A stretch of DNA of 42,564 nucleotides from Microscillaceae bacterium. Lineage in GTDB: Bacteria > Bacteroidota > Bacteroidia > Cytophagales > Microscillaceae. The notes beneath the pieces are model-generated. The model did not search any database. It saw only the letters and a program-made list of their open reading frames with translations, and was not told where the DNA came from. The position numbers were made by a program, and so were the translations under genes. The stretch is taken from NCBI GenBank assembly GCA_011390205.1, contig JAABSX010000036.1, forward strand, positions 1 through 42,564, read 5' to 3'. Positions 1 through 42,564 of this stretch are shown here, piece by piece (the stretch's first letter is position 1; every line of letters begins with the position of its first letter).

Positions 1-541
1 CCTTCATTAAGTCAAAGTTATATTCATGCTTTCGTCCCCAGACCATTGTATCGGTATCTTGGAATGGATTCTTGATTTTAAAATTAAAACTGGCGTGCAC
101 CAAAAAGAAATCATCTAACTCATAGAAATAAGGCAATTCCCGCATAAAATCAAGGTAGTGTTGGCGTATTTGCTCATTTTTATCTAGCACGCCATAGCAT
201 TTTTGTAGTCTGAGTAGTTGTAGAAATCTTTTTTGCTTTCCTTCATCGTCTTTGTACTCGTCATAAGTGTCTAGCAGCATCTCCTCGTGGTTGCCCATAA
301 GCGGATATACCTGAAAGCCCGCTTGCTGAAGCCTCAATATTTCATCTATCACCGCCCCACTGTCAGGGCCTCTGTCTATGTAATCTCCCAGCAAGAATAA
401 TTGGTCTTGGGTCTGGAGCTTGAGGTGCTCTGTGAGCAAGGTGCGGAAGGTTTGCGGACAGGCGTGAATATCTCCTATCACCCATCTCTTTCCGTTTTGA
501 GGCTTGGGGACAAATCTCGAAATACTGTGTTGAGGGTTCAT
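1..541 (-). CDS. Metallophosphatase of the PPP (serine/threonine phosphatase) family, partial
   Basis: The ATG is at 541 and the frame stays open for 180 codons to the window edge, so the C-terminus is missing. The three N-terminal metal-binding signatures of PPP-type calcineurin-like phosphatases are present in order: GDIHA at residues 23-27, GDYIDRG at 52-58 and GNHE at 83-86. These residues bind two metal ions and hydrolyse phosphoester bonds; bacterial members act on phosphoproteins or on small substrates such as diadenosine tetraphosphate. There is no signal peptide, so it is probably cytoplasmic. A later HASF (His-Ala-Ser) segment fits the next metal-ligand position. The substrate cannot be read from the sequence. 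It lies downstream of the M23 peptidase gene on the same strand, with a 167-bp gap containing a hairpin, so it is probably transcribed separately. Confidence 0.85.
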   Translation of the reverse strand, partial: MNPQHSISRFVPKPQNGKRWVIGDIHACPQTFRTLLTEHLKLQTQDQLFLLGDYIDRGPDSGAVIDEILRLQQAGFQVYPLMGNHEEMLLDTYDEYKDDEGKQKRFLQLLRLQKCYGVLDKNEQIRQHYLDFMRELPYFYELDDFFLVHASFNFKIKNPFQDTDTMVWGRKHEYNFDLMK

Positions 542-607
542 AAGCAAATGTGCTAGTTTATTAATTGGGTAATATGTTAATTATCAGTACGTTAGATAAA
601 GAGTTTT

Positions 608-640
608 AGACTTTCCAAGTTTTGAAAATTTGGAAAGTCT
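608..640 (-). terminator. Hairpin between the M23 peptidase and metallophosphatase genes
   Basis: An 11-bp perfect inverted repeat (AGACTTTCCAA at 608-618 and its complement at 630-640) with an 11-nt loop lies just past the stop of the peptidase gene on the minus strand. There is no clear run of U after the stem, so termination is plausible but not certain. Confidence 0.4.
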
Positions 641-707
641 TGTGCGAGAGTATAAAAATTGACGAGGAGAACTATATATTTTATTTTAAGTGTTTTCAAT
701 GCTCAGC

Positions 708-1550
708 TCATTTTGGGTGATAAGCTTTGTATTTTCTCCATTTACAGAGTGTTTTTATTTTTCGGGGTCGGGTGATAAATGCTGTCGGGATAGATACCAT
801 ATCTTGGTACTGTGGTTTTTTGACCACAAAATGCAGGTGAGGCGTAGTGGACCAGCCTGTGTTGCCACTCAGCCCGATGACCTGCCCCGCATTTACTCTA
901 TCTCCTACAGAGACTGCCGCCCCATTTTGCTGCAAGTGATAATAATAAGCGAACGTACCATCTCTGTGATAGATGATGATATAATTGGCTTCTTGGGCGA
1001 AGGCAGCCGTTTTTCCGCCCTTGTCAGAGTCTTTTTTTACTGCAATGACAGTGCCCTCACGAGCTGCACAAACTGCAGAGCCTTCTTTCATTTTGAAATC
1101 AAGGGCGTATTGTCTTCGGTGAGAAAATTTACCATTGTAGGCTTGTAAGAGAAAATAACGACTCTGATGTATATATGGCAATAGATAAGCATAGTCTGTT
1201 TCGGGCTTGACTTCTTCAGGATTTCCAAAATGATGTTGTGTAACATACTGCAGGGTAGATTCTGAAGCGTGTAGTTCTAGCTCAAATAAAAAAATAGAAT
1301 CTTGCTGTGCTGGCAGTATATAAAAATAATTTCTTTGCCTTTCTTTGCTATGAATCACCTCAGGATTTTTGAGTAAAACACTGACTTGATAAGGGCAGTA
1401 ATTGGGATTTTGGGCATAGAAAATAACCTGCTTCCCTCTTTTGATGCTTTTGATGAGTGGCTGCTGGGCTTGTAGGGGGTGGCAAACAGACATCAGCCCC
1501 CAAACGAGCCAAATGAGGGCTATAAAAGGCTTACTTACTAGACGTTTCAT
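708..1550 (-). CDS. Secreted M23-family (LytM/lysostaphin-type) metallopeptidase
   Basis: Probable zinc endopeptidase of the periplasm or outer face, cutting peptide cross-links in peptidoglycan. The start at 1550 is chosen over an in-frame ATG at 1628 because it begins a good signal peptide (basic start, hydrophobic stretch, LQA-Q cleavage site) and leaves only a 20-bp overlap with the upstream MscS gene. This gives 280 aa. The M23 zinc site is visible near the C-terminus: H144 and D151 (HRRQYALDF), H205 (YYYH) and the HLH motif at 238-240. The first 130 residues resemble no domain I recognise. All four ligand positions are present, so it is probably an active enzyme rather than an EnvC/NlpD-type degenerate activator. 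The overlap suggests co-translation with the MscS channel. Confidence 0.85.
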   Translation of the reverse strand: MKRLVSKPFIALIWLVWGLMSVCHPLQAQQPLIKSIKRGKQVIFYAQNPNYCPYQVSVLLKNPEVIHSKERQRNYFYILPAQQDSIFLFELELHASESTLQYVTQHHFGNPEEVKPETDYAYLLPYIHQSRYFLLQAYNGKFSHRRQYALDFKMKEGSAVCAAREGTVIAVKKDSDKGGKTAAFAQEANYIIIYHRDGTFAYYYHLQQNGAAVSVGDRVNAGQVIGLSGNTGWSTTPHLHFVVKKPQYQDMVSIPTAFITRPRKIKTLCKWRKYKAYHPK

Positions 1551-2121
1551 GGCTTTGAGGGATTTCTTCGGCATTGTCAGTGTTGGTTTTATTTTCTTCA
1601 TGGATGCTTTCCTTGATTTCTTGCTCATGGCTTTCTAATATTCGGAGTGTTTTTTGGAGCACGATGGAGTTAGGGATGGTAAAGACTTTGCCGTCTTTGT
1701 CACGGATGTGCAAAAAGAAAAAAGTAATGTCTTCTACAGTTCCTTCTAGGGGGAAATCCTTGTCATAGATAAAAAGTACATCTCCGAAACGCAGAGGGTG
1801 ATAAAAAAATAAAATAAGCCCAGAGGTAATGTTAGAAAGCAAAGACCATTGAGCAAAAAATGCCACCCCCAGAATGGTCAGTGTAGAGGCTACATAAGCC
1901 AATATTTGAGCACCTTTAAGCCCCCAAACACCTGCCAAGACAATGGCCAATGCATTAAAAAAAAGGAAATTTAAGATTTTCATTACCAGTTGTTTGCGGG
2001 GCAAGCTAAATTTTGCCATTAAAAACCGCTTGATTATCTGCTTGAGCAGTATTTGTCTTACAAGGATGAGTATCAGCAAGGCTATGCTGGTCTCTATGAT
2101 TTTTTCGTAGAATAATGCCAT
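1531..2121 (-). CDS. Small MscS-family mechanosensitive ion channel protein
   Basis: A 196-aa inner-membrane protein with an N-terminal membrane helix (about residues 8-25), a second helix around 50-70, and a pore-lining helix rich in Gly and Ala (about 72-100) followed by the MscS beta domain. The signatures PLRFGDV and GTVEDI and the IPNS turn are typical of MscS pore and beta domains. It would open under membrane tension to release solutes during osmotic downshock. At 196 residues it is much shorter than E. coli MscS (286 aa): the C-terminal alpha/beta cage is replaced by a short acidic tail. Its 3' end overlaps the M23 peptidase gene, and a strong hairpin separates it from the thioredoxin gene upstream. 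Confidence 0.85.
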   Translation of the reverse strand: MALFYEKIIETSIALLILILVRQILLKQIIKRFLMAKFSLPRKQLVMKILNFLFFNALAIVLAGVWGLKGAQILAYVASTLTILGVAFFAQWSLLSNITSGLILFFYHPLRFGDVLFIYDKDFPLEGTVEDITFFFLHIRDKDGKVFTIPNSIVLQKTLRILESHEQEIKESIHEENKTNTDNAEEIPQSHETSSK

Positions 2122-2144
2122 AAATAATAGGAATTAATTGAAAA

Positions 2145-2189
2145 ACGTTCTGTATTTATTCAGTAATTTACTGAAAAAACACAGAACGT
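2145..2189 (-). terminator. Nested hairpin terminator after the thioredoxin-like gene
   Basis: The outer stem is ACGTTCTGT (2145-2153) with its complement at 2181-2189. The inner stem is TTCAGTAA with TTACTGAA around a one-base centre. The two are joined by partly paired A/T stretches, giving an almost continuous 22-bp hairpin. On the minus strand the stem is followed by a T-rich stretch (TTTTTC), as in intrinsic terminators. Confidence 0.65.
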
Positions 2190-2291
2190 CTAAATAAGTT
2201 AGGGATAATTTAGCCAAGTAAAGTTTTGATAATCAAGTGATTGAAAAAACACAATTTTAATTCACTTCAAGCACTTACTTAGTTGAACATC

Positions 2292-3437
2292 TTATTTATC
2301 AGCCTTATCACCTTCAGCAAAAAGCTCCGCTACTTTTGCCTCGAGGGCTTCCCCTCTGAGGTCTTTGGCGATGATTCGTCCTTCTTTGTCTAATAAAAAA
2401 TTAGCAGGAATAGAGCGGACATTATACAAAGCAGCAGGGGCAGCTTGCCATCCACCAAGGTCAGATACCTGAGGCCAGTTAAGCTCATCATCAGCGATGG
2501 CTTTGATCCATTTTTCTTTGTTATTGTCTAGAGAGACACCGAATACAGTGAATCCTTTGTCTTTGTATTTTTCAAAAGTACGGACTACATTGGGGTTTTC
2601 TTGGCGGCAAGGCCCACACCAAGATGCCCAGAAGTCAATCAGTACATATTGTCCTCTCAGCGAAGCCAAGCTTACTTTTTCACCTTCAGGGTTTACCTCC
2701 TCGATGTTGGGGGCTTCTGCACCGATGGCAAAGCGTGCCATGCGTGTTATTTTTGCTTGGATGTCTTGGGTAAGTGCCAAGCCTGGGCGTTCTTTTTCTA
2801 CATTTTTCACGACTTGCTGCATGAGTTTCATTTCGGCATCAGACTCCCAGTCAGGGTAGGCAGCATAAGCAGCCACGGAGTTGCTCATTTCATTGAGGAT
2901 GTAGGCTTGCATGACCTCATTGATGGCAGCGGATTCTTTTTCGTAGTCAGCGGTTATTTCCAGAAGTTCGGTTTCGTTGCCTGCTTCTTGGGCGGCTTGG
3001 TATAAATCTACCAATGGGCGGAGCTTTTGCTCTTGAAGCATGGTGCGTTTTTGGTTAAACTGAATCAAGAGGTCGGTATCTTTTGAGCCTGTTACACTTG
3101 CCTGACCGCCATTTTCTCCATCCACATTGAGGGTGATTTTTTGATTGGGCTCTAGCACCAGCATCACAGTTTGTTTGCGATAAAAGCTGAGTAAATAAAT
3201 CTCAGGGCTATTCATAGGCACTGTAAAAGAGAAATTTCCTTCTTTGCTGACTTCTACGGTATCCGTGATGGCGTGGTTTCCTTCATTGAGGTCCCATTTT
3301 ACCAGATAAACCTCTGCATCGGGTTGGGGTGTCTTGATTTTACCTGATACGCTGGTGTTTTGGGCATAAGATTCCATGCTACACATCAGGAGCAAGCAAG
3401 TAAAAGTAAGCCAAAGTGCATTTTGATTTTTTTTCAT
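2292..3437 (-). CDS. TlpA-like thioredoxin-fold protein with N-terminal DUF4369-type domain
   Basis: A 381-aa exported disulfide reductase or oxidoreductase. Residues 1-25 form a signal peptide ending SYA-Q. Residues about 26-120 have the beta-rich pattern of the DUF4369 domain that often precedes thioredoxin domains in Bacteroidota, and a helical linker spans about 130-230. The thioredoxin domain starts near 240 and contains the redox site CGPC (274-277), in the TlpA/ResA-like context WASWCGPC, with a later cis-Pro region (RSIPANFLLD). It probably keeps periplasmic cysteines reduced, for example for cytochrome maturation, but no cytochrome genes are nearby to show a partner. A terminator lies downstream and the divergent helicase gene upstream, so it looks monocistronic. 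Confidence 0.88.
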   Translation of the reverse strand: MKKNQNALWLTFTCLLLMCSMESYAQNTSVSGKIKTPQPDAEVYLVKWDLNEGNHAITDTVEVSKEGNFSFTVPMNSPEIYLLSFYRKQTVMLVLEPNQKITLNVDGENGGQASVTGSKDTDLLIQFNQKRTMLQEQKLRPLVDLYQAAQEAGNETELLEITADYEKESAAINEVMQAYILNEMSNSVAAYAAYPDWESDAEMKLMQQVVKNVEKERPGLALTQDIQAKITRMARFAIGAEAPNIEEVNPEGEKVSLASLRGQYVLIDFWASWCGPCRQENPNVVRTFEKYKDKGFTVFGVSLDNNKEKWIKAIADDELNWPQVSDLGGWQAAPAALYNVRSIPANFLLDKEGRIIAKDLRGEALEAKVAELFAEGDKADK

Positions 3438-3722
3438 GAGCTTTGTTTTTTGTAAATAAAATTTAAGTGTAAATGCCTTATTAACAGTAAATATAAACTT
3501 ATTATTAGATAAGCCACCTCAGAATCAGGCAAAAAATCTATTTTTATATCTTTATTAACACTGGCAAGCAGGCATTCTAGAGATTTTTTTTTGAAAAAAA
3601 AGACAGGCTTTGGCAGGTGAGAAGAAGAGTCGTAGAGATATATTCTAATGTAAGTTATTGATAGTCAGAGCATTAAACGATTTTTAATTTTCAGTTTAAA
3701 ATTCTCTATTTACTTAGACCCA
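3438..3722. other. AT-rich intergenic region between divergent thioredoxin-like and helicase genes
   Basis: Must hold the upstream control region of the minus-strand thioredoxin gene and the upstream part of the helicase promoter region. No open frame, strong dyad or repeat stands out apart from homopolymeric A/T runs near 3586-3600. Confidence 0.5.
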
Positions 3723-3755
3723 TTTGCCAAATATCCTTAAAAAATTGTAAATTTG
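3723..3755 (+). promoter_or_regulatory. Putative Bacteroidota-type promoter of the UvrD/PcrA gene
   Basis: TAAATTTG at 3748-3755 matches the -7 consensus TAnnTTTG exactly. TTTG at 3723-3726 lies 21 bp upstream, in the range of the -33 box. Transcription would start near 3762, inside the longest possible reading frame (ATG 3753), which supports translation from the ATG at 3846. The region is AT-rich, so a chance match is possible. Confidence 0.45.
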
Positions 3756-3845
3756 CCTAAAATAACAACATTTTCAGAAAATAGCCAATTTAAAATAGCT
3801 GAAAACTGTATTTTGAATGCAGCGACACACAGCCAAATCTATACA

Positions 3846-6089
3846 ATGAATTACCTAGAAGGACTCAACCCACCCCAACAAGAAGCTGTACTGCACAGCG
3901 AAGGCCCACTTATGATTATTGCGGGGGCAGGCTCAGGCAAAACCCGTGTGCTTACTCACCGAATTGCTCAGATGATTCAGCAAGGAACAGATGCCTTTCA
4001 GATTTTATCCTTGACCTTCACCAACAAGGCCGCTGGCGAAATGCGTGAAAGGATTGAAAAACTAGTAGGTGTAGAGGCTCGTAATCTGTGGATGGGCACA
4101 TTTCACTCTATATTTGCTCGTATTCTTAGGTTTGAAGCCAATAAACTAGGCTTTACAGCAAACTTTTCTATCTATGATACTGATGATTCTAAATCTTTGC
4201 TCCGCACCATCATCAAAGAGCAAGGCCTAGATGAGAAAGTATATCGTGTCGGAAATGTCTTGGCACGTATCTCTTGGGCAAAAAACAGGCTCATCTCTTG
4301 GGAAGAGTATCAGCAAAATTACCAATATGTAGAAGATGACCGAGCCGCCAACATGCCCGAGATTGCAAGGATTTATAAATTCTATCAGACCCGATGCAAG
4401 CAGGCGAATGCCATGGATTTTGATGATTTACTCTTCAATACCAATATATTATTAGATGCTTTTCCTCAGGTCAGAGAGAAATATCAAAGAAGGTTTAAGT
4501 ATATCATGATTGATGAGTTTCAAGATACCAATCACTCTCAATACAGAATCGTGAAAGCCCTCTCCGAAGCACACCATAATATCTGCGTGGTAGGAGATGA
4601 TGCCCAGAGTATCTATGCATTTAGGGGGGCAGATATTCAGAATATCCTTAACTTTGAGCGTGATTATCCTGAGCTACAGGTCATCCGATTAGAGCAAAAC
4701 TACCGCTCTACCAAAACCATCGTGCAGGCAGCTAACTCACTGATTGCCAAAAACCAGCACCAGCTCAAAAAGGAAGTCTGGACCGACAATGAAGAGGGGC
4801 AAATCATCAAAGTGCAAAGGGCTATCTCAGACAATGAAGAGGGGAGGCTCGTTTCTCAGATTATTTTTGAAGAGAAAATGAACCACGGATTCCTAAACCA
4901 AGATTTTGCGATACTCTACCGCACCAATGCCCAGTCAAGAACGATGGAAGAGGCTCTCAGGAAAATGAACATCAAATACCGAATCATCGGGGGGCTGTCT
5001 TTTTACCAGCGCCGTGAGGTCAAAGATTTAATTGCTTACCTGAGATTTTCTGTCAATCACCAAGACGAAGAGGCATTCAAACGCATCATTAATTTGCCCA
5101 AAAGAGGCATAGGAGGGACTACAGTAGGCAAAATTATCTCCGTAGCCTCTGAGACAGGGGCAAGTATCTGGCAAGTACTCAAAAAAATAAAAGAATTTAT
5201 CAAAGGGCGTACAGCCTCTGCCATAGAAGATTTTGCGCGAATGATGGATAAATTTGCTGACCTTGCCATAGAGCAAGATGCCTACACTGTGGCTGCGTTG
5301 GTAGCCCAAGAATCTGGCCTAATCAGAGAATTGTCTGAAGATAAAACCATTGAGGGACTCTCTCGCTATGACAACGTACAGGAGCTGCTCAATGCCATCA
5401 GGGCACACGTAGATAACCCCCAAAATGAAGATAAATCTCTCTCTGGATTCTTACAGATGGTATCACTGCTCAGTAGCTTAGATGAAAAAGAGGATGATGA
5501 CCCTGACAAGGTTACCCTCATGACCATTCACTCTGCCAAGGGTTTGGAATTTAAGCAAGTATTCATCGTAGGGATGGAAGAAGATTTGTTTCCTTCACAG
5601 ATGAGATTGCAAAGCAGGGCAGATTTAGAAGAAGAAAGAAGGCTTTTTTATGTGGCAGTTACGAGGGCAGAGCAAAAACTTTACCTAAGCTATGCCAACA
5701 CTCGCTACCAATATGGCAGGCTGAAAAACTGTGAACCTAGCCGATTCTTGCACGAAATAGATTCAAAATACATCTACAATGAGCAAGGTAAATTTGGATA
5801 CAAGGCTTCAAGAGCTACAGGCACTTCTTTTGTGCAGAACCTCAAGCCCCGCAGTGCCAGTATTCAGAAAAACCCAAAGGTAACCCACCAAGCTTCCTCG
5901 GGCTTTGAGCCAAGTGATACTAAAAACCTGCAAGCTGGTATGAAAGTAGAGCATATGAAGTTTGGGTTCGGAAAAGTAAAAGAAGTGCAGGAATTTCACA
6001 ATGACCGAAAGGCAGTCATCACTTTTGATGGCTTGGGTGAAAAAACACTCTTGCTTAGTTTTGCAAAGCTGAAGATTTATCAAGATTAA
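3846..6089 (+). CDS. pcrA: UvrD/PcrA-type ATP-dependent DNA helicase (superfamily 1A)
   Basis: A 3'-to-5' DNA helicase for nucleotide excision and mismatch repair and for removing RecA filaments or stalled complexes. The start at 3846 begins with NYLEGLNPPQQEAV, the family's usual Q-motif beginning. A further upstream ATG at 3753 would add 31 unconserved residues and lies at the predicted promoter. The product is 747 aa, a normal length. SF1 motifs are in order: Walker A GAGSGKT (27-33), TFTNKAA (Ia), IDEFQDTN (II), GDDAQSIYAFRGAD (III), QNYRST (IV), TIHSAKGLEF (V) and VAVTRAEQ (VI). The last 50 residues form the PcrA-type C-terminal module (VEHMKFGFGKV), which contacts RNA polymerase in known homologues. 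It is separated from the next gene by 137 bp without a clear terminator. Confidence 0.95.
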   Translation: MNYLEGLNPPQQEAVLHSEGPLMIIAGAGSGKTRVLTHRIAQMIQQGTDAFQILSLTFTNKAAGEMRERIEKLVGVEARNLWMGTFHSIFARILRFEANKLGFTANFSIYDTDDSKSLLRTIIKEQGLDEKVYRVGNVLARISWAKNRLISWEEYQQNYQYVEDDRAANMPEIARIYKFYQTRCKQANAMDFDDLLFNTNILLDAFPQVREKYQRRFKYIMIDEFQDTNHSQYRIVKALSEAHHNICVVGDDAQSIYAFRGADIQNILNFERDYPELQVIRLEQNYRSTKTIVQAANSLIAKNQHQLKKEVWTDNEEGQIIKVQRAISDNEEGRLVSQIIFEEKMNHGFLNQDFAILYRTNAQSRTMEEALRKMNIKYRIIGGLSFYQRREVKDLIAYLRFSVNHQDEEAFKRIINLPKRGIGGTTVGKIISVASETGASIWQVLKKIKEFIKGRTASAIEDFARMMDKFADLAIEQDAYTVAALVAQESGLIRELSEDKTIEGLSRYDNVQELLNAIRAHVDNPQNEDKSLSGFLQMVSLLSSLDEKEDDDPDKVTLMTIHSAKGLEFKQVFIVGMEEDLFPSQMRLQSRADLEEERRLFYVAVTRAEQKLYLSYANTRYQYGRLKNCEPSRFLHEIDSKYIYNEQGKFGYKASRATGTSFVQNLKPRSASIQKNPKVTHQASSGFEPSDTKNLQAGMKVEHMKFGFGKVKEVQEFHNDRKAVITFDGLGEKTLLLSFAKLKIYQD

Positions 6090-6226
6090 ATAACTCAAAA
6101 CCAAAAAAACAGCCCAAATTCCTTTTATCTAAAAATATCCACTAATTTTGCCTAGATACTCCTTGGCACATAGGCAGCATCTTAAAAATAAGTAACAACA
6201 CGTTTTTTGAAAATCAATACATTACA

Positions 6227-6850
6227 ATGTTAAATTTAGACTACAATACCCAACAGCCCGATGTCATCCTGAAAGAATATGGGCGAAATATTCAAAAGCT
6301 AGTAACCTACATCGTCAAAATAGAAGACCGTGAAGAACGCAATAGATTTGCTTACAATCTCATAGAACTAATGCGTCAGATTAACCCCAATACACGTGAT
6401 TCACAAGATACCCAAAATAAACTCTGGGATGATTTATACATCATGTCTAAGTTTAGCTTAGATGTGGATAGCCCCTACCCTATGCCCGAGAAAGAAAGTA
6501 TCGGCAAAAAACCAAAGCCTATGGCATATACCAACCACGAAATCTCTTTTAGGCATTATGGCAGAAATGTGGAGCTGCTTATCGAAAAAATCTTTGAAAC
6601 AGAAGACCCCGAAGAGCATTACGGTGGGCTGGTCAGCATAGGAAGGCTCATGAAAACACTCTACCTTACTTGGAACAAAGACAGCGTACAGGATGAAATC
6701 ATCCTCAAACACTTAGAAAAACTCGCCAAAAGAGACATTGACCCCGAAATGAGAGAAAGACTCATCAAAGAAAATGCACTAGACCTGCCCCGAAAAGACC
6801 GTAAAAATATCCCTGTGCCCAAAGCCAATAAAAAGAAAAAAAAGAGGTAA
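6227..6850 (+). CDS. DUF4290 domain-containing protein
   Basis: A 207-aa cytoplasmic protein of unknown function. It has the pattern of the DUF4290 family found across Bacteroidota: an N-terminal LDYNTQQPDVILKEYGRN segment and a second copy-like segment, ISFRHYGRNVELLIEK, near residues 105-120. The two YGRN-containing halves look like an internal duplication. The C-terminus is a very basic tail (KANKKKKKR) that may bind nucleic acid or acidic partners. The gene lies 103 bp before murA on the same strand; the pairing may reflect co-expression but not a shown function. No membrane segment or signal peptide is present. Confidence 0.8.
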   Translation: MLNLDYNTQQPDVILKEYGRNIQKLVTYIVKIEDREERNRFAYNLIELMRQINPNTRDSQDTQNKLWDDLYIMSKFSLDVDSPYPMPEKESIGKKPKPMAYTNHEISFRHYGRNVELLIEKIFETEDPEEHYGGLVSIGRLMKTLYLTWNKDSVQDEIILKHLEKLAKRDIDPEMRERLIKENALDLPRKDRKNIPVPKANKKKKKR

Positions 6851-6869
6851 ACTACCTCTCGTTGCGTAG

Positions 6870-6904
6870 CCTGTGTGCTTTTTCTAATGTGAAATACACA
6901 CAGG
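6870..6904 (+). other. Weak hairpin in the DUF4290-murA gap
   Basis: An 8-bp inverted repeat, CCTGTGTG (6870-6877) with CACACAGG (6897-6904), spans 19 nt. No U-run follows. It could be an attenuating hairpin in the murA leader or chance. Confidence 0.25.
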
Positions 6905-6953
6905 AGATGCCCACAATTTAGAAAACCTATTCATCTCAAACCAATCTTACCCC

Positions 6954-8258
6954 ATGGCCTCAATAGAAGTAAAAGGAGGAAAATCTTTGCGTGGAGAAAT
7001 CACTCCACAAGGTGCTAAAAATGAAGCATTGCAAATCCTTTGTGCTGTCTTACTGACAGAGCAAGCCGTTACGATACACAACATACCAGACATCGTAGAT
7101 GTAAACAAGCTCATAGACTTGCTGGCTGATATGGGGGTGAAGGTAGAAAAACTCAAAGAAGGAAGCTTCAGATTTCGGGCTAAAGAAATAGACCTAGATT
7201 ACTTAGAAAGCCCTGTATTCAAGCAAAAAGGTGCTGCCCTGCGTGGCTCGGTGATGGTCTTGGGGCCATTGTTGGCACGCTTTGGGCGTAGCCGAATCCC
7301 AAAGCCGGGGGGTGATAAAATAGGACGCAGAAGACTGGATACACACTTTCTGGGCTTTCAAAAATTAGGAGCTAAATTTAATTATGACCACCAAGCAGGC
7401 GTATATGACATAGATGCCTCACAGCTCAAAGGCACTTATATGCTTTTAGATGAGGCCTCCGTAACAGGCACCGCCAATGTACTCATGGCAGCCGTACTGG
7501 CCAAAGGCAAAACCACCATCTACAATGCAGCTTGTGAGCCTTATCTGCAGCAGCTCTGCAAAATGCTCAACAGGATGGGTGCCCATATCACAGGCATCGG
7601 CTCTAACTTACTTTACATCGAGGGGGTAGAAAGCCTGCAAGGCACTGAGCATACACTTCTGCCCGATATGATAGAAGTGGGGAGTTTTATAGGACTGGCA
7701 GCTATGACACAATCTGAAATCACCATCAAAAAAGCAGGCATCGAGCATTTGGGCATCATCCCCTCCGTATTTCAGAGGCTGGGCATTCAGATGGAGTTTA
7801 GGGGAGATGATATTTTTATCCCTGCACAAGATCATTATGAAGTAGAAACTTTCATAGATGGTTCTATTCTGACCATAGCAGATGCCCCTTGGCCTGGGTT
7901 TACGCCTGATTTATTGAGCATTATTCTCGTAACAGCCATTCAGGCAAAGGGGACAGTCCTGATTCATCAGAAAATGTTTGAAAGTAGGTTGTTTTTTGTA
8001 GATAAACTGATAGATATGGGTGCGAAAATTATACTTTGTGACCCGCACCGTGCTACAGTCATAGGCTCAGACAGGCAAGTAGCCTTGAGGGGCATCCGAA
8101 TGACCTCACCTGATATTCGGGCTGGAGTAGCCCTGCTCATCGCTGCACTGTCTGCCAATGGTACAAGCATTATAGACAATATAGAGCAAATAGAGCGAGG
8201 TTATCAATATTTTGACCAACGCCTAAGGGCTTTAGGTGCAGAAATTGTAAGACTCTAG
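6954..8258 (+). CDS. murA: UDP-N-acetylglucosamine 1-carboxyvinyltransferase, Asp-type active site
   Basis: First committed enzyme of peptidoglycan synthesis: transfers enolpyruvate from PEP to UDP-GlcNAc in the cytoplasm. The 434-aa length fits the family. Visible landmarks are KGGKSLRGEITPQGAKNEAL at the N-terminus (K and N equivalent to K22/N23 of E. coli), the loop LGPLLARFGRSRIPKPGGD and the later IRAGVALLIAAL (equivalent to the R397 region). The catalytic cysteine of the mobile loop (E. coli C115) is replaced by Asp: PGGDKIG at 118-124, Asp 121. Enzymes with Asp here are active but are not alkylated by fosfomycin (known for Mycobacterium, Chlamydia and Borrelia), so insensitivity is inferred. 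The sensor gene begins 38 bp downstream and could be co-transcribed. Confidence 0.95.
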   Translation: MASIEVKGGKSLRGEITPQGAKNEALQILCAVLLTEQAVTIHNIPDIVDVNKLIDLLADMGVKVEKLKEGSFRFRAKEIDLDYLESPVFKQKGAALRGSVMVLGPLLARFGRSRIPKPGGDKIGRRRLDTHFLGFQKLGAKFNYDHQAGVYDIDASQLKGTYMLLDEASVTGTANVLMAAVLAKGKTTIYNAACEPYLQQLCKMLNRMGAHITGIGSNLLYIEGVESLQGTEHTLLPDMIEVGSFIGLAAMTQSEITIKKAGIEHLGIIPSVFQRLGIQMEFRGDDIFIPAQDHYEVETFIDGSILTIADAPWPGFTPDLLSIILVTAIQAKGTVLIHQKMFESRLFFVDKLIDMGAKIILCDPHRATVIGSDRQVALRGIRMTSPDIRAGVALLIAALSANGTSIIDNIEQIERGYQYFDQRLRALGAEIVRL

Positions 8259-8296
8259 CAAAATAGAATGCTTTGGAGAGATAAACCATCAAAAAC

Positions 8297-10786
8297 ATGA
8301 ATATACTTAGTTGGCTACGAGATTATTTTAAGAACATTAAGCTGGTCTATAAATTTTCTTTCGCTTTCTTCTTGGTTTCTTTGCTGACCCTTGTTTCCAT
8401 TGGGTTGTTTAGCTATTACCAAGGGAGAGATTTGCTCTCAGAAAAGGCATTTGAGCAGCTAGAAGGGCTTACTAGGTATAAAAAAGAACGCATTGAGGAG
8501 TATTTTAAAGATATCAAGGGCGAGCTGCTTACCATCTCCCAAAACCCCAGCACGATTGATGCCATCAAGTCATTCTCAGAGGCTTATACCTTGCAAGTGC
8601 CGCTTACTGATGAAGAGGAGAAACAAAAGCTTGCTAAATTTTATGAGTTAGAGTTTGTCAATGAGCTGCAATACCATCAGGTAGAAGCCTCTACAGTCCG
8701 TAATTACATCCCTCCTCAAGGAAAAGCACAGGCACTTCAATATAAGTACATTGCCAATAACCCTCACCCTACAGGCTTTAAAAGCAAACTCAAAACAGCT
8801 CTGACCAGCAATGACCCTTATGATGCACTACATGCTAAATATCATCAGTCTTTCGCAAAATATGTCCAAGAAATGGATATAGAAGATATTCTATTGATAG
8901 ATACTGAGGGAAATGTAATCTATACGGTAGAAAAAAGACCTGATTTCGCAACAAACTTCCTGAGAGAGCCTTATAAAAGTAGTTCGGCTGCCAGGCTTTT
9001 TAGGAGATTGCTGCGAAAAAGCATTTTCTCGAAAAATGAAGAAATCATTGATTTCGAAGATTATGAATTTTATGAACCCAATTTTTTTCAGCCAAGTGCA
9101 TTCATAGGCACAGTCATTTATGATGATAACCCCGAGCAGCCCAACAGAATCGGGGTAGTCATTTTTCAGATTAACAGCAGCAAAATTCAGGACATACTCA
9201 CCAACAGAAAAGGCTGGCAGCAGGAGGGCTTAGGAAACACAGGAGAATCTGCACTTATAGGGCCAGATTATCTTATCCGCAACAACACACGCCGATTCTT
9301 AGAAGACCCACTTTCTTACACACAGAATCTCTTTGATAAAAAAGTGGATAGTCTCATCGTCAATAGAATCAAACGCCTCAATACCACCATCTTGCTCAGA
9401 CAATATAAAATAGAAGCAACTGTAGAGGCCATAGAAAACGGTAAATCAGGAAGCCAAGAGCGGACTGACTTTTTGGGGGAGAAGGTACTAGATGTCTATG
9501 CTTCCATAGATGTGCTAGGCACTCGCTGGGCTGTCATCACTGAGATAAACGCAGCAGAGATATTTCAGTCTGTTACAGATTTACGCAATAATTTACTGCT
9601 CATAGCATTGGCGATATCGATAGCAGTAGGGCTGATAGGATTTACCCTTGCCCGCACACTGACACAGCCCATGCTCAAAATAGGGCGTGAAATATCTATG
9701 CTGGCAAAAGGAACCTTTCCTAGATTGAGCAATAGAATATACAAAGATGAACTCGGCCAGATAGATTTGGCACTCAATCAGCTTATCCTGAATATGAAAG
9801 AAGTAGCCAACTTTGCCGAGAATGTCGGTGAAGAGCGTTTTGATACGCCCTTTGATGTCAGTGGCCAACAAGATGTACTCCGAAACGCACTCCTCAAAAT
9901 GCGTAATAACCTCAAAAAGGTATCTGAAGAAGATAAAATAAGGAGCTGGATGAATACTGGAAATGCCTTGTTTGGTGAAATATTAAGAAACAATGCCGAG
10001 AGCCTTCTCAAATTATCAGAGACGGTCATCGCCGAACTTGTCAAGTATCTAAACGGAAACCAAGGAGCATTTTTTGTCTTGCAAGAATCTAGCAATGATT
10101 TACACTTACTTGCAGCTTTTGCATACAACAAACAGAAATATATCAGTAAGAATATTCAGCCTGGAGAGGGGCTAGTGGGGCAAGCATATCTTGAGAAGCA
10201 CAGCATTTTCTTATCCGAAATACCCGAAGATTATACAGAAATCCGCTCAGGACTAGGCAAAGCTCCCCCGTCTTGCCTATTGTTAGTGCCCATACAAACC
10301 CCTGAAAGGGTGCTCGGAGTGCTGGAGATAGCTTCTTTTAACTTGCTCAAAGCGCACGAAATAGAGTTTGCGGAGATAATTGCCGAAAACATCGCTACTA
10401 CCATTCAGGGCATCAGAATCAATGAAGAAACCAAAAGATTGCTCATAGAATCTCAAAAATCTGCCGAACTCATGAAAAGACAGGAAGAAGAAATGAGACA
10501 AAGTTTTGAGGATTTGATTAACTCCCAAGAAGAGGTCAGAAGAAAACAAGAGCAACTAGATGAATTACTCTTGCAGCAAATGTTTGAGCCAGAGCAAGCC
10601 GCAAAAACCAATGCAGAAATGGATATGGCATCTATGACAGGCAATACAAGGGCAAATCAAAAGATACAAGAAGCCATCGCAAGGCAAAAGAAAATATTAG
10701 ACGATGCTTGGAAAAATAACAAAGAGCGGGAAGAAGAACTCAAAGCAAAGGTCTCTAGGGTAGATTTAGGCACAGACATACCATAA
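8297..10786 (+). CDS. Membrane sensor protein: extracytoplasmic domain, HAMP, GAF and coiled coil, no kinase
   Basis: 829 aa. A first membrane helix lies at about residues 19-42, followed by a large extracytoplasmic sensing region (about 43-430, Cache-like in size and position). A second membrane helix (about 432-455) leads into a HAMP linker (RTLTQPMLKIGREI onward), a GAF domain (about 558-710) and a long charged coiled coil (about 712-829). No histidine kinase, GGDEF, methyl-accepting hairpin or phosphatase motif is visible; the protein simply ends after the coiled coil. It presumably passes a ligand signal through HAMP to the GAF or coiled-coil region and acts by contacting another protein. 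It starts 38 bp after murA, suggesting co-transcription, perhaps sensing the cell envelope (inference). Similar GAF proteins are common in Cytophagales. Confidence 0.75.
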   Translation: MNILSWLRDYFKNIKLVYKFSFAFFLVSLLTLVSIGLFSYYQGRDLLSEKAFEQLEGLTRYKKERIEEYFKDIKGELLTISQNPSTIDAIKSFSEAYTLQVPLTDEEEKQKLAKFYELEFVNELQYHQVEASTVRNYIPPQGKAQALQYKYIANNPHPTGFKSKLKTALTSNDPYDALHAKYHQSFAKYVQEMDIEDILLIDTEGNVIYTVEKRPDFATNFLREPYKSSSAARLFRRLLRKSIFSKNEEIIDFEDYEFYEPNFFQPSAFIGTVIYDDNPEQPNRIGVVIFQINSSKIQDILTNRKGWQQEGLGNTGESALIGPDYLIRNNTRRFLEDPLSYTQNLFDKKVDSLIVNRIKRLNTTILLRQYKIEATVEAIENGKSGSQERTDFLGEKVLDVYASIDVLGTRWAVITEINAAEIFQSVTDLRNNLLLIALAISIAVGLIGFTLARTLTQPMLKIGREISMLAKGTFPRLSNRIYKDELGQIDLALNQLILNMKEVANFAENVGEERFDTPFDVSGQQDVLRNALLKMRNNLKKVSEEDKIRSWMNTGNALFGEILRNNAESLLKLSETVIAELVKYLNGNQGAFFVLQESSNDLHLLAAFAYNKQKYISKNIQPGEGLVGQAYLEKHSIFLSEIPEDYTEIRSGLGKAPPSCLLLVPIQTPERVLGVLEIASFNLLKAHEIEFAEIIAENIATTIQGIRINEETKRLLIESQKSAELMKRQEEEMRQSFEDLINSQEEVRRKQEQLDELLLQQMFEPEQAAKTNAEMDMASMTGNTRANQKIQEAIARQKKILDDAWKNNKEREEELKAKVSRVDLGTDIP

Positions 10787-10808
10787 AGAAAACGTGCTTA
10801 ATACCCAC

Positions 10809-10875
10809 TCAATAAAGTTAAAAATCAGGCTATACTCTCTTTTTACAATAGTGCTTTGACTAAAAACTTTATTGA
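10809..10875. repeat. 11-bp inverted repeat between convergent genes
   Basis: TCAATAAAGTT (10809-10819) and its exact complement (10865-10875) are separated by 45 nt, between the 3' ends of the sensor and monooxygenase genes. It might end transcription from both sides, but the loop is long and no classic U-tract is attached. Confidence 0.3.
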
Positions 10876-10925
10876 TTGGCTGCTTCATTCTGCTCTTTAC
10901 CAGTCTTCAGAATATACACATCTCT

Positions 10926-12368
10926 TTACTCAAACTGAAAAGCGGCATAGTTTACCTTGCGGGTTCTTTGGCTGTATTCCATGGTTCTTCCAGGCCAGTT
11001 ATTGGTTACTTTGCCATCGGCCTTGTACCAGCTATCCGAGATTAAATCCCAGACCGAATCCTGCAATCTTGCTTGCATCTCTTCATTAAAAGCCTCATTG
11101 ATTTCAGGTTTTACACGCATTGATTTGAACCCATGTTTTTTGAGTGTGCTAATGCATTGTGTGATGTATTGAGCTTGGCACTCACTCATGATGACTATAG
11201 AATTATGCCCTAGATTGGTATTAGGGCCATACATCATAAAGAGATTTGGAAAATCAGGTGTGGTGATTCCTAGGTAAGATTCTGCCCCCTTCTCCCAAGC
11301 TTTTTGGATAGATTTCCCTCCCAAACCTTGAATGTCTAAGCCCATCAAAAAGGGATTGGTCTGAAAACCCGTAGAGTATATCAGCACATCTAAAGGGATT
11401 TCCTTGCCTCCTTTGGTGAGGATGCCCTTGGGCCTTATTTCTTGAATAGAATCCGTGATTAGTTCTACATTTTTACGGTTGAGGGCAGGGTAGTAATCAT
11501 CCGAAAACAAGATTCTTTTAGCACCTATGGGGTAGTCAGGGGTGAGTTTTTGGCGTAGCTTAGGGTCTTGAATGGTCTGATGAAGGAATGACTTGGCATA
11601 GGCTTCTCCTAATTTTTTGGGAAGTTTGTCTTTTTTCATCAAAAAAAACATCAAGCCTCCTGTGAGCCATATTCTCTGCCTGTATATTTTGAGTAAAATA
11701 GGAAACTGCTTTGCCAATTTTTTTTCCCATTCATAGTAAGGGCGGTCTTGCTTAGGAATCATCCAGTTGGCACTTCGCTGAAAAACCGATAGTTTCTTTG
11801 CCAAAGGAGCAATCTGAGGGACAAACTGCACAGCACTTGCTGCATTGCCTATGACGGCTATGTTTTTGCCTTTTAGTGATACTTCGTGGTTCCATTCGGC
11901 AGAGTGCCAGCTTTCTCCCTCAAAAGTTTCTTGCCCCTTAAAAGCGGCTCTGCGAGGGTAGTGTAGCTGCCCAATGGCTGTAATCAGTGATTGTGCCTCA
12001 TAGACAGCACCGTCTTTGGTTCTGACTCTCCAGAAACCTTCTTTTGCCTGAAAGGCTGCTCCTGTCATTTCTTTGTGAAAATGAATGTGTGGATACAAGC
12101 CATATTTTTGGGTGCAATGCTTTAAATAATCCAGAATCTGTGGCTGGTGAGACCATTTGAACTCCCACCTACTGTAAGGCTCAAACGAAAAACTATACAA
12201 AGCAGAGGGGATGTCGCACTCTGCACCAGGGTAGGTGTTTTCTCGCCAAGTGCCTCCTATCTCTCCCGCTTTTTCTAAAATAATAAAATCGTGAATCCCA
12301 GCTTCTTTGAGTTTGATGCCCATTCCGAGACCAGAAAAACCCGTTCCGATAATAATTGCTCTACGCAT
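10926..12368 (-). CDS. FAD/NADPH flavin monooxygenase with Baeyer-Villiger signature
   Basis: The start at 12368 places the FAD-binding GTGFSG motif at residues 8-13, as is normal; an upstream in-frame codon at 12410 would add 14 unlikely residues. The product is 480 aa, cytoplasmic. The Baeyer-Villiger fingerprint FxGxxxHxxxW is complete (F149 to W159, with H155). A second nucleotide-binding motif for NADPH appears as GNAASA, where the first part is usually GxGxSA with Gly in place of the first Ala. A later YSTGFQTNPF segment matches the family's conserved C-terminal motif. Known relatives insert oxygen into ketones or oxidise N/S atoms; the substrate is unknown here. A hairpin lies between it and the SDR gene upstream on the same strand, so the two may be separate units. 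Confidence 0.85.
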   Translation of the reverse strand: MRRAIIIGTGFSGLGMGIKLKEAGIHDFIILEKAGEIGGTWRENTYPGAECDIPSALYSFSFEPYSRWEFKWSHQPQILDYLKHCTQKYGLYPHIHFHKEMTGAAFQAKEGFWRVRTKDGAVYEAQSLITAIGQLHYPRRAAFKGQETFEGESWHSAEWNHEVSLKGKNIAVIGNAASAVQFVPQIAPLAKKLSVFQRSANWMIPKQDRPYYEWEKKLAKQFPILLKIYRQRIWLTGGLMFFLMKKDKLPKKLGEAYAKSFLHQTIQDPKLRQKLTPDYPIGAKRILFSDDYYPALNRKNVELITDSIQEIRPKGILTKGGKEIPLDVLIYSTGFQTNPFLMGLDIQGLGGKSIQKAWEKGAESYLGITTPDFPNLFMMYGPNTNLGHNSIVIMSECQAQYITQCISTLKKHGFKSMRVKPEINEAFNEEMQARLQDSVWDLISDSWYKADGKVTNNWPGRTMEYSQRTRKVNYAAFQFE

Positions 12369-12519
12369 AATTAAGTGATATTTGTTTGTAAAAATGAAGA
12401 CTTGCTTCACTCTCAGACAATAATATCAAATTTTTACTATTTGTTTTGTGATTTGTGCTATTTTATTTTTTAAAATAACTGAGGGTTTCTCTTAAAAACA
12501 GCAAAATACGGAGGAAAGA

Positions 12520-12543
12520 GTGCTTTGTGGAGACACAAAGCAC
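12520..12543 (-). terminator. Hairpin after the SDR gene
   Basis: A perfect 10-bp stem (GTGCTTTGTG at 12520-12529, complement at 12534-12543) has a four-base loop. On the minus strand it follows the SDR stop and is trailed by TCTTTCC, only mildly U-rich. Confidence 0.5.
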
Positions 12544-12575
12544 GGGGAAAAATCAACACGGGAATATTCTTCTTG

Positions 12576-13286
12576 TCAGGGTTTGAGCGTACCCATGCCA
12601 CCATCTATGCCCAAAATCTGTCCTGTAATCCAGCTAGAGTCATCAGAGAGTAAGAAAGCAGCCGCATTTGCCAAGTCTTCACTTGTGCCTACTCGTCCTA
12701 TGGGATGTCTTTTGTCAGAGGCTTCTCTTTTTTCGGGGCTGCTAAGTATTTTTTCGGCAAGGGGCGTATCAGTCAGAGAGGGCGCAAGTGCATTTACCCT
12801 GACTTTGTGCAATGCCCACTCTGCAGCGAGGCTTTTGGTAAGCCCTTCTATGGCTGATTTGGACATGGCTATGGAGCTATGAAAATTCATCCCCAAAGCG
12901 GCAGCTACAGTACTGAAAAGCACTACGCTTGCTCCCTTAGATTTTCGGAGAGGCTTCATAGTGGCTTGCAAAGCACGGACAGCTCCTAGAGCATTGACCT
13001 GATAATCATACAGAAAATCTTCTTCGCTCAGGCGTTGAAAGGGTTTGAGGTTGATAGTGCCAGGGCAATAGACCAAGCCATGTAGTTCGTCGGGCAAGGT
13101 ATCAAAGGCATTGCCAATGGGTTGGGTTACATCCCAAGTGATGTGTGTGAGTCCGAGTTTTTGTATGGCTTCGGAAGTTTGCCGAGAAGCAATGATGAGG
13201 TTGTGCCCTTGGGTAGCTAATTTTTGAGTCAGTGCCAGACCGATTCCAGATGTGCCACCTATGATAAGGATATTTTTATTTGCCAT
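12576..13286 (-). CDS. Short-chain dehydrogenase/reductase-fold protein lacking the catalytic Tyr
   Basis: A 236-aa Rossmann-fold protein. The N-terminal GGTSGIG motif binds NAD(P)(H), and the C-terminal IDGGMGTL is the classical SDR ending. The active-site Ser is present (S125) and the Lys is K143, but the residue four before the Lys is Ile 139 (SIAMSK), not the Tyr of YxxxK. It is therefore either a divergent SDR using other chemistry or a non-catalytic NAD(P)-binding protein. It lies 152 bp downstream of folE, beyond a strong terminator, so it is probably not in the pterin operon, though a sepiapterin-reductase-like role would otherwise be tempting. The DNA reads ATA at the Tyr position with no nearby frameshift, so a sequencing artefact is unlikely. 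Confidence 0.8.
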   Translation of the reverse strand: MANKNILIIGGTSGIGLALTQKLATQGHNLIIASRQTSEAIQKLGLTHITWDVTQPIGNAFDTLPDELHGLVYCPGTINLKPFQRLSEEDFLYDYQVNALGAVRALQATMKPLRKSKGASVVLFSTVAAALGMNFHSSIAMSKSAIEGLTKSLAAEWALHKVRVNALAPSLTDTPLAEKILSSPEKREASDKRHPIGRVGTSEDLANAAAFLLSDDSSWITGQILGIDGGMGTLKP

Positions 13287-13377
13287 TGTATCTAATTTTA
13301 TAGTTATTCAGAGTTTATAGTTAAATCTACGAGTGGGTATATTTGTTTAAGTTTTGTGTATAAATCTTAAACTAAAA

Positions 13378-13409
13378 AAAATCCTCCTTTGAAAACAAGG
13401 GAGGATTTT
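13378..13409 (-). terminator. Strong intrinsic terminator after folE
   Basis: The 14-bp stem (13378-13391 pairs with 13396-13409, one G-U pair) encloses the loop AAAA. On the minus strand it is followed by a run of T (complement of the A-run at 13374-13380). It ends the PTPS-folE transcript before the SDR gene. Confidence 0.8.
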
Positions 13410-13437
13410 ATGGATGATTTTTGACTAAATCTATGTG

Positions 13438-14127
13438 TTAAGAAAAGCTTCTTAAAAACTCATTTCTGGTTTGTTCTTCTTTGAATTTACCACTGTAAAA
13501 GCTCGTAACAGTAGCACTATTGACATCTTGTACGCCACGCATAGACACACATAAATGTTTGGCATCTATCCATACGGCCACATCTTCACTTTGCAAGGCT
13601 TCTTTGAGTCCTTCGCCTATTTGGTTGGTCAGTCTTTCCTGTACTTGGGGTCTTTTGGCATAATACTGCACCAAGCGGTTAATCTTAGACAACCCGATAA
13701 CCTGACCATTGGCAATATAAGCCACATGGGCTCTTCCGATGATGGGCACAAAGTGATGTTCACAATTAGAGTAGAAAGTAATGTCTTTTTCTACAAGCAT
13801 CTCATTGTATTTGTATTTATTGTCAAAGAGTGCGATTTTAGGCTTATTGGCTGGGTTTAGCCCGCTAAACACCTCTTTGATATACATTTTTGCTACTCTG
13901 TGCGGTGTCCCTTTGAGGCTGTCATCGCTGAGGTCTAAGCCCATGATTTGCATGATTTCCTTAAAATGCTTTTCTATCAGCTCTATTTTTAACTCATCAT
14001 CTAGCTCAAAAGCATCCTCACGCAAGGGTGTATCGGCGGAAGTGCCTATGTGCTCGTCTCCCATTTCTTCTATACTAAACCCATTAATTTGTGACAGGGT
14101 ACTCAACAAAGTTTCTTTCTGTTTCAT
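13438..14127 (-). CDS. folE: GTP cyclohydrolase I
   Basis: Converts GTP to 7,8-dihydroneopterin triphosphate, the first step to folate and to biopterin-type cofactors. It has 229 aa from the ATG at 14127. The zinc site is intact: C122 and H125 (SNCEHHF) and C193 (HLCVSMRGV). The conserved GLSKINRLV and RPQVQERLTNQI segments are present. An alternative ATG at 14064 (MGDEHIG) would remove a 44-bp overlap with the PTPS-like gene and gives a 208-aa protein closer to many homologues, so the start is uncertain. Either way it is translated directly after the PTPS-like gene, implying a shared pterin pathway. The operon ends at the terminator at 13378-13409. Confidence 0.95.
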   Translation of the reverse strand: MKQKETLLSTLSQINGFSIEEMGDEHIGTSADTPLREDAFELDDELKIELIEKHFKEIMQIMGLDLSDDSLKGTPHRVAKMYIKEVFSGLNPANKPKIALFDNKYKYNEMLVEKDITFYSNCEHHFVPIIGRAHVAYIANGQVIGLSKINRLVQYYAKRPQVQERLTNQIGEGLKEALQSEDVAVWIDAKHLCVSMRGVQDVNSATVTSFYSGKFKEEQTRNEFLRSFS

Positions 14128-14497
14128 AAAGTTTAATTTTTAAATCATACTTAATATCTAATTTCTGACGAAGAATATTCCATATTACGATGGCAATATT
14201 TTCTGCACTTGGGTTTAAGTTTTTAAACTCTTCTGTATCCAAGTTAAGGTTTTTGTGATCAAATCTATCTAAGATATTTTCTTTGATGATATCACTAAGT
14301 TCTTTCATATCAATGACATAACCCTTTTCTTCATCGACTTCTCCGATGACTCTGACGATGAGGTCATAATTATGACCATGAAAATTTTTATTATTACATT
14401 TACCAAATACACGCTCGTTTTTTTCATCGCTCCAGCGAGGGTTATGAAGCTGGTGAGCGGCATTAAAATGTTCTTTTCGAAACACAGCTACTTTCAT
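14084..14497 (-). CDS. 6-pyruvoyl-tetrahydropterin synthase/QueD family protein (PTPS-like spacing)
   Basis: A 137-aa T-fold enzyme acting on dihydroneopterin triphosphate. The start at 14497 (MKVAVFRKEHFNAAH) is the usual family beginning; an upstream in-frame codon at 14524 is less likely. Zinc ligands are H15 and the HGH motif at 40-42. The catalytic Cys is C34, five residues before HGH (CNNKNFHGH, CxxxxxHGH). That spacing is described for eukaryotic-type 6-pyruvoyl-tetrahydropterin synthases, while queuosine-pathway QueD enzymes have CxxxHGH. The C-terminal ETERNFVEY is the family's conserved Glu-containing end. It overlaps or abuts folE, whose product is its substrate, so biopterin-type synthesis is favoured; queuosine synthesis remains possible because no other que genes are in view to decide. 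Confidence 0.88.
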   Translation of the reverse strand: MKVAVFRKEHFNAAHQLHNPRWSDEKNERVFGKCNNKNFHGHNYDLIVRVIGEVDEEKGYVIDMKELSDIIKENILDRFDHKNLNLDTEEFKNLNPSAENIAIVIWNILRQKLDIKYDLKIKLYETERNFVEYPVTN

Positions 14498-15008
14498 AAT
14501 TTTTATTGAATTGAAGACACACACACGTATTCTTCCCGCACCTTTTTTGCGGTTATTTCGGATTGTGATATATTTTGTTTTTAAACTGACTAGTTACGAA
14601 GAGCACAAAACTTAACGAGGCTTAGGTTGCGCTTGGTGCTCAAGTTACTCTATTTTCTTTAAAAAATATTGTCTACATAAACGTTCTTGTGGGTGAATTG
14701 TTTGTTTAATTTTACACCCAAATAATTAAACATTTTAAAATCAATATCAAGAACTAGCTACTAACAAAAATGTTCTTTGTGAACTGTTTTTTTATGCAAA
14801 TTTTTTACATTTGATTGTATTTTCATTTAGTTCACCTCGTCAAAACGCAGCTACCCTCACTTTTGTTCCTAGATGTGTTTGAGTATAAAATAAATCCTTT
14901 TTGGTTTTTTTTTAACTTAAAGTTTATTTTTTGGTTATCTTTTAAGCATACCAATAAAATGATTGGTATCTTACAAGGTGTTAAATAGATGATGTGATAT
15001 TTTAAGAT
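14498..15008. other. 511-bp divergent intergenic region between the pterin operon and crtI
   Basis: Very AT-rich, with no convincing reading frame. It contains a GAGCAC/GTGCTC 6-bp dyad with a long loop near 14601-14641 and the crtI-proximal dyad listed separately. It must hold the promoters for both directions; no exact TAnnTTTG box with a well-spaced partner was found. Confidence 0.5.
14936..14969 (+). promoter_or_regulatory. Putative crtI promoter element with operator-like dyad
   Basis: ATACCAAT (14948-14955) and its complement ATTGGTAT (14962-14969) form a perfect 8-bp dyad with a 6-nt centre, 39 bp before the crtI start. TATCTTTT (14936-14943) resembles the -7 box (one mismatch), which would put transcription start on the dyad. 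It could be a repressor site or a leader hairpin. Confidence 0.4.
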
Positions 15009-16481
15009 ATGTCCAAAAAAGTGATTGTTATAGGGGCTGGCTTTGCAGGAATTTCAGCGGCTACCACACTTGCCCAGGCGGGTTTTGAGGTACAGGTATT
15101 AGAGAAAAATGAAGGCCCTGGGGGCAGGGCTAGGGTTTTTGACGCAGAGGGTTTTACATTTGATATGGGGCCGAGCTGGTATTGGATGCCCGATGTGTTT
15201 GACGCTTATTTTGAGCGCTTTGGCAAAAAAACTTCGGATTATTACGAGTTGCTTCGTCTAGACCCCTCTTATGCTGTGGTATTTGGAGAGGATGATTTTG
15301 TGAATATCCCCGCCAAAAAAGAAGATTTTGCTGCATTGCTAGAATCTCTCGAAGAGGGAAGTGCTGCCCGCTTAGAAGAATTCTTAGAGCAGGCAGCTTA
15401 TAAATATGAAGTAGGAATGCGTGATTTGGTCTATAAACCTAGCCGTTCCGTGCTTGAGTTTGCAGATACTCGTCTGCTAGGGGCATTGCTAAAGATGGAT
15501 GTGTTTACATCTATTTATACACACATTCGCCGTTATTTCAGACATCCAAAGATTATCCAGTTAATGGAGTTCCCCGTCTTGTTTTTGGGAGCTTTGCCCC
15601 AGAATACTCCAGCACTTTATAGCCTGATGAACTACGCAGATATTCGCCTCGGCACTTGGTATCCTAAGGGAGGTATGCACAAAATAATAGAGGGCATGGT
15701 CAGCCTTGCAGAGAGTATGGGCGTAGAGTTTGTGTATAATGCAGAGGTCAAAGATTTTGGTTTTCAAGGAAAAAATATCATTGAAGTACATACCAAAGAG
15801 AGTATATATCGTCCTGATGTAGTAGTGGCAGGTGGAGACTATCACCATATAGAGCAACAGCTTCTGCCCAAAAAATACCGACAATATGGTGAAGAGTATT
15901 GGGATAAGCGGGTCATGGCACCTTCTTCGCTTATTTTTTATCTCGGGATTGATAAGAAGTTGAAAAACTTGCTACACCATAATTTGTTTTTTGATACTGA
16001 TTTTGGAAAGCATGCCCAAGAAATCTATGAAAGCCCACAATGGCCCGAAGACCCGCTTTTTTATGTGTCTGCTCCTTCACAAACTGACCCTACAGTAGCA
16101 CCTGAGGGCTGCGAGAACATCTTCATACTAATACCTGTGGCACCTAATTTAGAAGATACTACTGATATCAGAGAAAAATATTATGAAATGGTCATGAGCC
16201 GTCTTGAGAAGCTCACAGGACAAGAGATTCGCTCACACGTAGTCTATAAGCGCAGCTATGCACACAGAGACTTTATAGGAGATTATCACGCATTCAAGGG
16301 CAATGCGTATGGGCTTGCAAATACACTAATGCAGACTGCAGTGCTCAAGCCTGGGATGAAGAGTAGTAAGGTAAAAAACTTGTATTACACAGGGCAGCTC
16401 ACTGTGCCTGGTCCGGGAGTGCCCCCTTCGCTGATTTCGGGGCAGGTAGTGGCTAGAGAGATTGAGAAAGTGTATAAGTAA
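15009..16481 (+). CDS. crtI: Phytoene desaturase (CrtI-type)
   Basis: FAD-dependent desaturase that introduces conjugated double bonds into phytoene, giving lycopene-type carotenoid precursors; membrane-associated. It has 490 aa, as expected. The N-terminal dinucleotide motif GAGFAG (9-14) is followed by EKNEGPGGRARVF and the DMGPSWYWMP segment characteristic of CrtI. The C-terminal signature YYTGQLTVPGPGVPPS is complete, ending in the ISGQVVAREI helix. It is followed after 191 bp by crtB, the upstream enzyme of the same pathway. No cyclase, ketolase or hydroxylase gene is in the window, so the final pigment cannot be named. CrtD- or CrtN-type activity is a less likely alternative. Confidence 0.93.
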   Translation: MSKKVIVIGAGFAGISAATTLAQAGFEVQVLEKNEGPGGRARVFDAEGFTFDMGPSWYWMPDVFDAYFERFGKKTSDYYELLRLDPSYAVVFGEDDFVNIPAKKEDFAALLESLEEGSAARLEEFLEQAAYKYEVGMRDLVYKPSRSVLEFADTRLLGALLKMDVFTSIYTHIRRYFRHPKIIQLMEFPVLFLGALPQNTPALYSLMNYADIRLGTWYPKGGMHKIIEGMVSLAESMGVEFVYNAEVKDFGFQGKNIIEVHTKESIYRPDVVVAGGDYHHIEQQLLPKKYRQYGEEYWDKRVMAPSSLIFYLGIDKKLKNLLHHNLFFDTDFGKHAQEIYESPQWPEDPLFYVSAPSQTDPTVAPEGCENIFILIPVAPNLEDTTDIREKYYEMVMSRLEKLTGQEIRSHVVYKRSYAHRDFIGDYHAFKGNAYGLANTLMQTAVLKPGMKSSKVKNLYYTGQLTVPGPGVPPSLISGQVVAREIEKVYK

Positions 16482-16672
16482 CCTTTATTATGAAGGTAAA
16501 ATAATATCAACTAATTTTGAGCAGACACAGAGGACTGGGCAAATGGGCTCATCATTGGTATGTTACATAAGCTACAGTACAGACTAAATAGGTCAAAGCA
16601 CTTAGACAGAGGTGCATCTATAGGGCAGAAAACCAATAAAGAAGCAAACACAAAATTTTTAAAAAGATACTT

Positions 16673-17512
16673 ATGAAATTAGACCTCTACAATACCACTA
16701 CTTTTGAATGTAGCAAACTCATCACTCAGCATTATAGTACTTCTTTTACGCTGGGTATCAAGACTTTAGATAAAAAATTCCATATGCCTGTCTATGCCAT
16801 CTATGGTTTTGTGCGCTATGCAGATGAGATTGTAGATACTTTTCATGACCATGACAAGAAAAAACTCTTGCTGCGCTTCAAAGCAGATACTTACTTGGCC
16901 ATTGAAGAGGGCATTAGCCTTAACCCTGTGCTGCATTCTTTTCAATCAGTAGTAAACAAATATAAGATAGAGCGTGAACTTATAGAGGCTTTTTTACACA
17001 GCATGGAGATGGATTTGTATTTTTCTGAATACAACCGTGAGGGCTACGAAGAGTATATCTACGGCTCTGCAGAGGTAGTAGGACTGATGTGTCTGCGTGT
17101 GTTTTGTGAGGGAGATACCCAAATGTATGACCAACTCAAAGCTCCTGCCAAAAGTCTGGGCGCAGCTTTTCAGAAAGTGAATTTTTTGAGAGATTTACAG
17201 AGTGATTACCATGAGCGAGGACGGACTTACTTCCCCCATGTAGATTTTACTACTTTTAATGAAGATGCCAAAAAAGCCATAGAGGCGGATATCCAAAAAG
17301 ATTTTGACGATGCGTATCAGGGGATTATCAAACTGCCCAAGGGTGCTAGGCTAGGGGTTTATCTTGCCTATACTTATTATTTAAAGCTATTTTACAAAAT
17401 CAAAAAACTAAGCTCTGTTACGATTATGCACCAAAGAGTGCGTGTACCTGATGCTCGGAAGATGACATTGCTGCTCCAGACTTATTTTAGACATCAATTC
17501 AATGCACTGTAG
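16673..17512 (+). CDS. crtB: Phytoene synthase
   Basis: Condenses two geranylgeranyl diphosphates to phytoene, the first carotenoid-specific step. It has 279 aa, in the normal range. The two Asp-rich diphosphate/magnesium motifs are present: YADEIVD with D51 and D55, and RDLQSDYHERGRTYFP with D174 and D178. The N-terminal SKLITQHYSTSF stretch is the family's usual beginning. Cytoplasmic or peripheral membrane. It follows crtI by 191 bp, which has no terminator I can see, so the two probably share a transcript. No HpnC/HpnD-type partner genes are nearby, which favours phytoene over squalene synthesis. Confidence 0.93.
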   Translation: MKLDLYNTTTFECSKLITQHYSTSFTLGIKTLDKKFHMPVYAIYGFVRYADEIVDTFHDHDKKKLLLRFKADTYLAIEEGISLNPVLHSFQSVVNKYKIERELIEAFLHSMEMDLYFSEYNREGYEEYIYGSAEVVGLMCLRVFCEGDTQMYDQLKAPAKSLGAAFQKVNFLRDLQSDYHERGRTYFPHVDFTTFNEDAKKAIEADIQKDFDDAYQGIIKLPKGARLGVYLAYTYYLKLFYKIKKLSSVTIMHQRVRVPDARKMTLLLQTYFRHQFNAL

Positions 17513-17646
17513 GCCAGTAAGGTAGAAACCTCGATGAATATAAGTAAATGTACTAAACACAGCCAAATACAGACTTCTATTCTTTGATTTGTTATTTTTG
17601 TTTTTTATATTTATGAATCACTTGATTTTATCAGAAAAACATAAAT

Positions 17647-18576
17647 ATGAAAATACCTACACATATCCCTGATTGTGGAAGCCCTTGGCCTGCACTCCCT
17701 TACGAAAATTGGAAGGATACACTTCGCACCATTCATCTCTGGACACAGATAGTAGGCAAAATAAGATTGGTAGCAATGCCTTGGCAGAATCACTCTTGGC
17801 ATACTACTTTATATATCACAGCAAGAGGACTAAGTACGGGCAGTATGCCTTACCAGAATGGAATTTTTGAGATAGAGTTTGATTTTGAAAATCACCAGCT
17901 GATTATTTCTTCAACCTTTGAGCAAGACCTTAAAATGGATTTATATCCTAGAACCGTTGCTAGTTTTTATGAAGAACTTTTCTCAAAACTTAAAAGCTTG
18001 GGCATAGAGATAGCAATTTATGCCAGACCCAATGAGCTAGAAGAATCCATCCCTTTTTCAGAAAATACCAAGAATAAATCTTATGATAAGGCAAGTGTCG
18101 TAAATTTTTGGCAAGTAGCAGTGAGTATTCACAATGTATTTCTAAAATTTAGGAGTAATTTTATTGGCAAATGCAGTCCAGTTCACTTTTTTTGGGGCGC
18201 ATTTGATATTGCTGTTACTCGATTTTCAGGAAGAAAAGCCCCACTGCATCAAGGTAAAACGCCTCACATGCCCCAAGCTGTAATGCAAGAGGCATATTCG
18301 CAAGAGGTGAGCAGCTCTGGTTTTTGGCCTGGTGGAGAGAGTTTTCCTGAGCCTGCATTTTATGCGTATTGTTATCCTAGCCCCTCAGACTTTGGAGCAC
18401 AGTCCGTTTTACCCAAAGAGGCATTCTGGAGCCAAGAAATGGGAGAGTTTTTCTTGACTTATGAATCTGTCAGAAAGTCAGAAAATCCTGAAGCTACATT
18501 GATGAGTTTTTTGAAGAGTACCTATGAGGCAGCCGCAAATGCAGGCGATTGGGATAGGGAGAACCTAGAAAAGTAA
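17647..18576 (+). CDS. DUF5996 family protein
   Basis: A 309-aa soluble protein. It matches what I recall of the DUF5996 family: the opening WPALPYENWKDTLRTIHLWTQIVGK, then LAMPWQNHSWH-type and TARGLSTG segments, and later HFFWGAFDIAVTRFSGR and the SSGFWPGGESFPEPAFYAY region. The function is unknown to me. Conserved Trp, His and Arg residues suggest a binding or catalytic pocket. It follows crtB by 134 bp on the same strand, so it may be co-transcribed with the carotenoid genes, but nothing in the protein indicates a carotenoid role. It is convergent with the DUF4274 gene. Confidence 0.75.
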   Translation: MKIPTHIPDCGSPWPALPYENWKDTLRTIHLWTQIVGKIRLVAMPWQNHSWHTTLYITARGLSTGSMPYQNGIFEIEFDFENHQLIISSTFEQDLKMDLYPRTVASFYEELFSKLKSLGIEIAIYARPNELEESIPFSENTKNKSYDKASVVNFWQVAVSIHNVFLKFRSNFIGKCSPVHFFWGAFDIAVTRFSGRKAPLHQGKTPHMPQAVMQEAYSQEVSSSGFWPGGESFPEPAFYAYCYPSPSDFGAQSVLPKEAFWSQEMGEFFLTYESVRKSENPEATLMSFLKSTYEAAANAGDWDRENLEK

Positions 18577-18582
18577 GTTTTG

Positions 18583-18610
18583 GATAGGGCAACCGTCTGA
18601 TTACCCTATC
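18583..18610. terminator. Short hairpin between convergent DUF5996 and DUF4274 genes
   Basis: GATAGGG (18583-18589) pairs with CCCTATC (18604-18610) around a 14-nt loop. TTATTT follows on the plus strand. It probably serves the DUF5996 transcript. Confidence 0.4.
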
Positions 18611-18614
18611 TTAT

Positions 18615-19052
18615 TTACCATATTCCTTTTTCTACTTCTTTAAAATACCTGCTGCCTTTTGTTTTTTGGTACATAATCTCAGGAAGTATCTTTTTTACTT
18701 CAAACTTACCTTTATGTAATCCCACTTTTTCGTCTTCGTAAGGGTCATAGATGATAAACTCCTGCTCTATAGTAGGGTATTTTTCCTCTATCATTTTGAT
18801 AAATCTGTAATTTGATTTTTCCCAAGATTGTAATTCATCTTCGGATTCATATTTTGTAAAATATTCTGGATTAGAGTTCCAGTACATCATAAGTGCTGTA
18901 CCCCTGTCGCAGTTTTGATGCTCTAATATATTGCGTAAAAATTTAAAGCCCTCATCCCAGTTGTGTGTCTGTGCACGTCTGTAAAGTTCCTCAGTACTAA
19001 ATGGTTTTCTCATAATCTTATCGAACAATGTTACGAAGTTATTTTTAGTCAT
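18615..19052 (-). CDS. DUF4274 domain-containing protein
   Basis: A 145-aa acidic soluble protein. The N-terminal half fits DUF4274: NWDEGFKFLRNILEHQNCDRGTAL-type helices followed by MMYWNSNPEYF. The second half is a poorly conserved extension. Function unknown; members occur scattered, sometimes near polymorphic-toxin or immunity loci, but no toxin gene is adjacent here. A second ATG at 19013 (MRKPFS) is a possible start. About 490 bp without genes lie upstream, including a run of nine G at 19263-19271. Confidence 0.65.
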   Translation of the reverse strand: MTKNNFVTLFDKIMRKPFSTEELYRRAQTHNWDEGFKFLRNILEHQNCDRGTALMMYWNSNPEYFTKYESEDELQSWEKSNYRFIKMIEEKYPTIEQEFIIYDPYEDEKVGLHKGKFEVKKILPEIMYQKTKGSRYFKEVEKGIW

Positions 19053-19466
19053 TATATCTATTTTATAGGCTTTGAGATATAACTACTACTTTAAATACAC
19101 ATTTAAACCAAGTAAGTTAGGTAGATTGTTTGTTTTTTGGTGAATATTTTTGCGAATCTATTTTATTACACGATAATCTATCAGCATCTGCTGTTTTGTT
19201 TTAAAATACAGGAAATGGGCAAAGAACAAAGCCTATGAGTTGCGAAATATTTGGTGAGAATTGGGGGGGGGCATTTTTTGACAGACTTTCATATGCTTTC
19301 ATAGCATGATGATGTAAACAGAGGGTATGATTTGTTGATTTAATAATCTGCTAATCATCAGCACATTCTATGAAAATGCTGTCAATCTTTTCTTATTTCG
19401 TGTCTTTTTTCCTCACTTTGTGTTTTCACAAAACGGAGCATGGAGAGGTATCGATTTATAACATAA
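19053..19466. other. Intergenic region with a G9 tract
   Basis: AT-rich sequence between the DUF4274 start and the accC terminator, with no open frame of note. It contains nine consecutive G at 19263-19271, out of keeping with its surroundings, and a small TTTGTG/CACAAA hairpin with a TTTT loop at 19427-19442. Confidence 0.5.
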
Positions 19467-19515
19467 TAGGGAAAAGGGCTGCTTTTTCTTCGGACTGTGG
19501 CAGACCTTTTCCCTA
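19467..19515 (-). terminator. Long hairpin terminator after accC
   Basis: TAGGGAAAAGG (19467-19477) pairs exactly with 19505-19515. An inner CTGC/GCAG pair extends the stem. It lies 28 bp past the accC stop and probably ends the accB-accC transcript. Confidence 0.65.
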
Positions 19516-19542
19516 TGAGAAGTATTGACTTTGAGTTAAATA

Positions 19543-20886
19543 TTACAAATCAGACAGGTCAAAAGTATCCATAAAGGCAGTAGTAAAGTTACCACTTTTA
19601 AAGACTTCGTTGTCCATGAGTTTAATATGGAATGGTATAGTCGTTTTTACACCCTCTATCACGAATTCTTGCAAGGCTCTTTTCATGCGGATGATGGCTT
19701 CCTCCCTTGTTTGTGCACTTACGATGAGTTTTGCCACCATAGAGTCATAATTGGGCGGGATAGTGTATCCAGAGTAGATATGGCTATCTACTCTCACACC
19801 GTGCCCACCAGGGATGTGTAGGTTGGTGATTTTGCCTGGGGATGGTCTGAACCCTTTGCTAGGGTCTTCTGCATTGATTCTGCATTCTATGGCGTGCAGA
19901 AGAGGCTCATAGTTTTTACCTGAGATAGGCACCCCTGCCGCTACTTTGATTTGCTCTTTGATAAGGTCAAAGCTCGTTACTTCTTCGGTGATAGGGTGCT
20001 CTACTTGGATGCGAGTGTTCATCTCCATGAAGTAAAAATCACCGTGTTTATCTACCAAAAATTCAATTGTACCTGCTCCTTCATAACTGATGTAAGAGGC
20101 CGCTTTGATGGCAGCTTCTCCCATTTTTTTTCGCAGTTCGGGGGTCATGATAGGAGAGGGGGTCTCCTCTAGAAGTTTTTGGTGTCGACGTTGTATAGAG
20201 CAGTCACGCTCTGAGAGGTGGCACACTTTTCCGAACTGGTCTCCTACGATTTGTATTTCTACATGTCTGGGCTCTTCCACAAATTTTTCGAGGTACAAAC
20301 CTCCGTTTCCGAAGGCAGCTTCGGCTTCTTGTTTTGCAGAATTCCATGCGGCTTCAAACTCATTTTCATTTTTGATGATGCGCATCCCCCTGCCTCCACC
20401 TCCAGCAGTGGCTTTGATGATGACAGGGTATTTGATTTTCTTTGCTATTTTGATGCCATCCTCTATGGATGTCAGTAAGCCATTAGAGCCAGGGATGGTA
20501 GGCACACCTGCTTTTTTCATGGTATCCTTGGCAGTAGCCTTATCTCCCATGGTATCTATCATTTCGGGGGCCGCCCCTATAAATTTAATACCGTGCTCAC
20601 CACAGATTCTTGAAAACTCGGCATTTTCGGATAAGAACCCGTATCCTGGGTGTATGGCATCTGCATTGGTGATTTCGGCAGCGGCGATGATATGTGGAAT
20701 ATTAAGGTATGAATCTCGGCTTGCGGGTTTTCCTATACAAACGGCTTCATCTGCAAATCTGACGTGTAGGCTGTCTTTATCGGCTGTGGAATACACTGCC
20801 ACAGTTTTGATGCCCATCTCACGGCAAGTACGGATAATCCTGAGAGCAATCTCACCTCGGTTGGCTATTAATATTTTCTTAAACAT
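19543..20886 (-). CDS. accC: Acetyl-CoA carboxylase, biotin carboxylase subunit
   Basis: Carboxylates the biotin carried by AccB using ATP and bicarbonate, the first half-reaction of malonyl-CoA formation. It has 447 aa, the standard length of the single-subunit form. Landmarks are [17 protein letters not shown] at the start, the Gly-rich ATP loop [26 protein letters not shown] and [15 protein letters not shown]. It lies 146 bp downstream of accB on the same strand. A terminator lies after its stop. The carboxyltransferase subunits (accA, accD) are not in the window, as usual in Bacteroidota where they sit elsewhere. Confidence 0.97.
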
Positions 20887-21032
20887 ACATTTAAAACTTT
20901 ACTAAACCTAAAAATTAAATAGGATAGATGGATTAAGAGAAGACTCACACATTGATACAGGGGCACCACATCAGCTAGGAAGTAATGCCCTTGTTTTGTG
21001 GGTATCTGTAGAGAGGAGTCTTTTTGGTTTGA

Positions 21033-21506
21033 TTAGTTAGACTCTACTAAGAATAAAGGCTGATCATATTCTACAGGTGTAGCATTATCTACCAGTACCT
21101 TCACAATTTTGCCACTTACCTCTGATTCTATTTCATTGAATAACTTCATGGCCTCGATGATACACACAATCTGCCCTGTTTTGATTTCATCTCCTACATT
21201 TACGAAAGAGGGGCTATCAGGATTGGCTGCACGATAAAAAGTACCAATCATAGGCGATTTAATCTCTATAAGTTTGGCATTGCTTGCGCTCGTTTCGCTC
21301 TGAGGTGTGGCTACAGCAGTACTTGCCTGTATGGGCGTAGCTGTATTGGCTACTGCGGGTGCTGAAGGTAGGGGCGCTGCCTCCATCATCACGGGCGCTT
21401 GATTTCGTTTTACATTAATCTTGAAACTATCTGTTTCAATATTTACCTCTGATAACCCAGATTTTGCGATAAAATCAATAAGGTCTTGAATTTCTTGTGC
21501 TTTCAT
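21033..21506 (-). CDS. accB: Acetyl-CoA carboxylase, biotin carboxyl carrier protein
   Basis: Carries carboxybiotin between AccC and the carboxyltransferase. 157 aa. The first 35 residues form the usual N-terminal helical segment, followed by an Ala/Pro/Thr-rich flexible linker (about 36-75) and the C-terminal biotinyl domain. The biotin acceptor is K121 in EAMKLFNEIE, 36 residues from the C-terminus as expected; the more usual context is EAMKM, so Leu follows Lys here. It forms a unit with accC. The 271-bp gap upstream to fabH holds no gene; in many relatives efp sits there. Confidence 0.95.
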   Translation of the reverse strand: MKAQEIQDLIDFIAKSGLSEVNIETDSFKINVKRNQAPVMMEAAPLPSAPAVANTATPIQASTAVATPQSETSASNAKLIEIKSPMIGTFYRAANPDSPSFVNVGDEIKTGQIVCIIEAMKLFNEIESEVSGKIVKVLVDNATPVEYDQPLFLVESN

Positions 21507-21777
21507 CTTATAAAAATTACTTACTTAAAGTTTGAGATATTTACTAGTATAAGGTATTAAAGGAAGGCAGACAGCTTTATGAGTATAAAAATGAGTGCTT
21601 CAATCTACTAAAACCTTCAAAAAATTAGATGTATGAATTTATATTATTGGTCTCTATGATGTTTTGCTTCAGTTCTTACAAAAAGCTTTGTCTGTATTCC
21701 TAATAATATGCAATTATCTATAAAAAAAATTAAAATATAAGGGCAATGTAAGTTTCATTGTATGATTTTTACTGTCC

Positions 21778-22776
21778 TTATTTTATGTCATAAGCCCATT
21801 TGAGATAGATAGCTCCCCATGTAAACCCACCTCCAAAAGCTGCCAAGATGATGTTGTCCCCTTTTTTAAGTTGTGATTCATAATCAAAGAGGCACAGCGG
21901 AAGTGTACCATTGGTGGTATTGCCGTATCTGTGGATATTGAGCATTACTTTGTCATCTGAGATTTCCATTTTTTGTGCTGTGGCATCTATGATGCGTTTG
22001 TTGGCTTGGTGTGGCACGAGCCATGCTACATCATCACCTGTAAGGTGGTTACGATCCATGATGCTTTTAGACACTTCTGCCATTTTGACCACTGCCTGCT
22101 TAAACACGGCTGCACCTTCTTGATAGACATAGTGTTCACGGTTTTGGACAGTCTCTAGGCTAGGAGGGCGGCGGCTTCCACCTGCTTTTTGGTGCAGATG
22201 CACCATTCCTGATCCATCAGATTGCATGATAGAATCTTGGATACCATAGCCTTCTGTATTGGGTTCTAGCAATACAGCTCCTGCACCATCTCCGAAGATA
22301 ATGCAAGTGGCACGGTCTGTATAATCAATGATAGAAGACATTTTGTCTGCACCTACCACGATTATTTTCTTGTATTTACCTGTTTCTATAAACTGTGATG
22401 CGGCTGCAAGCGAATACAAAAAGCCTGAGCAGGCGGCTTGCATATCATAGCTAAAAGAATTACTAGCTCCTACCTCACTGGCTATGAGATTGGCAGTGGC
22501 AGGAAAAACAAAGTCGGGGGTAGTCGTGGCACAGATGAGCAAGTCTATGTCTTTGGGGTCAGTATTGGTTTTTTGTAGAAGTTGTTTGACAGCCTCTACA
22601 CCCATGTGCGAAGCGCCTTTGCCTTCACCCTTTAGTATTCTTCTTTCCTTGATGCCCGTTCGGCTCGTAATCCAAGCGTCAGTGGTATCCACCATTTTTT
22701 CAAGTTCTGTATTGTTGAGGATATACTCGGGAAGATAAGCACCTACTCCCGTGATGGCTGCTTGGATTTTTGACAT
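21778..22776 (-). CDS. fabH: 3-oxoacyl-[acyl-carrier-protein] synthase III
   Basis: Starts fatty acid chains by condensing an acyl-CoA primer with malonyl-ACP; in Bacteroidota it often prefers branched primers. The ATG at 22776 is chosen over a TTG two codons upstream, giving 332 aa. The catalytic triad is visible: C116 (QAACSGF), H256 (PHQANKRI) and N286 (YGNTTNG). The GxGAGA-like [10 protein letters not shown] motif and the C-terminal FGGGFTWGA glycine motif are typical. It lies downstream of plsX on the same strand, with a 226-bp gap holding a possible promoter and dyad. Confidence 0.95.
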
Positions 22777-22909
22777 AGACAATGTATTTTAATAATGATG
22801 CAATGAAACAAGTATTGAATGCAAAACGGTTACTGTGTTCATTACAGGTGATGATTTAGTGTTTATGATTTTAAGCACCTGCTCAAAATTACTTTGTATT
22901 TTTTTTGTG

Positions 22910-22970
22910 TAATGCACTGATAACTGATGCATTATCTTATTATCAAATTTACTTAAGTTTTAACCCACAA
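22910..22970 (-). promoter_or_regulatory. Putative fabH promoter with adjacent dyad
   Basis: On the minus strand TAAATTTG (22951-22944) matches the -7 consensus, with TTG (22970-22968) 16 bp upstream, slightly close. Just downstream, TAATGCA (22910-22916) and TGCATTA (22928-22934) form a perfect 7-bp dyad, placed at about +3 to +27 of the predicted transcript. It could be an operator for a fatty-acid regulator or a leader hairpin. Confidence 0.35.
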
Positions 22971-23002
22971 TCACACAGGCCTCTGCAGTAATTTGCTTTG
23001 CC

Positions 23003-23941
23003 TTAGCTATTGAGAGATTCTTTGAGTTTACTGATGATTTTGGCTTCGGCGATTTGCTGTGCCATAAATACTAGATTTTTGATGGTGCTGGCATTAGAGA
23101 TGCCGTGTGCAATCATCACATTGGCATCAATGCCTAAAATGGGGCTTCCGCCTACTGATTCTATATTGAAATTTTCGAAGAATGGGTCAAAAAAGTCCAT
23201 TCCTTTCAATATTTCATAATAAGATTCAGCCATTTTGATGATTACATTGCCAATGTAGCCATCACAGACAAGTACATCGGTTTTATCTGCAAATAGATCT
23301 CTGCCTTCTATATTTCCTACAAAATTAATTTTAGGGTTGGCTTCTAGCAGTTTGTAAGCTGCCTGTGCGTGTAAATTGCCTTTGCTTGGTTCTTCGCCTA
23401 GGTTAATGAGTGCTACACGGGGCTTCTCAATTTGGAACAAATGCCTGTAATAGACTGTACCTAATTCACCAAACTGATTTAGTGTTTCGGGTTTGCAGTC
23501 AGTGTTGGCACCTACATCCAGCATGACTGCCTTTTTACCTGATAACTGCGGCACATAACTCATAATGGCGGGACGGTTCACTTGGTCTAGCTTTACGCTA
23601 AACATGGCGCCTACGAGCATTGCACCTGTATTCCCAGCACTACAAAATATGTCTATTTCTTTTTTCTTAAGCAAGCTGTATCCTATTGAAATACTGGATT
23701 GAGGCTTGTTTGAGAGTGCTTTTAGAGGATGCTCACCCATGTCTATTTGCTGCTCTGCATGGATAATTTTTATGTTATCAGGGAGAGGCTTGTCTGTGGG
23801 CAGAGTAGCCTGTATAGCCTCTTGATGGCCTATCAAAATGATTTCTGTATCAGAGGATACTTCGGCAGAAGCCAATAAAGCACCCTCTACTACAGCTTGT
23901 GGTGCAAAATCACCGCCCATTGCGTCCAAAGCAATTTTCAT
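23003..23941 (-). CDS. plsX: Phosphate acyltransferase
   Basis: Makes acyl-phosphate from acyl-ACP for the PlsY pathway of phospholipid synthesis; peripheral membrane enzyme. 312 aa. The opening MKIALDAMGGDFAP is diagnostic, and further signatures are SAGNTGAMLVGAM, LDVGAN and LLNLGEEPSKG-like LINLGEEPSKG, with the VCDGYIGNVIIKMAES segment later. It lies 40 bp after rpmF, a widely conserved pairing, and precedes fabH. The short gap implies a shared transcript with rpmF and DUF177. Confidence 0.96.
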   Translation of the reverse strand: MKIALDAMGGDFAPQAVVEGALLASAEVSSDTEIILIGHQEAIQATLPTDKPLPDNIKIIHAEQQIDMGEHPLKALSNKPQSSISIGYSLLKKKEIDIFCSAGNTGAMLVGAMFSVKLDQVNRPAIMSYVPQLSGKKAVMLDVGANTDCKPETLNQFGELGTVYYRHLFQIEKPRVALINLGEEPSKGNLHAQAAYKLLEANPKINFVGNIEGRDLFADKTDVLVCDGYIGNVIIKMAESYYEILKGMDFFDPFFENFNIESVGGSPILGIDANVMIAHGISNASTIKNLVFMAQQIAEAKIISKLKESLNS

Positions 23942-23981
23942 AAATTTGTAAGGTTTAAATTAGGGGTAAATCTACACAAGA

Positions 23982-24176
23982 TTAGCCAACCGACTTAAAT
24001 CCCTCGACAATTTTTTTACCCTTATAATACAAATCTCCATCTACTACATAAGCACGGTGATAAAGGTGTGCTTCTGAGGTATCTGAGCAAATGGCTATAG
24101 GTCTTTCTACAGCTTTGTCATGGGTGCGTCGTTTGTCACGACGGGTTTTTGATATTTTTCGTTTTGGATGTGCCAT
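23982..24176 (-). CDS. rpmF: 50S ribosomal protein L32
   Basis: A 64-aa basic ribosomal protein. The N-terminal [18 protein letters not shown] is the L32 signature. The zinc-ribbon part retains only one Cys (AICSDT) and lacks the CxxC pairs, as in the cysteine-poor form usual for Bacteroidota, so it should not bind zinc. Between DUF177 (40 bp upstream) and plsX (40 bp downstream), in the conserved order. Confidence 0.96.
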
Positions 24177-24216
24177 AACTCAAAAACTAATTTAATTTAA
24201 ATGATTATTTATTTAC

Positions 24217-24810
24217 TTATTTATGAGAGTCCTTTAATTTTTTCAATGCAGCCCATCTTGGGTCTTCATTTTCTTGTTTTTCGGATGCTTTTTTTTCTGT
24301 GGCATCAGATTGATAAATCATCATTAATTCGCTTTCCTCTTCGTCTTCATCCTCCTCTTCAAAGCGAGGGTGTAATTTTTTCATAGGGATGGCAAGGTGA
24401 ATGATCTCATAGAGATACTGAGATAGGTCAAGGAAAGTGCGTGTGCGATTGATAACCTCGAGTTCGTCAGAGATTACTTTATCTTCTTCCCCAAACTTAA
24501 AAATCATCTTTTCTTTAAAATCAATGGGATACTCAAAGGTATCAAGGCTTCTATCACAGATTAGCTGCACTGCACCAGCACAATGAAAAAACAACTGAAT
24601 CATTGTTTCTGATTTCAACATACTAATATTGACATCTATGTTTGCTTCTTCTATGGTGGCTTCTTGGTCTTCTATTTGAGCAAAAAACGCTTTGTCCACC
24701 AAAAAATGATGCTGATATTCTTTGTTTTTAAGATTTATCAGACTTAGCCCATATTTATTTTCCTTTTTCACCAATGCTTTTTCGGACTTAATGAATGAAT
24801 CAAGGTGCAA
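24217..24810 (-). CDS. DUF177 (YceD-like) protein
   Basis: A 197-aa protein of the DUF177/YceD family, which in other bacteria is linked to 23S rRNA maturation or ribosome assembly and nearly always precedes rpmF, as here. The conserved core is FFHCAGAVQLICDRSLDTFE (Cys residues and C-D-R-S) followed by the EEDKVISDELEVINRTRTFLDLSQYLYEII region in pieces, then the basic/acidic tail ending ALKKLKDSHK. The reading frame has no ATG at its 5' end: the farthest start is TTG at 24810, with an in-frame stop just upstream, and TTG/GTG codons near 24774 are alternatives. It is 40 bp from rpmF and probably leads the operon. Confidence 0.88.
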   Translation of the reverse strand: MHLDSFIKSEKALVKKENKYGLSLINLKNKEYQHHFLVDKAFFAQIEDQEATIEEANIDVNISMLKSETMIQLFFHCAGAVQLICDRSLDTFEYPIDFKEKMIFKFGEEDKVISDELEVINRTRTFLDLSQYLYEIIHLAIPMKKLHPRFEEEDEDEEESELMMIYQSDATEKKASEKQENEDPRWAALKKLKDSHK

Positions 24811-24914
24811 AGTTAGCTAGATAATTGGAATTTAAAAACCTTCCTGTGTGATTATTATTTGGGTTGGCGGTGCTTTGATTGATTTTTAGGGCTGATTTGT
24901 GGTATTTAATCCAT

Positions 24915-27900
24915 TTAAGGCACATTCCATTCTACCTGAAATAGTTTCTTCATCCAGTTAAGTTTGAAGGTGCTGAGACCCCAAGGAAGCTGTCCTAGCA
25001 GCACATCGATGCCTTTGGGTGCTACTTCGAGCTGCCAATGTTGCTCATATTCACTTAGTTTACCTTCCCTCATTAAAAAGGAAGCACGCAGTGAGTCAGG
25101 GCTTGTATTTTTGAGTACAGACCAGTTTTGAATGACTCCTACGAGCAAGCTATCTGCCATTTCTTTTTCTTCGTCCGAAAGACCTACCTCTTTGGCTAGG
25201 GGCATATTGATAGGTAGCCCACAGAGTATTTTATTGAATGGAAGCTCGTATTCTTCTGATTTTTCGTTTTTGTTAAGGATGTATTGTAGCAGGTGTGTAC
25301 CTCTTTCTGCGGTTTCATTAGATTTGAATTCTCTATTTTCTAAATAACCCAATCTCCCAAAAAGCCTTCCCAAGAAGGGATGCAGCAGTACCAGCCCTGC
25401 ATTTTGGATGTATATTTCATTGAGTGGATGTATGCTTAGAGGCTCTAAGGAGCGTGGAGAGAATGCTTTTTTGATTTTTTCTAATCGGGCTTGTTGCCTG
25501 CGTTTGAGTATTTCTTTGCTGGCGTTTTGTATGATTTCGGGCTGTAGTTTATTGGCTTTTTGTCTATCTTGGTCTTGGATAGCCTCTACCCACCAGTGAA
25601 ATTCTTGTGTAAACTCCTGTGAAAAATAGAGGAGGAGTTCTTCTCCTAGGGCATCATCAAGGGCTGTTTTGGAAGTGATATTTTTTGTATTGAAGAAGTA
25701 GCTCAATAGTTGAATGAGTTGTGCCGTTTTTGTGGGCAGCAGTTTTCGGAGTTTTTGTTTAAAACTTGCATAATGGGGCTTTGCTTTCTTCTCCCAGTTT
25801 TTGAGCAGTGCTTGTATTTCTTTTCCTAAGATTTCCTTTTGCGTGGTTGTAGGAGGTATTTCTAGTGCTGGAAAGAGGCGTTTTATTTTTTGGATGATAT
25901 TTGCCCTGAATTTTTCTGAAAAATAAGGTGTAAAAATCTGAGAAAGGGCTTCGGCTTTTTTCTGAGCAAAAAGGTTTTGAATGATTTCTTCAAATCTTTT
26001 TGGCTCTTGCTCAATCCATTCTGAAAATACTTGCTCTATTGAGAAAGATACTTCACTGATTTGTCTGAGTTGGAGTTCTGTGGGCATTGTCTGACCTTCT
26101 AGTAAAAGTTTTAAGAGGATAAAAGGGCTACTTTGTGGCTGTGAGAGGATGTCTGAAAGTAGTTTAAGCTCTTTTTCTGTTTTCTTCTTGTCTTTTTCCT
26201 GTGCAGTTTGTTCTTCTTTTTCTGTTTTCTTCTTGTCTTTTTCCTGTGCAGTTTGTTCTTCTTTTTCTGTTTTCTTCTTGTCTTTTTCTTGTGTAGTTTG
26301 TTCTTCTTTTTCTGTTTTCTTCTTGTCTTTTTCTTGTGTAGTTTGTTCTTCTTTTTCTGTTTTCTTCTTGTCTTTTTCTTGTGTAGTTTGTTCTTCTTTT
26401 TCTGTTTTCGCCTTGTCTTTTTCCTGTGCAGTTTGTTCTTCTTTTTCTGTTTTCTTCTTGTCTTTTTCCTGTGGGCTGATTACATCAGACAGTTCGTAAG
26501 GTTTTAAAATCGGAATATTTTTCTTGATTTTTAGAATAAAGTCATCACTCAAAAGGTCAGTACTGACACCAAGCAAAGACAACTGAGCCCTGACTTGCCT
26601 CAGATGCTGTACTAAAAATGCTCGGATAGACAGATGTGGCTGCCTCTGTAAGATTGCCAAGACCTCCGAGAATAGTTCTAGGTAGGTGTAAGCTGTTTTT
26701 GGGCTAATATTTTCTTTTTCTAAAAATTGGTAGAGTTCGAGGATATACGTTTGTAAAAATTGTGTGTGTGTAGGTGTGATTTTTTTGAGTTCTTCTAGAG
26801 CTTTGCTTTCGGGCTGTTGGCGTAAATAAGCCTTCCATTCTGCTGCTGAGCGACGCAGGTTGGTTTTTGTTTGTTGTAATGTGCGTATTTCGGGTTGGTA
26901 TTGAGGGAGGAGCATCTCAACTTTTTTCAAGAAGGGTGTCTTTTTATCTTGAGGCATGTTACTGCTCATTTCACGCATCAAATCCAAGAAAATATTTTTT
27001 TGGGAGGGGGATTCAGTTTTTTTTTCCCAGAGCAATGTGAGCAAATACGCCTGAACCTGAGTGCCAAGGTCAGCAGGTAGGTGTGTAGCGATTTGTGTAG
27101 GAAAACCCACAGGCCAAGGAAGCTCGATGATCTGCTGGCAAAGTGTCTCTAGGAGTGCTGTTTGCTTCGGGAACAGTCTTTCTTGATTGAAAACATCGCT
27201 GTATTGAGGCAATACCAAGAGGCTTTTTCTTAAAAAAAACTCTTTTTCTAAGAAGGGCATATCCTCTGTCAGTTTGAGGAGTAGCCTGTGGAGGGTTTTT
27301 TCAGGGTTGTTTTGCAGAGATTTATCTTCCCAAAGCAGTGCCAGCAACGAAGCCTGAATCTGTACACGAGGAGTGTCGGGCATGGAAGCCACAGCAATGC
27401 GAGGGAAACCAGTCTGCCAAGATAATTTTGTGAAATTTTGGATGATTTGAATCCATTGTTTTGCCTGATGAGGAAAAAGTATTTGCCATAGTGTACTGCC
27501 TTTTGAGGGGCCAAGCCAAGGAATCATCTCTGTCCAGTGTCTGGCATTGAGCCATTTTTGGCGGATAATTTCCTTTTCTTGTTTTTGGCTCAATTCATTT
27601 AGAATGACCTCTAGTTTGCTTACAAATTTGGTTTTTGGGCTTGCCCTGTGCAAGTGTATGGGTAGTTTGGTCCAGAAGTATTCTGTTTCTTTTTTTGACA
27701 ATATTTTTTTGAGTATTTCTTGCACAAAGCCAGTACGCAGGCGCTCTTTGCTGTTTTTTCCTTTTTGAAATACCTCTACTAAGCACAAGAAGAGTAGTTT
27801 TTGTTGGATTACTTTATTCCTAAATACCTGCCGTAGTAGTCCAGATAAATCACGGTGTATCTGTATGAGCCATTTTTTGTGTACAATCCGCTGTGTGATG

Positions 27901-28502
27901 AGTGTGTGAAAATCAGCCAGAGGCAGTTGTGTATGGATTCTTTGGCGTATGCTGCTGTGGTCTATGTTTTTTTTGAGCCAAGTTGCACAGGCTTCGGGCT
28001 GTGTCATGGAGAGGTATAGTAGTAGATTTTTGAGGGAGAAACTATCCTCGTACTTGTTTTTAGACCTTTTTTTTTGGCTTTTGTAAGTACTCAGTAGATT
28101 TCCCCAAGCGGTCTGAAACCACCAAGGCAAGAAGCCATTTTTGAGGTAAAACTCAAGTAAATCAAGAGCAGCATGCGCTGTGGGGAGCGGTTCACTCCCT
28201 GAAATTTCATTGAGGCTGATGGTTTCAATGATTTTTTCTTGCAATTCTTTTCTAAGTGCATATTCGTATTTCTCCAGTAGGTGATTCTCCCAATTGATGG
28301 CGGGGATATTACCCAAATCTAGGTTAATTTCGTCTATTTTGACAATGCCCGTGTGGTGATTCCACTCATTGAGTACCTTCTCGGTGAGGGCAGATAGCTT
28401 GTCTTTGAGTAGGGCTTTGATATTTTGAGAGATTTGAAACCCAAGGGTGCTTTGGGTGCAGTTAATCTCTAGGTTTTGTTTTTGAATGGAGTGCCATTTC
28501 AC
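24915..28502 (-). CDS. Contractile injection system tape-measure-family protein (CIS_TMP type)
   Basis: 1195 aa. I recognise both ends of the family. At the N-terminus are IQKQNLEIN, then VKIDEINLDLGNIP (residues 1-90). At the C-terminus (about 1020-1195) are NAGLVLLHPFLGRLFGRLG, LLQYILN, LPFNKILCGLPI, LRASFLMREGKL and LPWGLSTFKLNWMKK. Family members set tube length in phage-tail-like contractile injection systems. The middle is variable: two roughly 85-residue repeats start near 359 and 460 (GFP at 365 and 466), and a charged 15-residue repeat runs from about 677 to 779. The start is GTG at 28502; an in-frame stop lies three codons upstream. No sheath, tube, baseplate or AAA+ ATPase gene is adjacent, so it stands apart from any injection cluster in this window. 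Confidence 0.82.
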   Translation of the reverse strand: MKWHSIQKQNLEINCTQSTLGFQISQNIKALLKDKLSALTEKVLNEWNHHTGIVKIDEINLDLGNIPAINWENHLLEKYEYALRKELQEKIIETISLNEISGSEPLPTAHAALDLLEFYLKNGFLPWWFQTAWGNLLSTYKSQKKRSKNKYEDSFSLKNLLLYLSMTQPEACATWLKKNIDHSSIRQRIHTQLPLADFHTLITQRIVHKKWLIQIHRDLSGLLRQVFRNKVIQQKLLFLCLVEVFQKGKNSKERLRTGFVQEILKKILSKKETEYFWTKLPIHLHRASPKTKFVSKLEVILNELSQKQEKEIIRQKWLNARHWTEMIPWLGPSKGSTLWQILFPHQAKQWIQIIQNFTKLSWQTGFPRIAVASMPDTPRVQIQASLLALLWEDKSLQNNPEKTLHRLLLKLTEDMPFLEKEFFLRKSLLVLPQYSDVFNQERLFPKQTALLETLCQQIIELPWPVGFPTQIATHLPADLGTQVQAYLLTLLWEKKTESPSQKNIFLDLMREMSSNMPQDKKTPFLKKVEMLLPQYQPEIRTLQQTKTNLRRSAAEWKAYLRQQPESKALEELKKITPTHTQFLQTYILELYQFLEKENISPKTAYTYLELFSEVLAILQRQPHLSIRAFLVQHLRQVRAQLSLLGVSTDLLSDDFILKIKKNIPILKPYELSDVISPQEKDKKKTEKEEQTAQEKDKAKTEKEEQTTQEKDKKKTEKEEQTTQEKDKKKTEKEEQTTQEKDKKKTEKEEQTAQEKDKKKTEKEEQTAQEKDKKKTEKELKLLSDILSQPQSSPFILLKLLLEGQTMPTELQLRQISEVSFSIEQVFSEWIEQEPKRFEEIIQNLFAQKKAEALSQIFTPYFSEKFRANIIQKIKRLFPALEIPPTTTQKEILGKEIQALLKNWEKKAKPHYASFKQKLRKLLPTKTAQLIQLLSYFFNTKNITSKTALDDALGEELLLYFSQEFTQEFHWWVEAIQDQDRQKANKLQPEIIQNASKEILKRRQQARLEKIKKAFSPRSLEPLSIHPLNEIYIQNAGLVLLHPFLGRLFGRLGYLENREFKSNETAERGTHLLQYILNKNEKSEEYELPFNKILCGLPINMPLAKEVGLSDEEKEMADSLLVGVIQNWSVLKNTSPDSLRASFLMREGKLSEYEQHWQLEVAPKGIDVLLGQLPWGLSTFKLNWMKKLFQVEWNVP
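26166..26474 (-). repeat. 45-bp tandem repeat, about seven copies, inside the tape-measure gene
   Basis: Units begin at 26211, 26256, 26301, 26346, 26391 and 26436, with a partial copy before and the last one truncated. Each encodes a 15-residue charged unit (EKDKKKTEKEEQTAQ). Copies differ by only a few bases (such as cctgtgca against cttgtgta, and one cgcc variant). The unit length keeps the reading frame. This is a minisatellite able to change copy number by slippage. Confidence 0.95.
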
Positions 28503-28645
28503 AGTGAATTAATATATTTTTGATGAATGAACAAATATTTTTATGTGCAAAGCACACTACAATTTTTAAAAATAGGTTAATTTTATGAATGGGCAAAACT
28601 TGTAAAGGCAATCTTTTGGGCGTGATAGATTTAGAAAGACATACA

Positions 28646-29554
28646 ATGAAGAAACAAACATATCTTGGCGGCTTGACTTATGCTGTATTGCTTTTAGCTG
28701 CCTCTTGTATGTCTTTGCAAGCCCAAGTAAACGTACAGCCTTTACAAGACTCAGGGGGCATCAAGCAAATAGAAGACATGCTAGAAGATGCCCAGAAAGC
28801 CAGTGTAGAGCCGAATGGTTGGCTGATAGCACTTAAAATGTATGGAGATATATATAGATTGGCAGCATCTGCACAAAATCTATGGGCACAAGCCGAATCA
28901 CTCTCAGGCATCGCAGAGATAGAAGCCAATTTTGGGAATGCCCCACAAAAAGCACTTCCTTTTTATTTAGAAGAAGTAAAAATTCGGACACAGTTAAATG
29001 ATTTGCAGTCACTGGGGCGGACATATGACAAAATGGGTGTTTTTTTTGAAGACAAACTCTATGAGCCTGTGAGTGCATTGGGGTATTATAAACAAGCCTT
29101 GCGTATGCAGCAGCTTTCTCGTATGCCTCAAACCGAGATGCTCCCTACATTGGAGCACATCATAGAGACCCACTTATACCTCAAGCAGATTGATTCAAGT
29201 GTGCGTTATCAAGTGCAAAAAATTGAAATCTTGCAGTTTCAAAATGATTCTATACTCGTTTTTGAAGCTTTATTGGCACTCTCAGAAAGCTATCTCACCG
29301 CTCAAAACTTAGGAAAAGCAGTACAATGCGCTCAAGAAGCAAAAAAATATATTGGCCGTGATGATGGTAAAAACTCACAAAAACTTACAGAATACATAAA
29401 TTACCTCCAAAATCAAAAAAGTAAGAGAAATATAGACACATCAGGCAGTTTTTGGTACTACTTGATTTTCTTAGGTGCAATCATTGCTGCAGTGATTGTG
29501 TTATTATTGTGGAAATACAAGCCTTTAAAAATAGTTCAAAGCAGTAAAAAGTGA
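28646..29554 (+). CDS. TPR-like repeat protein with signal peptide and C-terminal membrane helix
   Basis: 302 aa from the ATG at 28646, which starts a clear signal peptide (MKKQTYLGGLTYAVLLLAAS, cleavage near LQA-Q). An earlier in-frame ATG at 28589 would put 19 residues before it. The body (about 40-260) is built of tetratricopeptide-like helical pairs: ALKMYGDIYRLAASAQN, ALPFYLEEVKIRTQLND, ALGYYKQALRMQQL and KAVQCAQEAKKYI. One membrane helix lies near the end (FWYYLIFLGAIIAAVIVLLL), followed by a short basic tail. The layout resembles the sensory half of Bacteroidota TPR-histidine kinases, but there is no kinase. It is divergent from the tape-measure gene, with a shared 143-bp gap. Function unknown. 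Confidence 0.75.
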   Translation: MKKQTYLGGLTYAVLLLAASCMSLQAQVNVQPLQDSGGIKQIEDMLEDAQKASVEPNGWLIALKMYGDIYRLAASAQNLWAQAESLSGIAEIEANFGNAPQKALPFYLEEVKIRTQLNDLQSLGRTYDKMGVFFEDKLYEPVSALGYYKQALRMQQLSRMPQTEMLPTLEHIIETHLYLKQIDSSVRYQVQKIEILQFQNDSILVFEALLALSESYLTAQNLGKAVQCAQEAKKYIGRDDGKNSQKLTEYINYLQNQKSKRNIDTSGSFWYYLIFLGAIIAAVIVLLLWKYKPLKIVQSSKK

Positions 29555-29884
29555 TTTTTTGGGTAAAAAATAAAGATATTATATGATTTTTTTGTAAAAA
29601 ATAACTAAGCTTGCTTAAGACACGTTTATCTAAGCAATAAAAAAGCAATAAAAAAAATGATTTTCTAAATCAAAAGAAATCTTCTACCTGAACCCCTTGA
29701 TAGTAAGAAACAAAGTATAAATACAAGTAATACACAAAATTTAAAGGACTTAAAGCCATATCTTTCATCATCAGACTAAAAAACAAAAATAAAATTGTCC
29801 TGTTTTGTCCGTTTGGTGAATACAGCTAGGTTACTATTGAGTTCATAATCGTATAAATGGTGAAAAGCGCAGCTTTTTTTTAAG
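29555..29884 (+). other. AT-rich leader region of the sigma-factor operon
   Basis: 330 bp without a gene. It includes a TTGCTTA/TAAGCAA hairpin (29611-29637, 13-nt loop), which may close the TPR gene transcript. TTGTCC occurs twice exactly 10 bp apart (29795-29800 and 29805-29810), about 75 bp before the sigma-factor start, and could be a binding or promoter motif. Confidence 0.4.
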
Positions 29885-30424
29885 ATGAAAGACAGTCAAA
29901 TCCTGAAAAAAATAAGAGATGGAGATGAATCAGCCCTAGATTTCATTTATAAGAAGAATTATAAAATGATGACTAGACTAATCATTAACAACAATGGAAG
30001 TGAAGATGAGGCAAAAGATATCTATCAGGAGGCACTTTTAGTATTCTGGCAAAAAGCAAAACGTGAAGATTTTGTGCTTACCTCCAAGATTAGCACATAC
30101 CTATACAGTGTCTGCCTTAACCTCTGGAGAAAAGAACTAGACCGAAAATCTAAGCTTACCAATGAGATGAAGGAGGGCTCAGAAATAAATGATGAAGACA
30201 AAAGAGAAAGAGAAAAAATTATTCAAGACTGTATTAACAGCTTAGGCGAAACCTGTAGACAAGTATTGATGTATTATTACTTTGACAACATGTCAATGCA
30301 AGAAATAGCAGACAAATTGGGTTTTGCAAATGCAGACACTGCCAAGACAAAAAAATATAAATGTAAAAAAGAACTAGATCGTCTCATAAAATCAAAATAT
30401 AAAGCTACTGACTTTTTAGATTAA
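29885..30424 (+). CDS. ECF-type RNA polymerase sigma factor
   Basis: 179 aa. Region 2 covers about residues 10-80 (ALDFIYKKNYKMM, then EDEAKDIYQEALLVFWQKA, with the core-binding and -10 recognition helices). Region 4 covers about 118-170 (INSLGETCRQVLMYYYFDNMSMQEIADKLG as separate helices, ending in the recognition helix and KKYKCKKELDRL). No region 1.1 or 3 is present, which defines the ECF group. It directs RNA polymerase to a set of stress or envelope genes not shown here. The next gene begins 4 bp after its stop and has one membrane helix, suggesting a membrane partner that controls it. No zinc-finger anti-sigma domain is seen. Confidence 0.9.
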   Translation: MKDSQILKKIRDGDESALDFIYKKNYKMMTRLIINNNGSEDEAKDIYQEALLVFWQKAKREDFVLTSKISTYLYSVCLNLWRKELDRKSKLTNEMKEGSEINDEDKREREKIIQDCINSLGETCRQVLMYYYFDNMSMQEIADKLGFANADTAKTKKYKCKKELDRLIKSKYKATDFLD

Positions 30425-30428
30425 AACT

Positions 30429-31418
30429 ATGGATAAGTATTACTACTCCGAGAAACTTAACGACTACTTACTTGACAAATTATCTGAATCCGAAAAAAAT
30501 CTCTTTGAGCAATTATTGGACAAAGACCCTATCCTGAAGCAAGATTGCCAGCTCCAGAAAGAAATCGTGGAAGGGATTCACCAATTTCGCAAAGACCAAC
30601 TTAAAGCACGTTTTAACAGGATAGATGTAACAGATACCCCAAGCTTCTACATGCCGCAGTGGGCAAAAGTCAGCAGTATTGCGGCTTCTTTGCTCGCAGG
30701 AGCAATGGCGGTTTATCTATATGTACCTGTCAGTATCCCCGAAACCCAGAAAAAGGCTTATACTCAGGAAGAGAAACTAGATACGGATTTAGCAAGCGAA
30801 ACTATCCATACCAATGAAAAAGACCTGTATCAAAATACATTAGAAAATCAAGAAAAAGAGAAATTAGCTGAAAATACAACATCTAGCCTAGATGCGGGTG
30901 AAAAGACTGAAAAACCAATACAGATTGCCCCCACAAACAAAGAGACAGAAGTAGCTCAGACCCAAACAAGGGCCAATATCCCTAAAAGACAAAAGGCTGT
31001 CATCGCCACAAAAACAGGCTATCAAAAGGTAAACTTTGCCAAGAATAACCTGAAAATATCCAAGATTTCTACCATTCGCTCCGTCAAAAAACAAAATATT
31101 GCCTCTAACTGGCTCAATAAAGAAGTAGAGGAGGTCAAAGGTGTCTTTGATGGCAGCGAAGAAGCAAACCTAGAAAATATCTCTATCCAAAATAAACTTA
31201 GCTACCAATACTATGATGAAGAGGTCTTCTTTTACAATCATTATGATAAAAACGCAAAAGTAATTCAGGTAGAATTAGACGGTGAGCAAAAACGCTACTT
31301 TTACCATGATGCACAGTTCTACGAAATCAAACCCAATCAAATAGAACGTACAGAAGCTGCACAAGTGCAAGACCCTGACATCATCAGCAAGCTGAAAAAA
31401 GAACTCAATATGAAATAG
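30429..31418 (+). CDS. Putative membrane anti-sigma-like partner of the ECF sigma factor
   Basis: 329 aa. The N-terminal about 75 residues are soluble and charged (SEKLNDYLLDKLSESEKNLFEQLLDKD as overlapping helices), resembling the cytoplasmic segment of Bacteroidota anti-sigma-like proteins. A single membrane helix (about 79-98, SIAASLLAGAMAVYLYV) is followed by a long Lys/Glu/Thr-rich region and a C-terminal periplasmic segment rich in Tyr and Phe (YQYYDEEVFFYNHYDKN). No FecR, zinc-binding HC2 or peptidase motif is visible. The 4-bp spacing after the sigma gene implies a shared transcript and is the main reason for the call. Function inferred from context only. Confidence 0.6.
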   Translation: MDKYYYSEKLNDYLLDKLSESEKNLFEQLLDKDPILKQDCQLQKEIVEGIHQFRKDQLKARFNRIDVTDTPSFYMPQWAKVSSIAASLLAGAMAVYLYVPVSIPETQKKAYTQEEKLDTDLASETIHTNEKDLYQNTLENQEKEKLAENTTSSLDAGEKTEKPIQIAPTNKETEVAQTQTRANIPKRQKAVIATKTGYQKVNFAKNNLKISKISTIRSVKKQNIASNWLNKEVEEVKGVFDGSEEANLENISIQNKLSYQYYDEEVFFYNHYDKNAKVIQVELDGEQKRYFYHDAQFYEIKPNQIERTEAAQVQDPDIISKLKKELNMK

Positions 31419-31453
31419 TGCAGCACTTACTTCCCCAACTCAGTAACCATAGA

Positions 31454-31485
31454 TGCCTAGTAAGCAATGCCAGCATTGCTAGGCA
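31454..31485 (+). other. Stem-loop downstream of the sigma operon
   Basis: AGCAATGC pairs with GCATTGCT almost without a loop, and TGCCT with AGGCA outside, apart from a 4-nt bulge (AGTA). There is no U-tract. It may slow decay of, or end, the sigma-operon transcript before ftsX. Confidence 0.4.
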
Positions 31486-31633
31486 ATGAATCACATATAT
31501 TAGATCATCACCAAACACTTAAAAGTGAAAAGTGTGAAGACCTACGATACATCACTAATAACTACCAAGGCTTTTTTACTCCCAATTAAATCGTTACCTT
31601 CGCCTTCATATATTTTATACACAATTATAGCAT

Positions 31634-32536
31634 TTGTTTAAAGAATTATCCAATACCAAAATCAAACGCTTAGGGGGCTTTTTATCCCTTAATATTATCC
31701 TAAGTACGAGCCTTGCCTTGTTTATATTTGGGCTATGTGGCATACTTATTATCCAAACCAACAGGCTCGGAGCACTTATCAGAGAAAATGCAGAGCTACA
31801 GATATTCTTAGAGCAAGACCTCTCCGAAAAGCAGCAAAAAGAACTCAAAGTATTTTTGACTCAGCAAAATTTTACCCTACTCAACGATGATACTCAAAAT
31901 GAGGCTGTGAGATTCATCTCTAAAGAGCAGGCTGCCAAAGAATTTATAGAAGAAACCGATGAAAACTTTCAAGAGCTTCTGGGCTTTAATCCACTCAGAG
32001 ATGCCTTTGTGGTAAAACTCAAACCAGCGTTTTTTAATGACAATGCCCTCAGCAAGATTCGCTCAAAATTGGAAGCAAAAAAAGAAATCTATGAAGTAAG
32101 CTATGTAGAAGACTTGATGAATCTGATTGATAAAAATATCAACATCATTGGTTTTGTACTTCTTTTATTTGGTTTTTTTATCTTGCTCACAGTAGTCGTT
32201 TTGGTAGATAATACCCTGCGCATTGCCCTGTTTTCGCAGCGAATGCTTATCCGAAGCATGCAGCTAGTAGGGGCTACAGACGGGTTTATTCAAAAACCTT
32301 TCTTGGTACAGGCACTCATACAAGGCAGTTTGAGTGGATTGGTGGCAGGTCTTTTACTCGGGCTATTTTTGTATTATGTACAGTTACAAATCCCTGAGCT
32401 CATCCTGCTATATGAAAGTGAAAAACTACTCCTGCTCCTTACTTCATTGGTCATTATGGGGGGAGTAATCAGTCTTCTGAGCACCTACAGAGCCATTCGC
32501 AAATACCTTGCGATGTCACTTGATGAGCTTTACTGA
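31634..32536 (+). CDS. ftsX: Cell division protein FtsX, with TTG start
   Basis: 300 aa inner-membrane protein that, with the ATPase FtsE, activates peptidoglycan hydrolases at the division site. Four membrane helices: about 15-40 (LNIILSTSLALFIFGLCG), then three towards the C-terminus (about 173-200, 225-252 and 268-290). Between helices 1 and 2 lies the extracellular domain (about 45-165) with the family's FISKEQAAKEF and NPLRDAFVVKL segments. The cytoplasmic VGATDGFIQKPFLVQAL segment is characteristic. The only start near the expected place is TTG at 31634, two codons after an in-frame TAG. No ftsE is adjacent, which is common in Bacteroidota. It is separated from both neighbouring genes by over 200 bp. 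Confidence 0.9.
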   Translation: MFKELSNTKIKRLGGFLSLNIILSTSLALFIFGLCGILIIQTNRLGALIRENAELQIFLEQDLSEKQQKELKVFLTQQNFTLLNDDTQNEAVRFISKEQAAKEFIEETDENFQELLGFNPLRDAFVVKLKPAFFNDNALSKIRSKLEAKKEIYEVSYVEDLMNLIDKNINIIGFVLLLFGFFILLTVVVLVDNTLRIALFSQRMLIRSMQLVGATDGFIQKPFLVQALIQGSLSGLVAGLLLGLFLYYVQLQIPELILLYESEKLLLLLTSLVIMGGVISLLSTYRAIRKYLAMSLDELY

Positions 32537-32632
32537 GTGAGTGTAGATTAGATACTTCGTACTTTTTCATGAAACTCCTAAACAAAAATCTTTGACGTAA
32601 CATTAAGGCCTAACAAAAGCTAAAAAAATATT

Positions 32633-32640
32633 TATCTTTG
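32633..32640 (+). promoter_or_regulatory. Possible -7 box upstream of gcvP
   Basis: TATCTTTG matches TAnnTTTG exactly, 188 bp before the gcvP start. No TTTG is properly spaced 17-23 bp upstream. It would give a long leader of about 180 nt; no glycine-riboswitch fold could be recognised in it. Confidence 0.3.
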
Positions 32641-32828
32641 TGGCTACAAATTAATGAAAGCCATGTTAAATAAGTGCTTCATCAAAATTAGTTAATATCT
32701 TTAAATGTGTTATAGATGGCTTACTAAGAACAATTCAGTACCTCATCATTCATAACCCATTACGTTACTTAAAATTACTTTGTATTCTCAATAATTTTCA
32801 GTTGTAAATTATTAATCATCCATTATTT

Positions 32829-35735
32829 ATGTCTATTAACCTCCATCAAAAAGCCTCTTTTGCAGATCGCCACCATGGTGCAAGCCAAGAGGATACACAG
32901 GCACTTTTAAGTGCTATTGGTGTAAAATCAGTAGAAGAGCTAATTCAAAAGACAATTCCTGCCTCCATACGCCTCAAAAAACCTATGGAGTTACCTAAGG
33001 CTCAGACCGAATCTGAGTTTTTGAAGTCTTTCAAAACATTGGCTTCCAAAAACACCATTGCCAAGTCTTACATCGGGGCAGGGTATTATGATTGTATCAC
33101 CCCAGGGGTTATTCTCAGAAATATCCTAGAGAATCCAGGCTGGTACACTGCTTACACGCCTTACCAAGCCGAAATAGCACAAGGGCGTATGGAAGCTTTG
33201 ATTAATTTCCAGACTATGGTCATTGACCTTACAGGAATGGAAATCGCCAATGCCTCCCTTCTTGATGAAGCTACTGCCGCCGCCGAAGCCATGTCTATGT
33301 TTTGGGGAGTCAGAAAAGGCACAAAGAAAAAAGCACATAAATTCTTTGTCTCAGAGCTTTGCCACCCTCAGACCATTGAAGTATTACAAACCCGCACAGA
33401 GCCTCTAGGGGTAGAGCTAGTCATAGGAAACCACGAAAATTTTGACATCACAGAGGCAGATTTATTCGGAATATGCCTCCAATACCCAGCCTCTGATGGT
33501 GAAATCATAGACTACACACACCTCATCAGTGCTGCCCAAGAGCAGGGCGTAAAAGTAGTAGTAGCCGCAGATTTACTCAGCCTTACACTCCTCAAATCAC
33601 CAGGTGAAATGGGTGCAGATGCTGTAGTAGGCTCTTCTCAAAGGCTAGGTGTACCGATGGGTTATGGAGGCCCACACGCTGCTTTTTTAGCTACCAAAGA
33701 TGAATACAAAAGGCAAATCCCTGGTAGAATCATCGGTGTATCTGTAGATTCTGAAGGAAACCCCGCCTACAGAATGGCATTACAAACCCGTGAACAACAT
33801 ATCAGAAGGGAAAAAGCAACCTCAAATATATGCACAGCACAAGTGTTACTGGCAGTGATGGCAGGCATGTATGGAGTCTATCACGGGCCTAAAGGACTTA
33901 AACAAATTGCAGAGAAAATATACGGACTGACAGCGCTTACCCGCGAAGGATTGAAGGGCTTGGGCTTTAAAGTCAAAAATCATTACCAGTTTGATACCCT
34001 TAGAGTCATCATAGAAGAGGAAGATTTACACACTAAAATACACGGATTGGCGATGAACCAAAAAGTGAATTTTCGTTATTTTGAAAACAATGACCTAGGT
34101 ATCAGCTTTGATGAAAGCAAAACATTGGAAGATGTAGCCGAACTATTAGGTATCTTTGCAGCAGCATCTGACCAGACAGTCGGACTTGATATACAAGAGC
34201 AGGCCAAGTCTGTAGAGTTTAAAGTGCCAGAAAATTTAACGCGTACCTCAGCATATCTCACACACCCAGTCTTTAATAGCTACCATACTGAGCACGAGAT
34301 GCTACGATACATCAAGAGATTAGAAAGCAAGGATTTATCACTTGTACACTCTATGATTGCCCTAGGGTCTTGCACCATGAAGCTCAACGCTACTACTGAG
34401 ATGATTCCTGTTACTTGGCCTGAGTTGGGAGCAATTCACCCTTTTGCCCCGCTGGCTCAAGCCCAAGGATACCAAGAAATATTCAAAAACCTAGAAGAAT
34501 GGCTTTGCCAAGTAACAGGCTTTGATGCCGTCTCTCTACAGCCCAACTCTGGCGCTCAGGGAGAGTATGCCGGGCTTATGACCATCCGTAACTACCACCT
34601 TGCCAATGGAGATACCCAAAGAGACATTGCCTTGATTCCTTCTTCTGCACACGGTACTAACCCTGCGAGTGCTGTCATGGCAGGCATGGAAGTCATCGTT
34701 ACGAAGTGTGATGAGATGGGCAATATCGACCTCCACGACCTCAAAGAAAAAGCAGAAAAATACAAAGATAGATTGGCTGCCTTGATGGTAACTTACCCTT
34801 CTACACACGGCGTTTTTGAGGAAGCCATCCAAGAAATCTGTCAAACAATTCATCAATACGGAGGGCAAGTCTATATGGATGGTGCAAACATGAACGCACA
34901 AGTAGGGCTCACAAGCCCCGCTATGATTGGTGCGGATGTATGCCACTTAAATCTACACAAGACTTTTTGTATCCCCCACGGTGGCGGCGGACCAGGCATG
35001 GGTCCTATTGGAGTAGCCAAGCATTTGATGCCTTATCTGCCAAGCCACAAGACTATAGCCCCTAACCAAAACAATACTACAGCCGTATCTGCAGCTCCTT
35101 GGGGCAGTGCAAGTATCTTGGCAATTTCTTATGCTTACATTGCTATGATGGGTGAAGAGGGGCTTACAGAGGCTACCAAAAGAGCCATCTTGAATGCCAA
35201 CTATATCAAGGCACGCCTTGCTGAGCATTATCCCATTTTGTATAGTGGCATCAATGGAACTTGTGCCCATGAGTTTATCATTGATTGCAGAGCTTTCAAG
35301 AAGGCAGAGGTAGAAGTAGCAGACATTGCCAAAAGATTGATGGACTATGGCTTCCATGCACCCACAGTGTCTTTCCCTGTGCCTGGTACTATGATGATAG
35401 AGCCTACCGAGAGCGAAAGCAAAGCAGAGTTAGATAAATTCTGTGATGCACTCATCTCTATCAGGGCCGAAATCAAGGAAATAGAAGACGGGCTGGCAGA
35501 AGTAGGAAACAATGTCATCGTCAATGCACCACACACCGCCGCAATGGTGATAGGAGATACTTGGGAAAAGCCTTATTCGCGTGAAAAAGCAGCTTATCCT
35601 CTAGAGTATGTCCGAGTCAATAAGTTCTTCCCGAGTGTGGCTAAGATAGACAATGCCTACGGAGACCGTAACCTGATGTGTAGCTGTATCCCAGTAGGAG
35701 AGTATGCACAGAATGAGGAGGAGGCTACTGCATAG
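32829..35735 (+). CDS. gcvP: Glycine dehydrogenase (decarboxylating), P-protein
   Basis: Decarboxylates glycine and passes the aminomethyl group to the lipoyl H-protein; part of the glycine cleavage system. It has 968 aa, the single-chain form in which both halves (GcvPA-like and GcvPB-like) are fused. The N-terminal half has ADRHHGA and [19 protein letters not shown] in pieces. The PLP-binding lysine is K711 in [16 protein letters not shown]. The C-terminus carries NLMCSCIPV. Cytoplasmic. gcvT and gcvH are not nearby, as is typical where gcvP is dispersed. A strong bidirectional terminator follows. Confidence 0.97.
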
Positions 35736-35762
35736 TTTTTTAGGTACATTTCATTAAAAAAA

Positions 35763-35798
35763 GCTTTCTAAACTGCCCAATCGGGTGATTTAGAAAGC
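35763..35798. terminator. Bidirectional terminator between gcvP and the propeller-sensor gene
   Basis: A 10-bp perfect stem (GCTTTCTAAA at 35763-35772, complement at 35789-35798) has an inner CCC/GGG pair. It is preceded by a run of A and followed by ATTTTTTT, so it can act on both strands. Confidence 0.8.
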
Positions 35799-35813
35799 AT
35801 TTTTTTGGCAATG

Positions 35814-38636
35814 CTAGGCATCAGGAGAGTCTGGTGTATCTCTCACGCGAGTAACATCTTTGTTTTGTTCAGGAGCGGCTTCCACCACTCGCACTACTGC
35901 GGGCTTATAAATTAGGGAGCGAATTAGCCGCTCAAGGGGAGAGAGTGAAAGTGCCAGCATGATGTTCATCCCTAGTTTTAAGACAGGAATACCATTGGCA
36001 ATGTCATCTACATAAGGCTCAAACAATAAAAATAAAAACTCAAAAACGGTAATGATAGAAATAAGGCTTAGCACAAATGAAAGGCGGGAGCGTTTGCCAG
36101 AGCGGTTAAAGAGAAAAGACAAAAGCAATAAGCTCAATAAAACACCTATCTGCAAGCCATAAAACCAGTAAGTCTCCCAAAAAGGAGGTGCTACCTCGAA
36201 TGAAAATATTTTTTCTTGGCTTTGCTGTTTAAAAATATTACGTGCCTTCACATGGAGTTTATATGTTCCACTTGGCAAAAACGGAAATACAATCACTGAT
36301 TTGCCATCCCACTCAGACCAACCTGGGCTCAAACCTTCTAGCCAATACTGATACTCTATACCGCCCTCGCCTTGATAAAAGGGCGTAGCCAGTTTGAAAG
36401 TCAGAGAAAGTGCCTGCCTGCTATACTCAAATACAGCCCTATCTAGAGGAAGAAATTTATTGGAGTTGCTGTAGATATTCCGAATATAGGTGCTAAAGTT
36501 GATATTTTTGCCCACATTTGCCTCCGAAGAGATTCGGTACAGATTGTTGTTGTCTACCAGCCAAATATTCTTGTTGGTATCTACATAGACCTCTGTCAGG
36601 TCGTTAAAAAAGTCTAAGAATATGCTCTTCAGGTTTTTACTTTCAGTGGGTTGGCTGATATTCTGCCAATCTTTGTTTTTAATCCAGGTATAGCCTTTTT
36701 GCTGGTAAAATATTTTTGATTGGGGGTTAAAATACCTTGCCAAGCGTGGGTTTTTAATCATCTTGTCAGCTTGAGGGCTATAGGTATAAATACCTGAAGA
36801 AAGTATAAAGGCAGGCTGATTTTTGAGCTTTCTTACGATGACATCCTCCGAAAAACTTTCAGGAAACTCATACAGCTTTGGGAGGTTTTGGGGTAAAAAA
36901 TTTTGGTCAAGGCTGATTTTAAACACACGACTTTCTGCCCCCAGCCACAGGGTCTGCCCATCTTCCATGACAGAATAGACCGATGTCTTAAGTGTTTCTT
37001 TTAATTGCGTATGTGTATTCCACTTGCCTTCGGCATAGTGCAGAATCACCAAGCCATCATCAGTAGCTACATAAAGATAATCAGGGTTTCTCTCTGATAT
37101 AGACAAGAAATGCACGTACACATCGGGCAAAATCGCAACTGCACTTACAGCACCCTCTTGGTTAGAGATTTTATAAAGACCAAAATTACTGGCTACCAAG
37201 ATATTTCCTTTGTGCTGAATCATCTGCCGGCATTTGGCATCTAAACCTTCTACTTTTTTATAGATATAAGGGATAGACTGTAGGGCATAAGCCTCACGGG
37301 CTTCTTTGGTGCTGAATAGTGAGGTAATGGTTTCTGTGCTGTATGCCTTGACAGGTATTCTCTTGGTTTCGCTGTCTTCTTCTGTTTCTATTTTTCTTTC
37401 TTCGGGTTTAAATCCATTTTGAGGAAGTTGGTATTTACGAAACCTACTTCCAGATAGAGGCTCTGTAATTTTGATGGTGCGTGTGATGGTTTCTACATTC
37501 TGGACATACTTCTGTTCTTTTCGGATAAACCCCTCTATCTCTTCATATCGATTTACTTTATAAAGGTAAAAAAGCCCGTCACTGGTAGCCACAAAAAGAG
37601 AATCATTGGCTGTGAGGAGGCTTTCTATGTTGCCCACCAAGCCCGCATAGCCTGAGAAAGTACGCACAGGCAAGCTGATGTCTGCCCTGCTGATGCCTTG
37701 TGCATGGCATATCCAGATACCTCCTTGCCTGTCATTGCAGAGTGCAAATACTTCATCATCCAGCAGCCCCGTTTGATAGTTGAGGAGATACTCCGTCTGT
37801 CTTGTTTTTTTGTGAATGATGATGACTCCCCCTGAGAGTGTGCCTAGAGCCATTCGGTCATTGCCCAGTGCAAGCCCTGTCTGTATTGCATTTCCTTTGA
37901 TGTATTCTAAGGCTTCCGAAACATAAATCTGTATTTTTTGCCCGTCAAATACATACATATGCTGATTACTAAGCCCTAGCAGTACGCTGTGATTATCAAG
38001 GGGGATGGCAGCCTTGATATATAGGTTGGCATACATGGCTGTATTAGGGATGGCATTCATGCCTTTTTCTGTGAGTTGGTAGAGCCCCTTGCCTCGTATG
38101 TTGAGGTATATTTTTTCACCTATCTGGGTCATTCCTAAGAAGACACGGTCGGGCTGCACTTTCCAGGATTGTGTGATTTTGTGTGTTTTTTGAGATACCT
38201 GAAAGACTTCTTTCTCACTATAAAAATAGATAAATGCTTTGCTCATCAAAATACGGTTAATTTCTCCAAAATCTGCTTTTTGTTTGAGCAGGCTTACATA
38301 CTGGTCTTTGCCTGTTTTGAGTGTTTGGAGGTATCCAAAATCATTGCGGCAGCCTACATAAACAGACCCCGAGGGGTTTTTATCAGTAAGTAGGGCATAA
38401 GGAGTGCTGTTGGTGCGGATGATGTCCCAAGCTGCCCCATCATAAGAAAGCACGCCCTTTTTATTGGCAAAATACATCAGTCCGTTATTTCCTTGTGTGG
38501 CTGCTAGGTTGCGGGGTTCTATATTTTTGAGAGGGATTTCATAATTTTTCAGGAATAAATCACCGCTTTGTGCAGAGAGTTGAAGTAGTGATGCATAGCC
38601 AATGATTAAGAGAACTAGAAAATATTTTTTCGTCAT
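35814..38636 (-). CDS. Two-component-type beta-propeller sensor with Y_Y_Y domain, no output domain
   Basis: 940 aa from the ATG at 38636, which begins the signal peptide (TKKYFLVLLIIGYASLLQLSAQ). An upstream ATG at 38690 is less likely. About residues 30-730 form repeated blades of the type seen in Bacteroidota hybrid sensors (NNGLMYFANKKGVLSYDG, GGIWICHAQGISR, LYVATDDGLVILH, NKNIWLVDNNNLYRI). The Y_Y_Y domain follows near 740-830 (EYQYWLEGLSPGWSEW, LPSGTYKLHVKARN). Then come about three membrane helices (FYGLQIGVLLSLLLLSFLF, LISIITVFEFLFLLF and GMNIMLALSLSPLERLI). No kinase, LytTR or helix-turn-helix domain follows; the protein ends in a charged tail. It may signal through its membrane part to a partner, or detect a periplasmic carbohydrate or envelope state (inference). 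Confidence 0.75.
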   Translation of the reverse strand: MTKKYFLVLLIIGYASLLQLSAQSGDLFLKNYEIPLKNIEPRNLAATQGNNGLMYFANKKGVLSYDGAAWDIIRTNSTPYALLTDKNPSGSVYVGCRNDFGYLQTLKTGKDQYVSLLKQKADFGEINRILMSKAFIYFYSEKEVFQVSQKTHKITQSWKVQPDRVFLGMTQIGEKIYLNIRGKGLYQLTEKGMNAIPNTAMYANLYIKAAIPLDNHSVLLGLSNQHMYVFDGQKIQIYVSEALEYIKGNAIQTGLALGNDRMALGTLSGGVIIIHKKTRQTEYLLNYQTGLLDDEVFALCNDRQGGIWICHAQGISRADISLPVRTFSGYAGLVGNIESLLTANDSLFVATSDGLFYLYKVNRYEEIEGFIRKEQKYVQNVETITRTIKITEPLSGSRFRKYQLPQNGFKPEERKIETEEDSETKRIPVKAYSTETITSLFSTKEAREAYALQSIPYIYKKVEGLDAKCRQMIQHKGNILVASNFGLYKISNQEGAVSAVAILPDVYVHFLSISERNPDYLYVATDDGLVILHYAEGKWNTHTQLKETLKTSVYSVMEDGQTLWLGAESRVFKISLDQNFLPQNLPKLYEFPESFSEDVIVRKLKNQPAFILSSGIYTYSPQADKMIKNPRLARYFNPQSKIFYQQKGYTWIKNKDWQNISQPTESKNLKSIFLDFFNDLTEVYVDTNKNIWLVDNNNLYRISSEANVGKNINFSTYIRNIYSNSNKFLPLDRAVFEYSRQALSLTFKLATPFYQGEGGIEYQYWLEGLSPGWSEWDGKSVIVFPFLPSGTYKLHVKARNIFKQQSQEKIFSFEVAPPFWETYWFYGLQIGVLLSLLLLSFLFNRSGKRSRLSFVLSLISIITVFEFLFLLFEPYVDDIANGIPVLKLGMNIMLALSLSPLERLIRSLIYKPAVVRVVEAAPEQNKDVTRVRDTPDSPDA

Positions 38637-38915
38637 TTTTTGAAGATATTTTTCTGAAAAATTAACAAAATCAATGCCTAAGCCCTCCAAAATTACACAA
38701 TTAATACTACAAGCCGAAAAGAAGATTTATTTACTTGCTCACCCTTATCTAAATTCTTGATGTATGCCATTTTTGATGTGTTATAGCAATACAATGGATT
38801 GGCATATGCTTTACTGAAAACCAAATAAAATATTGAAAAATACCATGTCTATAATGCTCCCCAAAATTAGCACCACAGTATAAGATGCAAAATTGTTATT
38901 AAATAGAGTTATTAC
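38637..38915. other. Intergenic region upstream of the propeller-sensor gene
   Basis: 279 bp of AT-rich sequence before the degraded IS. The only structure seen is TATGCCA (38763-38769) with TGGCATA (38800-38806), a 7-bp dyad 30 nt apart. It presumably contains the sensor promoter on the minus strand. Confidence 0.4.
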
Positions 38916-39914
38916 TTATTGATAATGAGGGGTATATTCTTTAATTCTGAGTAATTCATCGAATATATTCAAAAATATGGAAACAAGAAGCAGTATCTTT
39001 AATAATGTAAAGAATGATAGACAATTTAGGTCAAATACGGATTTATTAAAAGAAGAGTTTAAGAAATTAAGTGAGAGATTTGTCCAATTTTACAAGCCAA
39101 AAGTTTATCAAGTAACTGAGAATTATACCTTTGAGAGAGCTATCCAAGATCCATCAGAGGGACTTTTTTTAGTTTTATGTTATAAAAAAATTAGCCAACT
39201 TTCTATGTACTTGGGCTTTGTTTTGGGTTTTCAAATAAGATAGCTCATGAGTATATGAAATTATTTAAAGGAATTCTACATTAATGTTTATCTTCGTAAG
39301 GGGTGCTACCCAAACGAATATTTATGGATGAAAAAGAAATGGAAGAATTTTTTGGACTAGAACACGAATTACTCATAGATGCTACTGAAAGACCAACGCA
39401 ATGTCCTAAGAATGAGGAACTTCAAAAAGAAGGGTATAGCGGAAAAAAAGTACATACCTTAAAAAATACTGTAATTAGTGGTAAAAATCAATGGATTTAT
39501 TTTTTAGGTAAAACAATATCAGGGGGAAAGACACATGACTTTAAGTTGCTAAAAGAAGAGTTTGAGGTAGGAATAAACTGGTTTAAGAATTTTAAAGTTT
39601 GGTTAGATTTAGGTTATCAAGGATTTGCAACTATTTTATGAAGGTAAGCAGCTATCAATGCCAATAAAGAAATCTTGTAAGAGTAAAAAAAACTATCCCA
39701 AGTTTAACAGATGAATAAAAAAAACATAACAAAGAAGTGAGTAAAGTTAGAATATTTGTTGAAAACGCAATTGGAAGAATGAAGAAGTATCACATCTTAA
39801 ATTACAAATTTAGAAACAGAACTACTCATTTTGAAGATGAAATAATTGAACTTTGTGCAGGTTTAGCAAACTTCAAAATAAAAATTAAAAACGTAAATCA
39901 TTGATAATCAATAA
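38916..39914. mobile_element. Degraded IS5-type insertion sequence
   Basis: About 1 kb, the usual IS5-family length. The likely end repeats are TTATTGATAAT at 38916-38926 and ATAATCAATAA at 39904-39914 (one mismatch as inverted copies). The transposase inside is broken (listed separately). A target duplication could not be fixed with confidence; only AC appears on both flanks. Confidence 0.6.
38977..39904 (+). pseudogene. Broken IS5-family (DDE_Tnp_4-like) transposase
   Basis: The reading frame is in pieces. 38977-39234 gives the N-terminal helix-turn-helix part (FRSNTDLLKEEFKKLSERF). A frameshift near 39234 moves to the next frame, which has in-frame TAA stops at 39282 and 39297, then reads through LLPKRIF-like sequence to LLIDATERPTQCPK (first catalytic Asp), GKTHDFKLL and VWLDLGYQGFA (second Asp), stopping at 39641. 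Further shifts give PIKKSCKSKKNYP and finally VRIFVENAIGRMKKY (catalytic Glu) ending at 39904. All three catalytic residues survive, but at least three frameshifts and three stops make it inactive. This looks like old decay. Confidence 0.85.
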
Positions 39915-39935
39915 ACTAACACTTGTATTTCATAA

Positions 39936-39972
39936 AAAAGATGTGTCATTTTTCAAAAATGACACGTCTTTT
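39936..39972. terminator. Long hairpin terminator after the malectin-LamG gene
   Basis: An 18-bp stem (39936-39953 with 39955-39972; one T-G pair) has a nearly closed loop. A/T tails on both sides allow termination in either direction. It lies just past the minus-strand stop at 40007. Confidence 0.7.
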
Positions 39973-40006
39973 AGTGAGAGATTTACTATCTGTAAAGCCT
40001 AATCTT

Positions 40007-42564
40007 TTATTGCTTTATCAATTTCAAAGTAAATACCTTGCCTTGTTCGGTTTGGAACTGCAAGAGATAGAGCCCATTTACCCAATTGACTGCTTGCTTT
40101 TTAAGACTTTCTTGGATTTCTTCCAATGTGCCTTGTTGTTGCAAAATTTGCCTGCCCGCTTGTGTAAGTACTCGAAGGGTGGTTTTTTGCTGTATCTGCA
40201 AATCTTCTGAGCCTTCCAGTACAAGTCTGCCAAGTGTGTTATCTTGAATGGGGTTAGGATAGATTCGCACAAAGTCAAGTGATGCGCCTTCTACCATTAT
40301 AATATTGCTGTAGCTAAATGTACCATCAAAATCCATTTGCTTCAGGCGATAATAAGCAGTACTTGTGGCTTCTCTGTCTGTGTATTGATACTCTAGACGT
40401 TCTATGGAGTTACCCGCGCCGTCTATCCAAGCAATTTTTTCAAAATGAAGCGCATCTTGGCTTTTTTCTATTTCAAAACCTGCATTGTTTTCTTCGGAGG
40501 CAGTTGTCCATTTGAGTTGTGCTTGTTCGGCATTGAGGCGTTGTGCTTCAAAAGAAAGCAGGCGAATGGGCAGTGGTGCATTGCTTTGCGCTATCACGAT
40601 TTGACTGAAACTTGTAATGCCCGCAAACTCTAAATAGTTTTCTTCGGTATTGATGGCACTTGCCTCAAAGCTCTGCCAAGCATCAGTATCTGCATTGGAG
40701 GCTCTTTTGTACATAGTGTAGTTACTTGCGCTACCATTAAGAAGAAAATCTTGCGGTAAATAAAAACGCAAAGTCATTTCGCTCAAATTGTCTTTGTTGC
40801 CAAAGTTATTGATTACCCAATAATCTTCATGTTTGACAGCACCTCCAGCGGGTTCTACCAAGGCAGGGGCAGTATTTTCTAATTTACTGACTACTACCTC
40901 ACCTATTGGTGCAGTAGCCCCAAATTGAACCCTTACATCAGTTTCTCCAAAGTGTATTCCTTGGTTAGCACCTCCATTGGCACGTGCAGATAGCCCGCCA
41001 GCCACAGGCAAGGTCGCTTCAATGCGATTTTCTGGTAACATTCCTGCACTCCAAGTAGCTTCTAACTCACCCACCAAATCGCTATGCTTTGTGCCTATTT
41101 CTTCATTGAGTTGCAAGTAAGATACCAGTCCTGACTCTCTGCCACTCAAAGTAAGGTGCATATTTTCTCTGATTTGTGCTTGTGTACGAGCGATGCCCCA
41201 GATACGCACTTCGTCTATATGTCCATTGAAGAAGCGATTGGCAGCACCTGCATTTGCGCCTATCATTACAGGATTGTTGTTGTTATTCATCACTTGATTG
41301 ACATTAGAAGTTCCCTCCAACACACCATCTATATAGATTTGAAGCTGCGTACCTGTATAAACACCTGCTATGTGGTGCCATTTGCCGTCATTGATTTCTG
41401 TGGTGCTGTTTACTTGCCTGATTCCGTTACCATTGTTGATGGCAAAGTTTATCAAGTTGGTTTCGTTGTTGCGGTGTAAACGCCAGCTATTGTTGCCCTT
41501 CGTAACGATGGCCTGCCAAGCACGGTCAAAAGCGGTGATTTTTACCCAAGCCTCTACGGTTACTTGATTGGTGAAATCAAATTTTGATTCCTCTGATAAG
41601 GTCAAGAAATCATTTACGCCATCAAAATTTAGTGCTTTGCCTGCGCTTCGGCTTACTTGTGCAATGCTACGAATTGCAATAGTATTGAGTGGGTTGTCAT
41701 TGGTAAGGGTGGCTTGGGTGAGGCTTGCTTGAGAGAAAGCTGCCCCTAAGTTATTTCCGTTTTCGGCATCTTCTGCTACATCATATACCAACCAAAAATA
41801 ATTGATGCCTTGCTCTAGCATTTGGGCAAATCCATTGAAAGTAAAATTGCCTTGAGGATTATCCAATATGCTGATAAGTTGGGGATTGCTAAATGAATCA
41901 TTCAAGCCTGTATAGTAAAGTTTTGCACGCTCAATGTTCTCTGTTTGGCTGGTGCCTTCAGTGCTGAAAGTAAATGATTGTGCTGCATTCTGATTAAAAT
42001 TAGGGATTTCAACACGCATCATCATACGGTCTTGCAGCCCAGCCAAGGCTTGAGTGATGGCTGCAGGTTTGAGTTTGAAAGTAGGCTCAAAAGGAATGAC
42101 CTCTATGGCATTGATGAGGGCATTGTTGGTAACATTTCTAAACTGAATGGTAAGCAATTCATCAGCTACTGTGATATAAAATTCTTCTTGAATGGCTCTA
42201 GCACTGCCTCCTGCTTTTTCAAAAATATCAAAATTGGTAAGTCTTCTCACGCTTTCTATGTCCACGTGAAATCTTCGGCTACCTACCCCGCCTGCAACTG
42301 CTACATCAAAATAATTTTCAGAGAAATGGAGTACTACTTTGTAAGTTCCGTTTGCTACAGGAATGTTGTAAGTTGATGCACCATAACGCTCCGTTCTGTA
42401 AAGCACATCATCATCTGTATTGGCTATTTCGAGATTGGCAGCGTGATTAAATGCTGTTCCGCCTGTTACGTATGTATCATTGATGAATGTATCGCCAGTT
42501 GTACTTGTATAAGCATCTCCATTGTTTTTGCCTGTATTGATTCTAAAAGTAGAAAGTACTGTAG
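40007..42564 (-). CDS. Secreted malectin-LamG protein with type IX secretion tail, partial
   Basis: The frame is open to the window edge, so the N-terminus is missing; at least 852 residues are present. The first about 165 residues form a malectin-type carbohydrate-binding domain (FRINTG, DDDVLYRTERYG, TYNIPVANGTYKVVLHF, NALINAIEVIPF). A LamG/concanavalin-like domain follows (LNFDGVNDFLTL, FDFTNQVTVEAWVKI, HHIAGVYTGTQLQIYIDG, IDEVRIWGIART). Then come a beta-sandwich segment (LKWTTASEENNAGFEIEKS, AYYRLKQMDFDG) and the T9SS type-A sorting domain (VRIYPNPIQDN, then NGLYLLQFQTEQGK, ending LKLIKQ). It is therefore expected to cross the outer membrane via the Por system and remain on the surface. 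It probably binds polysaccharide; no glycosidase domain is seen in the visible part. Confidence 0.88.
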   Translation of the reverse strand, partial: TVLSTFRINTGKNNGDAYTSTTGDTFINDTYVTGGTAFNHAANLEIANTDDDVLYRTERYGASTYNIPVANGTYKVVLHFSENYFDVAVAGGVGSRRFHVDIESVRRLTNFDIFEKAGGSARAIQEEFYITVADELLTIQFRNVTNNALINAIEVIPFEPTFKLKPAAITQALAGLQDRMMMRVEIPNFNQNAAQSFTFSTEGTSQTENIERAKLYYTGLNDSFSNPQLISILDNPQGNFTFNGFAQMLEQGINYFWLVYDVAEDAENGNNLGAAFSQASLTQATLTNDNPLNTIAIRSIAQVSRSAGKALNFDGVNDFLTLSEESKFDFTNQVTVEAWVKITAFDRAWQAIVTKGNNSWRLHRNNETNLINFAINNGNGIRQVNSTTEINDGKWHHIAGVYTGTQLQIYIDGVLEGTSNVNQVMNNNNNPVMIGANAGAANRFFNGHIDEVRIWGIARTQAQIRENMHLTLSGRESGLVSYLQLNEEIGTKHSDLVGELEATWSAGMLPENRIEATLPVAGGLSARANGGANQGIHFGETDVRVQFGATAPIGEVVVSKLENTAPALVEPAGGAVKHEDYWVINNFGNKDNLSEMTLRFYLPQDFLLNGSASNYTMYKRASNADTDAWQSFEASAINTEENYLEFAGITSFSQIVIAQSNAPLPIRLLSFEAQRLNAEQAQLKWTTASEENNAGFEIEKSQDALHFEKIAWIDGAGNSIERLEYQYTDREATSTAYYRLKQMDFDGTFSYSNIIMVEGASLDFVRIYPNPIQDNTLGRLVLEGSEDLQIQQKTTLRVLTQAGRQILQQQGTLEEIQESLKKQAVNWVNGLYLLQFQTEQGKVFTLKLIKQ

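Follow-up and report, generated by a model that had tools for sequence, protein, structure and literature searches.

A frame-preserving 45-bp minisatellite in a long-form CIS_TMP gene of a Microscillaceae bacterium

The CIS_TMP gene and its array

The window, that is the whole stretch of 42,564 nt analysed here, carries on its minus strand a gene of the family CIS_TMP (PF19268, contractile injection system tape measure protein) coding for a protein of 1195 aa. The protein scores 330.6 bits against PF19268, for which the cut-off is 27.8, and the profile matches it in two parts, one nearer the N-terminus and one nearer the C-terminus, with a tandem array between them. With a score above the Pfam cut-off and both ends of the profile matched, the protein is, judged by its sequence, a member of CIS_TMP, and the name 'tape-measure gene' used in the original prediction holds as a family label. 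The features of the gene are as follows.

24915..28502, minus strand: CIS_TMP (PF19268) gene, long form, 1195 aa, GTG start (Pfam E 2.8e-98)
27753..28502, minus strand: N-terminal conserved region, about aa 1–250 (PF19268 profile positions 2–282 match 27570–28493)
26472..27752, minus strand: variable, predicted helical middle upstream of the array (model, pLDDT mostly about 40–60)
26170..26473, minus strand: in-frame minisatellite, 45 bp x 6.8, unit QEKDKKKTEKEEQT(T/A) (TRF and in-frame reading)
25422..26156, minus strand: putative helical segment between the array and the C-terminal domain (model, low confidence)
24927..25421, minus strand: C-terminal conserved folded domain, about aa 1028–1192 (NAG..LHP in the alignment; invariant alignment columns)

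The neighbourhood of the gene is ordinary and includes genes of fatty-acid synthesis: yceD, plsX, fabH, accB and accC lie on one side, and on the other an ECF sigma factor, FtsX and gcvP, together with a possible TPR protein that scores under the Pfam cut-off. In contrast to the Afp14-type arrangement, in which baseplate and AAA ATPase genes belong to the same locus, the gene stands alone. The contractile system of the source genome lies away from it, on contig C124 (locus L028, 45000–64999), with matches to a sheath, two gp19-type tubes, Pvc16_N, CIS_tube/LysM, gp25, hub/spike and Baseplate_J proteins. By these matches, a contractile injection system (CIS) with its sheath, tube and baseplate is encoded in the source genome. 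Elsewhere in the window, 35814–38690 (minus strand) codes for a protein of 958 aa that has two-component regulator propeller domains and Y_Y_Y domains.

TRF reports a single tandem array in the window, at 26170–26473, with a period of 45 bp, 96% matches, no indels and a score of 552. It has 6.8 copies, a count that may be wrong for a 304-bp array with identical adjacent units in a draft assembly of 124 contigs. The original prediction had described about seven near-identical copies at 26166–26474 that leave the reading frame intact, and both points are borne out: the existence of the array is beyond doubt, and it lies in frame within the minus-strand gene at 24915–28502. It corresponds to residues 678–782 of the product, with six full units (QEKDKKKTEKEEQTT) and a seventh that keeps to the pattern for 11 residues only. 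Units 1–6 vary at three codons only (CAG/CAA, AAG/GCG and GCA/ACA); unit 2 carries the change K6 to A, and the DNA of units 3 and 4 is the same. The residues V, I, L, M, F, W, Y and C, which make up 31% of the middle of the protein, are absent from the array; 66% of the residues of the array are charged, with a net charge of +1. The near-identity of the units had also been read as a sign of recent expansion; it points to recent expansion or to homogenisation.

Intragenic VNTRs (coding minisatellites) are known from bacteria. The array, composed of near-identical in-frame tandem units, is one of them; the likeness extends to whole-unit steps between relatives, seen here between species. On/off phase variation by frameshift is ruled out, as a 45-bp unit is unable to shift the frame. 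Only two arrays with a TRF score of at least 100, of which that of the window is the stronger, were found in 462,564 bases of the source genome (the window, the sheath locus and 400 kb from two other contigs), so such arrays are no habit of this genome. In the 4.51-Mb assembly, the sole strong match to the array is the array itself, and four others cover 27–70 bases at 76–93% identity. A search of viral contigs for an exact 38-base pattern of the array gave no match.

Lengths, loci and arrays of CIS_TMP in relatives

CIS_TMP is present in nine of 15 genomes from the window's family, a set that includes the source genome but no other of its genus, and in 103 of 390 genomes drawn from the order. 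The set of relatives comprises 144 distinct stop-to-stop frames with the C-terminal domain. The complete frames that reach 400 aa, 134 in number, range from 420 to 2173 aa; 56 are short forms of less than 700 aa (median 526), one is a protein of 740 aa and 77 are long forms of at least 770 aa (median 1282). The window gene is thus about twice as long as the median short form. Two further matches (G354:C1:480953-482074 and G231:C22:24906-25418) contain stops and are either decaying copies or matches that overrun a stop. In one metagenome-assembled genome, CIS_TMP extends across two overlapping frames (L032, 4586–7605), which may be due to sequencing error or decay.

Both forms are found in loci that, by their gene content, are CIS loci. 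Of the 48 short-form loci, 35 have a Baseplate_J-type marker and 34 an AAA marker; of the 35 long-form loci, the numbers are 22 and 21. The sheath marker was detected in three of the 35 long-form loci and in none of the 48 short-form loci, and nine of the 35 long-form loci have none of the 14 markers; such absences mean little, because each marker is a single divergent protein. Genes annotated as CIS tape measures on plasmids of Serratia and Chromobacterium match a short CIS_TMP member.

The extracellular CIS tape measures Afp14 and Cis14 share the Pfam family name PF19268 with the window protein, and Afp14 is presumably a member of that family. The ruler role of the family reportedly goes back to work of 2015 on Afp14 and the length of Afp. 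Baseplate_J-type and AAA genes are present in loci of relatives, a further point in common. In contrast to the Afp14/Cis14 type, the window gene is about twice the length of the median short form, lies away from its cluster and carries an array. Two species of one genus (G006 and G007) each have a short CIS_TMP (L029 and L030) and a long one (L031 and L033), and so probably two injection systems; their long CIS_TMP lies about 2.2 kb from a sheath gene, unlike the stand-alone gene of the window.

Of 82 long CIS_TMP frames, 11 have an array with a score of at least 200, against none of 57 short ones, six of 205 other long frames and six of 167 other frames of 450–770 aa. With a score of at least 80, the corresponding numbers are 14, one, 14 and ten. 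Long frames are those of at least 770 aa, including those cut by contig ends, and five of the 144 frames, shorter than 400 aa, fall outside the classes. Long CIS_TMP frames differ from other long frames at both thresholds (Fisher p 0.0015 at score 200 and 0.014 at score 80, treating frames as unrelated), with a smaller excess at score 80. A contig end cuts two of the 14 array-bearing frames, and the arrays of G006 and G007 probably have one origin. As the stretches from the remaining genomes are short, the control frames come mostly from the flanks of 80 loci, and hence mostly from genomes other than those of the array carriers.

The best arrays of the 14 frames have periods of 15–330 bp, multiples of three in all but one case (49 bp, score 114), and all lie at least 226 aa away from the C-terminus. 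Two sorts predominate: units of low complexity, many of which are polar, and helical modules that have been duplicated, for example of 110 aa in L124 and 68 aa in L036. The former is the 2173-aa protein (frame 783–7301), with its 330-bp module in 2.3 tandem copies (88% matches). A 1580-aa CIS_TMP from a 1.2-Mb genome (L160, frame 779–5518) carries a 63-bp array of 7.7 copies (96% matches). A count of degenerate PWW-type modules correlates with protein length (Spearman 0.64, n = 134), but we dropped it as evidence, because longer proteins offer more chances of a match.

Length change between related proteins

The original prediction had proposed that the copy number of the array changes, and the comparison of relatives supports such change between species. 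The long proteins of G006 (1316 aa) and G007 (1331 aa) are 93% identical and their sole internal gap is 15 aa: both have a 45-bp array with a QTIDDKEKRESTDSD-like unit, in six and seven copies, respectively, located in the middle of the protein ahead of the C-terminal domain. This array has the same period as that of the window and a similar place. The similarity between the two units is, however, no better than that of shuffled sequences (p 0.20 for protein and 0.26 for DNA), so a common origin was rejected; with no detectable kinship between the units, independent origins are allowed.

Larger steps are also observed. In another genus, the longer of two proteins (G012/G010) has at the main gap a tandem module of 68 aa in 1.9 copies (77% matches), and a Chitinophaga protein (L099) has, relative to another that is 70% identical (L062), a 135-aa insertion with a 48-bp array of 16-aa repeats. 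L099, a frame of 1440 aa, comes from C. hostae 2R12; its insertions of at least 5 aa relative to the 1247-aa frame of C. eiseniae Ak56 (L063) add up to 171 aa. Length is almost constant in some lineages: it is 1247–1248 aa in L042, L044, L047 and L051 at 62–94% identity, and again in L062, L063 and L071 at 90–93% identity. Such constancy would fit a ruler or another constraint on length.

The indels are almost confined to the middle of the protein. In 35 pairs of long proteins, which like the arrays are not phylogenetically independent, those of at least 5 aa number 115 in the middle, one in the first 240 aa and three in the last 165 aa. Compensating indels that would hold the total length constant were considered as a mark of ruler selection and rejected, as the gap signs carry no signal (mean mid-p 0.55 for 12 long pairs and 0.59 for six short pairs); with 12 long pairs, this test is weak. 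Of 26 disjoint pairs, the 18 with at least three gaps were tested and eight were dropped.

Predicted structure, tube length and the role of the array

The model of a short form (L076, 41 sequences; mean pLDDT 73.8) consists of an N-terminal region, a middle made up of helices and a C-terminal domain predicted with confidence. The model of the window protein (28 sequences) has a mean pLDDT of 59.9. In blocks of 10 residues, pLDDT is mostly 64–89 in its N-terminal region, with lower values at aa 91–110 and 141–150, and mostly 84–94 in the C-terminal domain from aa 1031, with dips at aa 1161–1180. It falls below 50 across aa 657–782, array included. Much of the array is drawn as helix at this low confidence, and it may therefore be a rigid single helix instead of a floppy spacer. 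At low to middling confidence, the models suggest a helical middle and a folded C-terminal domain, which may set the protein apart from the rod or coiled coil along the lumen expected of a phage ruler.

The short-form model gave no Foldseek match at E 0.001 in the PDB or among viral models, and a search by sequence for solved relatives gave none that was credible. Its residues 135–225 resemble helical-repeat proteins with VIA-align Z up to 6.2, a weak similarity in a common arrangement. Among the PHROGs families described as tape measures, none matched the window protein at E up to 1, which weighs little because phage tape measures diverge strongly.

We consider, with slightly better than an even chance of being right, that the array is an in-frame minisatellite that yields a tolerated, adjustable spacer within the middle, variable part of a long-form CIS_TMP. 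Slippage, the presumed cause, or unequal recombination would add or remove whole units of 15 residues, the reading frame being kept because the unit length is a multiple of three. The product would be a polar, charge-balanced and probably unstructured or single-helix spacer that leads from the predicted helical middle to the C-terminal part. Since the middle of the protein tolerates length change, unrelated arrays would arise and fade there across lineages. The in-frame array, its units free of hydrophobic residues, the low pLDDT, the one-unit step between species, the repeat-bearing insertion in Chitinophaga, the excess of arrays in long CIS_TMP, the lack of detectable kinship between the units of two lineages, the near-confinement of indels to the middle and the lack of compensation among them all support this reading; the lineages of almost fixed length speak against it. 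Gaining or losing one unit, or a few, would probably have little or no effect on tube length.

The principal alternative, raised in the original prediction, is that the long CIS_TMP acts along the tube as a phage-like ruler and that the array serves as a copy-number dial. The quantitative precedent is phage TP901-1. There (PMC5099701), the tail shortens as residues are deleted from the tape measure, by 0.145 nm per residue, about 127 residues do not count toward tail length, and the authors propose that repeats ease the gain or loss of tape length. Repeats in phage tape measures are thus already published; in the literature searched, we found no account of minisatellites in a bacterial CIS tape measure. 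The likeness lies in the presence of repeats within a tape measure protein; the TP901-1 units of 11 or 18 aa are marked by aromatics (PMC5099701), whereas those of the window are near-identical, 15 aa long and devoid of hydrophobic residues.

By the TP901-1 rule, one unit of 15 aa would correspond to about 2.2 nm and the whole array to about 15 nm. The AlgoCIS tube is 90.2 nm long over 22 layers, or 4.1 nm per ring, equivalent to about 28 residues; one unit would therefore span only about 0.53 of a ring, about half. As a proxy for the CIS_TMP of AlgoCIS itself we took a short form from its bacterial family, Cyclobacteriaceae (L080, 518 aa), for which the TP901-1 rule predicts 57 nm and an all-helix conformation 78 nm, both below 90.2 nm. 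The reported share of filled AlgoCIS tubes is about 96% in the wild type against about 38% and 37% in the two single cargo mutants, so that much of the density in the lumen is due to cargo.

We judge the ruler with its dial of about 2.2 nm per unit to be unlikely, although it retains real weight. The name of the family and the Afp14 precedent speak for it, and so do papers in which control of length is ascribed to the CIS tape measure. The behaviour of TP901-1, the CIS_TMP lengths of 420–2173 aa and the lineages of fixed length agree with it as well. Against it stand the predicted folded C-terminal domain and helical-repeat-like middle in place of a rod, the shortfall of the proxy relative to the AlgoCIS tube, a unit that is not a whole ring, the strong decrease in filled lumens on cargo loss and the absence of compensation among indels. 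By this arithmetic, any effect of the window array on tube length would be small. The broader proposal, that long-form tapes of Bacteroidota evolve length through independent in-frame minisatellites and module duplications and that these act as a tube-length dial, seems to us improbable.

If the number of units does set tube length, pairs of species that naturally differ by a known number of repeats would put the ruler model for bacterial injection systems to the test without engineering, and such arrays would offer a simple genetic route for evolving reach. If it does not, these pairs would reveal CIS_TMP to be no simple ruler, correcting a common annotation.

It is quite improbable, in our estimation, that the array is neutral low-complexity drift, without a role and persisting since it breaks nothing. 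The lack of detectable kinship between the units of the two lineages compared would agree with drift, as would the fact that most long relatives have no array (a score of at least 80 is reached in 14 of 82 long CIS_TMP frames); it is opposed by the excess of arrays over other long frames and by a frame and charge balance maintained over seven units. A true copy number other than 6.8, hidden by faulty assembly, is conceivable in a 124-contig draft with units 3 and 4 identical but very improbable, as the variants of the unit follow an order along the array, whose flanks are unique gene sequence. On the opposite strand, a Ser/Phe/Cys-rich open frame of 116 aa (26149–26499, plus strand) mirrors the repeat and was not taken as a gene.
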